From Flavobacteriaceae bacterium (GTDB lineage Bacteria > Bacteroidota > Bacteroidia > Flavobacteriales > Flavobacteriaceae), in the NCBI GenBank assembly GCA_947457615.1, contig CANGWK010000003.1:85323-149322 (forward strand): DNA of 64,000 bases. The letters are read 5' to 3'. The position numbers were made by a program, and so were the translations under genes. The notes beneath the pieces are model-generated. The model was not told the DNA's origin and did no database searches. It worked only from the letters and a program-made list of their open reading frames with translations. Each line of letters begins with the position of its first letter. Position 1 is the first letter of the stretch. Below are positions 1 through 64,000 of this stretch, one piece after another.

Positions 1-950
1 TGAGCAAGTGCTTGACCTGGAGTAACATCGCCAATTGCATAATAACCAGGAACATTGGTTTGGCTAAAAGCATTTACTAAAATTTTATCTTTGTCCGTAG
101 CGATTCCTACTTCTTCTAACCCTATGTTTTCAGTGTTAGTTTTAATTCCAACAGCAGAAAGTAATATATCTGCTTCTAATACTTCTTCACCTTTAGCTGT
201 TTTAACGTATGCTTTTACACCAGCACCAGAAGTATCAATTCGCTCTACCGAAGAATTCGTCATTATTGTAACTCCTGCTTTTTTCATAGAACGTTCCATT
301 TGTTTTGAAATGTCCTCATCCTCAACAGGAACTATATTTGGCATAAATTCTACTACAGTAACCTCTGTTCCCATAGCATTGTAAAAATGTGCAAATTCCA
401 CCCCAATTGCTCCAGAACCAACTATAATTAATTTCTTAGGTTGCGTTGCCAAAGTCATCGCTTGACGGTATCCAATTACTTTAATACCATCTTGCGGTAG
501 GTTTGGCAACTCACGAGAACGCGCGCCAGTTGCAATGATAATATGATCTGCTGAATATTCTGTAACTTTTCCTTCCTTATCGGTAACATCTAATTTTTTT
601 CCTGGTTTCATTTTACCAAAACCATCAATAACGTCGATTTTATTTTTCTTCATTAAGAATTGAACCCCTTTACTCATTCCTTCAGCAACGTCTCTTGAAC
701 GTTTTACAACAGCAGTAAAATCTTTGTCAAATTCTTTAATAGTTAATCCATAATCGGAAGCATGTTTTAGGTAATCAAATACCTGAGCCGATTTTAAAAG
801 CGCTTTTGTAGGAATACATCCCCAATTAAGGCAGACTCCACCAAGGCTTTCCTTTTCAATAATTGCAACTTTAAAACCTAATTGTGAGGCACGGATTGCA
901 GTAACATAACCGCCTGGACCACTTCCTAAAACAATAATATCGTATTTCAT
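1..950 (-). CDS. lpdA: Dihydrolipoyl dehydrogenase, C-terminus truncated by window edge
   Basis: Reverse-strand translation from CAT at 948-950: [56 protein letters not shown]..., with FAD GxGxxG and redox CLNWGC motifs; open to position 1. Absent from ORF track because it has no stop in the window. Confidence 0.95.
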
Positions 951-1058
951 ATGTTGTGTGAATTTCTAAAATTAATTGAGATTGCAAATTTAGAAAAAAG
1001 ATTATAAATTTAGGTATTTCGTTATAAAAGTTTGTGGGTTTTATTAACTGAAATTTCT

Positions 1059-1598
1059 TTAATACGAATAGTTTAATCCAATTGTATATCCTCCATTTAT
1101 TCTATTAAGAGAAACATCCACTATTTTTTTACTGTAAGGTTTTGTAAATAAATAGGAAGTGCCAATACCAATTATAGCTCCGCCAAGTACATCCCAAGGG
1201 TAATGTTTTTGTGCTTGAACTCGAGTAAAACCAACATAGGAAGCTAACACATAGGATGGTAATCCGTATTTCCAACCATATCGTTGTTGGATAAACGCAG
1301 CACCCGAAAAGGCACTAGTTGTATGTCCAGAGGGAAACGAATAATTATCCGATCCATCTGGTCTTTTTTCTAAAACAAGACGCTTTAGGGCTTGTGTCAA
1401 AATTAATCCAGTCCCATAAGACTTAATAAATTGCCAAGTTGGCTGGGAGTTATCATCATTCCAAATAAAAGTTGATCCAAAAGCAACTGCTGGAATGGCG
1501 AGTTGTAAAATATCGCCACTTGTTGTAATGGTCTTATTTTGGGCGTTTGAATTAAATATAGAAAAAATTAAAACGAAAATTAGTGGTATTTTATTCAT
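1059..1598 (-). CDS. PAP2-superfamily phosphatase, membrane/periplasmic
   Basis: Signal-like N-terminus; KRPDGSDNYSFPSGHTTSAF...HYPWDVLGGAIIG matches the PAP2 KxxxxxxRP / PSGH / SRxxxxxHxxxD pattern. Confidence 0.85.
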   Translation of the reverse strand: MNKIPLIFVLIFSIFNSNAQNKTITTSGDILQLAIPAVAFGSTFIWNDDNSQPTWQFIKSYGTGLILTQALKRLVLEKRPDGSDNYSFPSGHTTSAFSGAAFIQQRYGWKYGLPSYVLASYVGFTRVQAQKHYPWDVLGGAIIGIGTSYLFTKPYSKKIVDVSLNRINGGYTIGLNYSY

Positions 1599-1648
1599 AA
1601 AGTTGCTACTAACTAGCTAATAACTGATTTTCAAATTTTATAGTTTTT

Positions 1649-3412
1649 TTAAACAGCATTTGAAAATTGAGAATCATAAAGTTTTTTATAAAAACCGTTT
1701 TCTAGAATAACTAATTGTGCATGGGTTCCCGATTCAACAATACTACCTTTATCCATTACTATTATTTTATCCGCTTTTAAGATAGTTGCCAATCTATGAG
1801 CAATCACAATAGAAGTCCTTCCTTTGGTAATCGTTTCAGTGGCTTTTTGAATTAATTCTTCAGAATAAGTGTCTATAGAAGAAGTAGCTTCATCTAAAAT
1901 CAAAATACTCGGATTGCTAACATAAGCTCTAAGAAATGCAATCAATTGACGTTGCCCCGTAGAAAGCATTACGCCACGTTCTTTAACATTATAATCGTAA
2001 CCTCCAGGCAAATTCATTATAAAATCATGCACTCCAATTTTCTGAGAAGCAAGCAAAACAGTCTCTCGAGAAATTTTTGGATTATTAAGTGTTATATTAT
2101 TTAGAATAGTATCTGCAAAAAGGAATACATCTTGTAATACAACAGCTATTTGAGTTCGTAAACTATCTAAAGTAAAGGTGTCAATATTTTGATTATCAAC
2201 ATAAATAGCACCCGAATTGATCTCATAAAATCGATTCAATAAATTAATTATTGTAGACTTTCCAGCTCCAGTAGCTCCAACAATAGCTATTGTCTGTCCT
2301 GATTTTACCTCTAAAGATATGCCTTTAAGAACTTCTTGATCTTTGACATAACTAAAATGAACGTTATCAAATATAATGTTGCCTTGAAATTGATTAGCTG
2401 CAGTAGTTCCGTTTTCTTGAATTTCTTCATTTGTATCTAAAATATCGAAAACACGATTTGCCGCTATCATACCCATTTGCATTTCGTTAAATTTATCTGC
2501 AATTTGTCGCAATGGATTGAACAACATTCCAATAAACATAGTGTAAGCGGTCATCTGACCAATGGTAGTAAAAGGATTGCCATTTATTATTTGAAATCCG
2601 CCATAAAGCACAATTACTCCGAGGGTTATTGAAGAAATTATATCTGCTATTGGAAAGAAAATAGAGTTGTACAAAATAGTTTTAATCCAAGCAACATTGT
2701 GTTTTTGATTAATTTCCTTGAACTTTTCATACTCAATTTCCTCTCTATTAAAAAGTTGCACAATCTTCATTCCTGTAACACGCTCTTGTACAAAAGTATT
2801 TAAATTAGCAACTTGATTTCGAACTTCTTCAAAAGCTACCTGCATCTTTCGTTGGAAAATTCTAGTTATATAAACCAAAATAGGCATGGCCAAAATAACA
2901 ATTACCGTTAGATGCCAATTCATATAAAACATGACAAGCAAACAAACAAACATCTTCAATAGATCACTTATTATCATAAATAAGCCTTGACTAAAAATCC
3001 GAGCTATTTGCTCAATATCTGAAACGGAACGAGTAACCAATTGCCCTACGGGAGCATTATCAAAATACTTCATCCGAAAGGAAAGCATGTGTTGGAACAG
3101 TTTTTTTCGAATATCTTTTACAATATCCTGTCCAAGCCAGTTAGCCCAAAGTACAAAATAATATTGAGATAACCCTTCCATTAACAAGGCAATTCCCATA
3201 AGAACAGCATACAATAATAAACCCGATTTATTTCCTGGTTTAATGAAAGTATCTACCGTGATTTGAAGAAATAAAGGACGTAATGCAGCAAAAAGCGATA
3301 ATAAAACCGCAAATAAAATCACACCCCGAAACCTAAATATATAAGGCTTGGTATATTTTAAAATGCGTTTAAATAAGTGTATGTCAAATACTTTTGCCTT
3401 CATTTTTTTCAA
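1649..3412 (-). CDS. ABC transporter, fused permease/ATP-binding (MsbA/MDR-like exporter)
   Basis: TM domain plus Walker A GATGAGKST, signature LSTGQRQL, Walker B ILILDEATSSID. Confidence 0.93.
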   Translation of the reverse strand: MKKMKAKVFDIHLFKRILKYTKPYIFRFRGVILFAVLLSLFAALRPLFLQITVDTFIKPGNKSGLLLYAVLMGIALLMEGLSQYYFVLWANWLGQDIVKDIRKKLFQHMLSFRMKYFDNAPVGQLVTRSVSDIEQIARIFSQGLFMIISDLLKMFVCLLVMFYMNWHLTVIVILAMPILVYITRIFQRKMQVAFEEVRNQVANLNTFVQERVTGMKIVQLFNREEIEYEKFKEINQKHNVAWIKTILYNSIFFPIADIISSITLGVIVLYGGFQIINGNPFTTIGQMTAYTMFIGMLFNPLRQIADKFNEMQMGMIAANRVFDILDTNEEIQENGTTAANQFQGNIIFDNVHFSYVKDQEVLKGISLEVKSGQTIAIVGATGAGKSTIINLLNRFYEINSGAIYVDNQNIDTFTLDSLRTQIAVVLQDVFLFADTILNNITLNNPKISRETVLLASQKIGVHDFIMNLPGGYDYNVKERGVMLSTGQRQLIAFLRAYVSNPSILILDEATSSIDTYSEELIQKATETITKGRTSIVIAHRLATILKADKIIVMDKGSIVESGTHAQLVILENGFYKKLYDSQFSNAV

Positions 3413-3474
3413 AGATGGTTCTTATAGATTTTGGTTTTAGCTTTTAGATACTATCTTAAACAATTTGTTATCAA

Positions 3475-4209
3475 TTACAAAAAAGGATATTCTACTTTAG
3501 TCAAATACAATCCATGTGATGGAACCGAAAAACCTGCTTTATTACGGTCTTTTCCTTCAATTATAGTAATGAATTCTTGCAAAGATACTTTTTCTAAACC
3601 TATGTTCACCATTGTTCCAACAATTGCTCGCACCATATTTCGTAAAAAACGATCCGCAGAAATTGTAAAAACTAATCGACTGTCTATTTGTTGCCAATAT
3701 GCTTCGTATACTTTGCAATTAAAAGTATTCACATCGGTATGCACTTTAGAAAAACACTCAAAATCAATATAATTAAAAAGTGTTTTGCAAGCGGCATTCA
3801 TCAAATCTAAATTTAACAAATTGTGGTAATACCAAGAATCGTCACTTTCAAAAGCATCTTTGGTGGTATGAATGAGGTATTCGTAAGTTCGCTTGGTTGC
3901 ATCAAATCTTGCATGTGCCTCCTGATGAACCAAATGTATTTTTAAAATTGCAATGTCCTTTGGCAAAAAAGAATTGAGTTTAGCCACGTAATAATCAACA
4001 TCAATTGGCTCTTCCAAATCAAAATGTGCAAACATTTGTTTAGCATGCACCCCAGCATCTGTTCGGCCTGCACCAACTAAATCAATTTCTTGTTTTAAAA
4101 TAGTAGAAAGTGCATTATTCAAAGTTTCTTGCACAGACGAAGCGTTAGGCTGGTATTGCCACCCATGGTAATTAGTTCCTTTGTATGCAAATTCTAGAAA
4201 ATATCTCAT
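3475..4209 (-). CDS. truA: tRNA pseudouridine synthase A
   Basis: MRYFLEFAYKGTNYHGWQYQPNASSVQETL..., GAGRTDAGVHA motif. Confidence 0.95.
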   Translation of the reverse strand: MRYFLEFAYKGTNYHGWQYQPNASSVQETLNNALSTILKQEIDLVGAGRTDAGVHAKQMFAHFDLEEPIDVDYYVAKLNSFLPKDIAILKIHLVHQEAHARFDATKRTYEYLIHTTKDAFESDDSWYYHNLLNLDLMNAACKTLFNYIDFECFSKVHTDVNTFNCKVYEAYWQQIDSRLVFTISADRFLRNMVRAIVGTMVNIGLEKVSLQEFITIIEGKDRNKAGFSVPSHGLYLTKVEYPFL

Positions 4210-4211
4210 TT

Positions 4212-4239
4212 TTGGGTTTTGGGTTCTAGGTTCTGGGCA
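4212..4239. repeat. GGGTTTTGGGTTCTAGGTTCTGGG short repeat upstream of truA
   Basis: tgggttttgggttctaggttctgggc matches the left arm at 37830. Confidence 0.8.
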
Positions 4240-4313
4240 TTAATATTTTTAATTATATTCAGGCAAAGTTACAAAGGTTTTTAAATTTGATGTTTAAAGT
4301 TTTCATAATTAAT

Positions 4314-4321
4314 TAACTTTG
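4314..4321 (+). promoter_or_regulatory. Bacteroidota -7 box for the phosphoesterase gene
   Basis: TAACTTTG, with an upstream TTTG at 4286-4289. Confidence 0.45.
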
Positions 4322-4371
4322 CGAGGAAGTGGAAGAGAGTATGTGATAGCTTCCTTACTCGAATTGACAAC

Positions 4372-4866
4372 ATGAAAAAAATCCTTTTACTTTCCGATAC
4401 CCACAGCCATATTGACGATACAATATTAAAATATGTAAACCAAGCCGATGAAGTTTGGCATGCTGGCGATATTGGCGATTTGGCCGTTACGGATATTATA
4501 AAAAAAGTTAAACCGCTTCGGGGTGTTTACGGAAACATTGATGATGATAAAGCACGAATGGAATTCCCGTTAAATAATCGTTTTATGTGTGAAGGTGTTT
4601 CTGTTTGGATTACTCATATTGGAGGATATCCCGGAAAATACAACCAAGCCGTTAGAGAGGAACTGCGATTGAATCCACCAAAATTATTCATCTGCGGACA
4701 TTCGCACATTCTAAAAGTACAGTTTGATAAAAGTTTGAATTTACTTCACATGAATCCTGGTGCTTGTGGAATTTATGGTTTTCACCAAATAAGAACCATG
4801 CTGCGATTTGAAATTGATGGAGATAAAATTCAGAAATTAGAAATTATTGAGATAGGGAAGAAATAG
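4372..4866 (+). CDS. YfcE/MJ0936-type metallophosphoesterase
   Basis: LLSDTHSH..., HAGDIGD, GNID, ICGHSHI motifs. Confidence 0.9.
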   Translation: MKKILLLSDTHSHIDDTILKYVNQADEVWHAGDIGDLAVTDIIKKVKPLRGVYGNIDDDKARMEFPLNNRFMCEGVSVWITHIGGYPGKYNQAVREELRLNPPKLFICGHSHILKVQFDKSLNLLHMNPGACGIYGFHQIRTMLRFEIDGDKIQKLEIIEIGKK

Positions 4867-4980
4867 GTAGTGCTTGCTCAGTATTCATTTTTCAGTAATA
4901 AGTTCTCAAAATATCCCTTTACACAACTTCGTGCTTCTTTTGTGAGGCTTTATGAAACATTAAACTAGATAAAACAAAAA

Positions 4981-5004
4981 AATCCCAAACTTTCGTTCGG
5001 GATT
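4981..5004. terminator. Hairpin terminator between convergent genes
   Basis: AATCCC-a-AAC-tttc-GTT-c-GGGATT with flanking A and T runs. Confidence 0.75.
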
Positions 5005-5036
5005 TTCTTCGCACTAATAAACATAAATTTATAGGT

Positions 5037-5456
5037 TTATCTCAATCGATCCACAGATTTTACGAGATCTTCATCCTTCTTAATAGCCTTGTTAGCCAGG
5101 ACTAGAAAAACGATAGAAAAGATAGGTAGAAACATCCCAATACCCTTCTCCGAAACTACAGGAGTTCCTCCGGATAAATTAAGGGAACGATAAACAAACA
5201 ATCCTAATAAAATTAAATTTAATATCATATTCAATCTGTTGTAAACAAATTGTTTTTGTCTTTTTTTAAAAGTAATAATACTAATTACCGCTAGTGTAGT
5301 GCTCAACCCAAATAAAATTTGATAAGCCATAGCACTCATAAAATAATATTGTTTTCCATCTGTCATTTTCCATAAAGGAAAAAGAAATGGAAGAATCCCC
5401 GCAAGAATAAATACCAAAAGTAAATATATGGTTTGAATTCGTTGTAACATTATCAC
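5037..5456 (-). CDS. DUF4293-family membrane protein
   Basis: Short multi-TM protein beginning MIMLQRIQTIYLLLVFILAGILPFLFPLW, typical of Bacteroidota DUF4293 proteins. Confidence 0.75.
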   Translation of the reverse strand: MIMLQRIQTIYLLLVFILAGILPFLFPLWKMTDGKQYYFMSAMAYQILFGLSTTLAVISIITFKKRQKQFVYNRLNMILNLILLGLFVYRSLNLSGGTPVVSEKGIGMFLPIFSIVFLVLANKAIKKDEDLVKSVDRLR

Positions 5457-5633
5457 TTATTTATAGCACAAAAATATATTTTCTTTTTTTAAAAAACTAT
5501 TGCTTGAATGAAAATTATTCGTATTATTGCAGTAGAAATCCGTAAGTACTTCAAAAACACGGAAGTTTCACTAAAAAAATTTACCTCAAATTTGTATTGT
5601 CACCCAATTACCAAAAAATTTATATAAACATTT

Positions 5634-7358
5634 ATGTTTGATAGTTCTGCATTAAAAGAAATGAAGTTAACTCAACTTCAAGAAATTGCCAAATTGGCAA
5701 AAACCATAAAGTTTAATGGCGTAAAAAAAGAAGCGCTCATTGAACAAATACTAGCCCACCAAGAGGCAACATCCAAGGAAACTTCTTCAGAAAAAGATTC
5801 TTCCCCAAAAGAAGAAAAAATTAAAAGAGCGAGAATTACCCCGGATGCTACCCCTAAAATCGGAAATCCATCTAATGATTTATTTTCAGAAGAATCTTTA
5901 CAATCCTCAATTTTAGCTAAAGATACTCCAGTTCAAGAACAGCAAGAGCTTTCTCCTAAAACAGAAAATTTCCAAAAGAAGCCAAAATTTATTAAGCCTA
6001 GTAAATCATTTGTTAATGATTTGCCTATATCAGAAGATCCAAATCAAGAGGCAGCTTCTATAGAAGTTACAACCCAAGAGACTCCCATTGAAAACCAAGA
6101 ACCAATTCAGATAGTTCCTTCGAAACCACAAAATCCAAATCAAAAGAATCAAAATCCGAACCAAAATCAAAACCAGAATCCGAATCAAAACCCTAATTTC
6201 AAAGCTAAAAAAAGCCCAAATTTTAGAGATTCCGACTATGAGTTTGACGGAATTATAGAAAGCGAAGGCGTTCTAGAAATGATGCCCGACGGTTACGGAT
6301 TTTTACGTTCATCCGATTATAACTATTTAGCATCGCCTGATGATATTTATTTATCAACTTCCCAAATTCGTTTGTTCGGATTAAAAACCGGAGATACTGT
6401 AAAAGGAGTGGTGCGTCCTCCAAAAGAAGGTGAAAAATTCTTCCCTTTAGTTAGAGTTTTAAAAATAAACGGACACGATCCACAAGTAGTGCGTGACCGA
6501 GTTTCCTTTGAACATTTAACGCCAATTTTCCCTCAAGAAAAATTCAATATTGCCGACAAACAAGCTAGTGTTTCTACCCGAATAATCGATTTGTTTTCCC
6601 CAATCGGAAAAGGACAACGTGGTATGATTGTAGCACAACCAAAAACGGGTAAAACAATGTTGTTAAAGGACATTGCTAACGCCATTGCTGCAAACCATCC
6701 CGAAGTATATTTAATAGTTTTACTTATTGACGAACGTCCAGAAGAGGTTACCGACATGCAACGAAGTGTTCGTGGCGAAGTAATCGCTTCCACTTTTGAT
6801 AGAGAACCACAAGAACATGTGAAAATTGCCAATATCGTGCTTGAAAAAGCAAAACGTTTGGTAGAATGCGGTCATGATGTAGTCATTCTTTTAGACTCTA
6901 TTACCCGTTTAGCAAGAGCCTACAACACCGTACAACCCGCGTCAGGTAAAGTCTTGAGTGGTGGTGTTGATGCCAATGCTTTACAAAAACCAAAACGTTT
7001 CTTCGGAGCCGCTCGTAATGTAGAAAACGGAGGTTCGTTAAGCATCATCGCAACGGCACTTACCGAAACTGGATCTAAAATGGACGAAGTTATCTTCGAA
7101 GAATTTAAAGGAACCGGTAACATGGAGTTACAATTAGATAGAAAAATTGCTAATCGTAGAATCTTCCCAGCAATCGATTTGACTTCATCAAGTACTCGTA
7201 GAGACGATCTTTTATTAGACGAAAAAACATTGCAACGCATGTGGATTCTAAGAAAATTCTTAGCCGATATGAACCCGGTAGAAGCTATGGATACCATTAA
7301 CGATAAAATTAAAAAGACTAGAAATAACGATGAGTTTCTGATTTCTATGAACGATTAG
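5634..7358 (+). CDS. rho: Transcription termination factor Rho with long N/Q-rich N-terminal insert
   Basis: N-terminal Rho_N-like helix; RNA-binding [29 protein letters not shown]; ATPase [17 protein letters not shown]. Confidence 0.97.
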
Positions 7359-7411
7359 AAGCGAATCTTTTGGGCATTACCATAAACGTATTTCCCGCTA
7401 TTCATAACAAC

Positions 7412-7446
7412 AAAAAAATGCTTCCCAACACGGGAAGCATTTTTTG
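7412..7446. terminator. Bidirectional terminator rho/fhs
   Basis: AAAAAATGCTTCCC-aacac-GGGAAGCATTTTTT. Confidence 0.9.
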
Positions 7447-7515
7447 TTTTCATTACTATCGGGGCTATCAAGTTTATGTATTTTGTGAAAGTAGAATTTT
7501 TTAAAAGACAAAAAC

Positions 7516-9189
7516 TTAAGACAACCCAATTATCTTTCCATTATCATCAATATCAATACGTTCAGCATTTGGAATCGAAGGCAAACCTGGCATTCGCATT
7601 ACATCGCCAAGTAATGGTACAATAAATCCTGCGCCACTTGCAATTTCAAATTCACGAACCGTAATTACAAAATCAGTAGGTCTTCCGATTAGCTTTTCAT
7701 TATCTGAAAAACTTGCTGGTGTTTTAGCCATACAAACCGAAAAATCATTAAAGCCTAAATCGTTAATCATCTTTAATTGTTTTATCGATTTAGTTGAAAA
7801 TTCTACTGCTTTTGCTCCATAAATTTCGGTTGCAATAGTAATTATTTTGTGTTCAATAGAATCTTCTTTTTCATATAAAGGTTTATAATTCGCTTTACCA
7901 CTTTCTATTTCTGCAATTACTTTTTCTGCTAATTCAGCCGAACCTTTTCCGCCTTCTACGAAAGCCTTACTTACAATTGCAGTAACTCCTTTTGTCAAAC
8001 ACAAGGCTTTTAAAGCATCGTATTCAGCTTCGGTATCGTCAGGAAAAGCATTAATACAAACCACTGGATTTAATCCAAACTTCTGAATATTTTCGATATG
8101 TTTCTCTAAATTGCAAAACCCTTTTGCAATAGCCTCAACATTTTCGGTTTTAAAATCTTCGGCACTCAAACCTGCATGGTGTTTTATCGCCCTAATTGTC
8201 GCTACTAAAACTACTGCATCTGGCTTCAATCCGGATTGCCCGCATTTAATATGGAGAAACTTTTCGGCACCCAAATCAGCACCAAAACCTGCTTCTGTCA
8301 CTACATAATCTCCAAGTGAAAGTCCCATTTTAGTGGCTATCACCGTATTTGTCCCTTGAGCAATACTAGCAAATGGACCGCCATGTAAAATTGCAGGATT
8401 TCCCTCTAGTGTTTGCACTAAATTAGGTTTCAAAGCATCTTTAAGTAGCACCGCCATTGCTCCTATCACTTTTAAATCTCTTGCAAAGACTGCTTTTCCA
8501 TCAAAGGTTTTACCAACAAAAATATTCCCTAAACGTAATTTCAAATCTTTTAAATCATTAGAAAGACATACTATCGCCATCACCTCTGAAGCCGGAGTAA
8601 TATTAAAACCATCTTCACGCATCGTTCCGTTACCTTTACCTCCTACTCCTATAATGATTTGACGTAGCGAACGATCGTTCATGTCCATCACACGTTTCCA
8701 AGCAATTGACTTAGGATCCAAATTCAATGAATATTGGGGATTTTGTAGATTGTTATCAATAACCGCAGACAATAAATTATTTGCTTTTTCAATAGCCGAA
8801 AAATCGCCAGTAAAATGTAAATTTATATCCTCCATTGGAACTACTTGAGCATATCCACCGCCCGCTGCACCACCTTTCATTCCAAAAACAGGACCAAGGG
8901 AAGGTTCACGCAAAGCCGCAATAGCTTTCTTTCCAATAAAATTTAATCCGTCTGTTAAGCCAATAGACATTGTAGTTTTGCCTTCACCATATTTAGTTGG
9001 TGACAGTGCAGAAACCAAAATCAATTTTCCTTTTGGTTTTTCAATCTGCAATTCAAGTGGTAATTTAGCCTTGTACTTTCCGTAATATTCTAGATCTTCT
9101 TCTGTAATATTTATTTTTTCAGCAATATAGCGAATGTGTTGCAAGGTTGCACTTTGAGCAATTTCAATATCGGATGGGAAATATGACAT
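7516..9189 (-). CDS. fhs: Formate--tetrahydrofolate ligase
   Basis: LVSALSPTKYGEGKTTMSIGLTDGLN..., REPSLGPVFGMKGGAAGGGYAQVVPMEDINLHFTGD. Confidence 0.97.
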   Translation of the reverse strand: MSYFPSDIEIAQSATLQHIRYIAEKINITEEDLEYYGKYKAKLPLELQIEKPKGKLILVSALSPTKYGEGKTTMSIGLTDGLNFIGKKAIAALREPSLGPVFGMKGGAAGGGYAQVVPMEDINLHFTGDFSAIEKANNLLSAVIDNNLQNPQYSLNLDPKSIAWKRVMDMNDRSLRQIIIGVGGKGNGTMREDGFNITPASEVMAIVCLSNDLKDLKLRLGNIFVGKTFDGKAVFARDLKVIGAMAVLLKDALKPNLVQTLEGNPAILHGGPFASIAQGTNTVIATKMGLSLGDYVVTEAGFGADLGAEKFLHIKCGQSGLKPDAVVLVATIRAIKHHAGLSAEDFKTENVEAIAKGFCNLEKHIENIQKFGLNPVVCINAFPDDTEAEYDALKALCLTKGVTAIVSKAFVEGGKGSAELAEKVIAEIESGKANYKPLYEKEDSIEHKIITIATEIYGAKAVEFSTKSIKQLKMINDLGFNDFSVCMAKTPASFSDNEKLIGRPTDFVITVREFEIASGAGFIVPLLGDVMRMPGLPSIPNAERIDIDDNGKIIGLS

Positions 9190-9245
9190 AAAAGGAAAAT
9201 GTGAATAGATTTAGAAAAAAGATTATCCAAAAATAGAAAAAAAAC

Positions 9246-9701
9246 TCAATTTTTAATTCTATAATCGTATATATATTCTTCCACTGCCATAATTTTTACA
9301 GCATCAGAATCTAAATTAGTAGGGTTTATTATGAAATTAAATTCATTCGGAATTATAACCGAAGGAACTTTAATTATATTAGAAGAAGTTTGAATTAATT
9401 TATCGGAACCAAATGTTTTGGTTGAAGAACTTGCTGGAATTGCTTTCCAATTATTTGGTAAACTTTCTTGTGAAATCGCTTCAATTAAATGATCTTGAAT
9501 TTCAATAACCGTAAAACACAATTTATGATTAATAAATTCAATACCAATATTGACAGAATATTCTAATAAAGCCAATGCCCTACTTTGAGATGTATATACG
9601 CAAGGTATGCCTACTCTATTCCACCTTCCGCCATATAATTTAGCTCCTAAACCAGATAAGTCATTGCAGTATTGCTCTTTGCCAATTCTATAAACTAACA
9701 T
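9246..9701 (-). CDS. RES-domain toxin of a Xre/RES toxin-antitoxin pair
   Basis: MLVYRIGKEQY...LSGLGAKLYGGRWNRVGIPCVYTSQSRALALLEYSV, RES-domain pattern; lies 3 nt downstream of the antitoxin ORF. Confidence 0.88.
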   Translation of the reverse strand: MLVYRIGKEQYCNDLSGLGAKLYGGRWNRVGIPCVYTSQSRALALLEYSVNIGIEFINHKLCFTVIEIQDHLIEAISQESLPNNWKAIPASSSTKTFGSDKLIQTSSNIIKVPSVIIPNEFNFIINPTNLDSDAVKIMAVEEYIYDYRIKN

Positions 9702-9704
9702 AAC

Positions 9705-10220
9705 CTACGAATAAATACCATATTCAATTCTACCTAAAAGATTTTTTAATTCTTCTCTACCAAATTGATTATCAATAATATCAAAAGGTGTTTTCCCTGC
9801 TAATGCTTTATTCGAAACAAACATCCAAGAATTAAAATTATCTACATCTTCAAAAACTTCATATCCATAAGAGTATAAATCAGTTAAAGCAATTATTTTC
9901 TCTGAAACACTATCACTATAAACCTCATTTCTTTTCTTATTGATAAGTGTAGCTCTAGTTACAGCCAAAGCTTGAGCTAATTTATCGTAGTCTAAATGAG
10001 CTTTTAATTTAAATTGTTCTAAATCATTTTTATTTATCCCTTTATCAAGCAATATCATTTTTTCAAAAGAAGTCATCTTGTTAATTGGAGTAGCAATTCC
10101 TGATACTATTGAATTCCAAAAATCATAAGCGGGATTAGAAAAATAAATTGAAGAGATTGGCTCTTCTATTACATCTTGAATTCTACTTTTAGTTGTGTAT
10201 TTTTTTATGATTTCTGACAT
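9705..10220 (-). CDS. Xre/MbcA/ParS-type antitoxin (DUF2384-like C-terminus)
   Basis: Helical Xre-like domain plus C-terminal DLYSYGYEVFEDVDNFNSWMFVSNKALAGKTPFDIIDNQFGREELKNLLGRIEYGIYS, the usual partner of RES toxins. Confidence 0.88.
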   Translation of the reverse strand: MSEIIKKYTTKSRIQDVIEEPISSIYFSNPAYDFWNSIVSGIATPINKMTSFEKMILLDKGINKNDLEQFKLKAHLDYDKLAQALAVTRATLINKKRNEVYSDSVSEKIIALTDLYSYGYEVFEDVDNFNSWMFVSNKALAGKTPFDIIDNQFGREELKNLLGRIEYGIYS

Positions 10221-10451
10221 AGTATAATTTTTTAATTATTACAATACAAATTTATACTTTTTAATTGAGGATTTATAATTTTATCTCTCTTTTTTTAATC
10301 AATTTTAAAAAAGACAAAAAAAACTTACAAGTTAGAAACTAATAAAAAAGTTTTACCTTAATGCTAATCTACTTATTATTTAAATTTTACAAATAAAAAA
10401 TCCCTAACAGATATAAAAAATCTATTAGGAATAAATATAAAAATTAATAAT

Positions 10452-11405
10452 TTACAGCAACTTATCAATAATCATTTCCTCTGTAATTCCCTCAGCATCT
10501 GCTTTATAATTTTTAATTATTCTATGGCGAAGTATTCCAACTGCAACTGCTTTTACATCTTCAATATCTGGAGAGAATTTTCCGTTAAAAGCTGCGTTTG
10601 CTTTAGCAGCCAAAATTAAATTTTGAGAAGCTCTTGGTCCAGCACCCCAGTCTAAATAATTTTTAACATATTCGTTAGAAAGCGTATTATCTGGTCGTGT
10701 TTTACTAACTAAAGTCACGGCATATTCAATTACATTGTCTGCAACTGGAATTCGGCGAATTAATTGTTGGAAATCAATAATTTCTTCCGCTGAAAATAAG
10801 GAATTAATAGTAGGTTTTGCATCGGAAGTAGTACTTTTAACCACTTCAACTTCTTCAGCAAAAGAAGGATAATCAAGTTTAATAGCAAACATAAAACGGT
10901 CAAGTTGCGCTTCAGGTAAAGGATAAGTTCCTTCTTGCTCTATTGGGTTCTGAGTTGCTAATACAAAATAGGGTAAATCTAATTTATAATTTTGACCTGC
11001 AATAGTTACTGAACGCTCTTGCATGGCTTCTAGCAAAGCAGCTTGCGTTTTAGGTGGTGTTCTGTTAATCTCATCCGCAAGAATAATATTAGAAAAAATA
11101 GGCCCTTTTATAAATTTAAACTGACGATTTTCATCTAGAATTTCACTACCTAAAATATCAGAAGGCATTAAATCTGGAGTAAACTGAATTCTTTTAAAAC
11201 CCAAACCTAAGGCTTGAGAAATGGTATTCACCATTAACGTTTTTGCCAAACCTGGAACTCCAACTAAAAGTGCGTGACCTCCAGAAAAGATACTTAATAA
11301 TACTTGATCAACCACTAGGTCTTGACCAATAATAATTTTAGATATTTCTTTTTTAAGTTCTAATCTTTTTTGAACTAAATTTTGTATTGCTGCTACGTCG
11401 GACAT
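10452..11405 (-). CDS. MoxR-family AAA+ ATPase (ORF extends to 11459; start at 11405 preferred)
   Basis: GGHALLVGVPGLAKTLM Walker A, ILADEINRTPPKTQAALLEAMQE; sequence upstream of MSDVAAIQNLVQKR is repeat-derived. Confidence 0.93.
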   Translation of the reverse strand: MSDVAAIQNLVQKRLELKKEISKIIIGQDLVVDQVLLSIFSGGHALLVGVPGLAKTLMVNTISQALGLGFKRIQFTPDLMPSDILGSEILDENRQFKFIKGPIFSNIILADEINRTPPKTQAALLEAMQERSVTIAGQNYKLDLPYFVLATQNPIEQEGTYPLPEAQLDRFMFAIKLDYPSFAEEVEVVKSTTSDAKPTINSLFSAEEIIDFQQLIRRIPVADNVIEYAVTLVSKTRPDNTLSNEYVKNYLDWGAGPRASQNLILAAKANAAFNGKFSPDIEDVKAVAVGILRHRIIKNYKADAEGITEEMIIDKLL

Positions 11406-11474
11406 CTTATTTGAGTTTGAAGTTGGAAGTTGGGAGTTGGGAATTTGAAAAATCTGCAAACTAATCTCTGTTTA

Positions 11475-12878
11475 CTATTTCTTTAACCAGTTGTTAGTGA
11501 ATTTACAATCTTGGTATTCTCCGTTTATCTTGATATAAGTTTCTTTAATTTTATTTTCTGACCATTTTGCAATGGCATCAATTTGTTTTTCTTTAAGAGC
11601 GAGATCTTTAATTTTAGTATAATCTTTGCTGAAATCAGCTACGTGTTGCTCAATTTTATTAGTTACCATTATGATTTTATAACGTTTTCCAGCTTTTGGA
11701 TCTTCATCTAAAATCACCGGAGAAATTTCGCCACTGTTCATATTAGAAACTTGACCGTAAAATTCGGGATCCATATTAGTCAATTCAAAATGCGAATCTT
11801 GGGTTTTAGGATTTAATAAAGTCCCACCGTTGGCGCGTGTTTCTTTTTCATCTGACAAAGTTCTTGCTGCCTCCGGAAAAGTTATTTCTTTATCTTGAAT
11901 ACGTTTTTTTATTAATTCAATTTTATTCTTTGCTTCCTTTAAAGCATCTGGTGTGATTTTCGCGGCCATTAAAATATGACGCAATTCTAAATCTTGACCT
12001 TTAATTTTTTCTAAATAGATAATATGAAAACCAAATTCTGTTTCAAATGGTTCAGAAATTCCTCCTTCTTGAAGGGAATATGCAACGTCTTTAAATTCTT
12101 TTACAAAAGGAGTTTTCTTATTTATTTTATAGAAACCACCGCTAGATCTAGAACCAGGATCTTCCGTATACAAAACTGCTTTAGTTGTAAAACTAGCACC
12201 TGCTAATACTTCATTTTTAATTTCTTTGAGCCTATCAATTACAGCTTGTTTTTCGGCAGCAGAAACCTTAGGTGTAATTACAATTTGGGCCATTTCTAAT
12301 TGTGCTCCTAAAAGTGGTCTGTCGGATTCTGGAATTTTCTTGAAAAAATTTCTAGTTTCTTCTGGAGTAATCTGAATAGGATCAATAATCTTTTTTTGCA
12401 TTTCTGCAGCTAATTTTTGTTGCTTCAAAATTTCAAAAAGTTCCGTCTTGAATTCGTCTTCGTTGTTTTTCTTGAAATACTTAACCACATTATCCATTGA
12501 CTTTAATTGCTCTACCATATAGTCAAGTTGCTGGTTCATTTTTTCTTTAACCTCTTCATCTTTAACTATAATAGAATCTTGAATTGCTTGGTGGGCATAT
12601 AATTTATCTTCCAATAGCTTACCTAGCATCTGGCATCTCGTGATATCTTTAGTAGAACCGCCTTGGCTGGAAATCTCTAGCAACGCTTTATCTATATCCG
12701 AATCTAAAACAATATAATCACCCACAGTAGCAACGATACCATCAATTTTTTGCCTTTTTTGGGTAGAAACTAGTTTTTTCTCTGGCTCTTTATCTTTGAT
12801 AATTTCTTGCGCATTTGCATAAAATCCAATTAAAAAAAGGAAAAATCCTAGTACTCGTTTAGAATTCAATATATTCAT
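11475..12878 (-). CDS. SurA-like peptidylprolyl isomerase, periplasmic chaperone
   Basis: Signal peptide, SurA N-domain-like IDGIVATVGDYIVLDSDIDKAL, two parvulin-like repeats (FTTKAVLYTEDPGSRSSGGFY; RHILMAAKITPDA). Confidence 0.88.
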   Translation of the reverse strand: MNILNSKRVLGFFLFLIGFYANAQEIIKDKEPEKKLVSTQKRQKIDGIVATVGDYIVLDSDIDKALLEISSQGGSTKDITRCQMLGKLLEDKLYAHQAIQDSIIVKDEEVKEKMNQQLDYMVEQLKSMDNVVKYFKKNNEDEFKTELFEILKQQKLAAEMQKKIIDPIQITPEETRNFFKKIPESDRPLLGAQLEMAQIVITPKVSAAEKQAVIDRLKEIKNEVLAGASFTTKAVLYTEDPGSRSSGGFYKINKKTPFVKEFKDVAYSLQEGGISEPFETEFGFHIIYLEKIKGQDLELRHILMAAKITPDALKEAKNKIELIKKRIQDKEITFPEAARTLSDEKETRANGGTLLNPKTQDSHFELTNMDPEFYGQVSNMNSGEISPVILDEDPKAGKRYKIIMVTNKIEQHVADFSKDYTKIKDLALKEKQIDAIAKWSENKIKETYIKINGEYQDCKFTNNWLKK

Positions 12879-12891
12879 TATTACTTTGTTT

Positions 12892-14856
12892 TTATTTTTT
12901 AATTTGATTTTTTACTTTTTCAAAAGTATCTTGATTTACTTTCACCGTGAATTCTTTTTTAAGTTCGTTTACCCAATTTTGTTCTAAATATTGTTGGTAA
13001 TCGTTTACTAGTTTTCCTTTACATTCTTCAAGTGTTTTGGGAGCTGCAGGAATTACTTTCTCCACATTAGTAATGTAATAATATTCACCTTTAGTGCTTA
13101 TTTCAGATAACCCTAATTCCATTTTAGTTTCTTTAGGCAAAGCATCTGCACCCTCTTCATATACTGCTTGGTAATACATAATATTTACATTATCTTTTGT
13201 ATTGAATTTATCTTTAATTTCTTTAGAGGTTTGTTTTTTCTTCAACATACTTAATACCTTTTTCATTTTCTCTAAATCGGTAGAAGAATAAACTTCGGCA
13301 TCTACTCTTGTCTTCCAAAGATGTTTTTCTTTTTGTGTTTCATAAAAAGCTTTTAAACCAGTAGTATCTGTTTTAGATCGTTGCCAGATTTCTTTATCCA
13401 TTAAGTCAAATAATAATAATCCGTCTCGATATTCATCCATTACAGCTGAAAATTCTGGAAATTCATTCTCTAAATTATCATTATAATATTGGTTTCGCTG
13501 TTCGTCTGCATAATTATCAAATAAGTTATCTGTTAATTTTTCTATTGGCTTAATTGCAGATCCAGCTTTTTGTTTTGAAAAAATATAATCTAAAAAGTCG
13601 GTTCCCGAATAATTTTTAGTTCCAATTACGAACAAAGTTTTAGAATATTTTTTTGTGTCTGTTGGAAGTGCCCATTTGTTTTCGTAGAAATCATTAGTCA
13701 CTAATTTGGATAAAGCACTAAATAATTTAGCATCTTTTTTTATTGGATATTTAACTCTAAGTTTTTCAATCAATGAATTAGTAATCAATCTAGAACGATC
13801 ATCTTTACTAATTTTATTTTCTAATTCTATTTTAGAATCTTCATAAGATTTAACAGGAAATTTATCAATAAATTTCACTATGTGCCAACCAAATTGTGTT
13901 TCGAAAGGTTTAGATATTGGACTTTCTTTAGACAAAGAAAAAGCTTGAGTTTCAAATTCTTCCGAGCTCAGTTGCCCTGAAGCAAATCGATTTAATACGC
14001 CTCCTTTTGTGGCTGAAGATTTGTCCTCAGAAAATTGTTTTGCTAATTCTTCAAATTTTTCTCCTTGTTGTAATTTTTTATAGATGTCCTCAATTGTAAT
14101 TTTAGCATCCGGATTAGCTACACCATCTTTATTCTTCAAAATCATGATGTGAGCTACAGCAACTTCACCCCTATTATTCCTAATGTTATTAACCTTTATC
14201 AAATGATAACCAAAACGAGTATGAACTGGCATGGAAATGGATCCTACTGGTGTTTTATAAGCCCCATTTTCAAAAGCGTAAACCATTTTAAAACTAGTAA
14301 AATAACCTAAATTACCTTTATTTTCTTTAGCAGATGGATCTTGTGATAACTCTTGGGCTAATGCTCCAAAATCTTCTCCTTTAATAATTCTATCACGAAT
14401 ATCTAAAGCCTTATTATAAGCTATTAAAGTATCTGCTGGCGCTGCGTTTTCATCAACTAATATTAATATATGAGAAGCATTAACTTCTTTCAATAATCTT
14501 TTATATCCTTCATCTACAAGTTCTTTAGTAACTTTTGAGTCTGTTGTGTAATTTTTAGACAACTGTGTTCTATAACTTTGAAGCTCCGTTTGGTATTGCT
14601 TATTATTTTGCAATCCCAACTTATTTGCTTTAGATACTTTTAATTTATATCCTACAAATAATTCTAAATACTGATTTAAATCTTTTTGAGATTCATCTTT
14701 TACTAAATCTAAATTTTTATTATAAACCCTAATAAACTCATCGGTATAAAATGGTTTATCTTCTATAGCAAATAAAACCTCTTTTGTGTTAGTTTGTGCT
14801 TTTGTGACCAAAACAAAACCCATCATCAATACTAAAAAAACATGCTTAAACATCAT
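12892..14856 (-). CDS. PpiC-type peptidylprolyl isomerase, periplasmic
   Basis: Signal peptide and two parvulin domains (NASHILILVDENAAPADTL...; AVAHIMILKNKDG...FGWHIVKFIDK). Confidence 0.88.
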   Translation of the reverse strand: MMFKHVFLVLMMGFVLVTKAQTNTKEVLFAIEDKPFYTDEFIRVYNKNLDLVKDESQKDLNQYLELFVGYKLKVSKANKLGLQNNKQYQTELQSYRTQLSKNYTTDSKVTKELVDEGYKRLLKEVNASHILILVDENAAPADTLIAYNKALDIRDRIIKGEDFGALAQELSQDPSAKENKGNLGYFTSFKMVYAFENGAYKTPVGSISMPVHTRFGYHLIKVNNIRNNRGEVAVAHIMILKNKDGVANPDAKITIEDIYKKLQQGEKFEELAKQFSEDKSSATKGGVLNRFASGQLSSEEFETQAFSLSKESPISKPFETQFGWHIVKFIDKFPVKSYEDSKIELENKISKDDRSRLITNSLIEKLRVKYPIKKDAKLFSALSKLVTNDFYENKWALPTDTKKYSKTLFVIGTKNYSGTDFLDYIFSKQKAGSAIKPIEKLTDNLFDNYADEQRNQYYNDNLENEFPEFSAVMDEYRDGLLLFDLMDKEIWQRSKTDTTGLKAFYETQKEKHLWKTRVDAEVYSSTDLEKMKKVLSMLKKKQTSKEIKDKFNTKDNVNIMYYQAVYEEGADALPKETKMELGLSEISTKGEYYYITNVEKVIPAAPKTLEECKGKLVNDYQQYLEQNWVNELKKEFTVKVNQDTFEKVKNQIKK

Positions 14857-15051
14857 TCTGAATTATATTAATTAAGTTATTTAAAATTACACAGAATTAC
14901 CTTATTGGCAAAACATAAGTTACAATCAACAAAAGTAACAAATCGACTGTATTAAACAAGTATAGCTTGCACTATTAACAAAAATTTATTAACAGAAATT
15001 GCAGTTATCTTTTAAATGTAAAGTAGGATTAGTTATTTATTTAATAAATAG

Positions 15052-15059
15052 TATTTTTG
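15052..15059 (+). promoter_or_regulatory. Bacteroidota -7 box for prfC
   Basis: TATTTTTG, 18 nt before the ATG at 15078. Confidence 0.5.
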
Positions 15060-15077
15060 CATTCCATTACTACAATT

Positions 15078-16667
15078 ATGAGTTTTTTAAAAGAAATAGT
15101 ACGTCGCAGAACTTTCGGAATTATATCGCATCCCGATGCTGGAAAAACAACTTTAACCGAAAAATTATTGCTTTTTGGAGGGGCAATTCAAGAGGCTGGT
15201 GCGGTTAAAAACAATAAAATAAAGAAAGGGGCAACCAGTGACTTTATGGAAATTGAACGCCAAAGAGGTATTTCTGTAGCTACTTCCGTTTTAGCTTTTA
15301 ATTATCAAAATAAAAAAATAAATATTCTAGATACGCCTGGGCACAAGGATTTTGCCGAAGACACGTTTAGAACCTTAACAGCAGTTGACAGCGTAATTGT
15401 TGTAATTGATGTTGCTAAAGGAGTTGAAGAACAAACGGAAAAATTAGTATCGGTTTGTAGAATGCGTAAAATTCCAATTATTGTTTTTATAAACAAATTG
15501 GATAGAGAAGGGAAAGACGCTTTTGATTTAATGGATGAAGTGGAAAAGAAACTTGGTCTTCATGTTACTCCGTTAAGTTTTCCTATAGGAATGGGATATG
15601 ATTTTCAAGGAATTTATAATATTTGGGAAAAGAATATCAATCTATTTAGTGGCGATAGCAGAAAAAACATTGAAGACACAATTGCTATTACTGATTTGTT
15701 AAGTCCTGAATTAGAAAAATTAATCGGTGAAAAACCAGCAATTAAACTTCGAGAAGAATTAGAATTAATCGAAGAAGTATACCCACCATTTAATAAAGAA
15801 GACTATTTGGAGGGGAATTTGCAACCTGTGTTTTTTGGTTCTGCATTAAATAATTTTGGTGTTCGCGAATTACTAGACTGTTTTGTAGAAATAGCGCCAA
15901 CGCCAAGACCTAAAGAATCGGACACCCGATTGGTGCTTCCAGAAGAAGAAAAACTTTCGGGTTTTGTTTTTAAAATTCATGCCAATATGGATCCGAAACA
16001 TCGCGATCGCTTGGCTTTTATCAAAATAGTATCGGGGACTTTTGAACGCAATAAACCGTATGTGCATGTGCGGCTGAATAAAAGTTTGAAATTTTCTAGT
16101 CCAAATGCTTTTTTTGCAGAAAAAAAAGAGATAGTAGACATCTCGTATCCAGGGGATATTGTTGGATTACACGACACAGGAAATTTCAAAATTGGAGATA
16201 CCTTAACAGAAGGTGAAATAATGAATTTTAGAGGAATTCCTAGTTTTTCACCAGAACATTTTAGATACATTAATAATGCCGACCCAATGAAAGCTAAGCA
16301 ATTGGAAAAAGGGGTAGATCAATTAATGGATGAAGGAGTAGCGCAGTTATTTACTTTAGAAATGAACAACCGAAAAATAATAGGAACAGTTGGAGCGTTA
16401 CAATATGAAGTAATCCAATACCGTTTAGAACATGAATATGGTGCTAAATGTACTTATGAAAATTTTCCAGTTCATAAAGCTTGTTGGGTAAAACCAGATG
16501 ATGCAAAAAATGAAGAGTTTAAAGAATTTAAAAGAGTGAAGCAAAAATTTCTAGCTCATGATAAATACAATCAATTGGTGTTTTTAGCCGATTCGGACTT
16601 TACTATTCAAATGACACAAAACAAATATCCAAGTGTGAAATTATTTTTTACATCGGAATTTGAATAA
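15078..16667 (+). CDS. prfC: Peptide chain release factor 3 (ORF from 15057; start at 15078 preferred)
   Basis: GTPase SHPDAGKTTLTEKLLLFGGAIQEAGAVK, DTPGHKDF, NKLD; a TATTTTTG box at 15052-15059 overlaps the upstream ATG. Confidence 0.95.
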   Translation: MSFLKEIVRRRTFGIISHPDAGKTTLTEKLLLFGGAIQEAGAVKNNKIKKGATSDFMEIERQRGISVATSVLAFNYQNKKINILDTPGHKDFAEDTFRTLTAVDSVIVVIDVAKGVEEQTEKLVSVCRMRKIPIIVFINKLDREGKDAFDLMDEVEKKLGLHVTPLSFPIGMGYDFQGIYNIWEKNINLFSGDSRKNIEDTIAITDLLSPELEKLIGEKPAIKLREELELIEEVYPPFNKEDYLEGNLQPVFFGSALNNFGVRELLDCFVEIAPTPRPKESDTRLVLPEEEKLSGFVFKIHANMDPKHRDRLAFIKIVSGTFERNKPYVHVRLNKSLKFSSPNAFFAEKKEIVDISYPGDIVGLHDTGNFKIGDTLTEGEIMNFRGIPSFSPEHFRYINNADPMKAKQLEKGVDQLMDEGVAQLFTLEMNNRKIIGTVGALQYEVIQYRLEHEYGAKCTYENFPVHKACWVKPDDAKNEEFKEFKRVKQKFLAHDKYNQLVFLADSDFTIQMTQNKYPSVKLFFTSEFE

Positions 16668-16693
16668 AATCGTTTGCAAAATTTATTGAGCAT

Positions 16694-16732
16694 AAAAAAA
16701 ACTCGTTTAGAAAATTCTAAACGAGTTTTTTA
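16694..16732. terminator. Bidirectional terminator prfC / TPR gene
   Basis: ACTCGTTTAGAA-aa-TTCTAAACGAGT flanked by A and T runs. Confidence 0.9.
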
Positions 16733-16736
16733 ATAA

Positions 16737-18446
16737 TTAATTTTTTTTAATAATTTTTGTGGTTTTTTTTGAATTTAAACTCTCATCTTTAATAGCTGAT
16801 GTAGCGTATTCATTTGTTGGATCTAGAGCTAATGTTTTAGCGAAATATTCTTTGGCCTTTTCATTATCCTTTTTATTTATTGCATAATATGCAGCAATAC
16901 TATTATAAGAATCTGTAACGTTCTTTATATTTTTTGTTATTTCTAAATCTCCTTTAGCAATTACTATTTCTATATATTTTTCATAAGTAACTGCCATAAT
17001 ATCGTCTTTTTCTAAAGTACTATTAATTCTAGCTTTATACAAATAAGATTCTTGGTAAGTAGGCTTTGCAAGAATAACAACATCCATGGCTTTATCCGCA
17101 TTTTGTAGTGCAGCAACATTAACATCTTTTAGTTCTTTTCCTCTGTTTTCAGTTAAAACACAAAGACCATAATAAATATTATCTTCTAAGTAATTTCTTG
17201 AATCGGGGTTAGTAATAGCTAATTCAAATAATGAACTTGCTACAGAATATAATTTTTGAGTAAAATATTTTTTTCCAATTTCATTTAATCCATTAGCCAT
17301 TACAATATCCATCTCAAGGGCTTTTTTTAAATCACTCATTCCTGAAGATAGGTAAGCAGAATCTACTGTTTTACCATCTGCAGCAACCGATTTAGAAACT
17401 TTTGCCAAGCCTAAAAAATAATAATCTCCAGCAATTACTTTGTTTGTACCTTTAGAAATATAATCTGTTAAAGCAGAAATTGCAGCATCGTAATTACCAT
17501 TTTGATATGCAGAGTAACCTAAATAACGTAAAATACGCGGATTTACTTTATCTAATTTTTTCATTTCATTAGCTTCCACTTCCAATGCTTTGTAATCTTT
17601 TGCTAAGATTAAAAAATCGGCATGACGCATACGAGAAGGTAAAGAATAATCTGTTAAACTCATGTACTTTTCATAATTACTCAAAGCTTTTGCAATATTG
17701 TCAGTATATGTTGCTGGTTTATTATTAGCCCATAAATAATACGTTTCTGCAAATTCACGAAAAACAGGTCCGTAATTTGGATTTAAAGCTAACACTTCAT
17801 CATACGCTTTAACTGCCTCTGTATATGCTTTAGCGCCTTTTAATAAAACACCCAATTGCATTTTAGCTCTTATTAATGTATTGTCAATTGCATAAGCATC
17901 TCTGTAGGAAGCATAAGCTTCATTTTGACTTTTATCGCCATAATAAGCATCCCCTAAAACCAGTTTAATATTAGCATCATTGGGATTTGTAGTCTGAGCT
18001 TTAGTCAATAAAGTGATTGCCGCTTTATAATTTGGTTTAGAATTATTGATATATGCTTGAGCGATATATAAATATTCTTCTACATCTTTCTTTTTTAATT
18101 GCGATAAAACCTGATCAAATTTAACTTGAGCAGCAACAGAATCTCCATTTTCTAGGTCGATTTGACCTAAACCAATAGAATTCAATCTGGATCCTTCAGA
18201 AGCTGTCAATCCTTTTTGAAAATATATTTTAGCTGAATCCTCAATGTTTTGTTTAAGATAAATTGAGCCAAGTAAAAAATCGGCTTTGCCATTATCTGCT
18301 TTTAATTTAATACTATTTTTAAGTATAGTTTTAGCTTTCTCAAATTGCTCGGCATCCATAGCTTTTTTAGCTTGATCAATTTCCTGAGAATAACCAACTA
18401 AAGAAGCTGTTAAAAAAATTAGGCTTAGTATCTTATTATTTTTCAT
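16737..18446 (-). CDS. Tetratricopeptide-repeat protein, exported
   Basis: Signal peptide and multiple TPR-like repeats. Confidence 0.85.
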   Translation of the reverse strand: MKNNKILSLIFLTASLVGYSQEIDQAKKAMDAEQFEKAKTILKNSIKLKADNGKADFLLGSIYLKQNIEDSAKIYFQKGLTASEGSRLNSIGLGQIDLENGDSVAAQVKFDQVLSQLKKKDVEEYLYIAQAYINNSKPNYKAAITLLTKAQTTNPNDANIKLVLGDAYYGDKSQNEAYASYRDAYAIDNTLIRAKMQLGVLLKGAKAYTEAVKAYDEVLALNPNYGPVFREFAETYYLWANNKPATYTDNIAKALSNYEKYMSLTDYSLPSRMRHADFLILAKDYKALEVEANEMKKLDKVNPRILRYLGYSAYQNGNYDAAISALTDYISKGTNKVIAGDYYFLGLAKVSKSVAADGKTVDSAYLSSGMSDLKKALEMDIVMANGLNEIGKKYFTQKLYSVASSLFELAITNPDSRNYLEDNIYYGLCVLTENRGKELKDVNVAALQNADKAMDVVILAKPTYQESYLYKARINSTLEKDDIMAVTYEKYIEIVIAKGDLEITKNIKNVTDSYNSIAAYYAINKKDNEKAKEYFAKTLALDPTNEYATSAIKDESLNSKKTTKIIKKN

Positions 18447-18460
18447 CTTAATATGTATTT

Positions 18461-19378
18461 CTAATTATTTTCAATTTTATTTCTAATGCTTATATTACGA
18501 CTTGGCTCTCTCAAAGGTGCAAGACCAGATTTTAATATTATTCTTTGACCAATTTCTCCAGATATAAAGGAAGCAAAGCCAATGCCTAAACCATCATATC
18601 CCTGACAATTGATACTATACAAAACGCGTGCCAAAGGATATTTCCTTGCTGCTATATTCTCTTGACTAGGATAAACATATTCTTTAGCTTTTTTATCCTT
18701 AACACTTAAAACTGTGATGTTTTCCAAAATTTTCTTTGTTGCTGCGCTTGGTTGAAAAATCCAATTAACACCAACTATTCCTATCATTCCTTGATTTTGC
18801 GAAACGTACTTAATTACTTCATCATTTGTTTTAAATGAAAAAACTCCCGTATCTGGCATGTTTTTTATTCCTGCTAATTCTAAAAAGTAACGTGTGTTAC
18901 TAGAATTGAAGTTGTCAAAAACCAACCCTTTTATTTTAGTTTGATTTCCTTTTAAAAAATCAACTATTTCTGATATTTCTTGAATGGAATCCTTAGTTTT
19001 ATTATTTTTAATCAATGCAATAGCGTCAATAGCAAACGGAGTTTCTAATGGAACAATTTGCCTTTTTTTGAATAGTGCTCTTTCTTCCTCATTTAATTTT
19101 CGTGTCAAAATTATGGTTTGCGCTTTATTATTTGCCAAAGATTGAACGCTTTCTTTTTCAGATTGCGGTAGCAACTTTATAGTTGCATTATACTGACTTT
19201 CAAAAACGGCAACCTGATCTTCAATTATTGGTAATACCGATTCGTCAACTAAAATAGAAGTAGTTCCTGTTAAAATTGTTTCCTTATTTTCTTTATCTCC
19301 TTTGCAAGAAATAAGTCCAAAAATTACAAAACCGCATCCAAATAAAAAACTAATTATTTTGTTATTGGTTTTAATCAT
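18461..19378 (-). CDS. PstS-like substrate-binding lipoprotein
   Basis: Lipobox-like GLISCKGD; ETILTGTTSILVDESVLPIIEDQVAVFESQYNATIKLLPQSEKESV resembles PstS-like phosphate-binding proteins. Confidence 0.8.
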   Translation of the reverse strand: MIKTNNKIISFLFGCGFVIFGLISCKGDKENKETILTGTTSILVDESVLPIIEDQVAVFESQYNATIKLLPQSEKESVQSLANNKAQTIILTRKLNEEERALFKKRQIVPLETPFAIDAIALIKNNKTKDSIQEISEIVDFLKGNQTKIKGLVFDNFNSSNTRYFLELAGIKNMPDTGVFSFKTNDEVIKYVSQNQGMIGIVGVNWIFQPSAATKKILENITVLSVKDKKAKEYVYPSQENIAARKYPLARVLYSINCQGYDGLGIGFASFISGEIGQRIILKSGLAPLREPSRNISIRNKIENN

Positions 19379-19601
19379 CAGAATCTGTTTTTAATAATCT
19401 CCAAAATCTAAAAAAGCCATAAACTATTAACAATGTTCCTAAAGCAATTCGGTATTTGGATTCCATCCGAACAGGAAATTTAGTCCAAAAAATAAGAATT
19501 ACTCCAAGTGTTAAATAAATCATAAGAAACAAAACTCCTATAAATAGAAGAAATCGCTCTTTAAGCGATTTCTTCTTATAGTTTGTAACAATTTGTTTCA
19601 T
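19371..19601 (-). CDS. Small two-TM membrane protein in the TonB/ExbBD operon
   Basis: 76 aa ORF with two hydrophobic segments, overlapping the downstream PstS-like ORF by 8 nt. Confidence 0.7.
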   Translation of the reverse strand: MKQIVTNYKKKSLKERFLLFIGVLFLMIYLTLGVILIFWTKFPVRMESKYRIALGTLLIVYGFFRFWRLLKTDSDD

Positions 19602-19605
19602 ACTG

Positions 19606-20409
19606 TTATTCGTCTGGGTTTTCTATAGAAAAACTTTGTTGAAATGCACAACGCACTTTTCTACCATTTTGTTCTGCTGGTGTCCACTTAGGACCTTTAC
19701 GCAAAACTCTTTCTGCTTCTTTTCCAGAACCATAACCGATATCTTTTATTACTCTAACATCTGTTAAAGAACCATCTTTTTCAATTACAAAAGAAACTAC
19801 AACTTTACCTTTAAGTCCTGGTTCATCAGGTGGGCTAAAATTATTTTTCAAGAAACTATACCATTTTGACATACCTCCCGGGAAACCTGGTTGCACTTCT
19901 AATCCTGCAGCTTCGTGAATAGAATTATCTTCAACAACTTCATTTGTTGGCGGTCCATTTCCAGGAGGCTCAACAGTTAGAGGTGCGTCTTTATCGCCTT
20001 CGATATTTTCTTTTCCAAGATTTTTATCTTTAATTTCTTCCACTTTTGGTGGTTCTTCAGTTACGTCTTCTTTTTTTGCAACTTCTGGCTTTACAAATTT
20101 TACCACATCCTCTCTTGGTTTAGGTGGTGGTGGTGGTTTTAAATCCTCTTTCGGTTTTTCTTCTTTAGGAGGTAATTTAACAGCCGTTATTCTATCATGC
20201 AAACCATCATCAGTAGTAGCTGTAACACTACTAATAAATTCAGCTATTTTAGGAGTCGCAACTGCTAATGCAAAAACGACAGCTCCAATTCCTAATGCCT
20301 TTAAATTAGTACTACTATTGTTCTTGCGTAAATCATAAGCACCATAACTTTTGTTACGTCCTTCAAAAACGATGTCTAACCATTTTCTTCCTAATAGGTC
20401 TATCTTCAT
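19606..20409 (-). CDS. tonB: Energy transducer TonB
   Basis: Single TM, Pro/Lys-rich PPKEEKPKEDLKPPPPPKPREDV linker, TonB C-terminal GKVVVSFVIEKDGSLTDVRVIKDIGYG. Confidence 0.93.
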   Translation of the reverse strand: MKIDLLGRKWLDIVFEGRNKSYGAYDLRKNNSSTNLKALGIGAVVFALAVATPKIAEFISSVTATTDDGLHDRITAVKLPPKEEKPKEDLKPPPPPKPREDVVKFVKPEVAKKEDVTEEPPKVEEIKDKNLGKENIEGDKDAPLTVEPPGNGPPTNEVVEDNSIHEAAGLEVQPGFPGGMSKWYSFLKNNFSPPDEPGLKGKVVVSFVIEKDGSLTDVRVIKDIGYGSGKEAERVLRKGPKWTPAEQNGRKVRCAFQQSFSIENPDE

Positions 20410-20438
20410 CTTTTTGTTATTTTATTAATGCCTTGGCA

Positions 20439-21002
20439 TTATTTATTAATTTCTTCAGCTAATTTATTTTCCTCTGGGGTAAATTCATTAACTATAGCAT
20501 AAGTAGGCACTTTGCAAATTGCCATTTCATCTAAAATATCTACCAAATTTTTATAGGTAGATTTTTTTGTAGGTTTAATAATAACAATTAATCCCTTGTT
20601 TTTATCGCCCATTACTTCTGGAACAGACTTTATTCTTTTCAGTAATTCTTTACGAATTCCATCTTTACTATAATTTGTAGTAGTAGGGGAACCTCCAACT
20701 TCAGGAGTTGCAAGTAATCCATGAAACCATTTTATTTGGTCATTAGCACCAAGAATTACAGTAACAGTTCGTCTTTGATCTGTCTTTACAACTGGTGGTT
20801 TAGGATCCGTTGGTTTGGGTTTTGCTGGAAGACCCAAAGGCATAGATTGTGGTTTTGATAACGTGGTAGTTAGCATAAAGAAAGTAATCAATAAGAAAGC
20901 CAAATCTACCATTGCGGTAAGATCTACTTTAGAATTTTGTTTTTTACTTCTTACTTTGCCACCTTTACCACCGCCACCGTCGCCAGTATTTAATTCAGCC
21001 AT
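20439..21002 (-). CDS. exbD: ExbD/TolR-family biopolymer transporter
   Basis: KVDLTAMVDLAFLLITFFMLTTTLSKP motif. Confidence 0.93.
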   Translation of the reverse strand: MAELNTGDGGGGKGGKVRSKKQNSKVDLTAMVDLAFLLITFFMLTTTLSKPQSMPLGLPAKPKPTDPKPPVVKTDQRRTVTVILGANDQIKWFHGLLATPEVGGSPTTTNYSKDGIRKELLKRIKSVPEVMGDKNKGLIVIIKPTKKSTYKNLVDILDEMAICKVPTYAIVNEFTPEENKLAEEINK

Positions 21003-21028
21003 TGTATATCTTTTTAAATATTATTAAA

Positions 21029-21667
21029 TTAATTTGTTTTAGGTTTAGCTCTTAAGCCTGTTACTAAAGCAAAATTATTTATGTCTTGATCTTGTAACAT
21101 ATCCATAATTTTTCTAATTTGTGGATATTGTTGTTTAGCATCGCCTTTTATAGCGAAGTCTAATTCTTTCTCTTTAGCCAAATCTATGTTATTAGCTTTT
21201 CTGCAGTACATAATCCAATCTTTTAATTCATTGTTAGTCGAATCAATTGGAATACCCGGTTGAACACCACTTTTGTTTCTTTTATCATTTTTCATTGCTA
21301 TCAATTGTTTCAAACCAGAAACAGGAACACCAAAATCTTCAATTAAAGAAAACTGAGCAACTTCATCAGGAGTAAATTTAACTCCGTACTTTTCACCCAT
21401 TAATTCTAGGGTTTGAGCACGAACATCTCTATCCTTCATACCAAAAAACACACTTTGACCTACATTACTTCTTCCAACTGTAATGGTAACTAATCCTGTT
21501 TCAGGGAGTTTAGTTAGTACCGTTGATGCAGGAGTTTGTACTGGTAATGGCTCAGGTTGTTTTGCAGTAGCGGTCAAAATGAAGAACGTAAGCAAAAGGA
21601 AGGCCACATCACACATTGCGGTCATGTCAATAGATGCTGCCTTTTTGGACATTTTTATTTTAGCCAT
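21029..21667 (-). CDS. exbD: ExbD/TolR-family biopolymer transporter, second copy
   Basis: SIDMTAMCDVAFLLLTFFILTATAKQPEPL motif. Confidence 0.93.
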   Translation of the reverse strand: MAKIKMSKKAASIDMTAMCDVAFLLLTFFILTATAKQPEPLPVQTPASTVLTKLPETGLVTITVGRSNVGQSVFFGMKDRDVRAQTLELMGEKYGVKFTPDEVAQFSLIEDFGVPVSGLKQLIAMKNDKRNKSGVQPGIPIDSTNNELKDWIMYCRKANNIDLAKEKELDFAIKGDAKQQYPQIRKIMDMLQDQDINNFALVTGLRAKPKTN

Positions 21668-21717
21668 TTTTATATTTTTATTATTTCTTTGAAATTAAAT
21701 TTCAAAAAAATTAATTA

Positions 21718-22557
21718 TTATTTTAAACTTCCTTTCATTCTTCTGTAAGAATTCACAATTGCAGTACCTGCTTCATCGATAGAATAGGTTAAAGTATCAA
21801 TTTTAGAAGTAAAAAGATTGTACATTACAATTGCTAAGGCAGAAGTAGCGATTCCTGTTGCAGTATTGATAAGTGCTTCAGAAATACCATTTGCTAGCAT
21901 TGATTGATCTGGAGTTCCTGAAGATGCTAATGCGCCAAACGCTTTAATCATTCCCGTTACAGTTCCTAATAATCCAGCAAGAGTACCTAAAGACACTAAT
22001 GTAGAAAGGATTGTCATGTGCTTTTCTAACATTGGCATTTCAAGAGAAGTAGCTTCTTCAATTTCTTTGTGAATCATTTCAGATGCTTCTTCACTATTAA
22101 ATCCTTCTTTTTTAACTTCTTGATATTTTACTAATGCTGATTTTATAGCATTTGCAACAGACCCTTTTTGTTTATCGCAAGCTGCAATTGCATCTTCAAT
22201 ATTTCCTGCAGCTACACTACCTTGAATTGAAGCCATAAATTTATCTAAATTACCTGTTCCAGATGCTTTAGAAATAACAAAAAATCTCTCGAAAGAAAAT
22301 ACAATAACCATTAACAAGCATCCTAATAATACAGGAACGATTGCCCCTCCTTTATAAACCATTGCTAAATAATTACCTGCTTTTGGATGACCTGCTTCTG
22401 CACCAGCATCTAACATTGCTCTTTCGTTTTCGAAATTACTTGCAGCTCCCATGATAAATTTCCATACTAAAATTCCAACAACGATACATGATGCGATGAT
22501 TATTCCTGTCATCATTCCACCACCATTAGACCCATTTTCTTTTTTTGCGTTTGCCAT
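21718..22557 (-). CDS. exbB: MotA/TolQ/ExbB proton channel family protein
   Basis: TLVSLGTLAGLLGTVTGMIKAFGALASSGTPDQSMLANGISEALINTATGIATSALAIVMYN. Confidence 0.94.
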   Translation of the reverse strand: MANAKKENGSNGGGMMTGIIIASCIVVGILVWKFIMGAASNFENERAMLDAGAEAGHPKAGNYLAMVYKGGAIVPVLLGCLLMVIVFSFERFFVISKASGTGNLDKFMASIQGSVAAGNIEDAIAACDKQKGSVANAIKSALVKYQEVKKEGFNSEEASEMIHKEIEEATSLEMPMLEKHMTILSTLVSLGTLAGLLGTVTGMIKAFGALASSGTPDQSMLANGISEALINTATGIATSALAIVMYNLFTSKIDTLTYSIDEAGTAIVNSYRRMKGSLK

Positions 22558-22622
22558 TTTCTTTTAAAATTTAATAGTTTTTAATAAATTAATAATTTAG
22601 TTGTAATTAACTTGTTTAGGAG

Positions 22623-22630
22623 CAAAATTA
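22623..22630 (-). promoter_or_regulatory. Bacteroidota -7 box for the exbB-exbD-tonB operon
   Basis: Reverse strand TAATTTTG. Confidence 0.4.
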
Positions 22631-22977
22631 ATTTTTTAGTTGTAATAAAAAAACTTTTTTCAACTTTTAATTAAGGGGCTCTTTACGAAAACGATTTTCA
22701 TAACATAAACTTAACATTGACAGGCTTTAAAAGACACTGTTTTATGTTTAAAACGTAAAAATATAAAATTATTGCATCTGATTTTAATAATATTAAGTTA
22801 ATAATAAATCCTCTTTTGTGTTTTTAATTTGCATTTGTCTAGCTTGTTAATAATATAAGATGGTCAATAGGTTAAATTATTTCAAACAAACCGCATTTAA
22901 TATAGGATTTTAAATTTATTAACTATTTTTGGAGTTGCTATTGTAATCCTTTTAACTTTAATAAAAAATTAGTCCTC

Positions 22978-23343
22978 TTGAAAAAATACTTAATACAAAA
23001 GACACCTTTTAGAGTTCCAACTACTGATGGAAAGCTAATTGAAGAGCACCACGGAATTCCAACTACAGGAAATAAGGAAATTTCTATTGCTCATATGATT
23101 GCACCACCTAAATGGAGTGAGCCTTTTCAAACGCCGGAATTTGAGGAATATACTTATATTATTTCTGGGAAAAAGCAATTTATTATCGACGGGGAGACTA
23201 TAATTTTAGAGACTGGGCAATCCATAAAAATTGAAAAAAATACCCGTGTTCAATATTCTAATCCGTTTGAGGAGCCATGCGAATATATTGCAATTTGCAA
23301 ACCGGCTTTTGATTTTAATAAAGTACACCGGGAAGAAATTTAG
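22978..23343 (+). CDS. Cupin-domain protein
   Basis: EEYTYIISGKKQFIIDGETIILETGQSIKIEKNTRVQYSNP cupin strands; TTG start. Confidence 0.75.
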   Translation: MKKYLIQKTPFRVPTTDGKLIEEHHGIPTTGNKEISIAHMIAPPKWSEPFQTPEFEEYTYIISGKKQFIIDGETIILETGQSIKIEKNTRVQYSNPFEEPCEYIAICKPAFDFNKVHREEI

Positions 23344-24689
23344 ACTGCAGATTTCAGTTTACTTAATATTAAATTTTCAACTTCTTCCGAATTCCATTTT
23401 TCTTCAATATTTTCTAATTGCATTACCTCTTCCATGATTTTATTTTGGAAGTCTCCAATTGCAAGCGCCTCAGAATAAGGCTGTAAACTAAATGTCACTC
23501 TACTGTATAACGGCATCCACTTGTCTGGATGATGATCAGAGAACCATTTTTCTATTTTCTTTTGTAACAAGAACTTTTCATCGGCCGTCTTACTACTCAT
23601 TTCAATAAAATTTCTTCTAGACAGTTCGGTAATTGCGTCTGCATTTGGTTTACGTGATTTTTCATATTCCGAAAAAATCATTTTCCAATCATCACCATAT
23701 TTATCGATCATTTCGCTAAGTATAGAAATATCTTCAAAACCAGCATTCATTCCATGTCCGTAAAAAGGAACAATAGCATGCGCCGAATCGCCAATTAAAG
23801 CAACTTTATCTTCATACGTCCAAGGATAACATTTCATTATTGCCAAATAACTGGTAGGGTTTTTAAAGAAATCTTTTACTAAATCTGGAATTACCGCTTT
23901 AGTGTCCGGAAAATATTTAGCAAAGAAAGCTACTAAACTAGATTCGTCCTTTAATTGATCAAATGAATTTTCTCCTTCAAATGGCATGAATAAAGTGCAC
24001 GTGAAAGTTCCATCTAAATTGGATAAGGCCATCAACATAAAGTTACCTCTAGGCCAAATGTGCAACGAGTTTTTATCGATCTTGTGGGTCCCGTCTTCAT
24101 TGGCAGGAATATGCAATTCTTTGTATCCGATTTTCATGAATTCTTGCGAATAATCAAACATAGATTGGCGTTGCATTCTATGTCGGATTCTAGAAAAAGC
24201 TCCGTCGGCTCCAAAAACTTTATCGTACTTTACATCTTCCCACTGCCCTCTTTCGGTTTCACCAATATGTAAAGTGGCATCGGCTAAAGTAACATCCCAA
24301 ATTTTAGAGTTAAAAAAGAAATCTACTCCAGCTTCTTCTGCCAAATCAATCATTCTTTTATTCAATAAACCTCGAGATAACGAAAAAATGGACTCACCTT
24401 CTTTTCCATAATATTGGTATTGCAAGATATCCTCTTGGGTATGAATAGCTCTTTTATCTACAGGAATTCCGATTTTTCTTATTTCGTCTTCCAAACCTAC
24501 ATCTTGCATTGCTTTCCATCCTCTATTTGACATAACAAGATTAATGGAACGACCAGAAAAAGTGATAGTTCTAATATCAGAACTTCGGTCGTATACATGA
24601 ACGGTGTGTCCTAATTTTTTAAGATATATTGCCAATAATGTTCCTACTAATCCGGAACCTACCACAGCAATTTTTTGTGGAGTTTGCAT
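23340..24689 (-). CDS. kmo: Kynurenine 3-monooxygenase
   Basis: FAD GSGLVGTLLAIYLKKLGHTVHVYDRSSDIR, GDSAHAIVPFYGHGMNAGFEDI. Confidence 0.93.
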   Translation of the reverse strand: MQTPQKIAVVGSGLVGTLLAIYLKKLGHTVHVYDRSSDIRTITFSGRSINLVMSNRGWKAMQDVGLEDEIRKIGIPVDKRAIHTQEDILQYQYYGKEGESIFSLSRGLLNKRMIDLAEEAGVDFFFNSKIWDVTLADATLHIGETERGQWEDVKYDKVFGADGAFSRIRHRMQRQSMFDYSQEFMKIGYKELHIPANEDGTHKIDKNSLHIWPRGNFMLMALSNLDGTFTCTLFMPFEGENSFDQLKDESSLVAFFAKYFPDTKAVIPDLVKDFFKNPTSYLAIMKCYPWTYEDKVALIGDSAHAIVPFYGHGMNAGFEDISILSEMIDKYGDDWKMIFSEYEKSRKPNADAITELSRRNFIEMSSKTADEKFLLQKKIEKWFSDHHPDKWMPLYSRVTFSLQPYSEALAIGDFQNKIMEEVMQLENIEEKWNSEEVENLILSKLKSAV

Positions 24690-24814
24690 GTAATTTTTAA
24701 AAAGTTAAGCAAAATTACAGAATTATTAGATTAAACCTCAGAAAATAACTCAAAATAATTATCCCTACATCCACAATATTGTTTATTCTTTTTATTTTTT
24801 TATTAAACAAATGG

Positions 24815-24822
24815 TATCTTTG
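24815..24822 (+). promoter_or_regulatory. Bacteroidota -7 box for the flavin reductase gene
   Basis: TATCTTTG, 13 nt before ATG. Confidence 0.5.
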
Positions 24823-24835
24823 AATAAAATTAATA

Positions 24836-25477
24836 ATGATAAACTTTTCAAAAGAAGCCATAAACAACATGCACTCCGTTCCGAGATTGAACTTAATTAA
24901 TTCATGCACAGGATACAAATCGGCAAATTTAATTGCAACAAAATCTAAAGATGGAATTGCAAATGTTGCTATATTTAGTAGTATTACGCACATTGGCAGC
25001 AATCCCCCTATGATTAGTTTTATCACTAGACCTCTAACTGCAAAACGAGATACGTATAACAATATTAAAGAAGTTGGATATTTCTCGGTAAATCACGTCG
25101 TTGAAAGTATGATTAATGACGCGCACCATTCCTCTGCTAGTTACGATGGGACAATTTCTGAATTTGACAAAACCAATTTAATTGTAGAATATAAAGATTC
25201 TATTTCCATTCCCTTTGTAAAGGGTAGCCCTGTTCAATTGTATTGCAAGTACCTCAACGAATACCACATCAAAGAAAATGATACTATTCATGTGATTGCT
25301 TCAATAGAAAATTTATTTTTCGAAGAGAAATTATTAAATAAAGACAAATTTTTGCAGCTAGACAGAGCTAATGTAGTTGCAATAAATGGTATAGACGGTT
25401 ATGCTTTGCCAAAATTAGTTGAACGTTTGGAGTATGCAAGACCTAATTTAGAAGCAAAATCAATTTTAGAGAAATAA
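24836..25477 (+). CDS. Flavin reductase-like FMN-binding protein
   Basis: SCTGYKSANLIATKSKDGIANVAIFSSITHIGSNPPMISFITRP. Confidence 0.85.
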   Translation: MINFSKEAINNMHSVPRLNLINSCTGYKSANLIATKSKDGIANVAIFSSITHIGSNPPMISFITRPLTAKRDTYNNIKEVGYFSVNHVVESMINDAHHSSASYDGTISEFDKTNLIVEYKDSISIPFVKGSPVQLYCKYLNEYHIKENDTIHVIASIENLFFEEKLLNKDKFLQLDRANVVAINGIDGYALPKLVERLEYARPNLEAKSILEK

Positions 25478-25516
25478 TGTATTTCTTTGTTACAACATAT
25501 TAATTGTGAAAAATTT

Positions 25517-25555
25517 CTCCCCCGGCCCCTATTGAAATTAGAGAGGTGCCGAAAT
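25517..25555. repeat. Degenerate CTCTCCCC-type repeat, intergenic
   Basis: ttctcccccggcccctattgaaattagagaggtgccga resembles a decayed copy of the 45061 element. Confidence 0.5.
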
Positions 25556-25598
25556 GTGAAACTATTGTGGATGTTTTAGCTGTGTATTTTGTTTGACA

Positions 25599-25644
25599 AA
25601 AAGCCACCCCGCCTTACGGACACCCCTCCAAAGAAGTGGAATGG
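25599..25644 (-). repeat. Dispersed repeat family B copy, intergenic
   Basis: aaaagccaccccgccttacggacacccctccaaagaagtggaatgg; 39 of 46 positions match 34759-34804 by hand count. Confidence 0.85.
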
Positions 25645-25698
25645 ATGCTGATTGTACACTGCTTATATATTGTAAAGTTATTGCGAATTCTATACGTG

Positions 25699-25801
25699 TT
25701 GCGTGAGGGATAAAAGCGGCATCCTTTGCTTTTTTTTGATTTTGCGAGGTCACGAAGCAATCTAAAAAAGCAAAGATACAGCGTATAGCCCGACCCAAAG
25801 G
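25699..25801 (-). repeat. Dispersed hairpin repeat of Flavobacterium type (GGTCGGGCTATACGCTGTATCTTTGC ... GCAAAGGATGCCGCTTTTATCCCTCACGC)
   Basis: Reverse strand carries complementary GCTTTTTTAGATTGCTTCGTGACC...AAAAAAAAGCAAAGG arms; similar text remembered from other Flavobacterium intergenic regions. Confidence 0.7.
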
Positions 25802-25821
25802 GACACGCCCAACCAGTGAAA

Positions 25822-28209
25822 TTAATTTTTTGGTTTGAAAACTAATTTAGTGGAGTTAGCCATAATTTCTTTTTTGTTGAGTTTCATTTTTCGGAATTGT
25901 CCTTTGTTGTACATGGCGGCTTGATCACTGTAATGGGCGCTCATTGGGTTTCCAGATTGCCCAGTTGGAAGGATACTCACGCTATTTTCTACATCTGAAA
26001 AATCAATCACTCTTCTAGTGGATGGCCCTCCTTTTACATCATAAATTCCGGTCTCGTTATAGAAAAACATCATATTATTTATAACTTCGTTGGAGCCACT
26101 TGCTTCAAATGGACCCACATTGAAGAAAGTTCTTAGAGCTGCAATTTTCCCTATTGGATGTTGGTGCTCCAAAGTATGCACTTCGCTCCAAGTCCATTTG
26201 GTTTTGATAGTGCCTAATTGCTTTGTTAAATCAGTAATTGCTTCTTTAAAAGATTGGGTTAGGATCTCTTTTTTGGTTTCTCTTTTGTTTTTGGTTGCTG
26301 TATTATCCCACCACAAAGAATTTTCATTATTACTTTGTCCTTCAATAACTTGCTTCATTATATGGGTTGCCAAAAAGGCTTTGAAGTTCTCCTCTCCCAA
26401 TTCGTCTTGGAACGTGTTTTTCAAATAACAAGAAATCCATTTATTGTAAATAGTTGGGCCAACATCCTGAAGATTATTAGAACCTGACCATTTTTTTAGT
26501 ATTTCTAAGGCTTCTTTTTCATTGGCATTCCAACTATTGTTTGCAACCGACTGTGTCCATTTAGCAACCAAGGAAACCGCTGTAGAGGAAGTGTTATCGT
26601 TAATACTTTTTTGAACGTCACCGCTAGTCCAATTGTTTTTAGGCTTTAACAATCCGTCAATTCTTTGCGCTCTGTCTTTGGGCAAATAATAGCCCGGATA
26701 TAAATAACCGTCAATTGGTTCGGGTTGGTTGTTAGCCGAATAGACATAATTCCAATTTGGATTTAAGGCATACGGATTTTTGGAAAAATCAATAAATTCT
26801 TTTTTATCATCGATGCCATTTGCTCCGTTCATAATAAAATTTCCGTTAACGGATTTGTCTAATTTATATAGTTTTCCGGAAGTTTTCCAAGCAATATTAT
26901 TTTTAGCATCACCATACATAATATTGAGCCCTGGCGCAGCGATTAACGAAATTGCCTTATGAAAATCGTCTAATTTTTTTGAATGAGAAAGAGCATGAAC
27001 TGCCTCAAGAATTTGATTTTTTTGTTGGGTGTAAATCCAAGACATTGCTACTGGTTTTTTAGTATTCAAAGTATTTAACAGTCCATTCATAATAGGGCCG
27101 TGAACGGATTCTTTTATATTTAATGTTACAGAAGCACTATCTTTTACCTTAATTATTTTCTTACGAATGGAATAATTTTTATATCCATCTACTGTTTTAT
27201 ATTGGTTGCTATTTGCAGGATTTTCTTCCTCTTGAAATAAATCTAAATCGTCATTTTCAAACATGGTCAAGCCATAGGCATAGTTGTGGTTGTGTCCCAA
27301 TAACGGAAAAGGTGTTCCCGCAAGATAGTAGCCATACATTTCATAATCGGGGGTAGTTATATGGGCTTCATACCATGTGCATGGTTGGGAAAACATAATG
27401 TGTGGATCGTTTGCAAAAATAACTTTGCCGTTCTTAGTTTTTTGAGCGCCAATTACCCAGCTGTTGCTTCCAATGAATGAAGGTATTGGAGAATTGTCTA
27501 ATAGCCTTGCTATAGATTTTGAGATTTCAGCATAATCATTACTCTTTCCTTTATAACTTTTTAATTGGGTGGTCCCAAATGAGCCATCTATGCCGAAGTC
27601 TTTAAGATATTCCATTCCGAATTTATCTCGAATATCGGTGAGCAATGGGTCGGTTTTTTGTGCCATGGCAAAACTAAATGACATGTATCCAAATATATTG
27701 TAAACGTCTTTTAGTGTGAATTTTTCTATTTTAACACCCAGTAATTGGAATTCAATAGGAGTCTTCCCTTCTTGCATGTATTGATTAATTCCGTCTACAT
27801 AGGCCATTGCTAAGATATATGTTTCGGAGTTTTTATCTAATTGAGATATTGCTTTTTCGGAGTTTTCATCTATACCTATTCCAGCAAAAAATTGGTCGTT
27901 CTTTAGTGCTTTTGTTCCAAATAATTCTGACAATCTTCCTGGTGCAATCCTTCTTAGAAGTTCCATTTGCCATAATCGATCTTGTGCATGAACGTATCCC
28001 AATGCAACCATAGCGTCTTTTTGGGTGGCAGCATAAATGTGGGGAACACCAAAATCATCAAAGTAAACGGTAGTTTCTTTTTCAATGTTCTTTAAAGTAA
28101 TTTCTCCTTCGTATTTTGGTTTTGTAGTTTGCAAATAAACATAAAGTGTTACTGACAATAGTACTACTAAAGAAATAAGAATTAGAAAAACTTTTTTAAG
28201 TGTTTTCAT
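25822..28209 (-). CDS. Penicillin acylase family protein (Ntn hydrolase)
   Basis: VYFDDFGVPHIYAATQKDAMVALGYVHAQDRLWQMELLRR; catalytic-type GSNSWVIGAQKTKNGKVIFANDPH. Confidence 0.93.
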   Translation of the reverse strand: MKTLKKVFLILISLVVLLSVTLYVYLQTTKPKYEGEITLKNIEKETTVYFDDFGVPHIYAATQKDAMVALGYVHAQDRLWQMELLRRIAPGRLSELFGTKALKNDQFFAGIGIDENSEKAISQLDKNSETYILAMAYVDGINQYMQEGKTPIEFQLLGVKIEKFTLKDVYNIFGYMSFSFAMAQKTDPLLTDIRDKFGMEYLKDFGIDGSFGTTQLKSYKGKSNDYAEISKSIARLLDNSPIPSFIGSNSWVIGAQKTKNGKVIFANDPHIMFSQPCTWYEAHITTPDYEMYGYYLAGTPFPLLGHNHNYAYGLTMFENDDLDLFQEEENPANSNQYKTVDGYKNYSIRKKIIKVKDSASVTLNIKESVHGPIMNGLLNTLNTKKPVAMSWIYTQQKNQILEAVHALSHSKKLDDFHKAISLIAAPGLNIMYGDAKNNIAWKTSGKLYKLDKSVNGNFIMNGANGIDDKKEFIDFSKNPYALNPNWNYVYSANNQPEPIDGYLYPGYYLPKDRAQRIDGLLKPKNNWTSGDVQKSINDNTSSTAVSLVAKWTQSVANNSWNANEKEALEILKKWSGSNNLQDVGPTIYNKWISCYLKNTFQDELGEENFKAFLATHIMKQVIEGQSNNENSLWWDNTATKNKRETKKEILTQSFKEAITDLTKQLGTIKTKWTWSEVHTLEHQHPIGKIAALRTFFNVGPFEASGSNEVINNMMFFYNETGIYDVKGGPSTRRVIDFSDVENSVSILPTGQSGNPMSAHYSDQAAMYNKGQFRKMKLNKKEIMANSTKLVFKPKN

Positions 28210-28321
28210 CTGAGAATATATTGAATACTAAAAGTAAAAAATAAACCATTAAGAAATTAAGTTTCATTTAGTTATTGTCTTAATTTTTCTTATTTTCGTA
28301 ATGGTTTAAAAAAAATTGATC

Positions 28322-29410
28322 TTATTTTCTAGGAAATTCTATTGCTTTTCCAATGTTCATTCCGTTATTTTTTGCCAAAACTCCACATAGATGAAATAAC
28401 ATTCTAGCACCCACATTTCCATCCCAATCGTCGTTTTCACCTGGAGCAACTTCAACTAAATCGAAACCAATAATTTCTTTACCGCTTTCCGATAATTTGT
28501 TAAACAAATAGGTGGCTTGTTCAAAAGAAAATCCTCCTGGAACTGGTGTTCCTGTATTTGGACAATACCATGGATACATTCCGTCAATATCAAAACTGAT
28601 ACACACTTTTTGAGGCAATGATGCTATTATAGCTTCACATTGTTGTTGCCATGTTTTTCCTTCAAAGTTTTCTCTTTTCAAATCAGCATCACTATTTACT
28701 AAAACCCTTCCTTTAGATTGTTGCACTACATCGACTTCTTGTTCGCAGAAATCTCGGATTCCAACTTGAACTATTTTTGAAATTTGAAGAATTTGTAGAG
28801 CATTGTACATTATTGAGGCATGAGAAAAAGTAAATCCTTCGTATCCAATTCGCAAATCCATATGCGCATCTAGATGCAAGATTCCAAAATTATCGTGTTG
28901 GGTTGCCAAAGCTTCGTAATATCCTAGTGGGGTAGAATGGTCTCCGCCTAATAAAACTACTTTTTTGCCCTTATTCATCCAATATAAAACGGTCTCTTTA
29001 ACTTCGGTATGCAAATCGCGACAAACTAAATTTATCCTATCTAAATCGGCTTTAAGAACTGGAATATTTGAAACTTCTTGCCCGTCTTCCAATGCTTCAA
29101 TGATGGGTTGAGCAAGTGCTTTATATTTATCAGAATTAGATTTCCAAGCAGCTGGAATTTCAGCATAATACATGCCTAATTTCCATAGTTCCGGAAAATC
29201 TTGATGGTTAAGATCTACCTGAAAGGATGCCCCTAATATTGCTTCAGGACCATCAGATGCTCCAGATCCATAACTAACGGTTACTTCCCAAGGCACAGGA
29301 ATTATAATTATTTCTGATTGTTCGGCTGAAAATGGTAATCCAAAAATAGTTGCGTCAGCTAATCCTGGTTGAGAAGGATCAAAGTCTTTTATAATTTGTT
29401 CTTTAGTCAT
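28322..29410 (-). CDS. Arginase/agmatinase/formimidoylglutamase family (ORF from 29431)
   Basis: VVLLGGDHSTPLGYYEAL, LHLDAHMDLR, ISFDIDGMYP metal-binding motifs. Confidence 0.9.
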   Translation of the reverse strand: MTKEQIIKDFDPSQPGLADATIFGLPFSAEQSEIIIIPVPWEVTVSYGSGASDGPEAILGASFQVDLNHQDFPELWKLGMYYAEIPAAWKSNSDKYKALAQPIIEALEDGQEVSNIPVLKADLDRINLVCRDLHTEVKETVLYWMNKGKKVVLLGGDHSTPLGYYEALATQHDNFGILHLDAHMDLRIGYEGFTFSHASIMYNALQILQISKIVQVGIRDFCEQEVDVVQQSKGRVLVNSDADLKRENFEGKTWQQQCEAIIASLPQKVCISFDIDGMYPWYCPNTGTPVPGGFSFEQATYLFNKLSESGKEIIGFDLVEVAPGENDDWDGNVGARMLFHLCGVLAKNNGMNIGKAIEFPRK

Positions 29411-29490
29411 ATTATTTGAGAAACAAAGCAATTGCTTTAATCTTAATTTAGTTTTTGCAAATGTACTAAGGTTTTGAAGTCTTTACAAAA

Positions 29491-29534
29491 TAAAATAACC
29501 ACAATGAAATTTACATTCATTGTGGTTATTTTAT
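29491..29534 (-). terminator. Terminator of the M36-like peptidase gene
   Basis: aaaataaccacaatgaa...ttcattgtggttatttt stem. Confidence 0.8.
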
Positions 29535-29550
29535 AAGATTTAAAAACTAT

Positions 29551-31617
29551 TTATTCTTTAATAAACTTATAACTTGATTTAGAAGTATTAAAATAAATAG
29601 TGTAAACTCCATTAGAAAGTTTAGAAACATCTATTTTTTCTTCATTGGAAATAGATGCTTTTTCAATTACTTTTTGTCCTAATATATTAAAAATAGTAAT
29701 ACTTTCAGTTGAATCAAATTCTCCTTTAATTGTAATTTGATTTTTAGTTGGATTAGGATAAATAACTATTCTTTCTTTTACATTTTGAGCTACAGCTAAA
29801 TTTGGTGTTACAACTAAATTAAATCCACAATTAACTGCTGTTCCAAGTGTAGCAGTCATAGTTACTGGGTAAGTTCCAGGAGAAAGTACAGAACCAATTG
29901 CAGGTGTTTGGGTTACTACAGCAGCACAATTAGCACTAATTGCGTTTGATAAACTAGAAAAATCTGGAACATTATAACTATTATTTAAATCTGCTTCAAC
30001 CGTTTGATCGAGGGGACAATTTATTTTCAATGCTACCGCTGCCATTGCATATCCAGCTGCATTAAATTTATCTGTCATTGTTTGTATATCCGCACAAGGA
30101 TAATTCATATTTATTGCTGCTTGTCTAAGTGCAACTGCAGCTGTTTTTTGATTTGACGAACTATTGGTTAAAGCCAATCCTTCTAAAAATACTTTATCGG
30201 TTTTGGTTTTTCCAATGACATCGTAAATTTTCATTAAAGCAGTTGCCCAAATTTGTCCGTAAGTATGTATTTCCGTATTAGTGGCTCCTGTTTGTGGATA
30301 GGTTCTAGTATAATTGGTTACTCTACCATTCCACCATTCATTATGACCATCCCAACTAAAAACCCAATTATAAGCTGGCTCAGTAGAGGTCCATTGGTTC
30401 AAACTTCGGCTATGGGAAACTGCCCAATAATCACCATTTCCTTCTCCTAGACCTGTAGTACTTGAAGCATGACCACCTGTAATCCAATCGTGAATTCCAT
30501 GACCCATTTCATGCAAAATAACATCCGCATCTTCGGCATCATCTACACCACCTTCACCAAAAACTAAAGTACCTCCGGTATAGTAGGAATTATCGGCGCC
30601 ATTAGCCCCAGAAGGATCAAAAAATAAAACTCCAGAATTGGTTAATGGGACGCAAGGAATTCCTAATGTAGTATTGATATAACGTAAACTCTTATCTAAA
30701 TTATAAAATGCATTAGCAGCCTCAAAGGCATCATTTTCTCTATCAAACAAAAAATCTGGTGAAGATTGGGTAAATAATCCTTTACTTGGCGCTTCTAAAT
30801 CTTTAACTTCAACATAAGAACTTTTTAATTTATAAACTCCTGCTGTAAAATCAATTTCTGGCAAGGTTACTAAAGTTCTAGTAGCATCTAAATCGGTATT
30901 CGTAGCATCATTATTGTCCACGTAATTACCAGAATAGGCAACATGTGCCTGAGAAAGTGGATCTGGGTTATATACCATTGCGGTTCCAGTTACAAAGGAA
31001 TTAGGAGATGTAACTTTATTATTTAAAACTAATTTTTTAGTCTTATTTTTGTTTTTTTTCTCTTTTTTATGGTGATATACTGCAACATCTGTTTTACTCA
31101 ATACTAAACCTGTTTTGGCGTCAATCATAACTTCCCAAGATCCAGACATGTCAAATGCATTTGTAACAACTCTATAAACCAATACTGTTTTTTGCTCTTT
31201 ATTTAACACACAAAGTTTAGATTCCTGGTGAATAATTGCTCCTTTGAAATTTAGAGCAGAATTTGAAATTAAAACAGCTGCTGCTTCTGAAATAGACGGA
31301 TGAGTATCTATATTTGATATGGTAGCGTCATAGTTATTTGAAGAATAAGCAACTTCATTTCCTTTGACAAAATTTACTACTATCTCTGAATCATAAACTG
31401 GAACTTCATTAAGCATTTGTTGAAAACGCAATGTTTCACCAGCTAAACCTTTTCTTACAAAAGTTAGTCTGAATGAATGAAATGGTTGAATATTTAATTC
31501 TTTTGAATTCTCGTTTATCCAATTTCTTGCGGCAACTTCTTTATCTGATACCTGAGCAAATGAGGTATATCCTAGTATAATAAAGAAGATTATTATTGCT
31601 TGTAATTTTATTTTCAT
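29551..31617 (-). CDS. M36/fungalysin-like metallopeptidase with T9SS type A C-terminal signal
   Basis: FTP-like propeptide, zinc motif HEMGHGIHDW with downstream GEGNGDYWA; C-terminus IYPNPTKNQITIKGEF...YKFIKE. Confidence 0.88.
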   Translation of the reverse strand: MKIKLQAIIIFFIILGYTSFAQVSDKEVAARNWINENSKELNIQPFHSFRLTFVRKGLAGETLRFQQMLNEVPVYDSEIVVNFVKGNEVAYSSNNYDATISNIDTHPSISEAAAVLISNSALNFKGAIIHQESKLCVLNKEQKTVLVYRVVTNAFDMSGSWEVMIDAKTGLVLSKTDVAVYHHKKEKKNKNKTKKLVLNNKVTSPNSFVTGTAMVYNPDPLSQAHVAYSGNYVDNNDATNTDLDATRTLVTLPEIDFTAGVYKLKSSYVEVKDLEAPSKGLFTQSSPDFLFDRENDAFEAANAFYNLDKSLRYINTTLGIPCVPLTNSGVLFFDPSGANGADNSYYTGGTLVFGEGGVDDAEDADVILHEMGHGIHDWITGGHASSTTGLGEGNGDYWAVSHSRSLNQWTSTEPAYNWVFSWDGHNEWWNGRVTNYTRTYPQTGATNTEIHTYGQIWATALMKIYDVIGKTKTDKVFLEGLALTNSSSNQKTAAVALRQAAINMNYPCADIQTMTDKFNAAGYAMAAVALKINCPLDQTVEADLNNSYNVPDFSSLSNAISANCAAVVTQTPAIGSVLSPGTYPVTMTATLGTAVNCGFNLVVTPNLAVAQNVKERIVIYPNPTKNQITIKGEFDSTESITIFNILGQKVIEKASISNEEKIDVSKLSNGVYTIYFNTSKSSYKFIKE

Positions 31618-31651
31618 TTTCTATTTTTTATTTATTTGAAATCGATGAATT

Positions 31652-31659
31652 CAAATATA
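31652..31659 (-). promoter_or_regulatory. Bacteroidota -7 box for the M36-like peptidase
   Basis: Reverse strand TATATTTG. Confidence 0.45.
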
Positions 31660-31680
31660 TGAAAAAAAATTGAATTATTC

Positions 31681-32961
31681 TTATTTAACATTTGCTAAAA
31701 TTCCTTTTTTCAATATCTGTCCAAATTCAAACATGTCTTCATAAGAAGTATATAAAGGTACAGGTGCTAAACGAATTACATTAGGTTCGCGCCAATCTGT
31801 GATTACTCCATTTTTCATAAGATAATCAAATAAACTTCGACCTTCACCATGCAAAAAAACAGATAATTGACAGGCTCTTTCTTCTTGATTAGATGGAGTG
31901 ATAATTTCGAAAGTGCTATCTACTTCTTTATCAATTTCATGGAGAACAAATTCAAGATAGGAAGTGATTTTATTTCTTTTTTGGATTAATTTCTCCATGC
32001 CTATTTCGGCAAACATATCTACAGATGCTAAATAAGGAGCTAAAGATAGAATTGGAAGATTACTTACTTGCCAACCATCGGCACCGTGAACTGGATCAAA
32101 ATTAGGTTCCATCTTGAATCGACGTTCTTTATTATGTCCCCACCAACCTGCAAAACGAGGAAGGTTAGTTTGGTGGTGCTTTTCATGAACGAAACAACCA
32201 GAAGCATTTCCGGGTCCGGAATTCATGTATTTATACGAACACCAAGCAGCAAAATCAACGTTCCAGTCGTGGAGTTCTAATTTAATATTTCCTGCGGCAT
32301 GTGCTAAATCAAATCCTACGTTGGCTCCAACTTTATGTCCTGCTTCTGTAATGGTTTTCATGTCGAAAACTTGTCCGGTGTAATAGTTTACTCCGCCAAA
32401 CAAGACTAATGCTAACTCGTCTCCAACTTCTTCAATTTTAGAAAGAATGTCTTCTAAACGAATGTTATGTTCGCCTTCGCGTCTTTTAATTTCTATTATC
32501 GTTTCGCTAGGTTTAAAACCATGGTGGTTAACTTGCGATTGGAACATGTATTGATCGGATGGAAAGGCTTTTTCTTCACAAATAATTTTATATCGTGATG
32601 CAGTTGGACGATAGAAGGAAACCATTAATAAATGCAGATTAATAGTCAAGGTATTCATTACGGCAACTTCGGAAGGATTTGCACCTACTATTTTACTTAA
32701 CGGATTTGCGAATCGTTCTTGGTAATCCCACCAAGGTTTTTCTGCATAAAAGTGACCTTCTACAGCTAGGTTTGCCCAATCGTTCATAACTTCATCTACA
32801 TAGGATTTTGCTCTTTTAGGCTGCAGTCCTAAGGAGTTTCCTGTGAAATAGATTACGTTTTTGCCATTGTGTTGCGGAAAGATGAACTCGTCTCTGTAAG
32901 TTTTTAATTCGTCTTGTGCATCAAGATTTTGTGCGTATTCGCGTGTATTTTGAAAAGTCAT
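31681..32961 (-). CDS. kynU: Kynureninase
   Basis: NVIYFTGNSLGLQPKRAKSYVDE; PLP region CSYKYMNSGPGNASGCFVHEKH. Confidence 0.94.
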   Translation of the reverse strand: MTFQNTREYAQNLDAQDELKTYRDEFIFPQHNGKNVIYFTGNSLGLQPKRAKSYVDEVMNDWANLAVEGHFYAEKPWWDYQERFANPLSKIVGANPSEVAVMNTLTINLHLLMVSFYRPTASRYKIICEEKAFPSDQYMFQSQVNHHGFKPSETIIEIKRREGEHNIRLEDILSKIEEVGDELALVLFGGVNYYTGQVFDMKTITEAGHKVGANVGFDLAHAAGNIKLELHDWNVDFAAWCSYKYMNSGPGNASGCFVHEKHHQTNLPRFAGWWGHNKERRFKMEPNFDPVHGADGWQVSNLPILSLAPYLASVDMFAEIGMEKLIQKRNKITSYLEFVLHEIDKEVDSTFEIITPSNQEERACQLSVFLHGEGRSLFDYLMKNGVITDWREPNVIRLAPVPLYTSYEDMFEFGQILKKGILANVK

Positions 32962-33126
32962 TATATGTGTGTTTTATATTTTGTGGATAAGTCGCGACTT
33001 ATCCGAACATTATCCTAATTATGTCTGTAATGTGGCGTAAATGTAGAGAAAAATAATAAGGTTACAAAGGGATTTGGAATTCGAGATAGTAAGGAAAATT
33101 TTAATTTTATTTACAATGATTGTTGG

Positions 33127-33222
33127 TAGCCCCGATTGATCCGATAGCTCTCGTGGAGGAACGGAACGAGACTAAAGGGGAAAGCGGGAATTGCGTTTAT
33201 TGAAATGCGGAAGCCATTCGCT
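33127..33222 (+). repeat. Dispersed repeat family A copy (TAGCCCCGAT ... GCGGGAA ... CCATTCGCT)
   Basis: Shares head TAGCCCCGATTGA and tail GCGGGAA...AAATGCGGAAGCCATTCGCT with copies at 40225 and 47708. Confidence 0.8.
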
Positions 33223-33285
33223 TCTGACAAAAAAAATTTCCATTTTACCACCCCTTCCTCCGGACAAACCTCCAAAGTAGGAAAT

Positions 33286-33320
33286 AAAAAAATCTCACCA
33301 TTGCTGATGAGATTTTTTTA
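33286..33320 (-). terminator. Terminator downstream of queA
   Basis: aaaaaaatctca...tgagattttttt stem. Confidence 0.8.
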
Positions 33321-33339
33321 TTGATTGATTATGTAGCAA

Positions 33340-34389
33340 TTATATGATTAACATAGCGTCACCATAAGAATAGAATTTATATTCTTCTTTGATGGCTTCT
33401 TCGTAGGCTTTTTTCATTAAATCGTGCCCGCAAAATGCTGAGATCATCATTAACAATGTTGATTTTGGAGTGTGGAAATTCGTAATCATAGCGTCCGCAA
33501 GACTGAAATCATGAGGAGGAAAAATAAATTTATTAGTCCATCCATCAAATGGATTTAGGGTGCGTTGCGATGAAACAGAGCTTTCTATTGCACGCATAGA
33601 AGTGGTTCCTACCACACAAATTTTCTTTTTATTTGCTTTGGCACCATTAACAATATCGCATGCTTCTTGGTTAATTTTTAACTCTTCAGAATCCATTTTG
33701 TGTTTGGATAAATCTTCTACCTCAACTGGATTGAAAGTTCCTAAACCAACGTGAAGGGTTACTTCAGCAAATTGAACTCCTTTTATTTCCAAACGTTTTA
33801 AAAGGTGTTTTGAGAAGTGTAAACCTGCGGTTGGTGCAGCTACAGCCCCTTCTTCTTTTGCATAAATTGTTTGGTAACGTTCTGCATCTTCGGGAGTTAC
33901 TTCACGGTTTATGTATTTTGGAATAGGTGTTTCACCAAGTTCGGTTAATTTATTTCGGAACTCTTCGTAAGACCCATCGTAAAGAAAACGCAAAGTTCTA
34001 CCACGAGAAGTTGTGTTATCAATTACCTCAGCAACTAGAGAATCATCGTCACCGAAATATAATTTATTTCCGATTCGTATTTTACGAGCTGGATCCACCA
34101 ACACATCCCAAAGACGTTGTTCGGCATTTAGTTCTCTTAATAAGAAAACTTCAATACGAGCTCCTGTTTTTTCTTTGTTTCCAAACATACGAGCAGGGAA
34201 AACTTTGGTATTATTCAATACCATTACATCGCCGTCACCAAAATAATCGATCACGTCTTTGAACATTTTGTGTTCTATAGTTCCTTTTTTTCTATCGATT
34301 ACCATTAAACGCGATTCGTCACGGTTTTCTGCTGGAAATTCAGCAAGTAATTCTGTTGGAAGATGGAATTGAAAATGAGATAATTTCAT
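33340..34389 (-). CDS. queA: S-adenosylmethionine:tRNA ribosyltransferase-isomerase
   Basis: [53 protein letters not shown]. Confidence 0.96.
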
Positions 34390-34391
34390 AA

Positions 34392-34434
34392 TTAAATTTT
34401 AGATATTAGATGTTAAATTTTAGATATTAAAATC
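34392..34434. repeat. AT-rich tandem repeat upstream of queA
   Basis: TAAATTTTAGATATTAGATGT followed by TAAATTTTAGATATTAAAATC. Confidence 0.7.
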
Positions 34435-34505
34435 TTAAAATTAAATCGAGTGCAAATATACGATTGTGAGATAGGCGTTGTCAAGTGTTTTGCTGTTTAT
34501 TTTTT

Positions 34506-34550
34506 ATTAAGTTCCTTAGGTACTAAGTTATTTAGGTTCTTAGGTAACTT
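34506..34550. repeat. TTAGGTTCTTAGGTA-type short repeat at the aroA 3' end
   Basis: ttaagttccttaggtactaagttatttaggttcttaggtaactta. Confidence 0.65.
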
Positions 34551-35928
34551 AAATCTCAGTTATATTAAAACCAATGGTTTTTAAATCGCTCCAAAAGGTA
34601 GGGTAAGATTTAGAAACTACTTCGGCATCTTGAATAATTATTGGTATTTTTAGTGCTAATGGAGCAAATGCCATTGCCATTCGGTGGTCTTGGTAGGTGA
34701 AAATTGCTGGGATTGATGAAGAAGTTGGTGACTTTGATAACGAATCTTCATTTGAAGGAAAAGCCACCCCGACCTTCGGGCACCCCTCCAAGGGAGGGGA
34801 ATGGAAAGCGGTGGGTTGTAACGTAAGAGAGTCGTTGGTTACAGATATAGAAGCTCCAAGTTTAGTGAGTTCGGTTTTTAGAGCTTCTAGACGGTCGGTT
34901 TCTTTAATTTTTAAGGTGTGTAAACCGGTTAAATGACATCCAATTCCTAATCCGAAACAAGTAACGGCGATGGTTTGAGCAATATCGGGAGAATTGTTTA
35001 GGTTGTAGTCAAACCTCTCCCCGACACTCTCCAAAGTAGAGGGAGACGATGCGGATATATAGGGTTGGAAACTATCTGTTTTAAGTTTTGTTATTGTAAT
35101 GAAATTATTGCTGTTGAAAGTTGTCTCAACTCCGAAGTCTTTGTAAATTTCAACTAAAACAGCATCACCTTGCAAACTGTTTTGTTTGTAACTAGACATG
35201 GTTAATTGAGTGCCAATTTCCGAAAGGGCAACAATAGAATAATAATAGGAAGCTGAGGACCAATCGGATTCTATTGTTATGGACGTTGGATTATAGAAAT
35301 TGGATGTTGGGTTGACCTTGATGGTGTTATTTTCAAAAGAAGTTTCTAATCCTATTTCGTTTAACAAGGCCAATGTCATTTTAATGTATGGTATCGAAGT
35401 AATTTGGCCTTCGAGTTTTAATTCTAATCCGTTTTCGAGTTTTGGTGCTATTAATAATAATGCAGAAATATATTGGCTACTTACATTTGCTGCTAGAGAA
35501 ACCTTTCTTTGATTGAGTTTCTTTCCTTTGATTTTTATTGGAGGAAACCCATCTTTTTCAGTGTAAGATATATCGGCTCCGAGTTGATTTAATGCGTCTA
35601 CTAAGATTTTAATTGGTCGTTCTTTCATTCGGGAGGAACCTGTCAATTCAACTTCTGAACCTTCTTTTAATGCAAAATAGGCGGTAAGAAACCGCATTGC
35701 TGTTCCTGCATGATTTATGTTTATTGTTTGAAGGGTATGGGGTTTTGAGTTTTGGGTTAAAGCCACCATCATCACCTCGGAATCATCAGAATTAGAAACG
35801 TTTTCTAAACTGAGGTTAGGAAATATAGCTTGTAACAACAACAATCTATTGGTTTCCGATTTGGAGCCAGTGATTGAGATGGTTAATTGTTGCTGGTTAC
35901 TGCTTGCTTGTTGAAGGTTTAAATCCAA
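34549..35928 (-). CDS. aroA: 3-phosphoshikimate 1-carboxyvinyltransferase carrying repeat-like in-frame insertions
   Basis: GSKSETNRLLLLQAI, NHAGTAMRFLTAYFAL, LKIKETDRLEALKTEL, DHRMAMAFAPLAL. Confidence 0.93.
   Translation of the reverse strand: MDLNLQQASSNQQQLTISITGSKSETNRLLLLQAIFPNLSLENVSNSDDSEVMMVALTQNSKPHTLQTININHAGTAMRFLTAYFALKEGSEVELTGSSRMKERPIKILVDALNQLGADISYTEKDGFPPIKIKGKKLNQRKVSLAANVSSQYISALLLIAPKLENGLELKLEGQITSIPYIKMTLALLNEIGLETSFENNTIKVNPTSNFYNPTSITIESDWSSASYYYSIVALSEIGTQLTMSSYKQNSLQGDAVLVEIYKDFGVETTFNSNNFITITKLKTDSFQPYISASSPSTLESVGERFDYNLNNSPDIAQTIAVTCFGLGIGCHLTGLHTLKIKETDRLEALKTELTKLGASISVTNDSLTLQPTAFHSPPLEGCPKVGVAFPSNEDSLSKSPTSSSIPAIFTYQDHRMAMAFAPLALKIPIIIQDAEVVSKSYPTFWSDLKTIGFNITEI
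34759..34804 (-). repeat. Dispersed repeat family B copy inside aroA
   Basis: aaaagccaccccgaccttcgggcacccctccaagggaggggaatgg, in frame, encoding HSPPLEGCPKVGVAF. Confidence 0.88.
35012..35048 (-). repeat. CTCTCCCC...CTCTCC-AAG-AGAGGG repeat inside aroA
   Basis: aacctctccccgacactctccaaagtagagggagacg; related to 45061-45096. Confidence 0.75.
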
Positions 35929-35967
35929 TTTTTTAAAGTCTTAATTCTAAATACTCTTATCTTAAAA

Positions 35968-36294
35968 CTACTTTAATTTTTCATTGTTTTGATGGCGATC
36001 GTGGTCTCGATTGGTTTTTAAATCTAGTTTTTTATCAAAAGCTGCTTGTAAATCAATACCTGTTTGGTTGGCCAGACATAAAACTACAAAAACAACATCG
36101 GCAAGTTCTTCGCCAAGGTCTTTGTTTTTATCGGATTCTTTTTCAGATTGTTCGCCATAGCGTCGGGCAATAATTCTGGCTACTTCTCCTACTTCCTCAG
36201 TAAGTTGCGCCATATTGGTTAGCTCATTAAAATAGCGAACTCCGTGGTTTTTTATCCAGTTATCTACTTCGAGTTGGGAGTTTTTTAGGTTCAT
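35968..36294 (-). CDS. MazG-like nucleotide pyrophosphohydrolase
   Basis: NMAQLTEEVGEVARIIARRYGEQ...KDLGEELADVVFVVLCLAN, EExxE / ExxD motifs. Confidence 0.88.
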   Translation of the reverse strand: MNLKNSQLEVDNWIKNHGVRYFNELTNMAQLTEEVGEVARIIARRYGEQSEKESDKNKDLGEELADVVFVVLCLANQTGIDLQAAFDKKLDLKTNRDHDRHQNNEKLK

Positions 36295-36296
36295 AA

Positions 36297-36749
36297 TTAC
36301 TCTTTATTTTTAGTGTCTATTAGTATAGTTACAGGGCCATCGTTTAGTAACATTACTTTCATGTCGGCACCGAATTTTCCTGTTTGTGCTTTTTTTCCTA
36401 TTTCTAATTCCATTTTCGCAATGAAATTTTCGTAAAGTGGAATTGCAACATCTGGCTTTGCTGCTTTAATGTAAGAAGGTCGGTTGCCTTTTTTAGTAGC
36501 GGCATGAAGTGTGAATTGACTTACAATTATTACATCTCCAGCAACATCTTTTAACGAAAAATTCATGACCTGATTTTCATCTCCAAAAATACGAAGATTT
36601 GCAATTTTAGAAGTAAGCCATAGTATATCGTCATTGGTATCCGCATCTTCAATTCCAACAAGAACTAATAACCCTTTCTGGATTTCAGCTACTATTTTAG
36701 AATCTATAGTCACAGATGCTTGAGTTACTCTTTGGATTACTGCTTTCAT
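36297..36749 (-). CDS. dtd: D-aminoacyl-tRNA deacylase
   Basis: MKAVIQRVTQASVTID..., IVSQFTLHAATKKGNRPSY. Confidence 0.95.
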   Translation of the reverse strand: MKAVIQRVTQASVTIDSKIVAEIQKGLLVLVGIEDADTNDDILWLTSKIANLRIFGDENQVMNFSLKDVAGDVIIVSQFTLHAATKKGNRPSYIKAAKPDVAIPLYENFIAKMELEIGKKAQTGKFGADMKVMLLNDGPVTILIDTKNKE

Positions 36750-36766
36750 TATAATTGTGAATTATG

Positions 36767-36843
36767 GGATTGGATTGCTTTGCTTAGTGTCCCGCAACCG
36801 TAACTCCTCGCAATGACTGCCAAACTGAACACTGACCACTGCC
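36767..36843. repeat. GTCATTGCGAGG...AAGCAATCC-type repeat plus ACTGAACACTGACCACTG repeat
   Basis: Reverse strand GTCATTGCGAGGAGTTACGGTTGCGGGACACTAAGCAAAGCAATCC, adjoining ccaaactgaacactgaccactgcc that abuts the rsgA stop. Confidence 0.65.
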
Positions 36844-37823
36844 TACTTATTCCTCGTTTCGTCGCTCGCAATTCTATCGTCATTATAAATATCAGTGCGA
36901 TAATGTTCATCATCGCCCTCTAGTATTTTTAAATAACTATTGTAACGGGTCCAGGAAATAGTATCTTCTTCTAATGCTTTTTTGATAGCACAATGAGGCT
37001 CTTCTTTGTGTAAACAATTATTGAATTTACATTGGTCTTTTAATTTAAAAAACTCTGGGAAGTAGCCGCTTATTTCTTCTTTTTCCATATCTACAATTCC
37101 GAAACCTTTGATCCCTGGGGTATCAATGATTTTGGCGCCAAACGACAAATCATACATTTCAGCAAAAGTAGTTGTATGTTGTCCTTGTTTACTTTGCTCG
37201 GATATGGTTTTGGTTTTTAAATGCAGACTAGGTTCTAAAGCATTTACTAAAGTAGATTTTCCTACTCCAGAATGTCCAGAAAACATAGTCACTTTACCCT
37301 TCATTATTCCTTTTAATTCTTCTACCCCTTTATTTTCAGTTGAAGAAACTCTAAGGCATTGGTAACCAATTCCTTGATAAACATACTGCATATACAACTG
37401 TTCGTCTAGGGTTGCTCCTTCGAGCGTGTCTATTTTATTGAAAACTAAAATTGTAGTTATGCCATAAGCCTCCGCAGTTACCAAAAATCGATCTATAAAA
37501 TTAAATGTTGTTGGAGGATTATCGATCGTAATTAATAGAAAAACGTAATCTAAATTGGAAGCGATAATGTGCATTTGATGCGATAAATTTACCGATTTTC
37601 TTACGATGTAATTTTTCCTGTCGTGAATATTATGTATGGTTCCCGTAATAATATCGGAAGTTTCGTCTAATTCATAATCTACTATATCGCCTACCGCAAT
37701 AGGGTTAGTACTTTTGATGCCTTTTATCCGGAATTTCCCTTTAATTCTACATTCCATAAAATCGCCTTCTTCCGATTTTACGGTGTACCAACTTCCAGTA
37801 GATTTATAAACAAGTCCGGTCAT
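36843..37823 (-). CDS. rsgA: Ribosome small-subunit-dependent GTPase A
   Basis: Circularly permuted GTPase: NKID, FSGHSGVGKSTLVNAL, IIDTPGIKGFG; zinc cluster CKFNNCLHKEEPHCAIK. Confidence 0.95.
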   Translation of the reverse strand: MTGLVYKSTGSWYTVKSEEGDFMECRIKGKFRIKGIKSTNPIAVGDIVDYELDETSDIITGTIHNIHDRKNYIVRKSVNLSHQMHIIASNLDYVFLLITIDNPPTTFNFIDRFLVTAEAYGITTILVFNKIDTLEGATLDEQLYMQYVYQGIGYQCLRVSSTENKGVEELKGIMKGKVTMFSGHSGVGKSTLVNALEPSLHLKTKTISEQSKQGQHTTTFAEMYDLSFGAKIIDTPGIKGFGIVDMEKEEISGYFPEFFKLKDQCKFNNCLHKEEPHCAIKKALEEDTISWTRYNSYLKILEGDDEHYRTDIYNDDRIASDETRNK

Positions 37824-37825
37824 AT

Positions 37826-37942
37826 TTTGGGTTTTGGGTTCTAGGTTCTGGGTATTGGGTCCTAGTTTTGCAAATATAGATAAAACTAATTTTAGTTTAT
37901 TATACTTAGACCTAAAACCCAGAACCCAAAACCTTGAACCCT
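37826..37942. repeat. Inverted pair of GGGTTTT/GGGTTCT short repeats
   Basis: tttgggttttgggttctaggttctgggtattgggtcctag and, about 42 nt later, cctaaaacccagaacccaaaaccttgaaccct in opposite orientation. Confidence 0.85.
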
Positions 37943-37943
37943 A

Positions 37944-39026
37944 TTAAGAATTAAATATTTTCTCTTGATGCGAAATACTTTCTTGGTGAATAGCTTTGAA
38001 AAATTGCACAATAAATTCTTCGCTCAATCCTTTTTGGCCTCCATCAGCAATCATTTTATCTAAAACTTCGTTCCATCGTTTATTTTGTAATACAGCTACA
38101 TTTTTTTCTTTTTTCAAAGCACCAATGCTTGCTGCAACTTTCATTCTTTTACCTATAGTTTCTAATAATTTAGCATCAAATTCGTCAATTTTTCCTCGAA
38201 GTTGATTTAATCGTAGTTGGTAATCATCTGCATCATCCGTTTCTTTTCGGATTGTTAAATGAAAAATTATTTTCTTTAATTGAGTTGGTGTTACTTGTTG
38301 TTTAGCATCACTCCATGCATTATCTGGATCAATATGAGTTTCAATCATCATCCCATCATAATTTAAATCAAGTGCTTCTTGCGTTACTTGAAAAATCATA
38401 TCGCGATTTCCAGTAATGTGGGATGGATCAATAATTAACGGTAAATCGGGGAATTTATGTTGAAAATCAATCGCAATTTGCCATTCGGGATTGTTTCTAT
38501 ATTTTGTTTTTTCATAAGTAGAAAAACCTCTGTGGATGATACCTAATTTCTTAATTCCGGAGTTATACAAACGTTCCACGCCACCAATCCACAAAGCCAA
38601 ATCGGGATTTACTGGGTTTTTTACCAGTACAATTTTGTTTGAGTTTTGTAATGCTTCCGCAATTTCCTGAACTGCAAATGGGTTTACGGTAGTTCTAGCG
38701 CCAATCCAAAGCACATCGATGTCGTGTTCTAAAGCAAGTTTCACATGAGCCGCATTGGCTACTTCAACTGCCATTAGCAGTCCTGTTTCGGCTTTGGCTT
38801 TTTGCAACCATTTTAATCCGATTTCGCCAACACCTTCAAATCCTCCTGGGCGAGTTCTTGGTTTCCAAATTCCAGCACGAAAAATGGATACTTTAGAATC
38901 TTTCAGTTCATGTGCTATTTTCAACACTTGCTCTTCCGTCTCGGCGCTGCAAGGCCCCGCAATTACTATTGGATGTGGCAAATGGAAATCATTTAACCAA
39001 GTTCGCATTTCTTTATTGTTTTCCAT
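37944..39026 (-). CDS. Bifunctional 3-deoxy-7-phosphoheptulonate synthase / type II chorismate mutase
   Basis: VIAGPCSAETEEQVL, FRAGIWKPRTRPGGFEGVGEIGL; C-terminal chorismate mutase helices LRGKIDEFDAKLLETIGKRMKVAASIGALKKEKNVAVLQ. Confidence 0.94.
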   Translation of the reverse strand: MENNKEMRTWLNDFHLPHPIVIAGPCSAETEEQVLKIAHELKDSKVSIFRAGIWKPRTRPGGFEGVGEIGLKWLQKAKAETGLLMAVEVANAAHVKLALEHDIDVLWIGARTTVNPFAVQEIAEALQNSNKIVLVKNPVNPDLALWIGGVERLYNSGIKKLGIIHRGFSTYEKTKYRNNPEWQIAIDFQHKFPDLPLIIDPSHITGNRDMIFQVTQEALDLNYDGMMIETHIDPDNAWSDAKQQVTPTQLKKIIFHLTIRKETDDADDYQLRLNQLRGKIDEFDAKLLETIGKRMKVAASIGALKKEKNVAVLQNKRWNEVLDKMIADGGQKGLSEEFIVQFFKAIHQESISHQEKIFNS

Positions 39027-39265
39027 TGTATATTGAGTTGGAAGATAAAAATATAAACTTTAGTTACTTCCAGAAATTATTCTAAAATTTCATACAAAAT
39101 TAGTAAACCAATATTAACTAATTCAGAAACTTTTACCAAATCTGCGTTAAATAATTGATATTCGTCATATTCTCTACAAATAGGCTTAAATTATTCAGAA
39201 TATCAAATAACTAGTTTTAATCCGTTTTAAGATTTAATCCTTTTTAGATTTCCTTTATTAATTAT

Positions 39266-39273
39266 TACATTTG
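39266..39273 (+). promoter_or_regulatory. Bacteroidota -7 box for gldA
   Basis: TACATTTG, 16 nt before ATG. Confidence 0.5.
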
Positions 39274-39289
39274 CTTCAAATATCAAATT

Positions 39290-40198
39290 ATGTCTATAGA
39301 AGTTAAAAATATTTCCAAAAGTTATGGCACTCAAAAAGCGCTAGACAACGTTTCGTTTTCAGTAAAAAAAGGTGAAATTGTTGGTTTTCTTGGTCCGAAT
39401 GGTGCAGGAAAATCCACTTTGATGAAAATTTTGACTACTTACATTAATGCCGATGAAGGTACAGCTTCTGTAAATGGAAATGATGTTATAGAGAATCAAA
39501 AAGCGGTTCAACTTTCGGTTGGGTACCTGGCAGAGCATAATCCTTTGTATTTGGATTTATATGTTCGGGAATATTTAGCATTTAATGCAGATGTTTATAA
39601 AGTTGCAAAATCTAGAATTGAAGAAGTAATTCAATTGACTGGATTAACTTCAGAAAGTCATAAAAAAATAGGAGAATTATCTAAAGGATACCGTCAAAGA
39701 GTTGGATTAGCAACAGCTTTATTACACAATCCTGATGTTTTAATTTTGGATGAACCTACTACAGGACTAGATCCGAATCAATTGGTGGAGATTAGAAATG
39801 TTATAAAAAATGTTGGTAAAAATAAAACGGTTTTTCTTTCTACGCACATCATGCAGGAAGTGGAAGCTATTTGCGATAGAGTAATTATTATTAATAATAA
39901 TGGAAAAATTGTTACCGATAAGAAACTTGATAAACTAGTTTCTGAAGTAAAAGAACAAGTGATTGAAGTGGAATTTGATAAAGTGGTTGACGAAACCTTG
40001 TTTTCAAAATTATTAGAATTAAAATCCTACAAAAATACCCATGATAAAGTTTGGGAATTGACTTTTGAAACCGAGAATGACTGCCGTTCTTCAGTATTTG
40101 ATTTTGCTCAAGAAAACGGATTAAAAACGTTGCAACTGAATTTGAAAAGCAAAAACTTGGAAGATATTTTTAGAGAAAAAACATCTAAGAAAGGTTAG
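39290..40198 (+). CDS. gldA: Gliding motility-associated ABC transporter ATP-binding protein
   Basis: GFLGPNGAGKSTLMKILTTYI, LSKGYRQRVGLATALLHNPDVLILDEPTTGLDPNQ. Confidence 0.88.
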   Translation: MSIEVKNISKSYGTQKALDNVSFSVKKGEIVGFLGPNGAGKSTLMKILTTYINADEGTASVNGNDVIENQKAVQLSVGYLAEHNPLYLDLYVREYLAFNADVYKVAKSRIEEVIQLTGLTSESHKKIGELSKGYRQRVGLATALLHNPDVLILDEPTTGLDPNQLVEIRNVIKNVGKNKTVFLSTHIMQEVEAICDRVIIINNNGKIVTDKKLDKLVSEVKEQVIEVEFDKVVDETLFSKLLELKSYKNTHDKVWELTFETENDCRSSVFDFAQENGLKTLQLNLKSKNLEDIFREKTSKKG

Positions 40199-40224
40199 AG
40201 TTACCAAGTACAATTTACAAAGTT

Positions 40225-40392
40225 TAGCCCGGATAGAAGTGGAAAGCTTTTAGAAATGGAAAGCTAATTTTTTGTTGCTAGAAAAAAGCGACCATCGGAA
40301 GCTCTTTTTATTGCTTACAAAAATAGCTTGACATGAAAAAACTTGCAACGGAAAGCCGGAAAGTGGCATACTAAAATGCCTAATGTTTCGCT
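40225..40392 (+). repeat. Dispersed repeat family A copy, longer variable middle
   Basis: TAGCCCGGATAGAAGTGGAAAGC ... GCAACGGAAAGCCGGAAAGTGG...TAAAATGCCTAATGTTTCGCT. Confidence 0.75.
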
Positions 40393-40438
40393 CCTAATTT
40401 CTTAAGTCTTTAAATAAAATTTGATAAACTTATTCTTT

Positions 40439-40446
40439 TATATTTG
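40439..40446 (+). promoter_or_regulatory. Bacteroidota -7 box for the PagL-like gene
   Basis: TATATTTG, 18 nt before ATG. Confidence 0.5.
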
Positions 40447-40464
40447 TGGCATTAAAATTTTAGA

Positions 40465-41553
40465 ATGAGAAAGTTGTCTTTTATACTTTTATTTGTTTCA
40501 TTCCCTTTTTTTGGACAGAAAAATTGTGATACGGATGCTATAGAAGTTTCTTTTTTGCAAGGAAATGTTATTCCGCATACAAAAGACTTGTATCATTTAC
40601 AGGGACATCCAAACGGGTTAATGCTTAGTTTTGTCAAGCAAACTCATGGCAACGAGGAATGGCATTCGGCCTATAATTTTCCTGATTATGGTATTTATTT
40701 TCAATACCAAGATTACAACAACAATTTTCTTGGAAAATGCTATGGGATTGGAGCTTTATATAATTTTTATTTTTTAAATAGGCACTTAGAATTAAAAGTG
40801 TCCCAAGGAATTGGATATGCCACAAATCCCTATGAAAAAATAAATAACAGTAAAAATAAAGCTTTTGGATCTTCTTTTATGTCAAATACCAATTTTGGAT
40901 TAATTTATAAAGAAGAGCATTTAATTGGTAATCTAGGATTACATGCAGGTTTTCTATTTACGCATTTTTCAAACGGAAGAAAAAAATCACCCAATAGTGG
41001 TATCAACTCTTTTTTGGTTAATGTTGGTTTAAATTATGATTTTTCTGAGGTTAAAACCAGTACAAATGACACTGTTGCAATTATTACAAACAGTAGTGAA
41101 CCGATAAAATATAATTTTGTTTTACGCAGTGGATACAACGAAAGTCAGGTTATTGGTAGCGGGCAACACCCTTTTTACCATGCTTCCTTTTTTATTGACA
41201 AACGGTTTAACCGAAAAAGTGCTCTGCAATTGGGAGCCGAATTTTTCCTGACTAATTCATTTAAGGATTACATAAAGTATAAATCCATTGCTTTTCCGGA
41301 ATTAAATTTAGACCCAAATACCGATTATAAAAGAGTTGGAATATTTACTGGATATGAACTATTTATAAATAAAATTTCCTTAGAAGCACAGGTTGGTTAT
41401 TATATTTATCGCCCTTTTAAAGAAGATATTGCGCTTTATGATAGAGTCGGATTTAAATACCATTTAACTCCTAAAATATATACCGGTTTTTCTGTTAAAA
41501 CACATATGTTTTTGGCAGAGGCTTTAGAATTTGGTATTGGACTAAGATTGTAA
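40465..41553 (+). CDS. PagL-like acyloxyacyl hydrolase (lipid A 3-O-deacylase family)
   Basis: Signal peptide, beta-barrel pattern, HFSNGRKKSPNSGINSFLVNVGLNY motif. Confidence 0.82.
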   Translation: MRKLSFILLFVSFPFFGQKNCDTDAIEVSFLQGNVIPHTKDLYHLQGHPNGLMLSFVKQTHGNEEWHSAYNFPDYGIYFQYQDYNNNFLGKCYGIGALYNFYFLNRHLELKVSQGIGYATNPYEKINNSKNKAFGSSFMSNTNFGLIYKEEHLIGNLGLHAGFLFTHFSNGRKKSPNSGINSFLVNVGLNYDFSEVKTSTNDTVAIITNSSEPIKYNFVLRSGYNESQVIGSGQHPFYHASFFIDKRFNRKSALQLGAEFFLTNSFKDYIKYKSIAFPELNLDPNTDYKRVGIFTGYELFINKISLEAQVGYYIYRPFKEDIALYDRVGFKYHLTPKIYTGFSVKTHMFLAEALEFGIGLRL

Positions 41554-41557
41554 CAAT

Positions 41558-42307
41558 ATGAAAAAGACATTTATTTTATTAACCTTTTTATTGTTTTTCA
41601 TCTCATGTGAAAAGCCTAGTGAATGTATAGAGAGTCCAGGAGATATGGTAACTCGGACAATTCCTGTAAATCCGTTTAACAGAATAAAAGTATATCGTGG
41701 TATTGCAGTTGTGATTTCACAAGGCACTGAATATAAGGTTGAGATTAAATCGGGAAGCAACTTAATTAACAATATTTCGGTAACTCAAATTGATAATCAA
41801 TTGATTTTTAAAGACAATACTACCTGCAATTGGTTGAGAGAATATGGCGAATCCACCATCTTTTTAACCACTCCAAATTTAGAAGAAATTTATTCTAAAA
41901 CAGAGCGAAATATTAGTTCAAATGGCATATTAACATTCCCCACTTTGAGAATTTTTTCTTTAGATAAAGATGGCGATGGTGAAGAAGGTGCTGGAACTGG
42001 CGATTTTAATATTGCAATAAATAATGATCAATTAGTTATCGCAAACAATAATGTGTCGCGTTATTTTATTTCTGGCTCGACAAATACTGGAGTATTTAAT
42101 TTTTGGGCTGGCGATGGGCGAATAGATGCTTCTAATTTAGTAGCACAGACCATAAATGTTTACCACAGAGGATCAAACGACATGATTGTTCGTCCAATAC
42201 AAAGCATCGTTGGGAAAATGGTAAGTACTGGAAATATTATTCTAAAAAATAATCCACCAATTGTAGATGTACAGCAATTGTATCTAGGACGTATAATTTA
42301 CAATTAG
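41558..42307 (+). CDS. DUF2807/GIN-domain putative lipoprotein
   Basis: Lipobox-like FFISCEKP; NPFNRIKVYRGIAVVISQGTEYKVEIKSGSNLINNISV... Confidence 0.82.
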   Translation: MKKTFILLTFLLFFISCEKPSECIESPGDMVTRTIPVNPFNRIKVYRGIAVVISQGTEYKVEIKSGSNLINNISVTQIDNQLIFKDNTTCNWLREYGESTIFLTTPNLEEIYSKTERNISSNGILTFPTLRIFSLDKDGDGEEGAGTGDFNIAINNDQLVIANNNVSRYFISGSTNTGVFNFWAGDGRIDASNLVAQTINVYHRGSNDMIVRPIQSIVGKMVSTGNIILKNNPPIVDVQQLYLGRIIYN

Positions 42308-42310
42308 TTT

Positions 42311-43267
42311 TTAAAAAATAGCAGCTGCTATTTCCTTAATATTCTCGGCTTTTCCCATTGAGTAATAATGCAATACCGGAATTCCGGCAGCAACCAATTC
42401 TTTACTTTGGTCAATACACCATTCTATTCCGACCTGTTTTACAGCATCATTATCTTTCGATTTTACTACTGCCATAATTAAATCATCGGGTAATTCAATA
42501 CTAAAACGATGCGGAATTAAATTCAATTGTTTCTTGGTTGCTATTGGTTTTAACCCAGGAATTATTGGAACTGTTATTCCTGCGGCTCTGCATTTAGCAA
42601 CGAAATCAAAGAACTTTTTGTTGTCAAAAAACATTTGTGTGATAATATAATTAGCTCCATTTTTTATTTTCTCCTTTAAAAAATGAATATCGCTATCCAA
42701 ACTTGGAGCCTCCATGTGCTTCTCTGGATATCCTGAAACACCAATACTAAAATTGGTTTTAGCAGAATTTTTTAAATCTTCGTCTAAGTAAATTCCTTTA
42801 TTCAAATTGTTTATTTGCAATACTAAATCAGATGCAAATTCATTTCCTTCTTTTTCAGGTTTGAAGTAAGTTTCGTTTTTCAAAGCATCTCCACGTAGCG
42901 CAACAACATTATCAATTCCTAGAAAATCTAGATCAATTAACAAATTTTCGGTGTCTTCTTTAGTAAAACCGCCGCACAAAATATGTGGTATAGCATCCAC
43001 ATTATATTTATTTTGTATTGCAGCACAAATTCCTACCGTTCCCGGACGTTTTTTTACAATTTTCTTTTGCAATAAACCGCTAGGTAGTTCTTTAAATTCA
43101 TATTCTTCGCGATGGTACGTCACATCAATAAAAGGAGGATCGAATTCCATTAACGGATCAATACTGTCAAAAATAGATTGTATATTTTGCCCTTTTAGTG
43201 GCGGTAAAATTTCAAAAGAAAATAATGGTTTTCCTTGAGCGTTTTCTATGTGTTGCGTTACTTTCAT
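42311..43267 (-). CDS. metF: Methylenetetrahydrofolate reductase
   Basis: FSFEILPPLKGQNIQSIF, VVALRGDAL, GVSGYPEKHMEAPS. Confidence 0.95.
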   Translation of the reverse strand: MKVTQHIENAQGKPLFSFEILPPLKGQNIQSIFDSIDPLMEFDPPFIDVTYHREEYEFKELPSGLLQKKIVKKRPGTVGICAAIQNKYNVDAIPHILCGGFTKEDTENLLIDLDFLGIDNVVALRGDALKNETYFKPEKEGNEFASDLVLQINNLNKGIYLDEDLKNSAKTNFSIGVSGYPEKHMEAPSLDSDIHFLKEKIKNGANYIITQMFFDNKKFFDFVAKCRAAGITVPIIPGLKPIATKKQLNLIPHRFSIELPDDLIMAVVKSKDNDAVKQVGIEWCIDQSKELVAAGIPVLHYYSMGKAENIKEIAAAIF

Positions 43268-43269
43268 TT

Positions 43270-43325
43270 TATTAGGTTTTGGGCCTTGGGTCTTGGGTTG
43301 TTGGACTAAAACCTAACACCCTAAC
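43270..43325. repeat. GGGTTTT-type short repeats with inverted end
   Basis: ttaggttttgggccttgggtcttgggttgttggactaaaacctaacaccctaa; arms ttaggtttt/aaaacctaa. Confidence 0.7.
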
Positions 43326-43340
43326 CGTAATGCCTATTTA

Positions 43341-46028
43341 TTAATCTGCTATATTTGGATTAAGCCATTTGTGGGCCATTTCGGTGGAAATTCCTCTTCG
43401 TTTGGCATAGTCTATTACCTGATCTCCTTTTATTTTTCCGAGTCCGAAATACTTACTTTCGGGGTTTGCAAAATAGTAACCTGATACTGAGGATGCTGGC
43501 CACATTGCCATACTTTCAGTTAACCTTACTCCAATTTCTTTTTCGACGTTTAGTAATTTCCAAATTGTTGGTTTTTCTAAATGATCAGGGCAGGCAGGAT
43601 AACCTGGTGCAGGACGAATTCCATTATATTCCTCAGCTATTAAATCTTGGTTATTTAAATTTTCATCAGAAGCATAACCCCAAATTTCTTTACGGACTTT
43701 TAGATGCAAATATTCGGCAAAGGCCTCGGCCAATCTATCGCCTAATGCTTTTACTAATATGGAATTATAGTCGTCTAATTGTGTTTCAAATTCAATTGCT
43801 TTTTCTTCCACTCCAAATCCAGTAGTTACGCAAAAACAACCAATATAATCTTGCTTTCCCGAATGCTTTGGAGCAATAAAATCGGATAAAGAAATGTTTG
43901 GAGCACCAGCTGTTTTCAAACTTTGTTGTCTTAAAGTTAGAAGCTGGAAGCTGGAGGCAGGAAGTTTAACTTCAATGTCATCATCGTTTATAGTATTCGC
44001 AGGAAAAATTCCTAGAATTCCTTTGGCGGTTAGCCATTTTTCAGAAACAATTTTTCGCAACATTTCTTGAGCGTCCGCAAATAAATTGGTTGCTTGTTCC
44101 CCAACAACTTCATCAGTTAATATTGCAGGATATTTTCCATATAATTCCCACGAATTGAAAAAAGGTGTCCAATCGATAAAATCTACTAATTCTGAAAGTT
44201 CTACTTCAATAGTTTTTGTACCTATAAAATTTGGCTTTACTGGATTGAAGTTATCCCAATTTAATTGCAATTTGTTTTTTCGTGCATCTTCTATGGAAAG
44301 GAAATTCTTATCTCGACTTCGGTTTAAATATCCTTCTCTAAGCGCATCATATTCTTCGCGAATACCTTTCACATATTCTGCTTTGCTTTCAACTTGCAAT
44401 AAATTACTAGCCACCGTTACCGCCCTTGAAGCATCATTTACGTGAATTACAGTTGCAGTATATTCGGGCGCAATTTTCACAGCAGTGTGTGCTCGAGAAG
44501 TAGTTGCGCCACCAATCATTATTGGAATTTTAATATTTAATTTATCTAATTCTTTAGCTAAATAAACCATCTCATCTAGGGATGGTGTAATTAATCCGCT
44601 GAGTCCAATAATATCCACATTATGTTCAATTGCTGCTTGGATAATTTTTTCTGGAGGAACCATAACTCCCAAATCAATAATTTCAAAATTATTACATCCT
44701 AAAACTACTGCAACAATATTTTTACCTATATCATGCACATCTCCTTTTACTGTAGCCATAAGGATTTTTCCGTTACTTGAGGAAGTCAAGCCATCTTTTT
44801 CAAGTTCAATATATGGCAAAAGATGCGCCACCGCTTTTTTCATTACCCTAGCCGATTTTACGACTTGGGGTAAAAACATTTTTCCGCTTCCGAATAAATC
44901 GCCAACTACATTCATTCCTGCCATTAGGTTTATTTCTATAACTTCAATGGCTTTGTTTGCCTCTAATCGAGCTTCCTCAACATCCAATTCAATAAATTCA
45001 TCTATACCTTTTACTAACGAATGGGTTAGTCGTTCTTGAATAGAAGTACTTCGCCATTCTACCTCTCCCCCAACCCCTCTCCGAAGGAGAGGGGAGTAGG
45101 ATCCTTTAAAAGTTTCTGCTAAATCTAATAATCTTTCGGTAGCATCTTCTCTTCTATTTAGGAGAACATCTTCAACATGTTCTAAAAGTGTTGAGTCAAT
45201 TTGATCATAAATTTCAAGCATTTCTGGATTTACAATTCCCATGGTCATTCCGTTTTGGATAGCATGGTATAAAAAGGCCGAATGCATAGCTTCCCGAACT
45301 TTATCGTTACCACGAAACGAGAAAGAAACATTGCTTACTCCCCCCGAAACTCCTGCAAAAGGAAGGTTTTCTCGAATCCATTTGGTGGCTTTGAAAAAAT
45401 CTAAAGCGTTTAATTTATGTTCGTCCATTCCGGTTGCAACCGGAAAAATATTTGGATCAAAAATTATGTCTCTCGCAGGAAAATTTACTTCGTTTACTAG
45501 AATATCATAACTTCTTTTGCAAATTTCTATACGTCTTTCGTAAGTATCGGCTTGACCTTTTTCGTCAAATGCCATAACAATTACTGCCGCACCATATCGT
45601 TTTATTAATTTGGCATGGTGGATAAATTGTGCTTCTCCTTCTTTTAAAGAGATAGAATTGACAACTCCTTTTCCTTGAATAACTTTTAAACCCGCTTCGA
45701 TAATTTCCCATTTGGAACTATCAATCATAACAGGAACTCGAGCAATATCTGGTTCGGCGGCAATTAGATTTAGGAATTTGGTCATTGCATAAACTCCATC
45801 TAACATTCCTTCATCCATATTAACATCGATGATTTGCGCACCACCTTCTACTTGTTCTCGTGCAACAGAAATTGCATCTTCGTACTTTTCTTCTTTTATT
45901 AATCGGAGAAATTTTCGGGAACCTGTAACATTAGTTCGTTCTCCAACGTTCACGAAAATAGAATTTTCATTTACGTAAAGTGGCTCTAAACCAGAAAGTT
46001 GCAAATTTATTTTATTTGATCTTGTCAT
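43341..46028 (-). CDS. metH: Cobalamin-dependent methionine synthase, C-terminal half (pterin, B12 and activation domains)
   Basis: [50 protein letters not shown], activation domain [21 protein letters not shown]. Confidence 0.95.
45061..45096 (-). repeat. CCTCTCCCCC-AACCCCTCTCC-GAAGGAGAGGGGAG repeat inside metH
   Basis: acctctcccccaacccctctccgaaggagaggggag, in frame, encoding [12 protein letters not shown]. Confidence 0.85.
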
Positions 46029-46081
46029 ATTTAATTATCAATAAGACGCTTATAACTAATTTATTATTTTGAAAATGAAAT

Positions 46082-46591
46082 TTAATTTGTTAAATAATAT
46101 TTTACATTAACTAACTGAATTGATTGTATCACACCCAAATTAAGAGATGCCTGTTTATCAAAAGAAAAAATACAACTTGAATTAGGATTTATTTCATTGC
46201 AGGTAGAAATTGCTCCATTAGTAAAACCTGAAGAAGACTCAAGACCATCCGTATTTACAGTTATAAAAGCAAAACCTTTTATTATAAAATTATTTGGATT
46301 ATTTAGTTTTATATCAAATTTCAATCTGTTTGTATTATTCCCTGTGTCAGGAGTGAAATTAAAATTTAGTACTTCGTAAGTAAAATTTTGTAGTGGTGTT
46401 TGCTCTTGTATAGGAGTTACAACATAATCACATGGAACCACGGATTGAGATTCAGGAATATAAGAAGAACCAGTTGGTGTTATAATAGTTCTGCTTGGAA
46501 TAACAATTGTTTTAGTACAATTTTCAGCTGTAGAACAACTAGCAAGAGTACTTAAAACAATACTGCAAAGAAATAGGATATTTTTTTTCAT
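46082..46591 (-). CDS. Putative lipoprotein between the two metH halves
   Basis: Lipobox-like LASCSTAEN; no family recognised. Confidence 0.7.
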   Translation of the reverse strand: MKKNILFLCSIVLSTLASCSTAENCTKTIVIPSRTIITPTGSSYIPESQSVVPCDYVVTPIQEQTPLQNFTYEVLNFNFTPDTGNNTNRLKFDIKLNNPNNFIIKGFAFITVNTDGLESSSGFTNGAISTCNEINPNSSCIFSFDKQASLNLGVIQSIQLVNVKYYLTN

Positions 46592-46593
46592 TT

Positions 46594-47571
46594 TTAAACT
46601 ATTCTAGGTTTGAATTCTTTTGCAACGTCTGCAATTGCTTTTATATGCTCTGGCGTTGTGCCGCAACATCCGCCAATTATGTTTACTAAATTGTCATTTA
46701 GATATTCTCTAATTAAGGCTTGCATTTCTAATGGTGTTTGATCGTATTGACCAAAGGCATTAGGCAAACCAGCATTAGGATGAGCCGATATATTTAATTG
46801 GGTATTCATTGCCAATCGCTTTAAGTAAGGTTTTAATTGATCGGCACCCAATGCACAATTAAACCCAATGCTTAACAACGGTATGTGCGAAATGGAGATT
46901 AAAAACGCTTCTACTGTTTGACCTGAAAGGGTTCTTCCGGACGCATCGGTGATGGTGCCAGAAACCATTAATGGAATATCTATATTGCGTTCTTCTTTAA
47001 CATCTTCGATAGCGAAAAGTGCAGCTTTGGCATTTAAGGTGTCAAATATCGTTTCAACTAATAGAACATCGCAACCGCCATCAACTAGTGCTTCTACTTG
47101 TTGTTTATAGGCAATTCGTAAACCGTCAAAAGTTACTGCACGATATCCTGGATCATTTACATCTGGACTCATGGAAGCAGTTCTATTGGTTGGTCCTATA
47201 GATCCAGCTACAAAACGAGGTCTATCCGTAAATTCGTCCGCAACTTCACGGGCAATTTTAGCCGATTGGTAGTTTAGTTCGTATACGATATCTTCAAGGT
47301 GGTAATCTGCCATTCCGATGGTGGTTCCAGAGAAGGTGTTTGTTTCTACAATGTCGGCACCTGCTTGAAAATACAAACGATGGACTTGCTTAACGGCTTC
47401 GGGTTGGGTGATAGAAAGTAAGTCGTTGTTGCCTTTTAAGGAATGTGGGAAGTCTTTAAATCGTTCGCCTCGAAAATCTTCTTCAGAGAAGTTGTTTCGT
47501 TGCAACATGGTCCCCATGGCGCCATCGAGCACAAGGATTCTTTCTTTTATTGCTTGTTCTATTTTAGTCAT
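46594..47571 (-). CDS. metH: Homocysteine S-methyltransferase, N-terminal half of split MetH
   Basis: ILVLDGAMGTMLQRNNFSEEDFRGERF, Zn ligands GFNCALGAD and IIGGCCGTTPEHI. Confidence 0.94.
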   Translation of the reverse strand: MTKIEQAIKERILVLDGAMGTMLQRNNFSEEDFRGERFKDFPHSLKGNNDLLSITQPEAVKQVHRLYFQAGADIVETNTFSGTTIGMADYHLEDIVYELNYQSAKIAREVADEFTDRPRFVAGSIGPTNRTASMSPDVNDPGYRAVTFDGLRIAYKQQVEALVDGGCDVLLVETIFDTLNAKAALFAIEDVKEERNIDIPLMVSGTITDASGRTLSGQTVEAFLISISHIPLLSIGFNCALGADQLKPYLKRLAMNTQLNISAHPNAGLPNAFGQYDQTPLEMQALIREYLNDNLVNIIGGCCGTTPEHIKAIADVAKEFKPRIV

Positions 47572-47707
47572 AGTTTTTATTTCACAGAGATTAACTAAGT
47601 TTTCACGAAGTCTCTCAAAGATTTTATTTTTTAAACCATAATGGAAATTAAGTTTATTAAGAAATAATTCTTTTAGAAACTTAATTTTACAAAAAGGGAT
47701 TGCTCTT

Positions 47708-47825
47708 TAGCCCCGATTGAAGTGGAAATCCTTTCCAACCTGACAGGTTTTTGAAACCTGTAAGGTTGGAAAGATTGCAACAAAAAGCGGGAAATTGGTT
47801 TGCTAAAATGCGCAAGCCATTCGCT
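47708..47825 (+). repeat. Dispersed repeat family A copy with internal hairpin
   Basis: TAGCCCCGATTGAAGTGGAAATCC + hairpin CCAACCTGACAGGTTT/AAACCTGTAAGGTTGG (47735-47769) + GCAACAAAAAGCGGGAAATTGGTTTGCTAAAATGCGCAAGCCATTCGCT. Confidence 0.85.
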
Positions 47826-47913
47826 ACATATTATTTCAATTGTCAAATGACGTATGAAAATTCTGCAATGTAATTGTATGTTATCGTGGAAAGAGAGAGG
47901 GGAAATTCTCGTG

Positions 47914-48013
47914 GTTATCTTTGTTTGATTTCTCAAACTAGAATGTAGCACCTTCTACAGGGTAGGGTTGCTAAGCTTTCGTCGGGTCTATTCCCTCGGG
48001 CTTTCGTGATAAC
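47914..48013 (-). ncRNA. SAM-I (S-box) riboswitch aptamer
   Basis: Reverse strand GTTATCACGAAAGCCCGAGGGAATAGACCCGACGAAAGCTTAGCAACCCTACCCTGTAGAAGGTGCTACATTCTAGTTTGAGAAATCAAACAAAGATAAC: P1 GTTATC/GATAAC, GAGGGA...GACCC, CTTAGCAACC core, GGTGCTACATTCT, P4 GTTTGA-GAAA-TCAAAC. Confidence 0.9.
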
Positions 48014-48112
48014 AAACAGTATGTTTATGAACACTGCAAAGTAAGGACATAGAATTGGTAATTGCAATAAAAATCTTAAATATGTTTGAATTTTATACTA
48101 TATCGTTGTAAT

Positions 48113-48146
48113 AAAAAAGGAGCTTAATAAATTAAGCTCCTTTGAA
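48113..48146 (-). terminator. Terminator downstream of the T9SS protein gene
   Basis: AAAGGAGCTTAA-taaa-TTAAGCTCCTTT; T-run on the reverse strand. Confidence 0.85.
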
Positions 48147-48163
48147 AATATAATTAAAGATAA

Positions 48164-49165
48164 TTATTTTTTTATGATTTTAGAAGTTCCAACTCCTAAT
48201 TCAGATTGTACTTTAACAAAGTATACTCCAGCATTTAACTCTCCAATGTTTATTTGCATAGCATCAGAACCCTTGTTATTGTTGTTTTCGCTTACAATTC
48301 TTCCATTGATATCGATTACTTTAATGTTTTCAATTGCAACACTATTTTTAGAAGTTACACTAAAAACATCCGTAACTGGGTTTGGCTGGATAGAGAAATT
48401 GCTAGTAAAAAAAGACTGTGTACTAGCAGTTGGTCGGTCTACTGAGAAAGTATCTATACCAATAATATCAGAATTAGCTCCATTTGATCCTGCGTTAGTA
48501 ACAAAATATCTAAAACCAAAATTTACTGGTGTAAGTCCTGTAAGTCCAGAAACCGTGTAAGAATATTGTGTCCAAGTTTTAGGATATACAAAACCTTGAG
48601 CTAATGTAGGATTCACAGAAACGCATAAAGTTGAAAAACTTCCTACACCTGTTGTTCCAGTAGGATTTGTTACAGCTGCAGCTGTACTCATTCTTAATTC
48701 CAATCGATCAGGATAATCGGATGTTCCGCTAGTTCCCTTACGAGAGTAGAAAGTAACAATATCGCCATTTTGAACAGACATTGTTGGTGAAATTAACCAG
48801 TTGCTAATTGTTGCACCAGTAGCTGCCGTACTTGTAGTGCTTGTAAAATTAACTAACGCAAAAGTATTTTCTGTACCATCTTGACCATTTGGTATTGGGC
48901 AAGTTTCTCCAGTAACATATTCTTGATTTTGAAATGGAGATGGATTTACAGGAGGAACAGCACCTGTATCCACAACAAAAGAAGTGTAGTTCGCAACAGA
49001 CCAAAGCGTAGTTGCTGAGGGCAAAGTGCTTTGATTTGTTCTTGCCCAACCATCTGTACTAGTCATGGTAGCTGTTGGATCAGTAAATCCGTAATTGTAA
49101 ACGTTTGTTTGTGAGGTAGCTATAAAAGAAACAAACAAAGTTAAAAAAAGTAAATTTTTCATCAT
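48164..49165 (-). CDS. Choice-of-anchor-J-like secreted protein with T9SS type A C-terminal signal
   Basis: Signal peptide; TNPTGTTGVGSFSTLCVSVNP...; C-terminus FSIQPNPVTDVFSVTSKNS...KIIKK. Confidence 0.82.
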   Translation of the reverse strand: MMKNLLFLTLFVSFIATSQTNVYNYGFTDPTATMTSTDGWARTNQSTLPSATTLWSVANYTSFVVDTGAVPPVNPSPFQNQEYVTGETCPIPNGQDGTENTFALVNFTSTTSTAATGATISNWLISPTMSVQNGDIVTFYSRKGTSGTSDYPDRLELRMSTAAAVTNPTGTTGVGSFSTLCVSVNPTLAQGFVYPKTWTQYSYTVSGLTGLTPVNFGFRYFVTNAGSNGANSDIIGIDTFSVDRPTASTQSFFTSNFSIQPNPVTDVFSVTSKNSVAIENIKVIDINGRIVSENNNNKGSDAMQINIGELNAGVYFVKVQSELGVGTSKIIKK

Positions 49166-49243
49166 GATAATATATTTTAATTAATGTTTACACAAATATA
49201 AATAAAAAAAATGGATAAAGATTTTTTATATCTAAAACTTTTC

Positions 49244-49251
49244 TAAATTTG
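49244..49251 (+). promoter_or_regulatory. Bacteroidota -7 box (TAnnTTTG) for metK
   Basis: TAAATTTG about 10 nt upstream of the SAM-II-like element. Confidence 0.6.
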
Positions 49252-49261
49252 CAATCAGAAT

Positions 49262-49313
49262 AAAGAGGAAAAATTTGAACTGATTGCAACCTCGTTAAAA
49301 AATGCTAAAGCAG
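49262..49313 (+). ncRNA. SAM-II-like (SAM_alpha) riboswitch upstream of metK
   Basis: AAAGAGGAAAAATTTGAACTGATTGCAACCTCGTTAAAAAATGCTAAAGCAG: P1 GAGG/CCTC around an ATTTGA..CTGATTGCA loop, then GTTAAA...GCTAAAGC pseudoknot strand; follows TAAATTTG box at 49244-49251. Confidence 0.75.
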
Positions 49314-49409
49314 AATACCTCGCCTTTAGTATTTCGTGCAATTTTCATTTTTCTTCACTTAAATTAATTAATTATTACTGAACAATTTCAGTATAAAAAC
49401 TAAATTATT

Positions 49410-50660
49410 ATGGCATATTTATTTACGTCAGAGTCAGTCAGTGAAGGACATCCAGACAAAGTAGCAGATCAAATTAGTGATGCATTAATTGACAACTTTT
49501 TAGCTTTTGATCCAGAATCGAAAGTAGCTTGCGAAACTTTAGTTACCACAGGGCAAGTTATTCTTGCTGGGGAAGTAAAATCTAATACCTACCTTGATGT
49601 GCAAACTATTGCAAGAGAGGTAATCAAGAAAATTGGTTACACTAAAAGCGAATACATGTTTGAAGCAAATTCTTGTGGGGTGCTTTCGGCAATTCACGAA
49701 CAATCTGCCGATATTAACCAAGGAGTGGATAGAGCTAATAAAGAAGATCAAGGAGCTGGAGATCAAGGAATGATGTTTGGTTATGCAACTAATGAAACTG
49801 AAAATTACATGCCTTTGGCTTTAGATTTATCGCATGCATTATTAATTGAATTAGCTAATTTAAGAAGAGAAAATTCTGAAATTACCTATTTACGCCCGGA
49901 TGCTAAGTCGCAAGTAACTTTAGAATATTCAGACGACAATAAACCGCAGCGAATTGATGCTATTGTAATTTCAACGCAACATGATGATTTTGACGAAGAA
50001 GAAAAAATGTTGGCAAAAATAAAAAGCGATTTAGTTACAATATTAATTCCTAGAATTAAAGCTAAATATCCGCAATATGCTCATTTCTTTAACGATAACA
50101 TCACTTACCACATTAACCCAACAGGTAAATTTGTAATTGGTGGACCTCATGGAGATACTGGATTAACTGGAAGAAAAATTATTGTGGACACTTATGGTGG
50201 AAAAGGAGCTCACGGAGGTGGCGCTTTCTCTGGAAAAGACCCAAGTAAAGTAGACAGAAGTGCTGCTTATGCAACCCGTCACATTGCTAAAAACTTAGTT
50301 GCAGCAGGATTGTGTGATCAAGTATTAGTTCAAGTATCGTATGCAATTGGAGTTGCTAAACCAACTTCTATTTATGTAGATACTTATGGTACTGCTAAAG
50401 TTGAATTAAATGATGGCGCAATTAGCAAAATTGTAGAAGGAATTTTTGATATGCGCCCTTACTTCATTGAGCAACGTTTAAAACTACGAAATCCTATTTA
50501 CAGTGAAACAGCTGCTTATGGCCACATGGGAAGAACTCCAGAAACAGTAACTAAAACTTTTTCTGCACCGGGAGGAAACGAAAAAACGATAACCGTAGAA
50601 TTATTTACCTGGGAAAAATTAGATTATGTTGGCGTAGTTAAAGAGGCATTTAAATTATAA
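49410..50660 (+). CDS. metK: S-adenosylmethionine synthetase
   Basis: [66 protein letters not shown]. Confidence 0.97.
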
Positions 50661-50682
50661 ATTCTGCTTAAAATTAATTATT

Positions 50683-50723
50683 AAAAAACAGTAGTTGCCA
50701 ATAGGCTTCTACTGTTTTTTTTT
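50683..50723 (+). terminator. metK: Terminator of metK
   Basis: AACAGTAG...CTACTGTT followed by a T-run. Confidence 0.85.
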
Positions 50724-51265
50724 GCAATAATTTTATATTATCAAAATAAAAAATCAATTTTAATGTTGAATTTTTAGAGAAAAAATAAGTTATTAAAGAA
50801 TCAAATTATTGATTTTTAGGAGTTTCTTGTGTTAATAGCAAACCAATAATAGAGGCAATTCTGTTTAAACTGCGCGTTCTATTTGTTTACAAATAATTAA
50901 TAATTCTAAAGTACTAAAATTTAAACAAGTAGTATTTGTAAGAAAATAAAAAGTTCAAATAGGTATAAATTAATATAATGAACCACGTAGAATTTTAGAA
51001 AAAAATTATTAAAAAAGGCCCAATTTATGGGTTCACTTAGCCATGATTATCTTTAAATAAGTGAAACTGCTTTTGTTTTTTTTTTAACTATGAATCTATT
51101 TAGTAAAAAGTAAAAAAAATTAATTACACCCAATGGGTTGTTTTATATTGATTTTACTGAAATTCCTAACAACAATAGTAATAATGTAATTATAGGCGGT
51201 GTTTTTTTCTTATTTTCTTATTTTTTTTATATATTTTTTTTACATTTGTAATCATTAATATTTTA

Positions 51266-51283
51266 TTCGTGTTCGAACACGAA
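51266..51283. promoter_or_regulatory. 18-bp perfect palindrome in the 5' leader of the 51336 gene
   Basis: TTCGTGTTCGAACACGAA, 17 bp after a TACATTTG box (51241-51248). Confidence 0.75.
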
Positions 51284-51335
51284 ATTAATAATTAAAGTTC
51301 TAAAATAACTATTATCAATTACCTACAATTGTTAT

Positions 51336-54300
51336 ATGAAGAAAAATTTACTTCTTTTTACTTTGTTTTTTCTTTACTCTTTTGCTTCTTATGCTCAAGA
51401 TATATGGCCATTAACTGCAAATTTGGTTCCCACCAACCCCTCTGGAATTGTAGGAGCTACTGCTTTTAGTGCATCAATTACCGGAACAAATACTACAACT
51501 TATGCTACTTCATTATTAACCTATAATGCATCTGTTACGCCAGGATCTTGGCCTGCAGATAATATTACATCAATTGGAAAAGAGGGAAGATTTATTGAAT
51601 TTTCAATTATTCCTAATTCAAATGTTTTAAATATATCTCAAATAAGCTATAATTTATCTAATTCAAGCGTTACTGGAACCTCTTTAAAAATGAGCCTTTA
51701 TTATTACATAAGTTCATCAGGGGCGCCTGCAAACATTAGTAGTATGACTGCTGTTAGCGCTACTAGTATTGGCGTTACAGCTACAAATGCTGTAGTTAAT
51801 TTAGCTTACCCTAGCTCCATTAGCGTCCCGGTGGGTAGCACAATATATCTAAGACTGTATCCATTTAGTAGCTCAAGTGGCTCAATTACTAATAGATACC
51901 TATATGTATCTAATTTTACAGTAAATGGGAGTTGCATTCCTGTAAATACAGTAAGCACTGCATCTAGTTCACCAACTCCTTGCATCAACAGCACATTAAC
52001 AGCCATTACGCACACCACCACGGGTGCAACTGGGATATCTAATTCAGGAGTATCTGGAGCAAACGGATTGCCAGCAGGAGTTAGTGCAACATGGTCTGCT
52101 GGCACAATTACTATTAGTGGAACACCAACAGTTGCAAATAGCTATTTTTATAGCATACCATTAACAGGAGGTTATGGAAGTGTTAATGCTACCGGAACTA
52201 TAACGGTGAATCCAATAAATACAGTGAACTCTGCATCAAGTTCTCCAACGCTATGCATCAATAATCCACTAACAGCAATTACGCACAATACAACAGGAGC
52301 AACTGGGATATCTAATTCAGGAGTATCTGGTGCAAATGGTTTACCAGCAGGAGTAAGTGCAACATGGTCTGTTGGAACAATTACTATTAGTGGGACACCA
52401 ACAGCATCGGGCAGTTTTAGTTATAGCATTCCGTTAACAGGAGGGTGTGGAAGTATAAATGCTACAGGAACTATAGTTGTGAATCCAACTTCCGTTGGAG
52501 GTACTGCAAGCTCAAATCAAACAATATGTTCTGGAGATACCCCTTTACCAATTTTATTAGTTGGTAAAGTAGGTACTATTTTAAAATGGCAAAGTGCTTC
52601 AAATTTAGGATTCACAATTGGACTAACAGACATTGCAAATACAACAACAACTTTAACTCTAGGAGCTCTAACAGCTACTACTTTTTATAGAGCAGTGGTT
52701 CAAAGTGGCATTTGCTCAAGTGACATATCTAATGTGGTAACCATAACAGTAAATCAGCCTCCTGTTATTGGAACTGCATCTGCAGTATCCACAACAATTT
52801 GCTCCGGAAACAGCACTACAATAAATTTTACTAGTAGCGCAGGAAGCATACAATGGCAATCTTCAAATGCATTTAATGGAACTTATTCAAACATAACGGG
52901 ATCAACAAACTCTTTATCTACTGGCAGTTTAACAGCAACAACTTACTATAAAGCTGTTGTAACAAGTGGAGCTTGCATTAGAATAACAAATAAAGTTACG
53001 GTTACTGTAAATCCACCTTCAGTGGCTGGAACTGCTACTAATGCAACAATTTGTTCAGGAACCGACACTACAATTAACCTAACTGGATATACTGGAAGTC
53101 AATTTTACTGGCAATCTTCAAGTACACCAACAGGACCTTACACTCAAATTCCTGGTGCCACAAGCCCGTCTTTACCCACAGGTAATTTAACTTCTACAAC
53201 CTACTACCAAGCAGTTGTTCGAAGCGTAGGCTTCGGTTGTATTCCCGCAACAAGTAATCCTGTTGTTATTACTGTTGACAATTCCCCAAATGTTTTTATT
53301 TCTGGTCCAACCAACACGCTATGTAAAAACAGTATAATTCCTTTAATGGCCTCTGGAACAGGCACCGATTACACTTGGACCTCCAGCCTTTCAAATTCCT
53401 TATTTATGGATGCAAATGCAACAATTGCTTATGTCACTGGAACCATTATTTCTACAATTTATGTAAAACCTACCGCTACTATTGTTGTATTAGCAACCGC
53501 TACAGCAGGAATAACAGGATGCGCTACTAGCAGTATAACTTTAAACGTATTGCCAGGAAATCTTAAAACCTATACAACAGGATGGTCACCATCCACGCCT
53601 ACTTCCAATGACCCAATAGAAATAAATGGAAATTATTCGGTAGGAAGTTTACAAGGATGTAACTGCCAAATCACTGGTGGAACGGTTACTTTCAACACTG
53701 GAGAAACTTTGTCTTTAGTAAATGAATTAACAATCACAGGGGGTACTTTAACCTTTGAAGATTCCTCTAGTTTAGTACAGACTAATGATGTGATTAACTC
53801 CGGTAGTATTAATTATAAAAGAACAACCCAGCCAATAAACAGATACGATTATAATTATTGGTCCTCTCCGGTAAATTCTCAAACATTAGTTGGTCTTTCG
53901 CCAGATACTTTGCCTGATAAGTATTTTCATTTCGATGCTGCAATCACAGATTATTGGGCAACTAGTTTAGGTAGTGATATTATGAATCCAGGTGAAGGAT
54001 ATATAATAAGAGGTCCACAAACATTGGACACAAACACAAGGCAATCGTTTACAGGAACATTTATAGGTGTTCCTAACAACGGAACAATTACAACTCAAGT
54101 TGTTTCAGGAAGATATAATTTAATTGGAAATCCGTATCCAAGTGCTTTAGATGCTAATTTATTTTTATCAAACACATTAAATGATGCGATAGTTGAGGGA
54201 ACTATTTATTTATGGACGCACAATACCCCTATTACTAACTTGGCTTATAATCCTGCAGATTATGCAGTATATAACTTAACAGGTGCTACAGGAACAGCAG

Positions 54301-55151
54301 CTCTAACGGGAGCAACGGTATTGCACAATTGGAATATTCCAAATGGTAACATAGCATCTTGCGAAGCTTTCTTTATAAAAGGAATATCTAGTGGAAACGC
54401 AACATTTAATAACTCTATGCGTGTAGTCGGAAATAACGATCAGTTTTTTAAAAATAGTGCTTCCCCTACAGGCGAAAATACATTAGAAAAACATAGAATT
54501 TGGCTTGGTGTTACCAATGATCAAGGCGATTACAAAGAAGCTTTAATAGGTTATGTTTCGGGCGCTTCTGTAGGTTTAGACAGAGGCTATGATGGGGAGC
54601 TTTTTAGCCAAACACCCGCTTGCATTTATACCTTATCGGAAGAAAAAGAACTTTCTATTCAAGGAAGACCTTTGCCATTTCAAGATTCTGATGAAGTTCC
54701 TTTAGGATTTCATGCAGATAATAGTGGGACATTTTCTATAAGTTTGGTGGATTATGATGGACTGTTTAGTAACCAAGATATTTATTTGGAAGATAAAATG
54801 TTGAATAGCACTCATAATATGAAAACTAATAATTATAGTTTCACATCAAATTCAGGGACTTTTAACAATCGATTTATTTTGAGATATAAAAATGCTAAAA
54901 TAACTACATCTTTATTTTCAGAGGAGTCGGTGCTTGTTTTTAAAAACAATCAAAACATAAATATAAATAGCTCTAACACAATTCTAAAATCGGTAGAAAT
55001 TTATGATTTAAGAGGTAGAGAACTTTTTAATCAATCAGAAATAAATTCTTCGCAATTTGAAGTAACTAATTTTAACTCTTCACAACAAATCGTTCTTGTA
55101 AAAGTAACTTCAAAAGATGGAATTACAATTACTAAAAAAATTATTTTTTAA
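51336..55151 (+). CDS. Large secreted Ig-like repeat protein with T9SS type C-like sorting signal
   Basis: Signal peptide; tandem 91-aa repeats; C-terminus LKSVEIYDLRGRELFNQSEINSSQFEVTNFNSSQQIVLVKVTSKDGITITKKIIF. Confidence 0.88.
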   Translation: MKKNLLLFTLFFLYSFASYAQDIWPLTANLVPTNPSGIVGATAFSASITGTNTTTYATSLLTYNASVTPGSWPADNITSIGKEGRFIEFSIIPNSNVLNISQISYNLSNSSVTGTSLKMSLYYYISSSGAPANISSMTAVSATSIGVTATNAVVNLAYPSSISVPVGSTIYLRLYPFSSSSGSITNRYLYVSNFTVNGSCIPVNTVSTASSSPTPCINSTLTAITHTTTGATGISNSGVSGANGLPAGVSATWSAGTITISGTPTVANSYFYSIPLTGGYGSVNATGTITVNPINTVNSASSSPTLCINNPLTAITHNTTGATGISNSGVSGANGLPAGVSATWSVGTITISGTPTASGSFSYSIPLTGGCGSINATGTIVVNPTSVGGTASSNQTICSGDTPLPILLVGKVGTILKWQSASNLGFTIGLTDIANTTTTLTLGALTATTFYRAVVQSGICSSDISNVVTITVNQPPVIGTASAVSTTICSGNSTTINFTSSAGSIQWQSSNAFNGTYSNITGSTNSLSTGSLTATTYYKAVVTSGACIRITNKVTVTVNPPSVAGTATNATICSGTDTTINLTGYTGSQFYWQSSSTPTGPYTQIPGATSPSLPTGNLTSTTYYQAVVRSVGFGCIPATSNPVVITVDNSPNVFISGPTNTLCKNSIIPLMASGTGTDYTWTSSLSNSLFMDANATIAYVTGTIISTIYVKPTATIVVLATATAGITGCATSSITLNVLPGNLKTYTTGWSPSTPTSNDPIEINGNYSVGSLQGCNCQITGGTVTFNTGETLSLVNELTITGGTLTFEDSSSLVQTNDVINSGSINYKRTTQPINRYDYNYWSSPVNSQTLVGLSPDTLPDKYFHFDAAITDYWATSLGSDIMNPGEGYIIRGPQTLDTNTRQSFTGTFIGVPNNGTITTQVVSGRYNLIGNPYPSALDANLFLSNTLNDAIVEGTIYLWTHNTPITNLAYNPADYAVYNLTGATGTAALTGATVLHNWNIPNGNIASCEAFFIKGISSGNATFNNSMRVVGNNDQFFKNSASPTGENTLEKHRIWLGVTNDQGDYKEALIGYVSGASVGLDRGYDGELFSQTPACIYTLSEEKELSIQGRPLPFQDSDEVPLGFHADNSGTFSISLVDYDGLFSNQDIYLEDKMLNSTHNMKTNNYSFTSNSGTFNNRFILRYKNAKITTSLFSEESVLVFKNNQNININSSNTILKSVEIYDLRGRELFNQSEINSSQFEVTNFNSSQQIVLVKVTSKDGITITKKIIF
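51945..52490 (+). repeat. Two tandem 273-bp (91-aa) coding repeats
   Basis: NTVSTASSSPTPCINSTLTAITHTTTGATGISNSGVSGANGLPAGVSATWSAG... followed by NTVNSASSSPTLCINNPLTAITHNTTGATGISNSGVSGANGLPAGVSATWSVG... Confidence 0.92.
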
Positions 55152-55223
55152 TTTTAATACCATTTGAAGTAAAAAATATTTAATAAATATAATTATGGTT
55201 TTTTAGTTTACAAAGTTGAAAAG

Positions 55224-55250
55224 GCTGTTTTTATAAACAGTATCTTTTTT
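55224..55250 (+). terminator. Terminator of the 51336 gene
   Basis: CTGTTTtta-TAAACAG hairpin followed by tatctttttt. Confidence 0.6.
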
Positions 55251-55473
55251 ACTATTTTAACAGGTAGTAAACAATAAAATAGTAGTTATTTTAAAAAATA
55301 TAATTACTAATTACTGGCTTCAGACACTATTTATCAACACAATAAATAATGGTATATTTTCCTACAAAGAGGTATGCCTTTTGAAATTCATAATTTTGAT
55401 AGACTAAAATTACATTATGTGTTATTTGTTAATAACTTTATTTTTAAATCCTAAAATATTTAATAAATTTGTA

Positions 55474-55491
55474 ATTGTGTACGAGCACGGA
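55474..55491. promoter_or_regulatory. Diverged copy of the same dyad in the leader of the 55613 gene
   Basis: ATTGTGTACGAGCACGGA, 2 bp after a TAAATTTG box (55464-55471). Confidence 0.6.
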
Positions 55492-55612
55492 TTTGTATAA
55501 CAGTTTTTTCTTAATTGTAACCAAACACCCAATAACACTTATATTTTACCCTTAATTACTCTATATATTTTCAAATTTAAACTATTAAAATTACCTACTA
55601 AACATCTTTTTC

Positions 55613-58600
55613 ATGAAGACAAATTTATTTTTTAATCGAAAGTTTATTAACTTTTTTTACACTATTTGCTTTTTTGTGTTGTGCTCAACCACTAGTTGGG
55701 GACAAACCTCTTTGCAAGTTATTGGAACAAATCCATCTTATGACGGAGGTTTTGAAGGCCAAGCTCCAACTGTTACAGTGCAACCTACTTCGACTTCGTT
55801 TTCAGCCACCGGCACATACGGTAATGCAACGAATAATTCTTGGGGGAAATCTGGTGGAACTGCAGCTGTAATGACAGACGCAACAAATGCTAGATCTGGA
55901 AACAAATTTGTTAATTTCCAACTTTCATCCACAACGCATCAAACCATAAGAACTCCCTACTCAGGTACTAATGGCACCAGTGTTGTAGTTCAGTTTTATT
56001 ACAAAGGAGATAAGAATAATAATGCTGGATCAGGTGTTAGAGGGGGCAGTTTTGGTACTACTAATGGTTATGGAGCTTACACAGCGTCAAACACTAGTAC
56101 TTGGGCATTATATCAAGCTGTTGTAACAGTAAGTGCTACTAACGCAACTAGTTATGGTGCAGTATCTATCAAATCTGCATCTAGTGCTCTAACAGCTTCT
56201 TACGATATAGATGATTTTGTAATTTATGATGGTAGCGTTATTGACTTTACTGCACCAAGTTCTCCCGGAACGGTAAATGTTGCTGCAACTTCTTCTACAA
56301 GCAATACGGTTAGCTGGGGTGCTGCCACAGGGGGTGTTGATGGTGGCGGATATGTTGTTGTAAGGTATGCAACAATTCCAGGTACTGGAACTAATCCAAA
56401 TCCAAACGGAATATATGCTATAGGAAATACTATTACCAACGGAGGTGCTACAGGAACTGTTGCCTATATAGGAACTGGTCTTTCGTTTACTGATTCTAGT
56501 TTAACTGCTGGTACAAATTATTATTATAAAGTGTATGCAGTTGATAAGGCTTTTAATTATTCAAGCGCTAGTGTACAAGGACCTACAATAACTGGAATAG
56601 CTACAACTTCGGCTTTTACAACAACTTACGGTACTGCTTCTGCAGCACAAACATTTACAATTGGAGGCTCTTTATTAACTGCAAATTTGGTTGCTACCGC
56701 TCCAACAGGATACGAAGTATCTGCAGATGGTATTACTTATGGCACTACAGCTACATTTGTTCAAAGTGGCGGAACTGCTAGTGGCTCTTTACGAATCCGT
56801 TTAGCAGCTACAGCTGGCGTGACTGGCGCTTATAATTCAAAAAATATAGTTCTTTCTTCAACAAATGCAACATCAATAAATATTACAACTCCAAGTACGG
56901 GGAATAGCGTTACTGCAAAAGGACTAACCATTACGGGAGTTTCTGCTGTGAATAAAGTTTATGACGGAATTCTATATGCAGCTTTAAACGGCACCGCTTC
57001 CTATTCAGGATTAGAAAATGGCGAAAGTTCATTAGTTACAGGAACGCCCTCTGCTAGTTTTGCTACTAGCGCTGTAGGTAATGATATATCCGTTGCTGTA
57101 ACGGGCTATACTGCTCCGAATGCCAACTATTCTGTTACGCAGCCAACTGGTTTAAAAGCAAATATTACCGCTGCTGCCTTAACCATTACTGCAGATAATC
57201 AAAATAATAATTACGGTACTGTGGCTTCCTTAGGAACTTCTGCTTTTACAAGTACCGGATTAGTCAATTCAGAAACAATTGGCAGTGTACTATTTTCTAG
57301 TACAGGTGCTGCAGCTAATTCTGCTGTTGGAACTTATGATATTGTGCCTAGTGGTGCTTCAGGAGGAACTTTTACCTCTGGAAATTATACTATTACTTAT
57401 GTAAATGGTGCCTTAACGGTTAATGCAGTGGTTGCTGGTTCTCCAACAATTACAGCAGTTTCAGCAAGTGATAGTACTTTAAGTATTGTATTTACTGATC
57501 CAACTTTCACTGGTGGTACTCCAATTACCAATTATCAATATTCATTAAACGGTACAAATTACACCACTTTATCCCCTGCTCATACTACTTCTCCTATAGT
57601 AGTAACGGGATTAACTAACAATACTATTTATAGTGTTACTGTTGTTGCTATAAATTCTGCAGGAAATGGTGCGGTTTCTAACGTAGTTACAGCAACTCCG
57701 GTTTCAGCATCTACACCATTAATTAGTGTTAGCGGTGCACTTAGTGCATTAACTACTACTTATGGCTCGCCAAGTACCACCACTTCCTTCACAGCAAGTG
57801 GATCTTCTTTAACTAGTAATGTTATAATAAATGCTCCCGAAGGATTTGAGATTTCGCAAACTAGTGCGAGTTCAGGGTTTTCTTTTTCACAATCTTTAGT
57901 CCCATCAAATGGGGTAATTCCTAACAAGACTATATATATTAGACTTGCACCATCTGCAAATGTTGGTTCCTATTATGGATACATTACATTATCTAGCGCA
58001 GGAGCTACAACAGCTTCAGTTCTCACTGTTTTGAGTAACGTAAACCCAGCACCTTTAACCATTACTGGTATAACTGCTTCAAACAAAGTATATGATCAAA
58101 GTACAGCCGTTACAATTACAGGCACTCCTACTTATAGTGGACTTGTAAATGGGGAAGTTTTTCCAGTTAGCGGAGATGTTACTTATGCATTTGCAACTGC
58201 AACTGCTGGAAACGGAAAAACAATAGTTAGAACTGGTTTATATGATGCTCCGTCTTCTAACTATAGCATTTCACAACCAAGTTTCACGGCTACTATTTCT
58301 CCTATTAATTTAACATTAACTAACGTAGCTGCTTCTAATAAAACGTATGACAGCACAACAGCTGCAACTATCTCAGCTACTGTGTCTGGAGTTTTATCTG
58401 GAGATACTGTAAACTTTAATGGCACAGGAAGTTTTGCTACTGCAGCTATTGGAACTGGTATTGCAGTTACTTCTTCTGCTATATTAACTGGAACAGATGC
58501 TTCTAACTATAGCTTTAATCAACTTACAGGATTAACAGCAGATATTACAGCTAGAACTTTATCTATCTCTGGAATTTCAATAGCTAGTAAAACATACAAC

Positions 58601-61600
58601 GGCTCGGCAAACGCAACTATTACTGGAACTGCTATTTTAAATGGAGCAGTCGTTTCAGATGGTATTCAATTAATAACTTCTGGAGCAACTGCTAGTTTTT
58701 CAGATAAAAATATTGGAACAGATAAAATCGTTACTGTAAGTGGTTACAGTGTTTCAGGTGGAGCAGTTTCTAATTACACCTTTACAGAACCAAGTGGATT
58801 TACTGCTTCTATTACTGCAGCTCCATTAACAATAACAGGTATTTCTGTAAGTAATAAAATATACGATGCTACAACTGCAGCAACTATTGTTGGAACTCCA
58901 GTATTAAATGGTGTTGTTGGAACTGAGGATGTAACTCTTGATAGTTCTGGATCCACTGCTGTATTTGCTTCGGCTGCAGCTGCTACAAATATTAATATAA
59001 TTTTTTCTGGGTATTCGGTTAACGGAACTGACATTGCAAATTATTCTTTTGCGCAACCAACCGGATTAACGGCGACTATTACTGCTATTGCTAAATATTA
59101 CTTTGTGCCAACTTCGGGTTCTAGTATAGATGCTACTACTGGACAATGGTGGAGTAATGCTAATGGTACAGGTTTAAACCCTTCTGATTTTACAGGAGCA
59201 GGAGTTACGTATCAAATTAATACGAATGCAAATACTAGTGCGCCTTTTGCTGTATCCGGAACAGGTTCTAAAATTGTAGTTGGAGAAGATACCCATACCC
59301 CTACTCTTACTATTGCTTCTGGATTTGCAATTACTGGAACTGTAGATTTAGGTGCTAGTACTACGTTACTATGCGGAGCCGCAACTTTACCAACATTTGG
59401 TACTCTAGCTGCTACATCAACTGTAAATGTAACTACAACTGTTACATTTGCTCCACCTGTAACTACAACTACTTTTGGTAATTTTATAGTTTCAAATGCT
59501 GCAACATTTAGTTTGTTTGCTTCTGCTTCTAGAACAATTAATTTCGCAGGAAATTTTGATGTTTCAGGAGGTGTTTTTAACACTAATGGATCAACTTCAA
59601 CATTTATATTAAATTTTACTGGAACAAATAAAACAATTAATGTATCGACGTTATCTGAATTTAATAAAATCAATACAATTAATATTGCAAGTGGTGCCAG
59701 TTATACTTTATTATCTGATTTAAAATGTAACAGTGGAACAGCAATTAGAATATTTGCATTAAGTGGAACTTTAGATATTTCTGGCCGTACATTAGATGTT
59801 GCTGTAAACACCTATACTTTGGGTGCTGCAGGTGTGTTGATTCAAAATGCAACAAGTACTGTAAAAACGTCAAATGTTAGTGCTACGCCACTTCCATCCG
59901 GAGTAACTTGGGGCGGAACGGTAGAATACTACAGTTTGTTTGCACAACCAGTTGTTACTGGTAACTATAGTAATTTAACTATTACTGGAGCATCCGTTAA
60001 AACTCCAACTGCTGGTATTATTAATGTTTCGAAAGATTTAAAAATCAATACAGGTGCAACTTTCACAGGTGCAACTAATAGTCCAACTTTAAATGTAGGC
60101 GGGGATTTTACAAATTCAGGAACTTTTACTCAAGGAACAGGAACAGTTTCTTTTAATGGTTCAACTCCACAAACAATTACCAATACAGGTGCTTTTACAA
60201 ATGTAACCGTAAATAATGCGGCAGGTTTAGTTACTGCAACCAATTTAACAGTAAGTGGAGCATTAACATTAACTTCTGGAGTTATTACCACTAATAGTTT
60301 TGCGGTAATTGCTAATGGATCTGTAAGCAGAACTTCTGGACACGTTGCAGGTAAATTAACAAAACCGTTAAGTACAACAACAACGGCTATTACTTATGAA
60401 ATTGGTGGAGCAAATTCATACCGACCAATTAATTTTAGCTTTAATGGCATTTCTGCTGCAGGAACATTGACAGCTACTGTTTCTCAAACAGCTGGTGCAC
60501 ATCCAAATCTTATATCTTCTAACATTTCCTCAACAAAGCGTCTAGATCGTTATTATACTGTGAGTTCTACCGGGTTTACTTTCACATCTTGTAGTGCTAT
60601 ATTTAATTTTGTTGCCACAGATGTTTTAAATGGTGCAGATACTTCCAGTTTTATTGCAAAACGTTTTGCTTCCTCCGCTTGGACAGCTTCAACAACTGGA
60701 ACTTTGTCAAGTACAAGTACTCAGCTAACTGGCATAACTGCTTTTGGAGATTTTGCTTTTGGAGAAATCAGATTAGATCCTACTCTTATTGTAAGTTCAC
60801 CGATAACTTTTGATAATCAATGTATTAATAGTTCTTCAACAGCAAAAACTTTTACAATTTCAGGACAAAATTTAACTTCTGATCCAATTGCAGTTGGACC
60901 TTTAGCTGGATTTACATTTTCATTAAATGGAACAAGTTATACTGATTCACTATCTATAACTCAATCTGGTGGAACTTTTAGTTCTCAAACTATTTATGTG
61001 AAATTTACACCAACCGCTGTCGCTTCTTTTGCTGGTACTATTACCGTTTCCGGTTCAGGAGCAAATTCGGCTTCAGTAACTATTTCCTCCGCAACTGGAT
61101 TTAATTCTCCAGTAACAACTGCAACAGGAATAGCTATTAATATAGCTTCAACAACAGCAACATTATCTGGAAGTTATAGTCTTGGATGTACTTCTTTATC
61201 AGAATATGGAATTGAATACAGTTTAACATCCAATTTTGTTAATGGTACAGGAACCAAAGTTAATGCCAATTCAGGAGCAAGTTTCTCAGTTAATGTATCG
61301 GCATTATTAACCAATACAACCTATTATTATAAATCGTATGCTACGGATGGATCAGTAACAGTATACGGAAATCAGTCAAATTTTAAAACTTTAAATATTG
61401 ATGCACCAGTTGCTACAAATGCTACTAATGTTTCAAATACTAGTTTTAATGCTAATTGGAATCCAGTTACAGGAGCAAGTAATTATTTAGTAAATGTATT
61501 GTTGAAAAATAAAATTGCAGAATGGACTTTTCCTTTATCTGGACTGACACTTAATGCAGATGCTACTTCTAATGCAAATAACACTTCAAGTGCTTTAACA

Positions 61601-64000
61601 TTAAGTAGTGGTACAATTACTGATGTTACTGGTTTAACATCAAGGTCTGCAAGTGGAACAACATGGACAACAGCTGGAAAATATTGGGAAATTTTAATTA
61701 ACACTACAAATGCTTATAATTTAACTGTTTCTTCTGTACAATATTCATCTGGTACAGGACCAAGAGATTTTAAATTGCAATATAAAATAGGATCAGCAGG
61801 AACTTATACTGATGTATATAATGGCTCTATTACAGTTGGGAATAATTATACATCTGGAGTTGTTTCGAATTTACCGTTACCATCGGCATGTGAAAATAAA
61901 TCTTCGGTTTACGTGCGTTGGATAACTACTTCAAATATTAGTACAACTGGTGCTGCAGTTGGTTCTGGTGGAACTAGTAGAATTGATGATATAGTAATTA
62001 ATGGTATGAATCCTTTATCCAACTATTCAAATGTTAGTGTTTCAACTAACACTTTAAATGTTTCCGGATTGATGGAATCGACTGGTTATTATTATTTTGT
62101 TAGTGCTTCTGATGCAAATTCTGCCTCATCAAATTCTAACACAATCTCAGTAACAACAACAATTAATCCAGCGATTGCAGATTATAGATCTAGAACATCT
62201 GGAGATTTTTCAAATTATACAACTTGGGAATTTAATGATGGTTTGTCATGGGTCCCAGCGGTTCAAGCGCCAACAAGTACCAATAATATTACCATAGTTA
62301 CAGGACATACCGTAACATTAACAGATAATATTTCTGTTGGAACAGCTAAAACACTTACAGTTAATGGTGAATTGAATGCTGCTGGTAAAGTAGTTTCTGG
62401 ATTAGGTAGTTTTGCTCTAGCAACAGGTTCCACGATTAGATTAGGAGACAATATATCTATAGCAACTGCTGTTACATCAACAACAAAAACTTTTAATGCT
62501 GGTGCTAATTACATTTATAATGGAACCGTAGCGCAAACAACTGCTTCTTTGCCAGGAACTGTTACAGGTAATGTAACTATTGCAAATGCTGCTGGTGTAA
62601 CTTTTAGTGCTAATAAGATAGTAAATTCTCCGGGTACATTTGCTGTTATCAACAATGGAAATGTACTTTTTGGAAACGGATCTAACATGGTATATTATGT
62701 TTCTGGAACTGGAAATTTTTCTGCAGATTCAGGGAGTACGTTGGTACTGACAAATTCAAATGGTATTACAAATGATGGACTTACTGGTAACATTAGACTT
62801 ACAGGTACACGTACATTTGCTTCGGGAATCAATTATGATTTTACTAAAAATGATGCGACTAACTTTTTAGCTTCAAATATGGGTAGTTCATTTGGAACAG
62901 AAATTACAAGTATTAATAACTTAACAGTTAATAATCCGAATAATGTAATTTTGCCAACCACAGTTGCTCCAATAAATTCTAGTGGAACTCCTGATAGAGA
63001 TATTACTATTAATGGAGTACTTACTTTTACTTCAGGTAATATTGTTACGGGTGCAAATAAAATTACCATTGCTCCAACTGGTTTGGTTTATAGAATTGGA
63101 ACAGGGTATGTAGTAGGTAATTTAGCTAAAACTGTTAGTACAACCACTACAGCAATTAGCTATGAAATTGGAGACGCCAGTTCTTATGGTCCTATAGATT
63201 TAGCTTTTACTGGTGTATCAACAGCGGGAATTCTTACTGCAAATGTATCGCAAACTGCTGGAGCTCATCCTCAAATTGCAACTACAACAATAGCTCCAAC
63301 TCGCATAATTAATCATTATTATACATTAAGTAGCGATGCATCATTATCATTTACTTCTTATAATGCAGCTTTTAATTTTGTTCCTTCAAACATTCTTAAT
63401 AATGCGAATCCTTATAATTTCATAATTGGTAAATATGATGGGACTTCTTGGAGTTATCCATCATTAGGAACGGTAAACAGTTTCAGTTCGCAAGCAACTG
63501 GCCTCACTAGTTTCGGACAATTTACACTTGGTGAAGTTAAATCTTCAGTTGACTTAAAATTAAATATTGAAGGTTACTACAGTTCGGTAACCCATTCTAT
63601 GGTCCCTGTAAAAGCGAATCAATTAGTTGCTGGTGCGACTAATACAGATGTGGATAATATCACTTTAGAATTTAGAACTGCTACTGATGGTACTTTAGTA
63701 GATACCGCAACTATTGCATTAAAAACTGACGGTTTTGCAGGAACTAGTTTCCCTAATTTAGCCACTGGTTACTACTACCTAGTAGTTAAATATAAAAACG
63801 CTATTGAAACTTGGAGTACAGTACCTCAATTATTTAATAATGTTCCGTTTACTTATGATTTTACTACTGCTGCAAATAAAGCTTTTGGTAATAACATGAA
63901 ACAGGTTTCACCAGGTGTATTTGCTATTTATTCTGGAGATATTAATCAAGATTTTAACGTAGATAACTTAGATTATTCTACTTGGGAAGAAGATGCAAAT
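55613..64000 (+). CDS. Giant secreted surface protein with YDG/MBG-like repeats; 3' end beyond window
   Basis: ATG at 55613 (MKTNLFFNRKFINFFYTICFFVLCSTTSWGQTSLQVIG...); 8388 nt = 2796 codons in frame to position 64000, spot-checked at 57.0, 60.0 and 63.0 kb. YDG-like units (NKVYDG, NKTYDSTTAATIS, NKIYDATTAATIVG). Absent from ORF track because no stop. Confidence 0.92.
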   Translation, partial: MKTNLFFNRKFINFFYTICFFVLCSTTSWGQTSLQVIGTNPSYDGGFEGQAPTVTVQPTSTSFSATGTYGNATNNSWGKSGGTAAVMTDATNARSGNKFVNFQLSSTTHQTIRTPYSGTNGTSVVVQFYYKGDKNNNAGSGVRGGSFGTTNGYGAYTASNTSTWALYQAVVTVSATNATSYGAVSIKSASSALTASYDIDDFVIYDGSVIDFTAPSSPGTVNVAATSSTSNTVSWGAATGGVDGGGYVVVRYATIPGTGTNPNPNGIYAIGNTITNGGATGTVAYIGTGLSFTDSSLTAGTNYYYKVYAVDKAFNYSSASVQGPTITGIATTSAFTTTYGTASAAQTFTIGGSLLTANLVATAPTGYEVSADGITYGTTATFVQSGGTASGSLRIRLAATAGVTGAYNSKNIVLSSTNATSINITTPSTGNSVTAKGLTITGVSAVNKVYDGILYAALNGTASYSGLENGESSLVTGTPSASFATSAVGNDISVAVTGYTAPNANYSVTQPTGLKANITAAALTITADNQNNNYGTVASLGTSAFTSTGLVNSETIGSVLFSSTGAAANSAVGTYDIVPSGASGGTFTSGNYTITYVNGALTVNAVVAGSPTITAVSASDSTLSIVFTDPTFTGGTPITNYQYSLNGTNYTTLSPAHTTSPIVVTGLTNNTIYSVTVVAINSAGNGAVSNVVTATPVSASTPLISVSGALSALTTTYGSPSTTTSFTASGSSLTSNVIINAPEGFEISQTSASSGFSFSQSLVPSNGVIPNKTIYIRLAPSANVGSYYGYITLSSAGATTASVLTVLSNVNPAPLTITGITASNKVYDQSTAVTITGTPTYSGLVNGEVFPVSGDVTYAFATATAGNGKTIVRTGLYDAPSSNYSISQPSFTATISPINLTLTNVAASNKTYDSTTAATISATVSGVLSGDTVNFNGTGSFATAAIGTGIAVTSSAILTGTDASNYSFNQLTGLTADITARTLSISGISIASKTYNGSANATITGTAILNGAVVSDGIQLITSGATASFSDKNIGTDKIVTVSGYSVSGGAVSNYTFTEPSGFTASITAAPLTITGISVSNKIYDATTAATIVGTPVLNGVVGTEDVTLDSSGSTAVFASAAAATNINIIFSGYSVNGTDIANYSFAQPTGLTATITAIAKYYFVPTSGSSIDATTGQWWSNANGTGLNPSDFTGAGVTYQINTNANTSAPFAVSGTGSKIVVGEDTHTPTLTIASGFAITGTVDLGASTTLLCGAATLPTFGTLAATSTVNVTTTVTFAPPVTTTTFGNFIVSNAATFSLFASASRTINFAGNFDVSGGVFNTNGSTSTFILNFTGTNKTINVSTLSEFNKINTINIASGASYTLLSDLKCNSGTAIRIFALSGTLDISGRTLDVAVNTYTLGAAGVLIQNATSTVKTSNVSATPLPSGVTWGGTVEYYSLFAQPVVTGNYSNLTITGASVKTPTAGIINVSKDLKINTGATFTGATNSPTLNVGGDFTNSGTFTQGTGTVSFNGSTPQTITNTGAFTNVTVNNAAGLVTATNLTVSGALTLTSGVITTNSFAVIANGSVSRTSGHVAGKLTKPLSTTTTAITYEIGGANSYRPINFSFNGISAAGTLTATVSQTAGAHPNLISSNISSTKRLDRYYTVSSTGFTFTSCSAIFNFVATDVLNGADTSSFIAKRFASSAWTASTTGTLSSTSTQLTGITAFGDFAFGEIRLDPTLIVSSPITFDNQCINSSSTAKTFTISGQNLTSDPIAVGPLAGFTFSLNGTSYTDSLSITQSGGTFSSQTIYVKFTPTAVASFAGTITVSGSGANSASVTISSATGFNSPVTTATGIAINIASTTATLSGSYSLGCTSLSEYGIEYSLTSNFVNGTGTKVNANSGASFSVNVSALLTNTTYYYKSYATDGSVTVYGNQSNFKTLNIDAPVATNATNVSNTSFNANWNPVTGASNYLVNVLLKNKIAEWTFPLSGLTLNADATSNANNTSSALTLSSGTITDVTGLTSRSASGTTWTTAGKYWEILINTTNAYNLTVSSVQYSSGTGPRDFKLQYKIGSAGTYTDVYNGSITVGNNYTSGVVSNLPLPSACENKSSVYVRWITTSNISTTGAAVGSGGTSRIDDIVINGMNPLSNYSNVSVSTNTLNVSGLMESTGYYYFVSASDANSASSNSNTISVTTTINPAIADYRSRTSGDFSNYTTWEFNDGLSWVPAVQAPTSTNNITIVTGHTVTLTDNISVGTAKTLTVNGELNAAGKVVSGLGSFALATGSTIRLGDNISIATAVTSTTKTFNAGANYIYNGTVAQTTASLPGTVTGNVTIANAAGVTFSANKIVNSPGTFAVINNGNVLFGNGSNMVYYVSGTGNFSADSGSTLVLTNSNGITNDGLTGNIRLTGTRTFASGINYDFTKNDATNFLASNMGSSFGTEITSINNLTVNNPNNVILPTTVAPINSSGTPDRDITINGVLTFTSGNIVTGANKITIAPTGLVYRIGTGYVVGNLAKTVSTTTTAISYEIGDASSYGPIDLAFTGVSTAGILTANVSQTAGAHPQIATTTIAPTRIINHYYTLSSDASLSFTSYNAAFNFVPSNILNNANPYNFIIGKYDGTSWSYPSLGTVNSFSSQATGLTSFGQFTLGEVKSSVDLKLNIEGYYSSVTHSMVPVKANQLVAGATNTDVDNITLEFRTATDGTLVDTATIALKTDGFAGTSFPNLATGYYYLVVKYKNAIETWSTVPQLFNNVPFTYDFTTAANKAFGNNMKQVSPGVFAIYSGDINQDFNVDNLDYSTWEEDAN

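Follow-up and report, generated by a model that had tools for sequence, protein, structure and literature searches.

The window, meaning the whole 64,000-nucleotide stretch of Flavobacteriaceae DNA that was analysed, carries a complete SAM-I riboswitch aptamer on its minus strand (47912–48015; Rfam RF00162, full length, 70.5 bits, E 1.9e-14, gathering score of 44.4 passed). As expected for this family, the aptamer sits upstream of a methionine gene, metH, whose N-terminal half (46594–47571, minus strand, 325 aa; an ORF call compared with relatives) is the gene downstream of the leader; 342 nt separate the P1 3′ strand from the ATG at 47571. These positions agree with the first-pass annotation, which had put the aptamer at 47914–48013 and the ATG about 340 nt beyond it. 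The complete hairpin repeat that it had seen in the leader, at 47708–47825, proves to be an entire Flavo-1 element, Rfam arm and second arm together; the identity of the family and the finding that its Rfam strand runs opposite to metH are additions of the present analysis.

The −7 promoter consensus of Bacteroidetes is TANNTTTG. A likely −7 box, TTACTTTG (48037–48044, minus strand), matches it at 7 of 8 positions upstream of the aptamer, and the same place in the metH leaders of many relatives holds an exact TACATTTG or TACCTTTG. A second promoter between 47571 and 47708, which the first-pass annotation had considered, finds no support in the sequence, with no exact TANNTTTG box on the metH strand from 47571 to 48015. 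Between Flavo-1 and the metH start lies an A/T-rich inverted repeat (47645–47687, minus strand; 21-nt arms, 81% complementary). Relatives had hinted at another dispersed repeat immediately upstream of the metH start, but the 64-kb window contains no match to it.

Two features of the surroundings deserve record. The metH gene is split over 43341–47571 (minus strand) into the N-terminal ORF and a C-terminal ORF of 895 aa, with a 169-aa lipoprotein-like ORF in between; in three genomes of the genus it is an unsplit open frame of ~1250 aa. Divergent from the metH riboswitch and ~1.2 kb from it, a SAM-II (long loop, RF01726) riboswitch occupies 49259–49318 on the plus strand, upstream of a metK-like ORF at 49410. 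Both classes thus occur in one genome, as they do in several relatives; a 2007 survey listed no species with both (PMC2258182).

The Flavo-1 element and its copies

Flavo-1, described as an RNA by Weinberg et al. 2010 (PMC2864571), has been characterized as widespread in Flavobacteriaceae and as offering no hint of its function (PMC9723704); our literature search on that function returned nothing beyond these two papers. The portion modelled by Rfam (RF01705) spans 47705–47798 on the plus strand and is matched in full (model positions 1–76 of 76; 74.9 bits against a gathering score of 42; E 1.1e-14), with the arms, the internal loops and the variable tip all in common. That tip is an apical hairpin (47731–47773) bearing an AACCTG..AGGTT palindrome pair; an inverted-repeat search gives it 20-nt arms at 47731–47750 and 47754–47773 that are 95% complementary across a 3-nt spacer. 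The palindrome is not a repeat family of its own: the exact pair occurs at only three places in the genome, two of which are Flavo-1 tips.

Flavo-1 is longer than its Rfam model. The full element (47708–47825, plus strand, antisense to metH) consists of the long arm, a second hairpin arm whose loop is T-rich, and a closing stem, AGC/GCT, which together are predicted to form a three-way junction; the second arm and the closing stem fall outside the model. Among 48 copies parsed in the same genome, 36 have the second arm (the long class) and 9 belong to a short class. On the transcribed strand, the leader segment folds at −45.4 kcal/mol, compared with −27.0 ± 3.4 for shuffled sequences (z −5.4); since none of 200 shuffles did as well, this structure is not due to chance.

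Rather than as the discrete sRNA gene of its Rfam entry, Flavo-1 behaves as a dispersed palindromic repeat, its copies mostly antisense to the flanking genes. The window holds three further copies, at 7387–7470 (minus), 25688–25799 (plus) and 40222–40366 (plus), and the whole 2.85-Mb genome holds 58 above the cut-off. Match counts in eight relatives range from 3 to 111. In an order-level sample, matches occur in 60 of 198 genomes and 18 of 73 genera, and each of the 18 listed genomes from the same genus has at least 21 or 22, up to 22 candidates having been scored. Flanking genes were assigned by a simple ORF rule in three distant genomes, namely this one (63 copies) and two relatives, G010 (58) and G036 (at least 64, some weaker ones being left out). 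Copies were merged where they had an orthologous neighbor on the same side and strand, which gave 149 sites. Thirty of these are present in at least two genomes: 6 in all three, 17 in G010 and G036 only, 5 in this genome and G036, and 2 in this genome and G010; the rest belong to single genomes. Besides metH, the six three-genome sites lie next to nrdA/nrdB-, ruvB/queG-, rpoD/rpe- and lepA/dusB-like genes and a hydrolase, names that come from reading the sequences rather than from a search. The metH copy is therefore among the oldest Flavo-1 sites and is not alone there; its age is unusual, not unique.

The orientation of these sites is biased. Where the flanking genes are co-directional, antisense placement of the Rfam strand outnumbers sense by 70 sites to 27 (p 1.5e-5; 149 sites, three genomes). 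Taken by genome, the antisense-to-sense counts are 31:7 here, 29:14 in G010 and 29:13 in G036, or 24:5, 23:12 and 24:12 where both ORFs have at least 150 aa, the last two at p 0.09 and 0.07. This bias, which is apparently new, suggests that transcription matters to where Flavo-1 survives. Replication strand is not supported as its cause: with dnaA at ~1.2 kb and the terminus assumed to lie opposite, lagging-to-leading counts are 32:26 and 34:30. Our result differs from that for Flavobacterium psychrophilum, in which Flavo-1 hits are indistinctly sense or antisense to transcribed regions and many lie in none (PMC9723704), although the two measures are not identical.

Across seven core pairs in 92 distinct copies, 614 cells are Watson–Crick, whereas G-U pairs number only 7 on the Rfam strand and 5 on the other, with 18 cells of other kinds; the tips resemble the core in their near absence of G-U pairs. 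That wobble intermediates are so scarce points to paired arms being replaced as blocks, through recombination between copies or through template switching, or else to selection on a DNA hairpin. Counted over 148 copies, G-U pairs number 38 on the Rfam strand and 16 on the other, in a similar ratio whichever way the genes run; as a means of assigning the strand this excess is weak, the copies being related.

In being short, palindromic, intergenic, present in many copies and vertically kept at many sites, Flavo-1 resembles the REP/REPIN elements that are moved by RAYT Y1 transposases. However, the single Y1 (RAYT-like) gene found in this genome (G000:C1:111266-111610; L061, L094) is flanked by a different palindrome of its own, GCTCCTACGGAGC, with no Flavo-1 arms nearby. 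Flavo-1 was thus rejected as the REP of the resident transposase, and the analysis turned up no enzyme that would mobilize Flavo-1.

Inheritance of the metH-leader copy

We read the metH leaders of 50 genomes of the genus, which we take to be Flavobacterium. Of these leaders, 34 contain Flavo-1, always antisense to metH; Rfam detects 28, and six degenerate or variant copies were recognized by eye (L034, L057, L058, L060, L138 and L143). Recurrence at the same site and in the same orientation rules out a recent private insertion. The SAM-I aptamer is found in 43 leaders, 31 with Flavo-1 and 12 without, while three leaders, all from one clade, have Flavo-1 and no SAM-I, and four have neither. 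The riboswitch and the repeat are therefore separable. In the clade concerned (L056, L134 and L141), the promoter box and Flavo-1 are kept where no aptamer match is seen.

On the MetH tree, the four leader states need 9 changes, compared with 17.7 when they are shuffled, and one clade keeps Flavo-1 in 25 of its 26 genomes. The simplest reading of this distribution is one old insertion followed by several losses; repeated gain at one place and in one orientation is less likely. When the leader copies were aligned with their tips replaced by GAAA, changes on both sides were found at 5 of 12 predicted pairs, and the sequence of the tip itself has turned over. In the leaders of two species, L130 and L138, the same foreign segment (AACGAAGTTCACTGAACTCC...) lies inside the long arm of Flavo-1, which points to a further small mobile repeat.

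The SAM-I switch and its predicted platform

The 5′ strand of P1/P2, TGTTATCACGAAAG (48001–48014, minus strand), is common to the ligand-bound and alternative structures. We defined anti-P1 as the best predicted duplex partner of this strand within ~95 nt downstream. Here that partner is CTTTCCACGATAACA (47879–47893, minus strand), the core of the predicted expression platform. Whether or not Flavo-1 is present, every one of the 43 SAM-I leaders has its best partner 14–33 nt after P1, upstream of the repeat in those that carry it. This partner reads CTTTC..GATAAC or closely similar and copies the 3′ strand of P1. The duplexes have a mean z of −2.0, and in 19 of 43 leaders 10 or fewer of 200 shuffles do as well; because significance is modest in single leaders, the weight rests on the shared position. 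Apparent compensating changes between P1 and anti-P1 occur in L147 (GGTTATC with GATAACC) and L042 (CGTTATC with GATAACG).

Folding predictions agree with a modular leader. Averaged over 31 leaders folded without ligand, pairing of the P1 5′ strand is 0.44 with anti-P1 and 0.02 with the P1 3′ strand. The repeat pairs at 0.55 within itself, at 0.05 with the aptamer or platform, and at 0.06 with downstream sequence. Since anti-P1 holds the same place in all 43 leaders, ahead of any Flavo-1, the switching part is predicted to be intact.

Like other members of RF00162, this leader has a complete aptamer ahead of a methionine gene. It differs in that no intrinsic terminator was detected after the aptamer, where we find no terminator-like site before metH, and in its predicted platform, in which anti-P1 duplicates the P1 3′ strand. 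The distance from P1 to the ATG is 74–178 nt in leaders without the repeat and 179–370 nt in those with it. Such a spread makes it unlikely that the platform masks the start codon, and termination or RNA decay is the more likely output of the switch; that it might be Rho-dependent is a guess.

A probable passenger in the metH leader, and its alternatives

The reading that we consider probable is that the metH leader carries an old, vertically inherited, antisense Flavo-1 copy of the long class, mainly as a tolerated passenger beside a switch that is predicted to be intact. The antisense insertion into the leader would date from an ancestor shared by most of the genus. Transcription would start upstream of the aptamer and proceed through aptamer, anti-P1, repeat and metH. 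SAM would stabilize P1, and without SAM the P1 5′ strand would pair with anti-P1 at 47879–47893, so that the decision would be made before polymerase reaches Flavo-1; the output would be early termination, perhaps Rho-dependent, or decay of the RNA. Flavo-1 would then fold independently, mainly as a structured spacer, and we infer that its effect on the gene is close to neutral. The equally old sites at other genes support the passenger reading, as great age is not special to metH. Against it, retention in 25 of 26 genomes, and pairing kept by two-sided changes while the tip turned over, could reflect selection for function. The orientation bias relative to genes and the modest significance of anti-P1 in many single leaders also weigh against it.

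To one alternative we give a minor share of belief: the repeat would be a domesticated module whose transcribed strand aids metH, for example as a shield against Rho or RNase or by stabilizing the mRNA, and would be kept by selection. In its favor, besides near-complete retention in one clade, Flavo-1 persists after loss of SAM-I in three genomes, pairing is preserved by changes on both sides, and the antisense excess at tandem sites (70:27) comes with no bias in replication strand. However, SAM-I and anti-P1 persist in several lineages that have no repeat, and sites beside unrelated genes are just as old. Moreover, the G-U excess (38 versus 16) falls on the Rfam strand regardless of gene direction, whereas selection on the mRNA strand predicts otherwise. 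The G-U pairs slightly favor instead a small RNA transcribed from the plus strand, antisense to the metH leader, as does the Rfam type of the family ("Gene; sRNA"). We regard such an RNA as improbable, because the plus strand has no exact TANNTTTG box from 46612 to 47916, a span that takes in ~1 kb upstream of Flavo-1 on its Rfam strand, and because hits in F. psychrophilum are sense or antisense to transcribed regions, many lying in none (PMC9723704). Most doubtful of all is the proposal of the first-pass annotation that the repeat might change or replace the riboswitch's expression platform, or uncouple it. The location of the repeat between aptamer and gene, where it adds ~120 nt of strong structure, speaks for the idea. 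Yet anti-P1 precedes the repeat in every leader that has both and stands in the same place in the 12 that lack it, predicted cross-pairing of the repeat is small next to its self-pairing, and the arrangement is ancestral and widespread.

A broader view, which we offer tentatively and hold to be rather unlikely, would treat Flavo-1 as a mobile palindrome whose survival depends on transcription: antisense copies would be kept, and some, that at metH included, would act in cis as mRNA modules beside SAM-I and independently of it. Leaders of metH that naturally have or lack Flavo-1 provide a defined place to test the role of the element. Likewise, the conserved anti-P1 strand provides a testable model of switching for the SAM-I riboswitches of this genus that have no intrinsic terminator.
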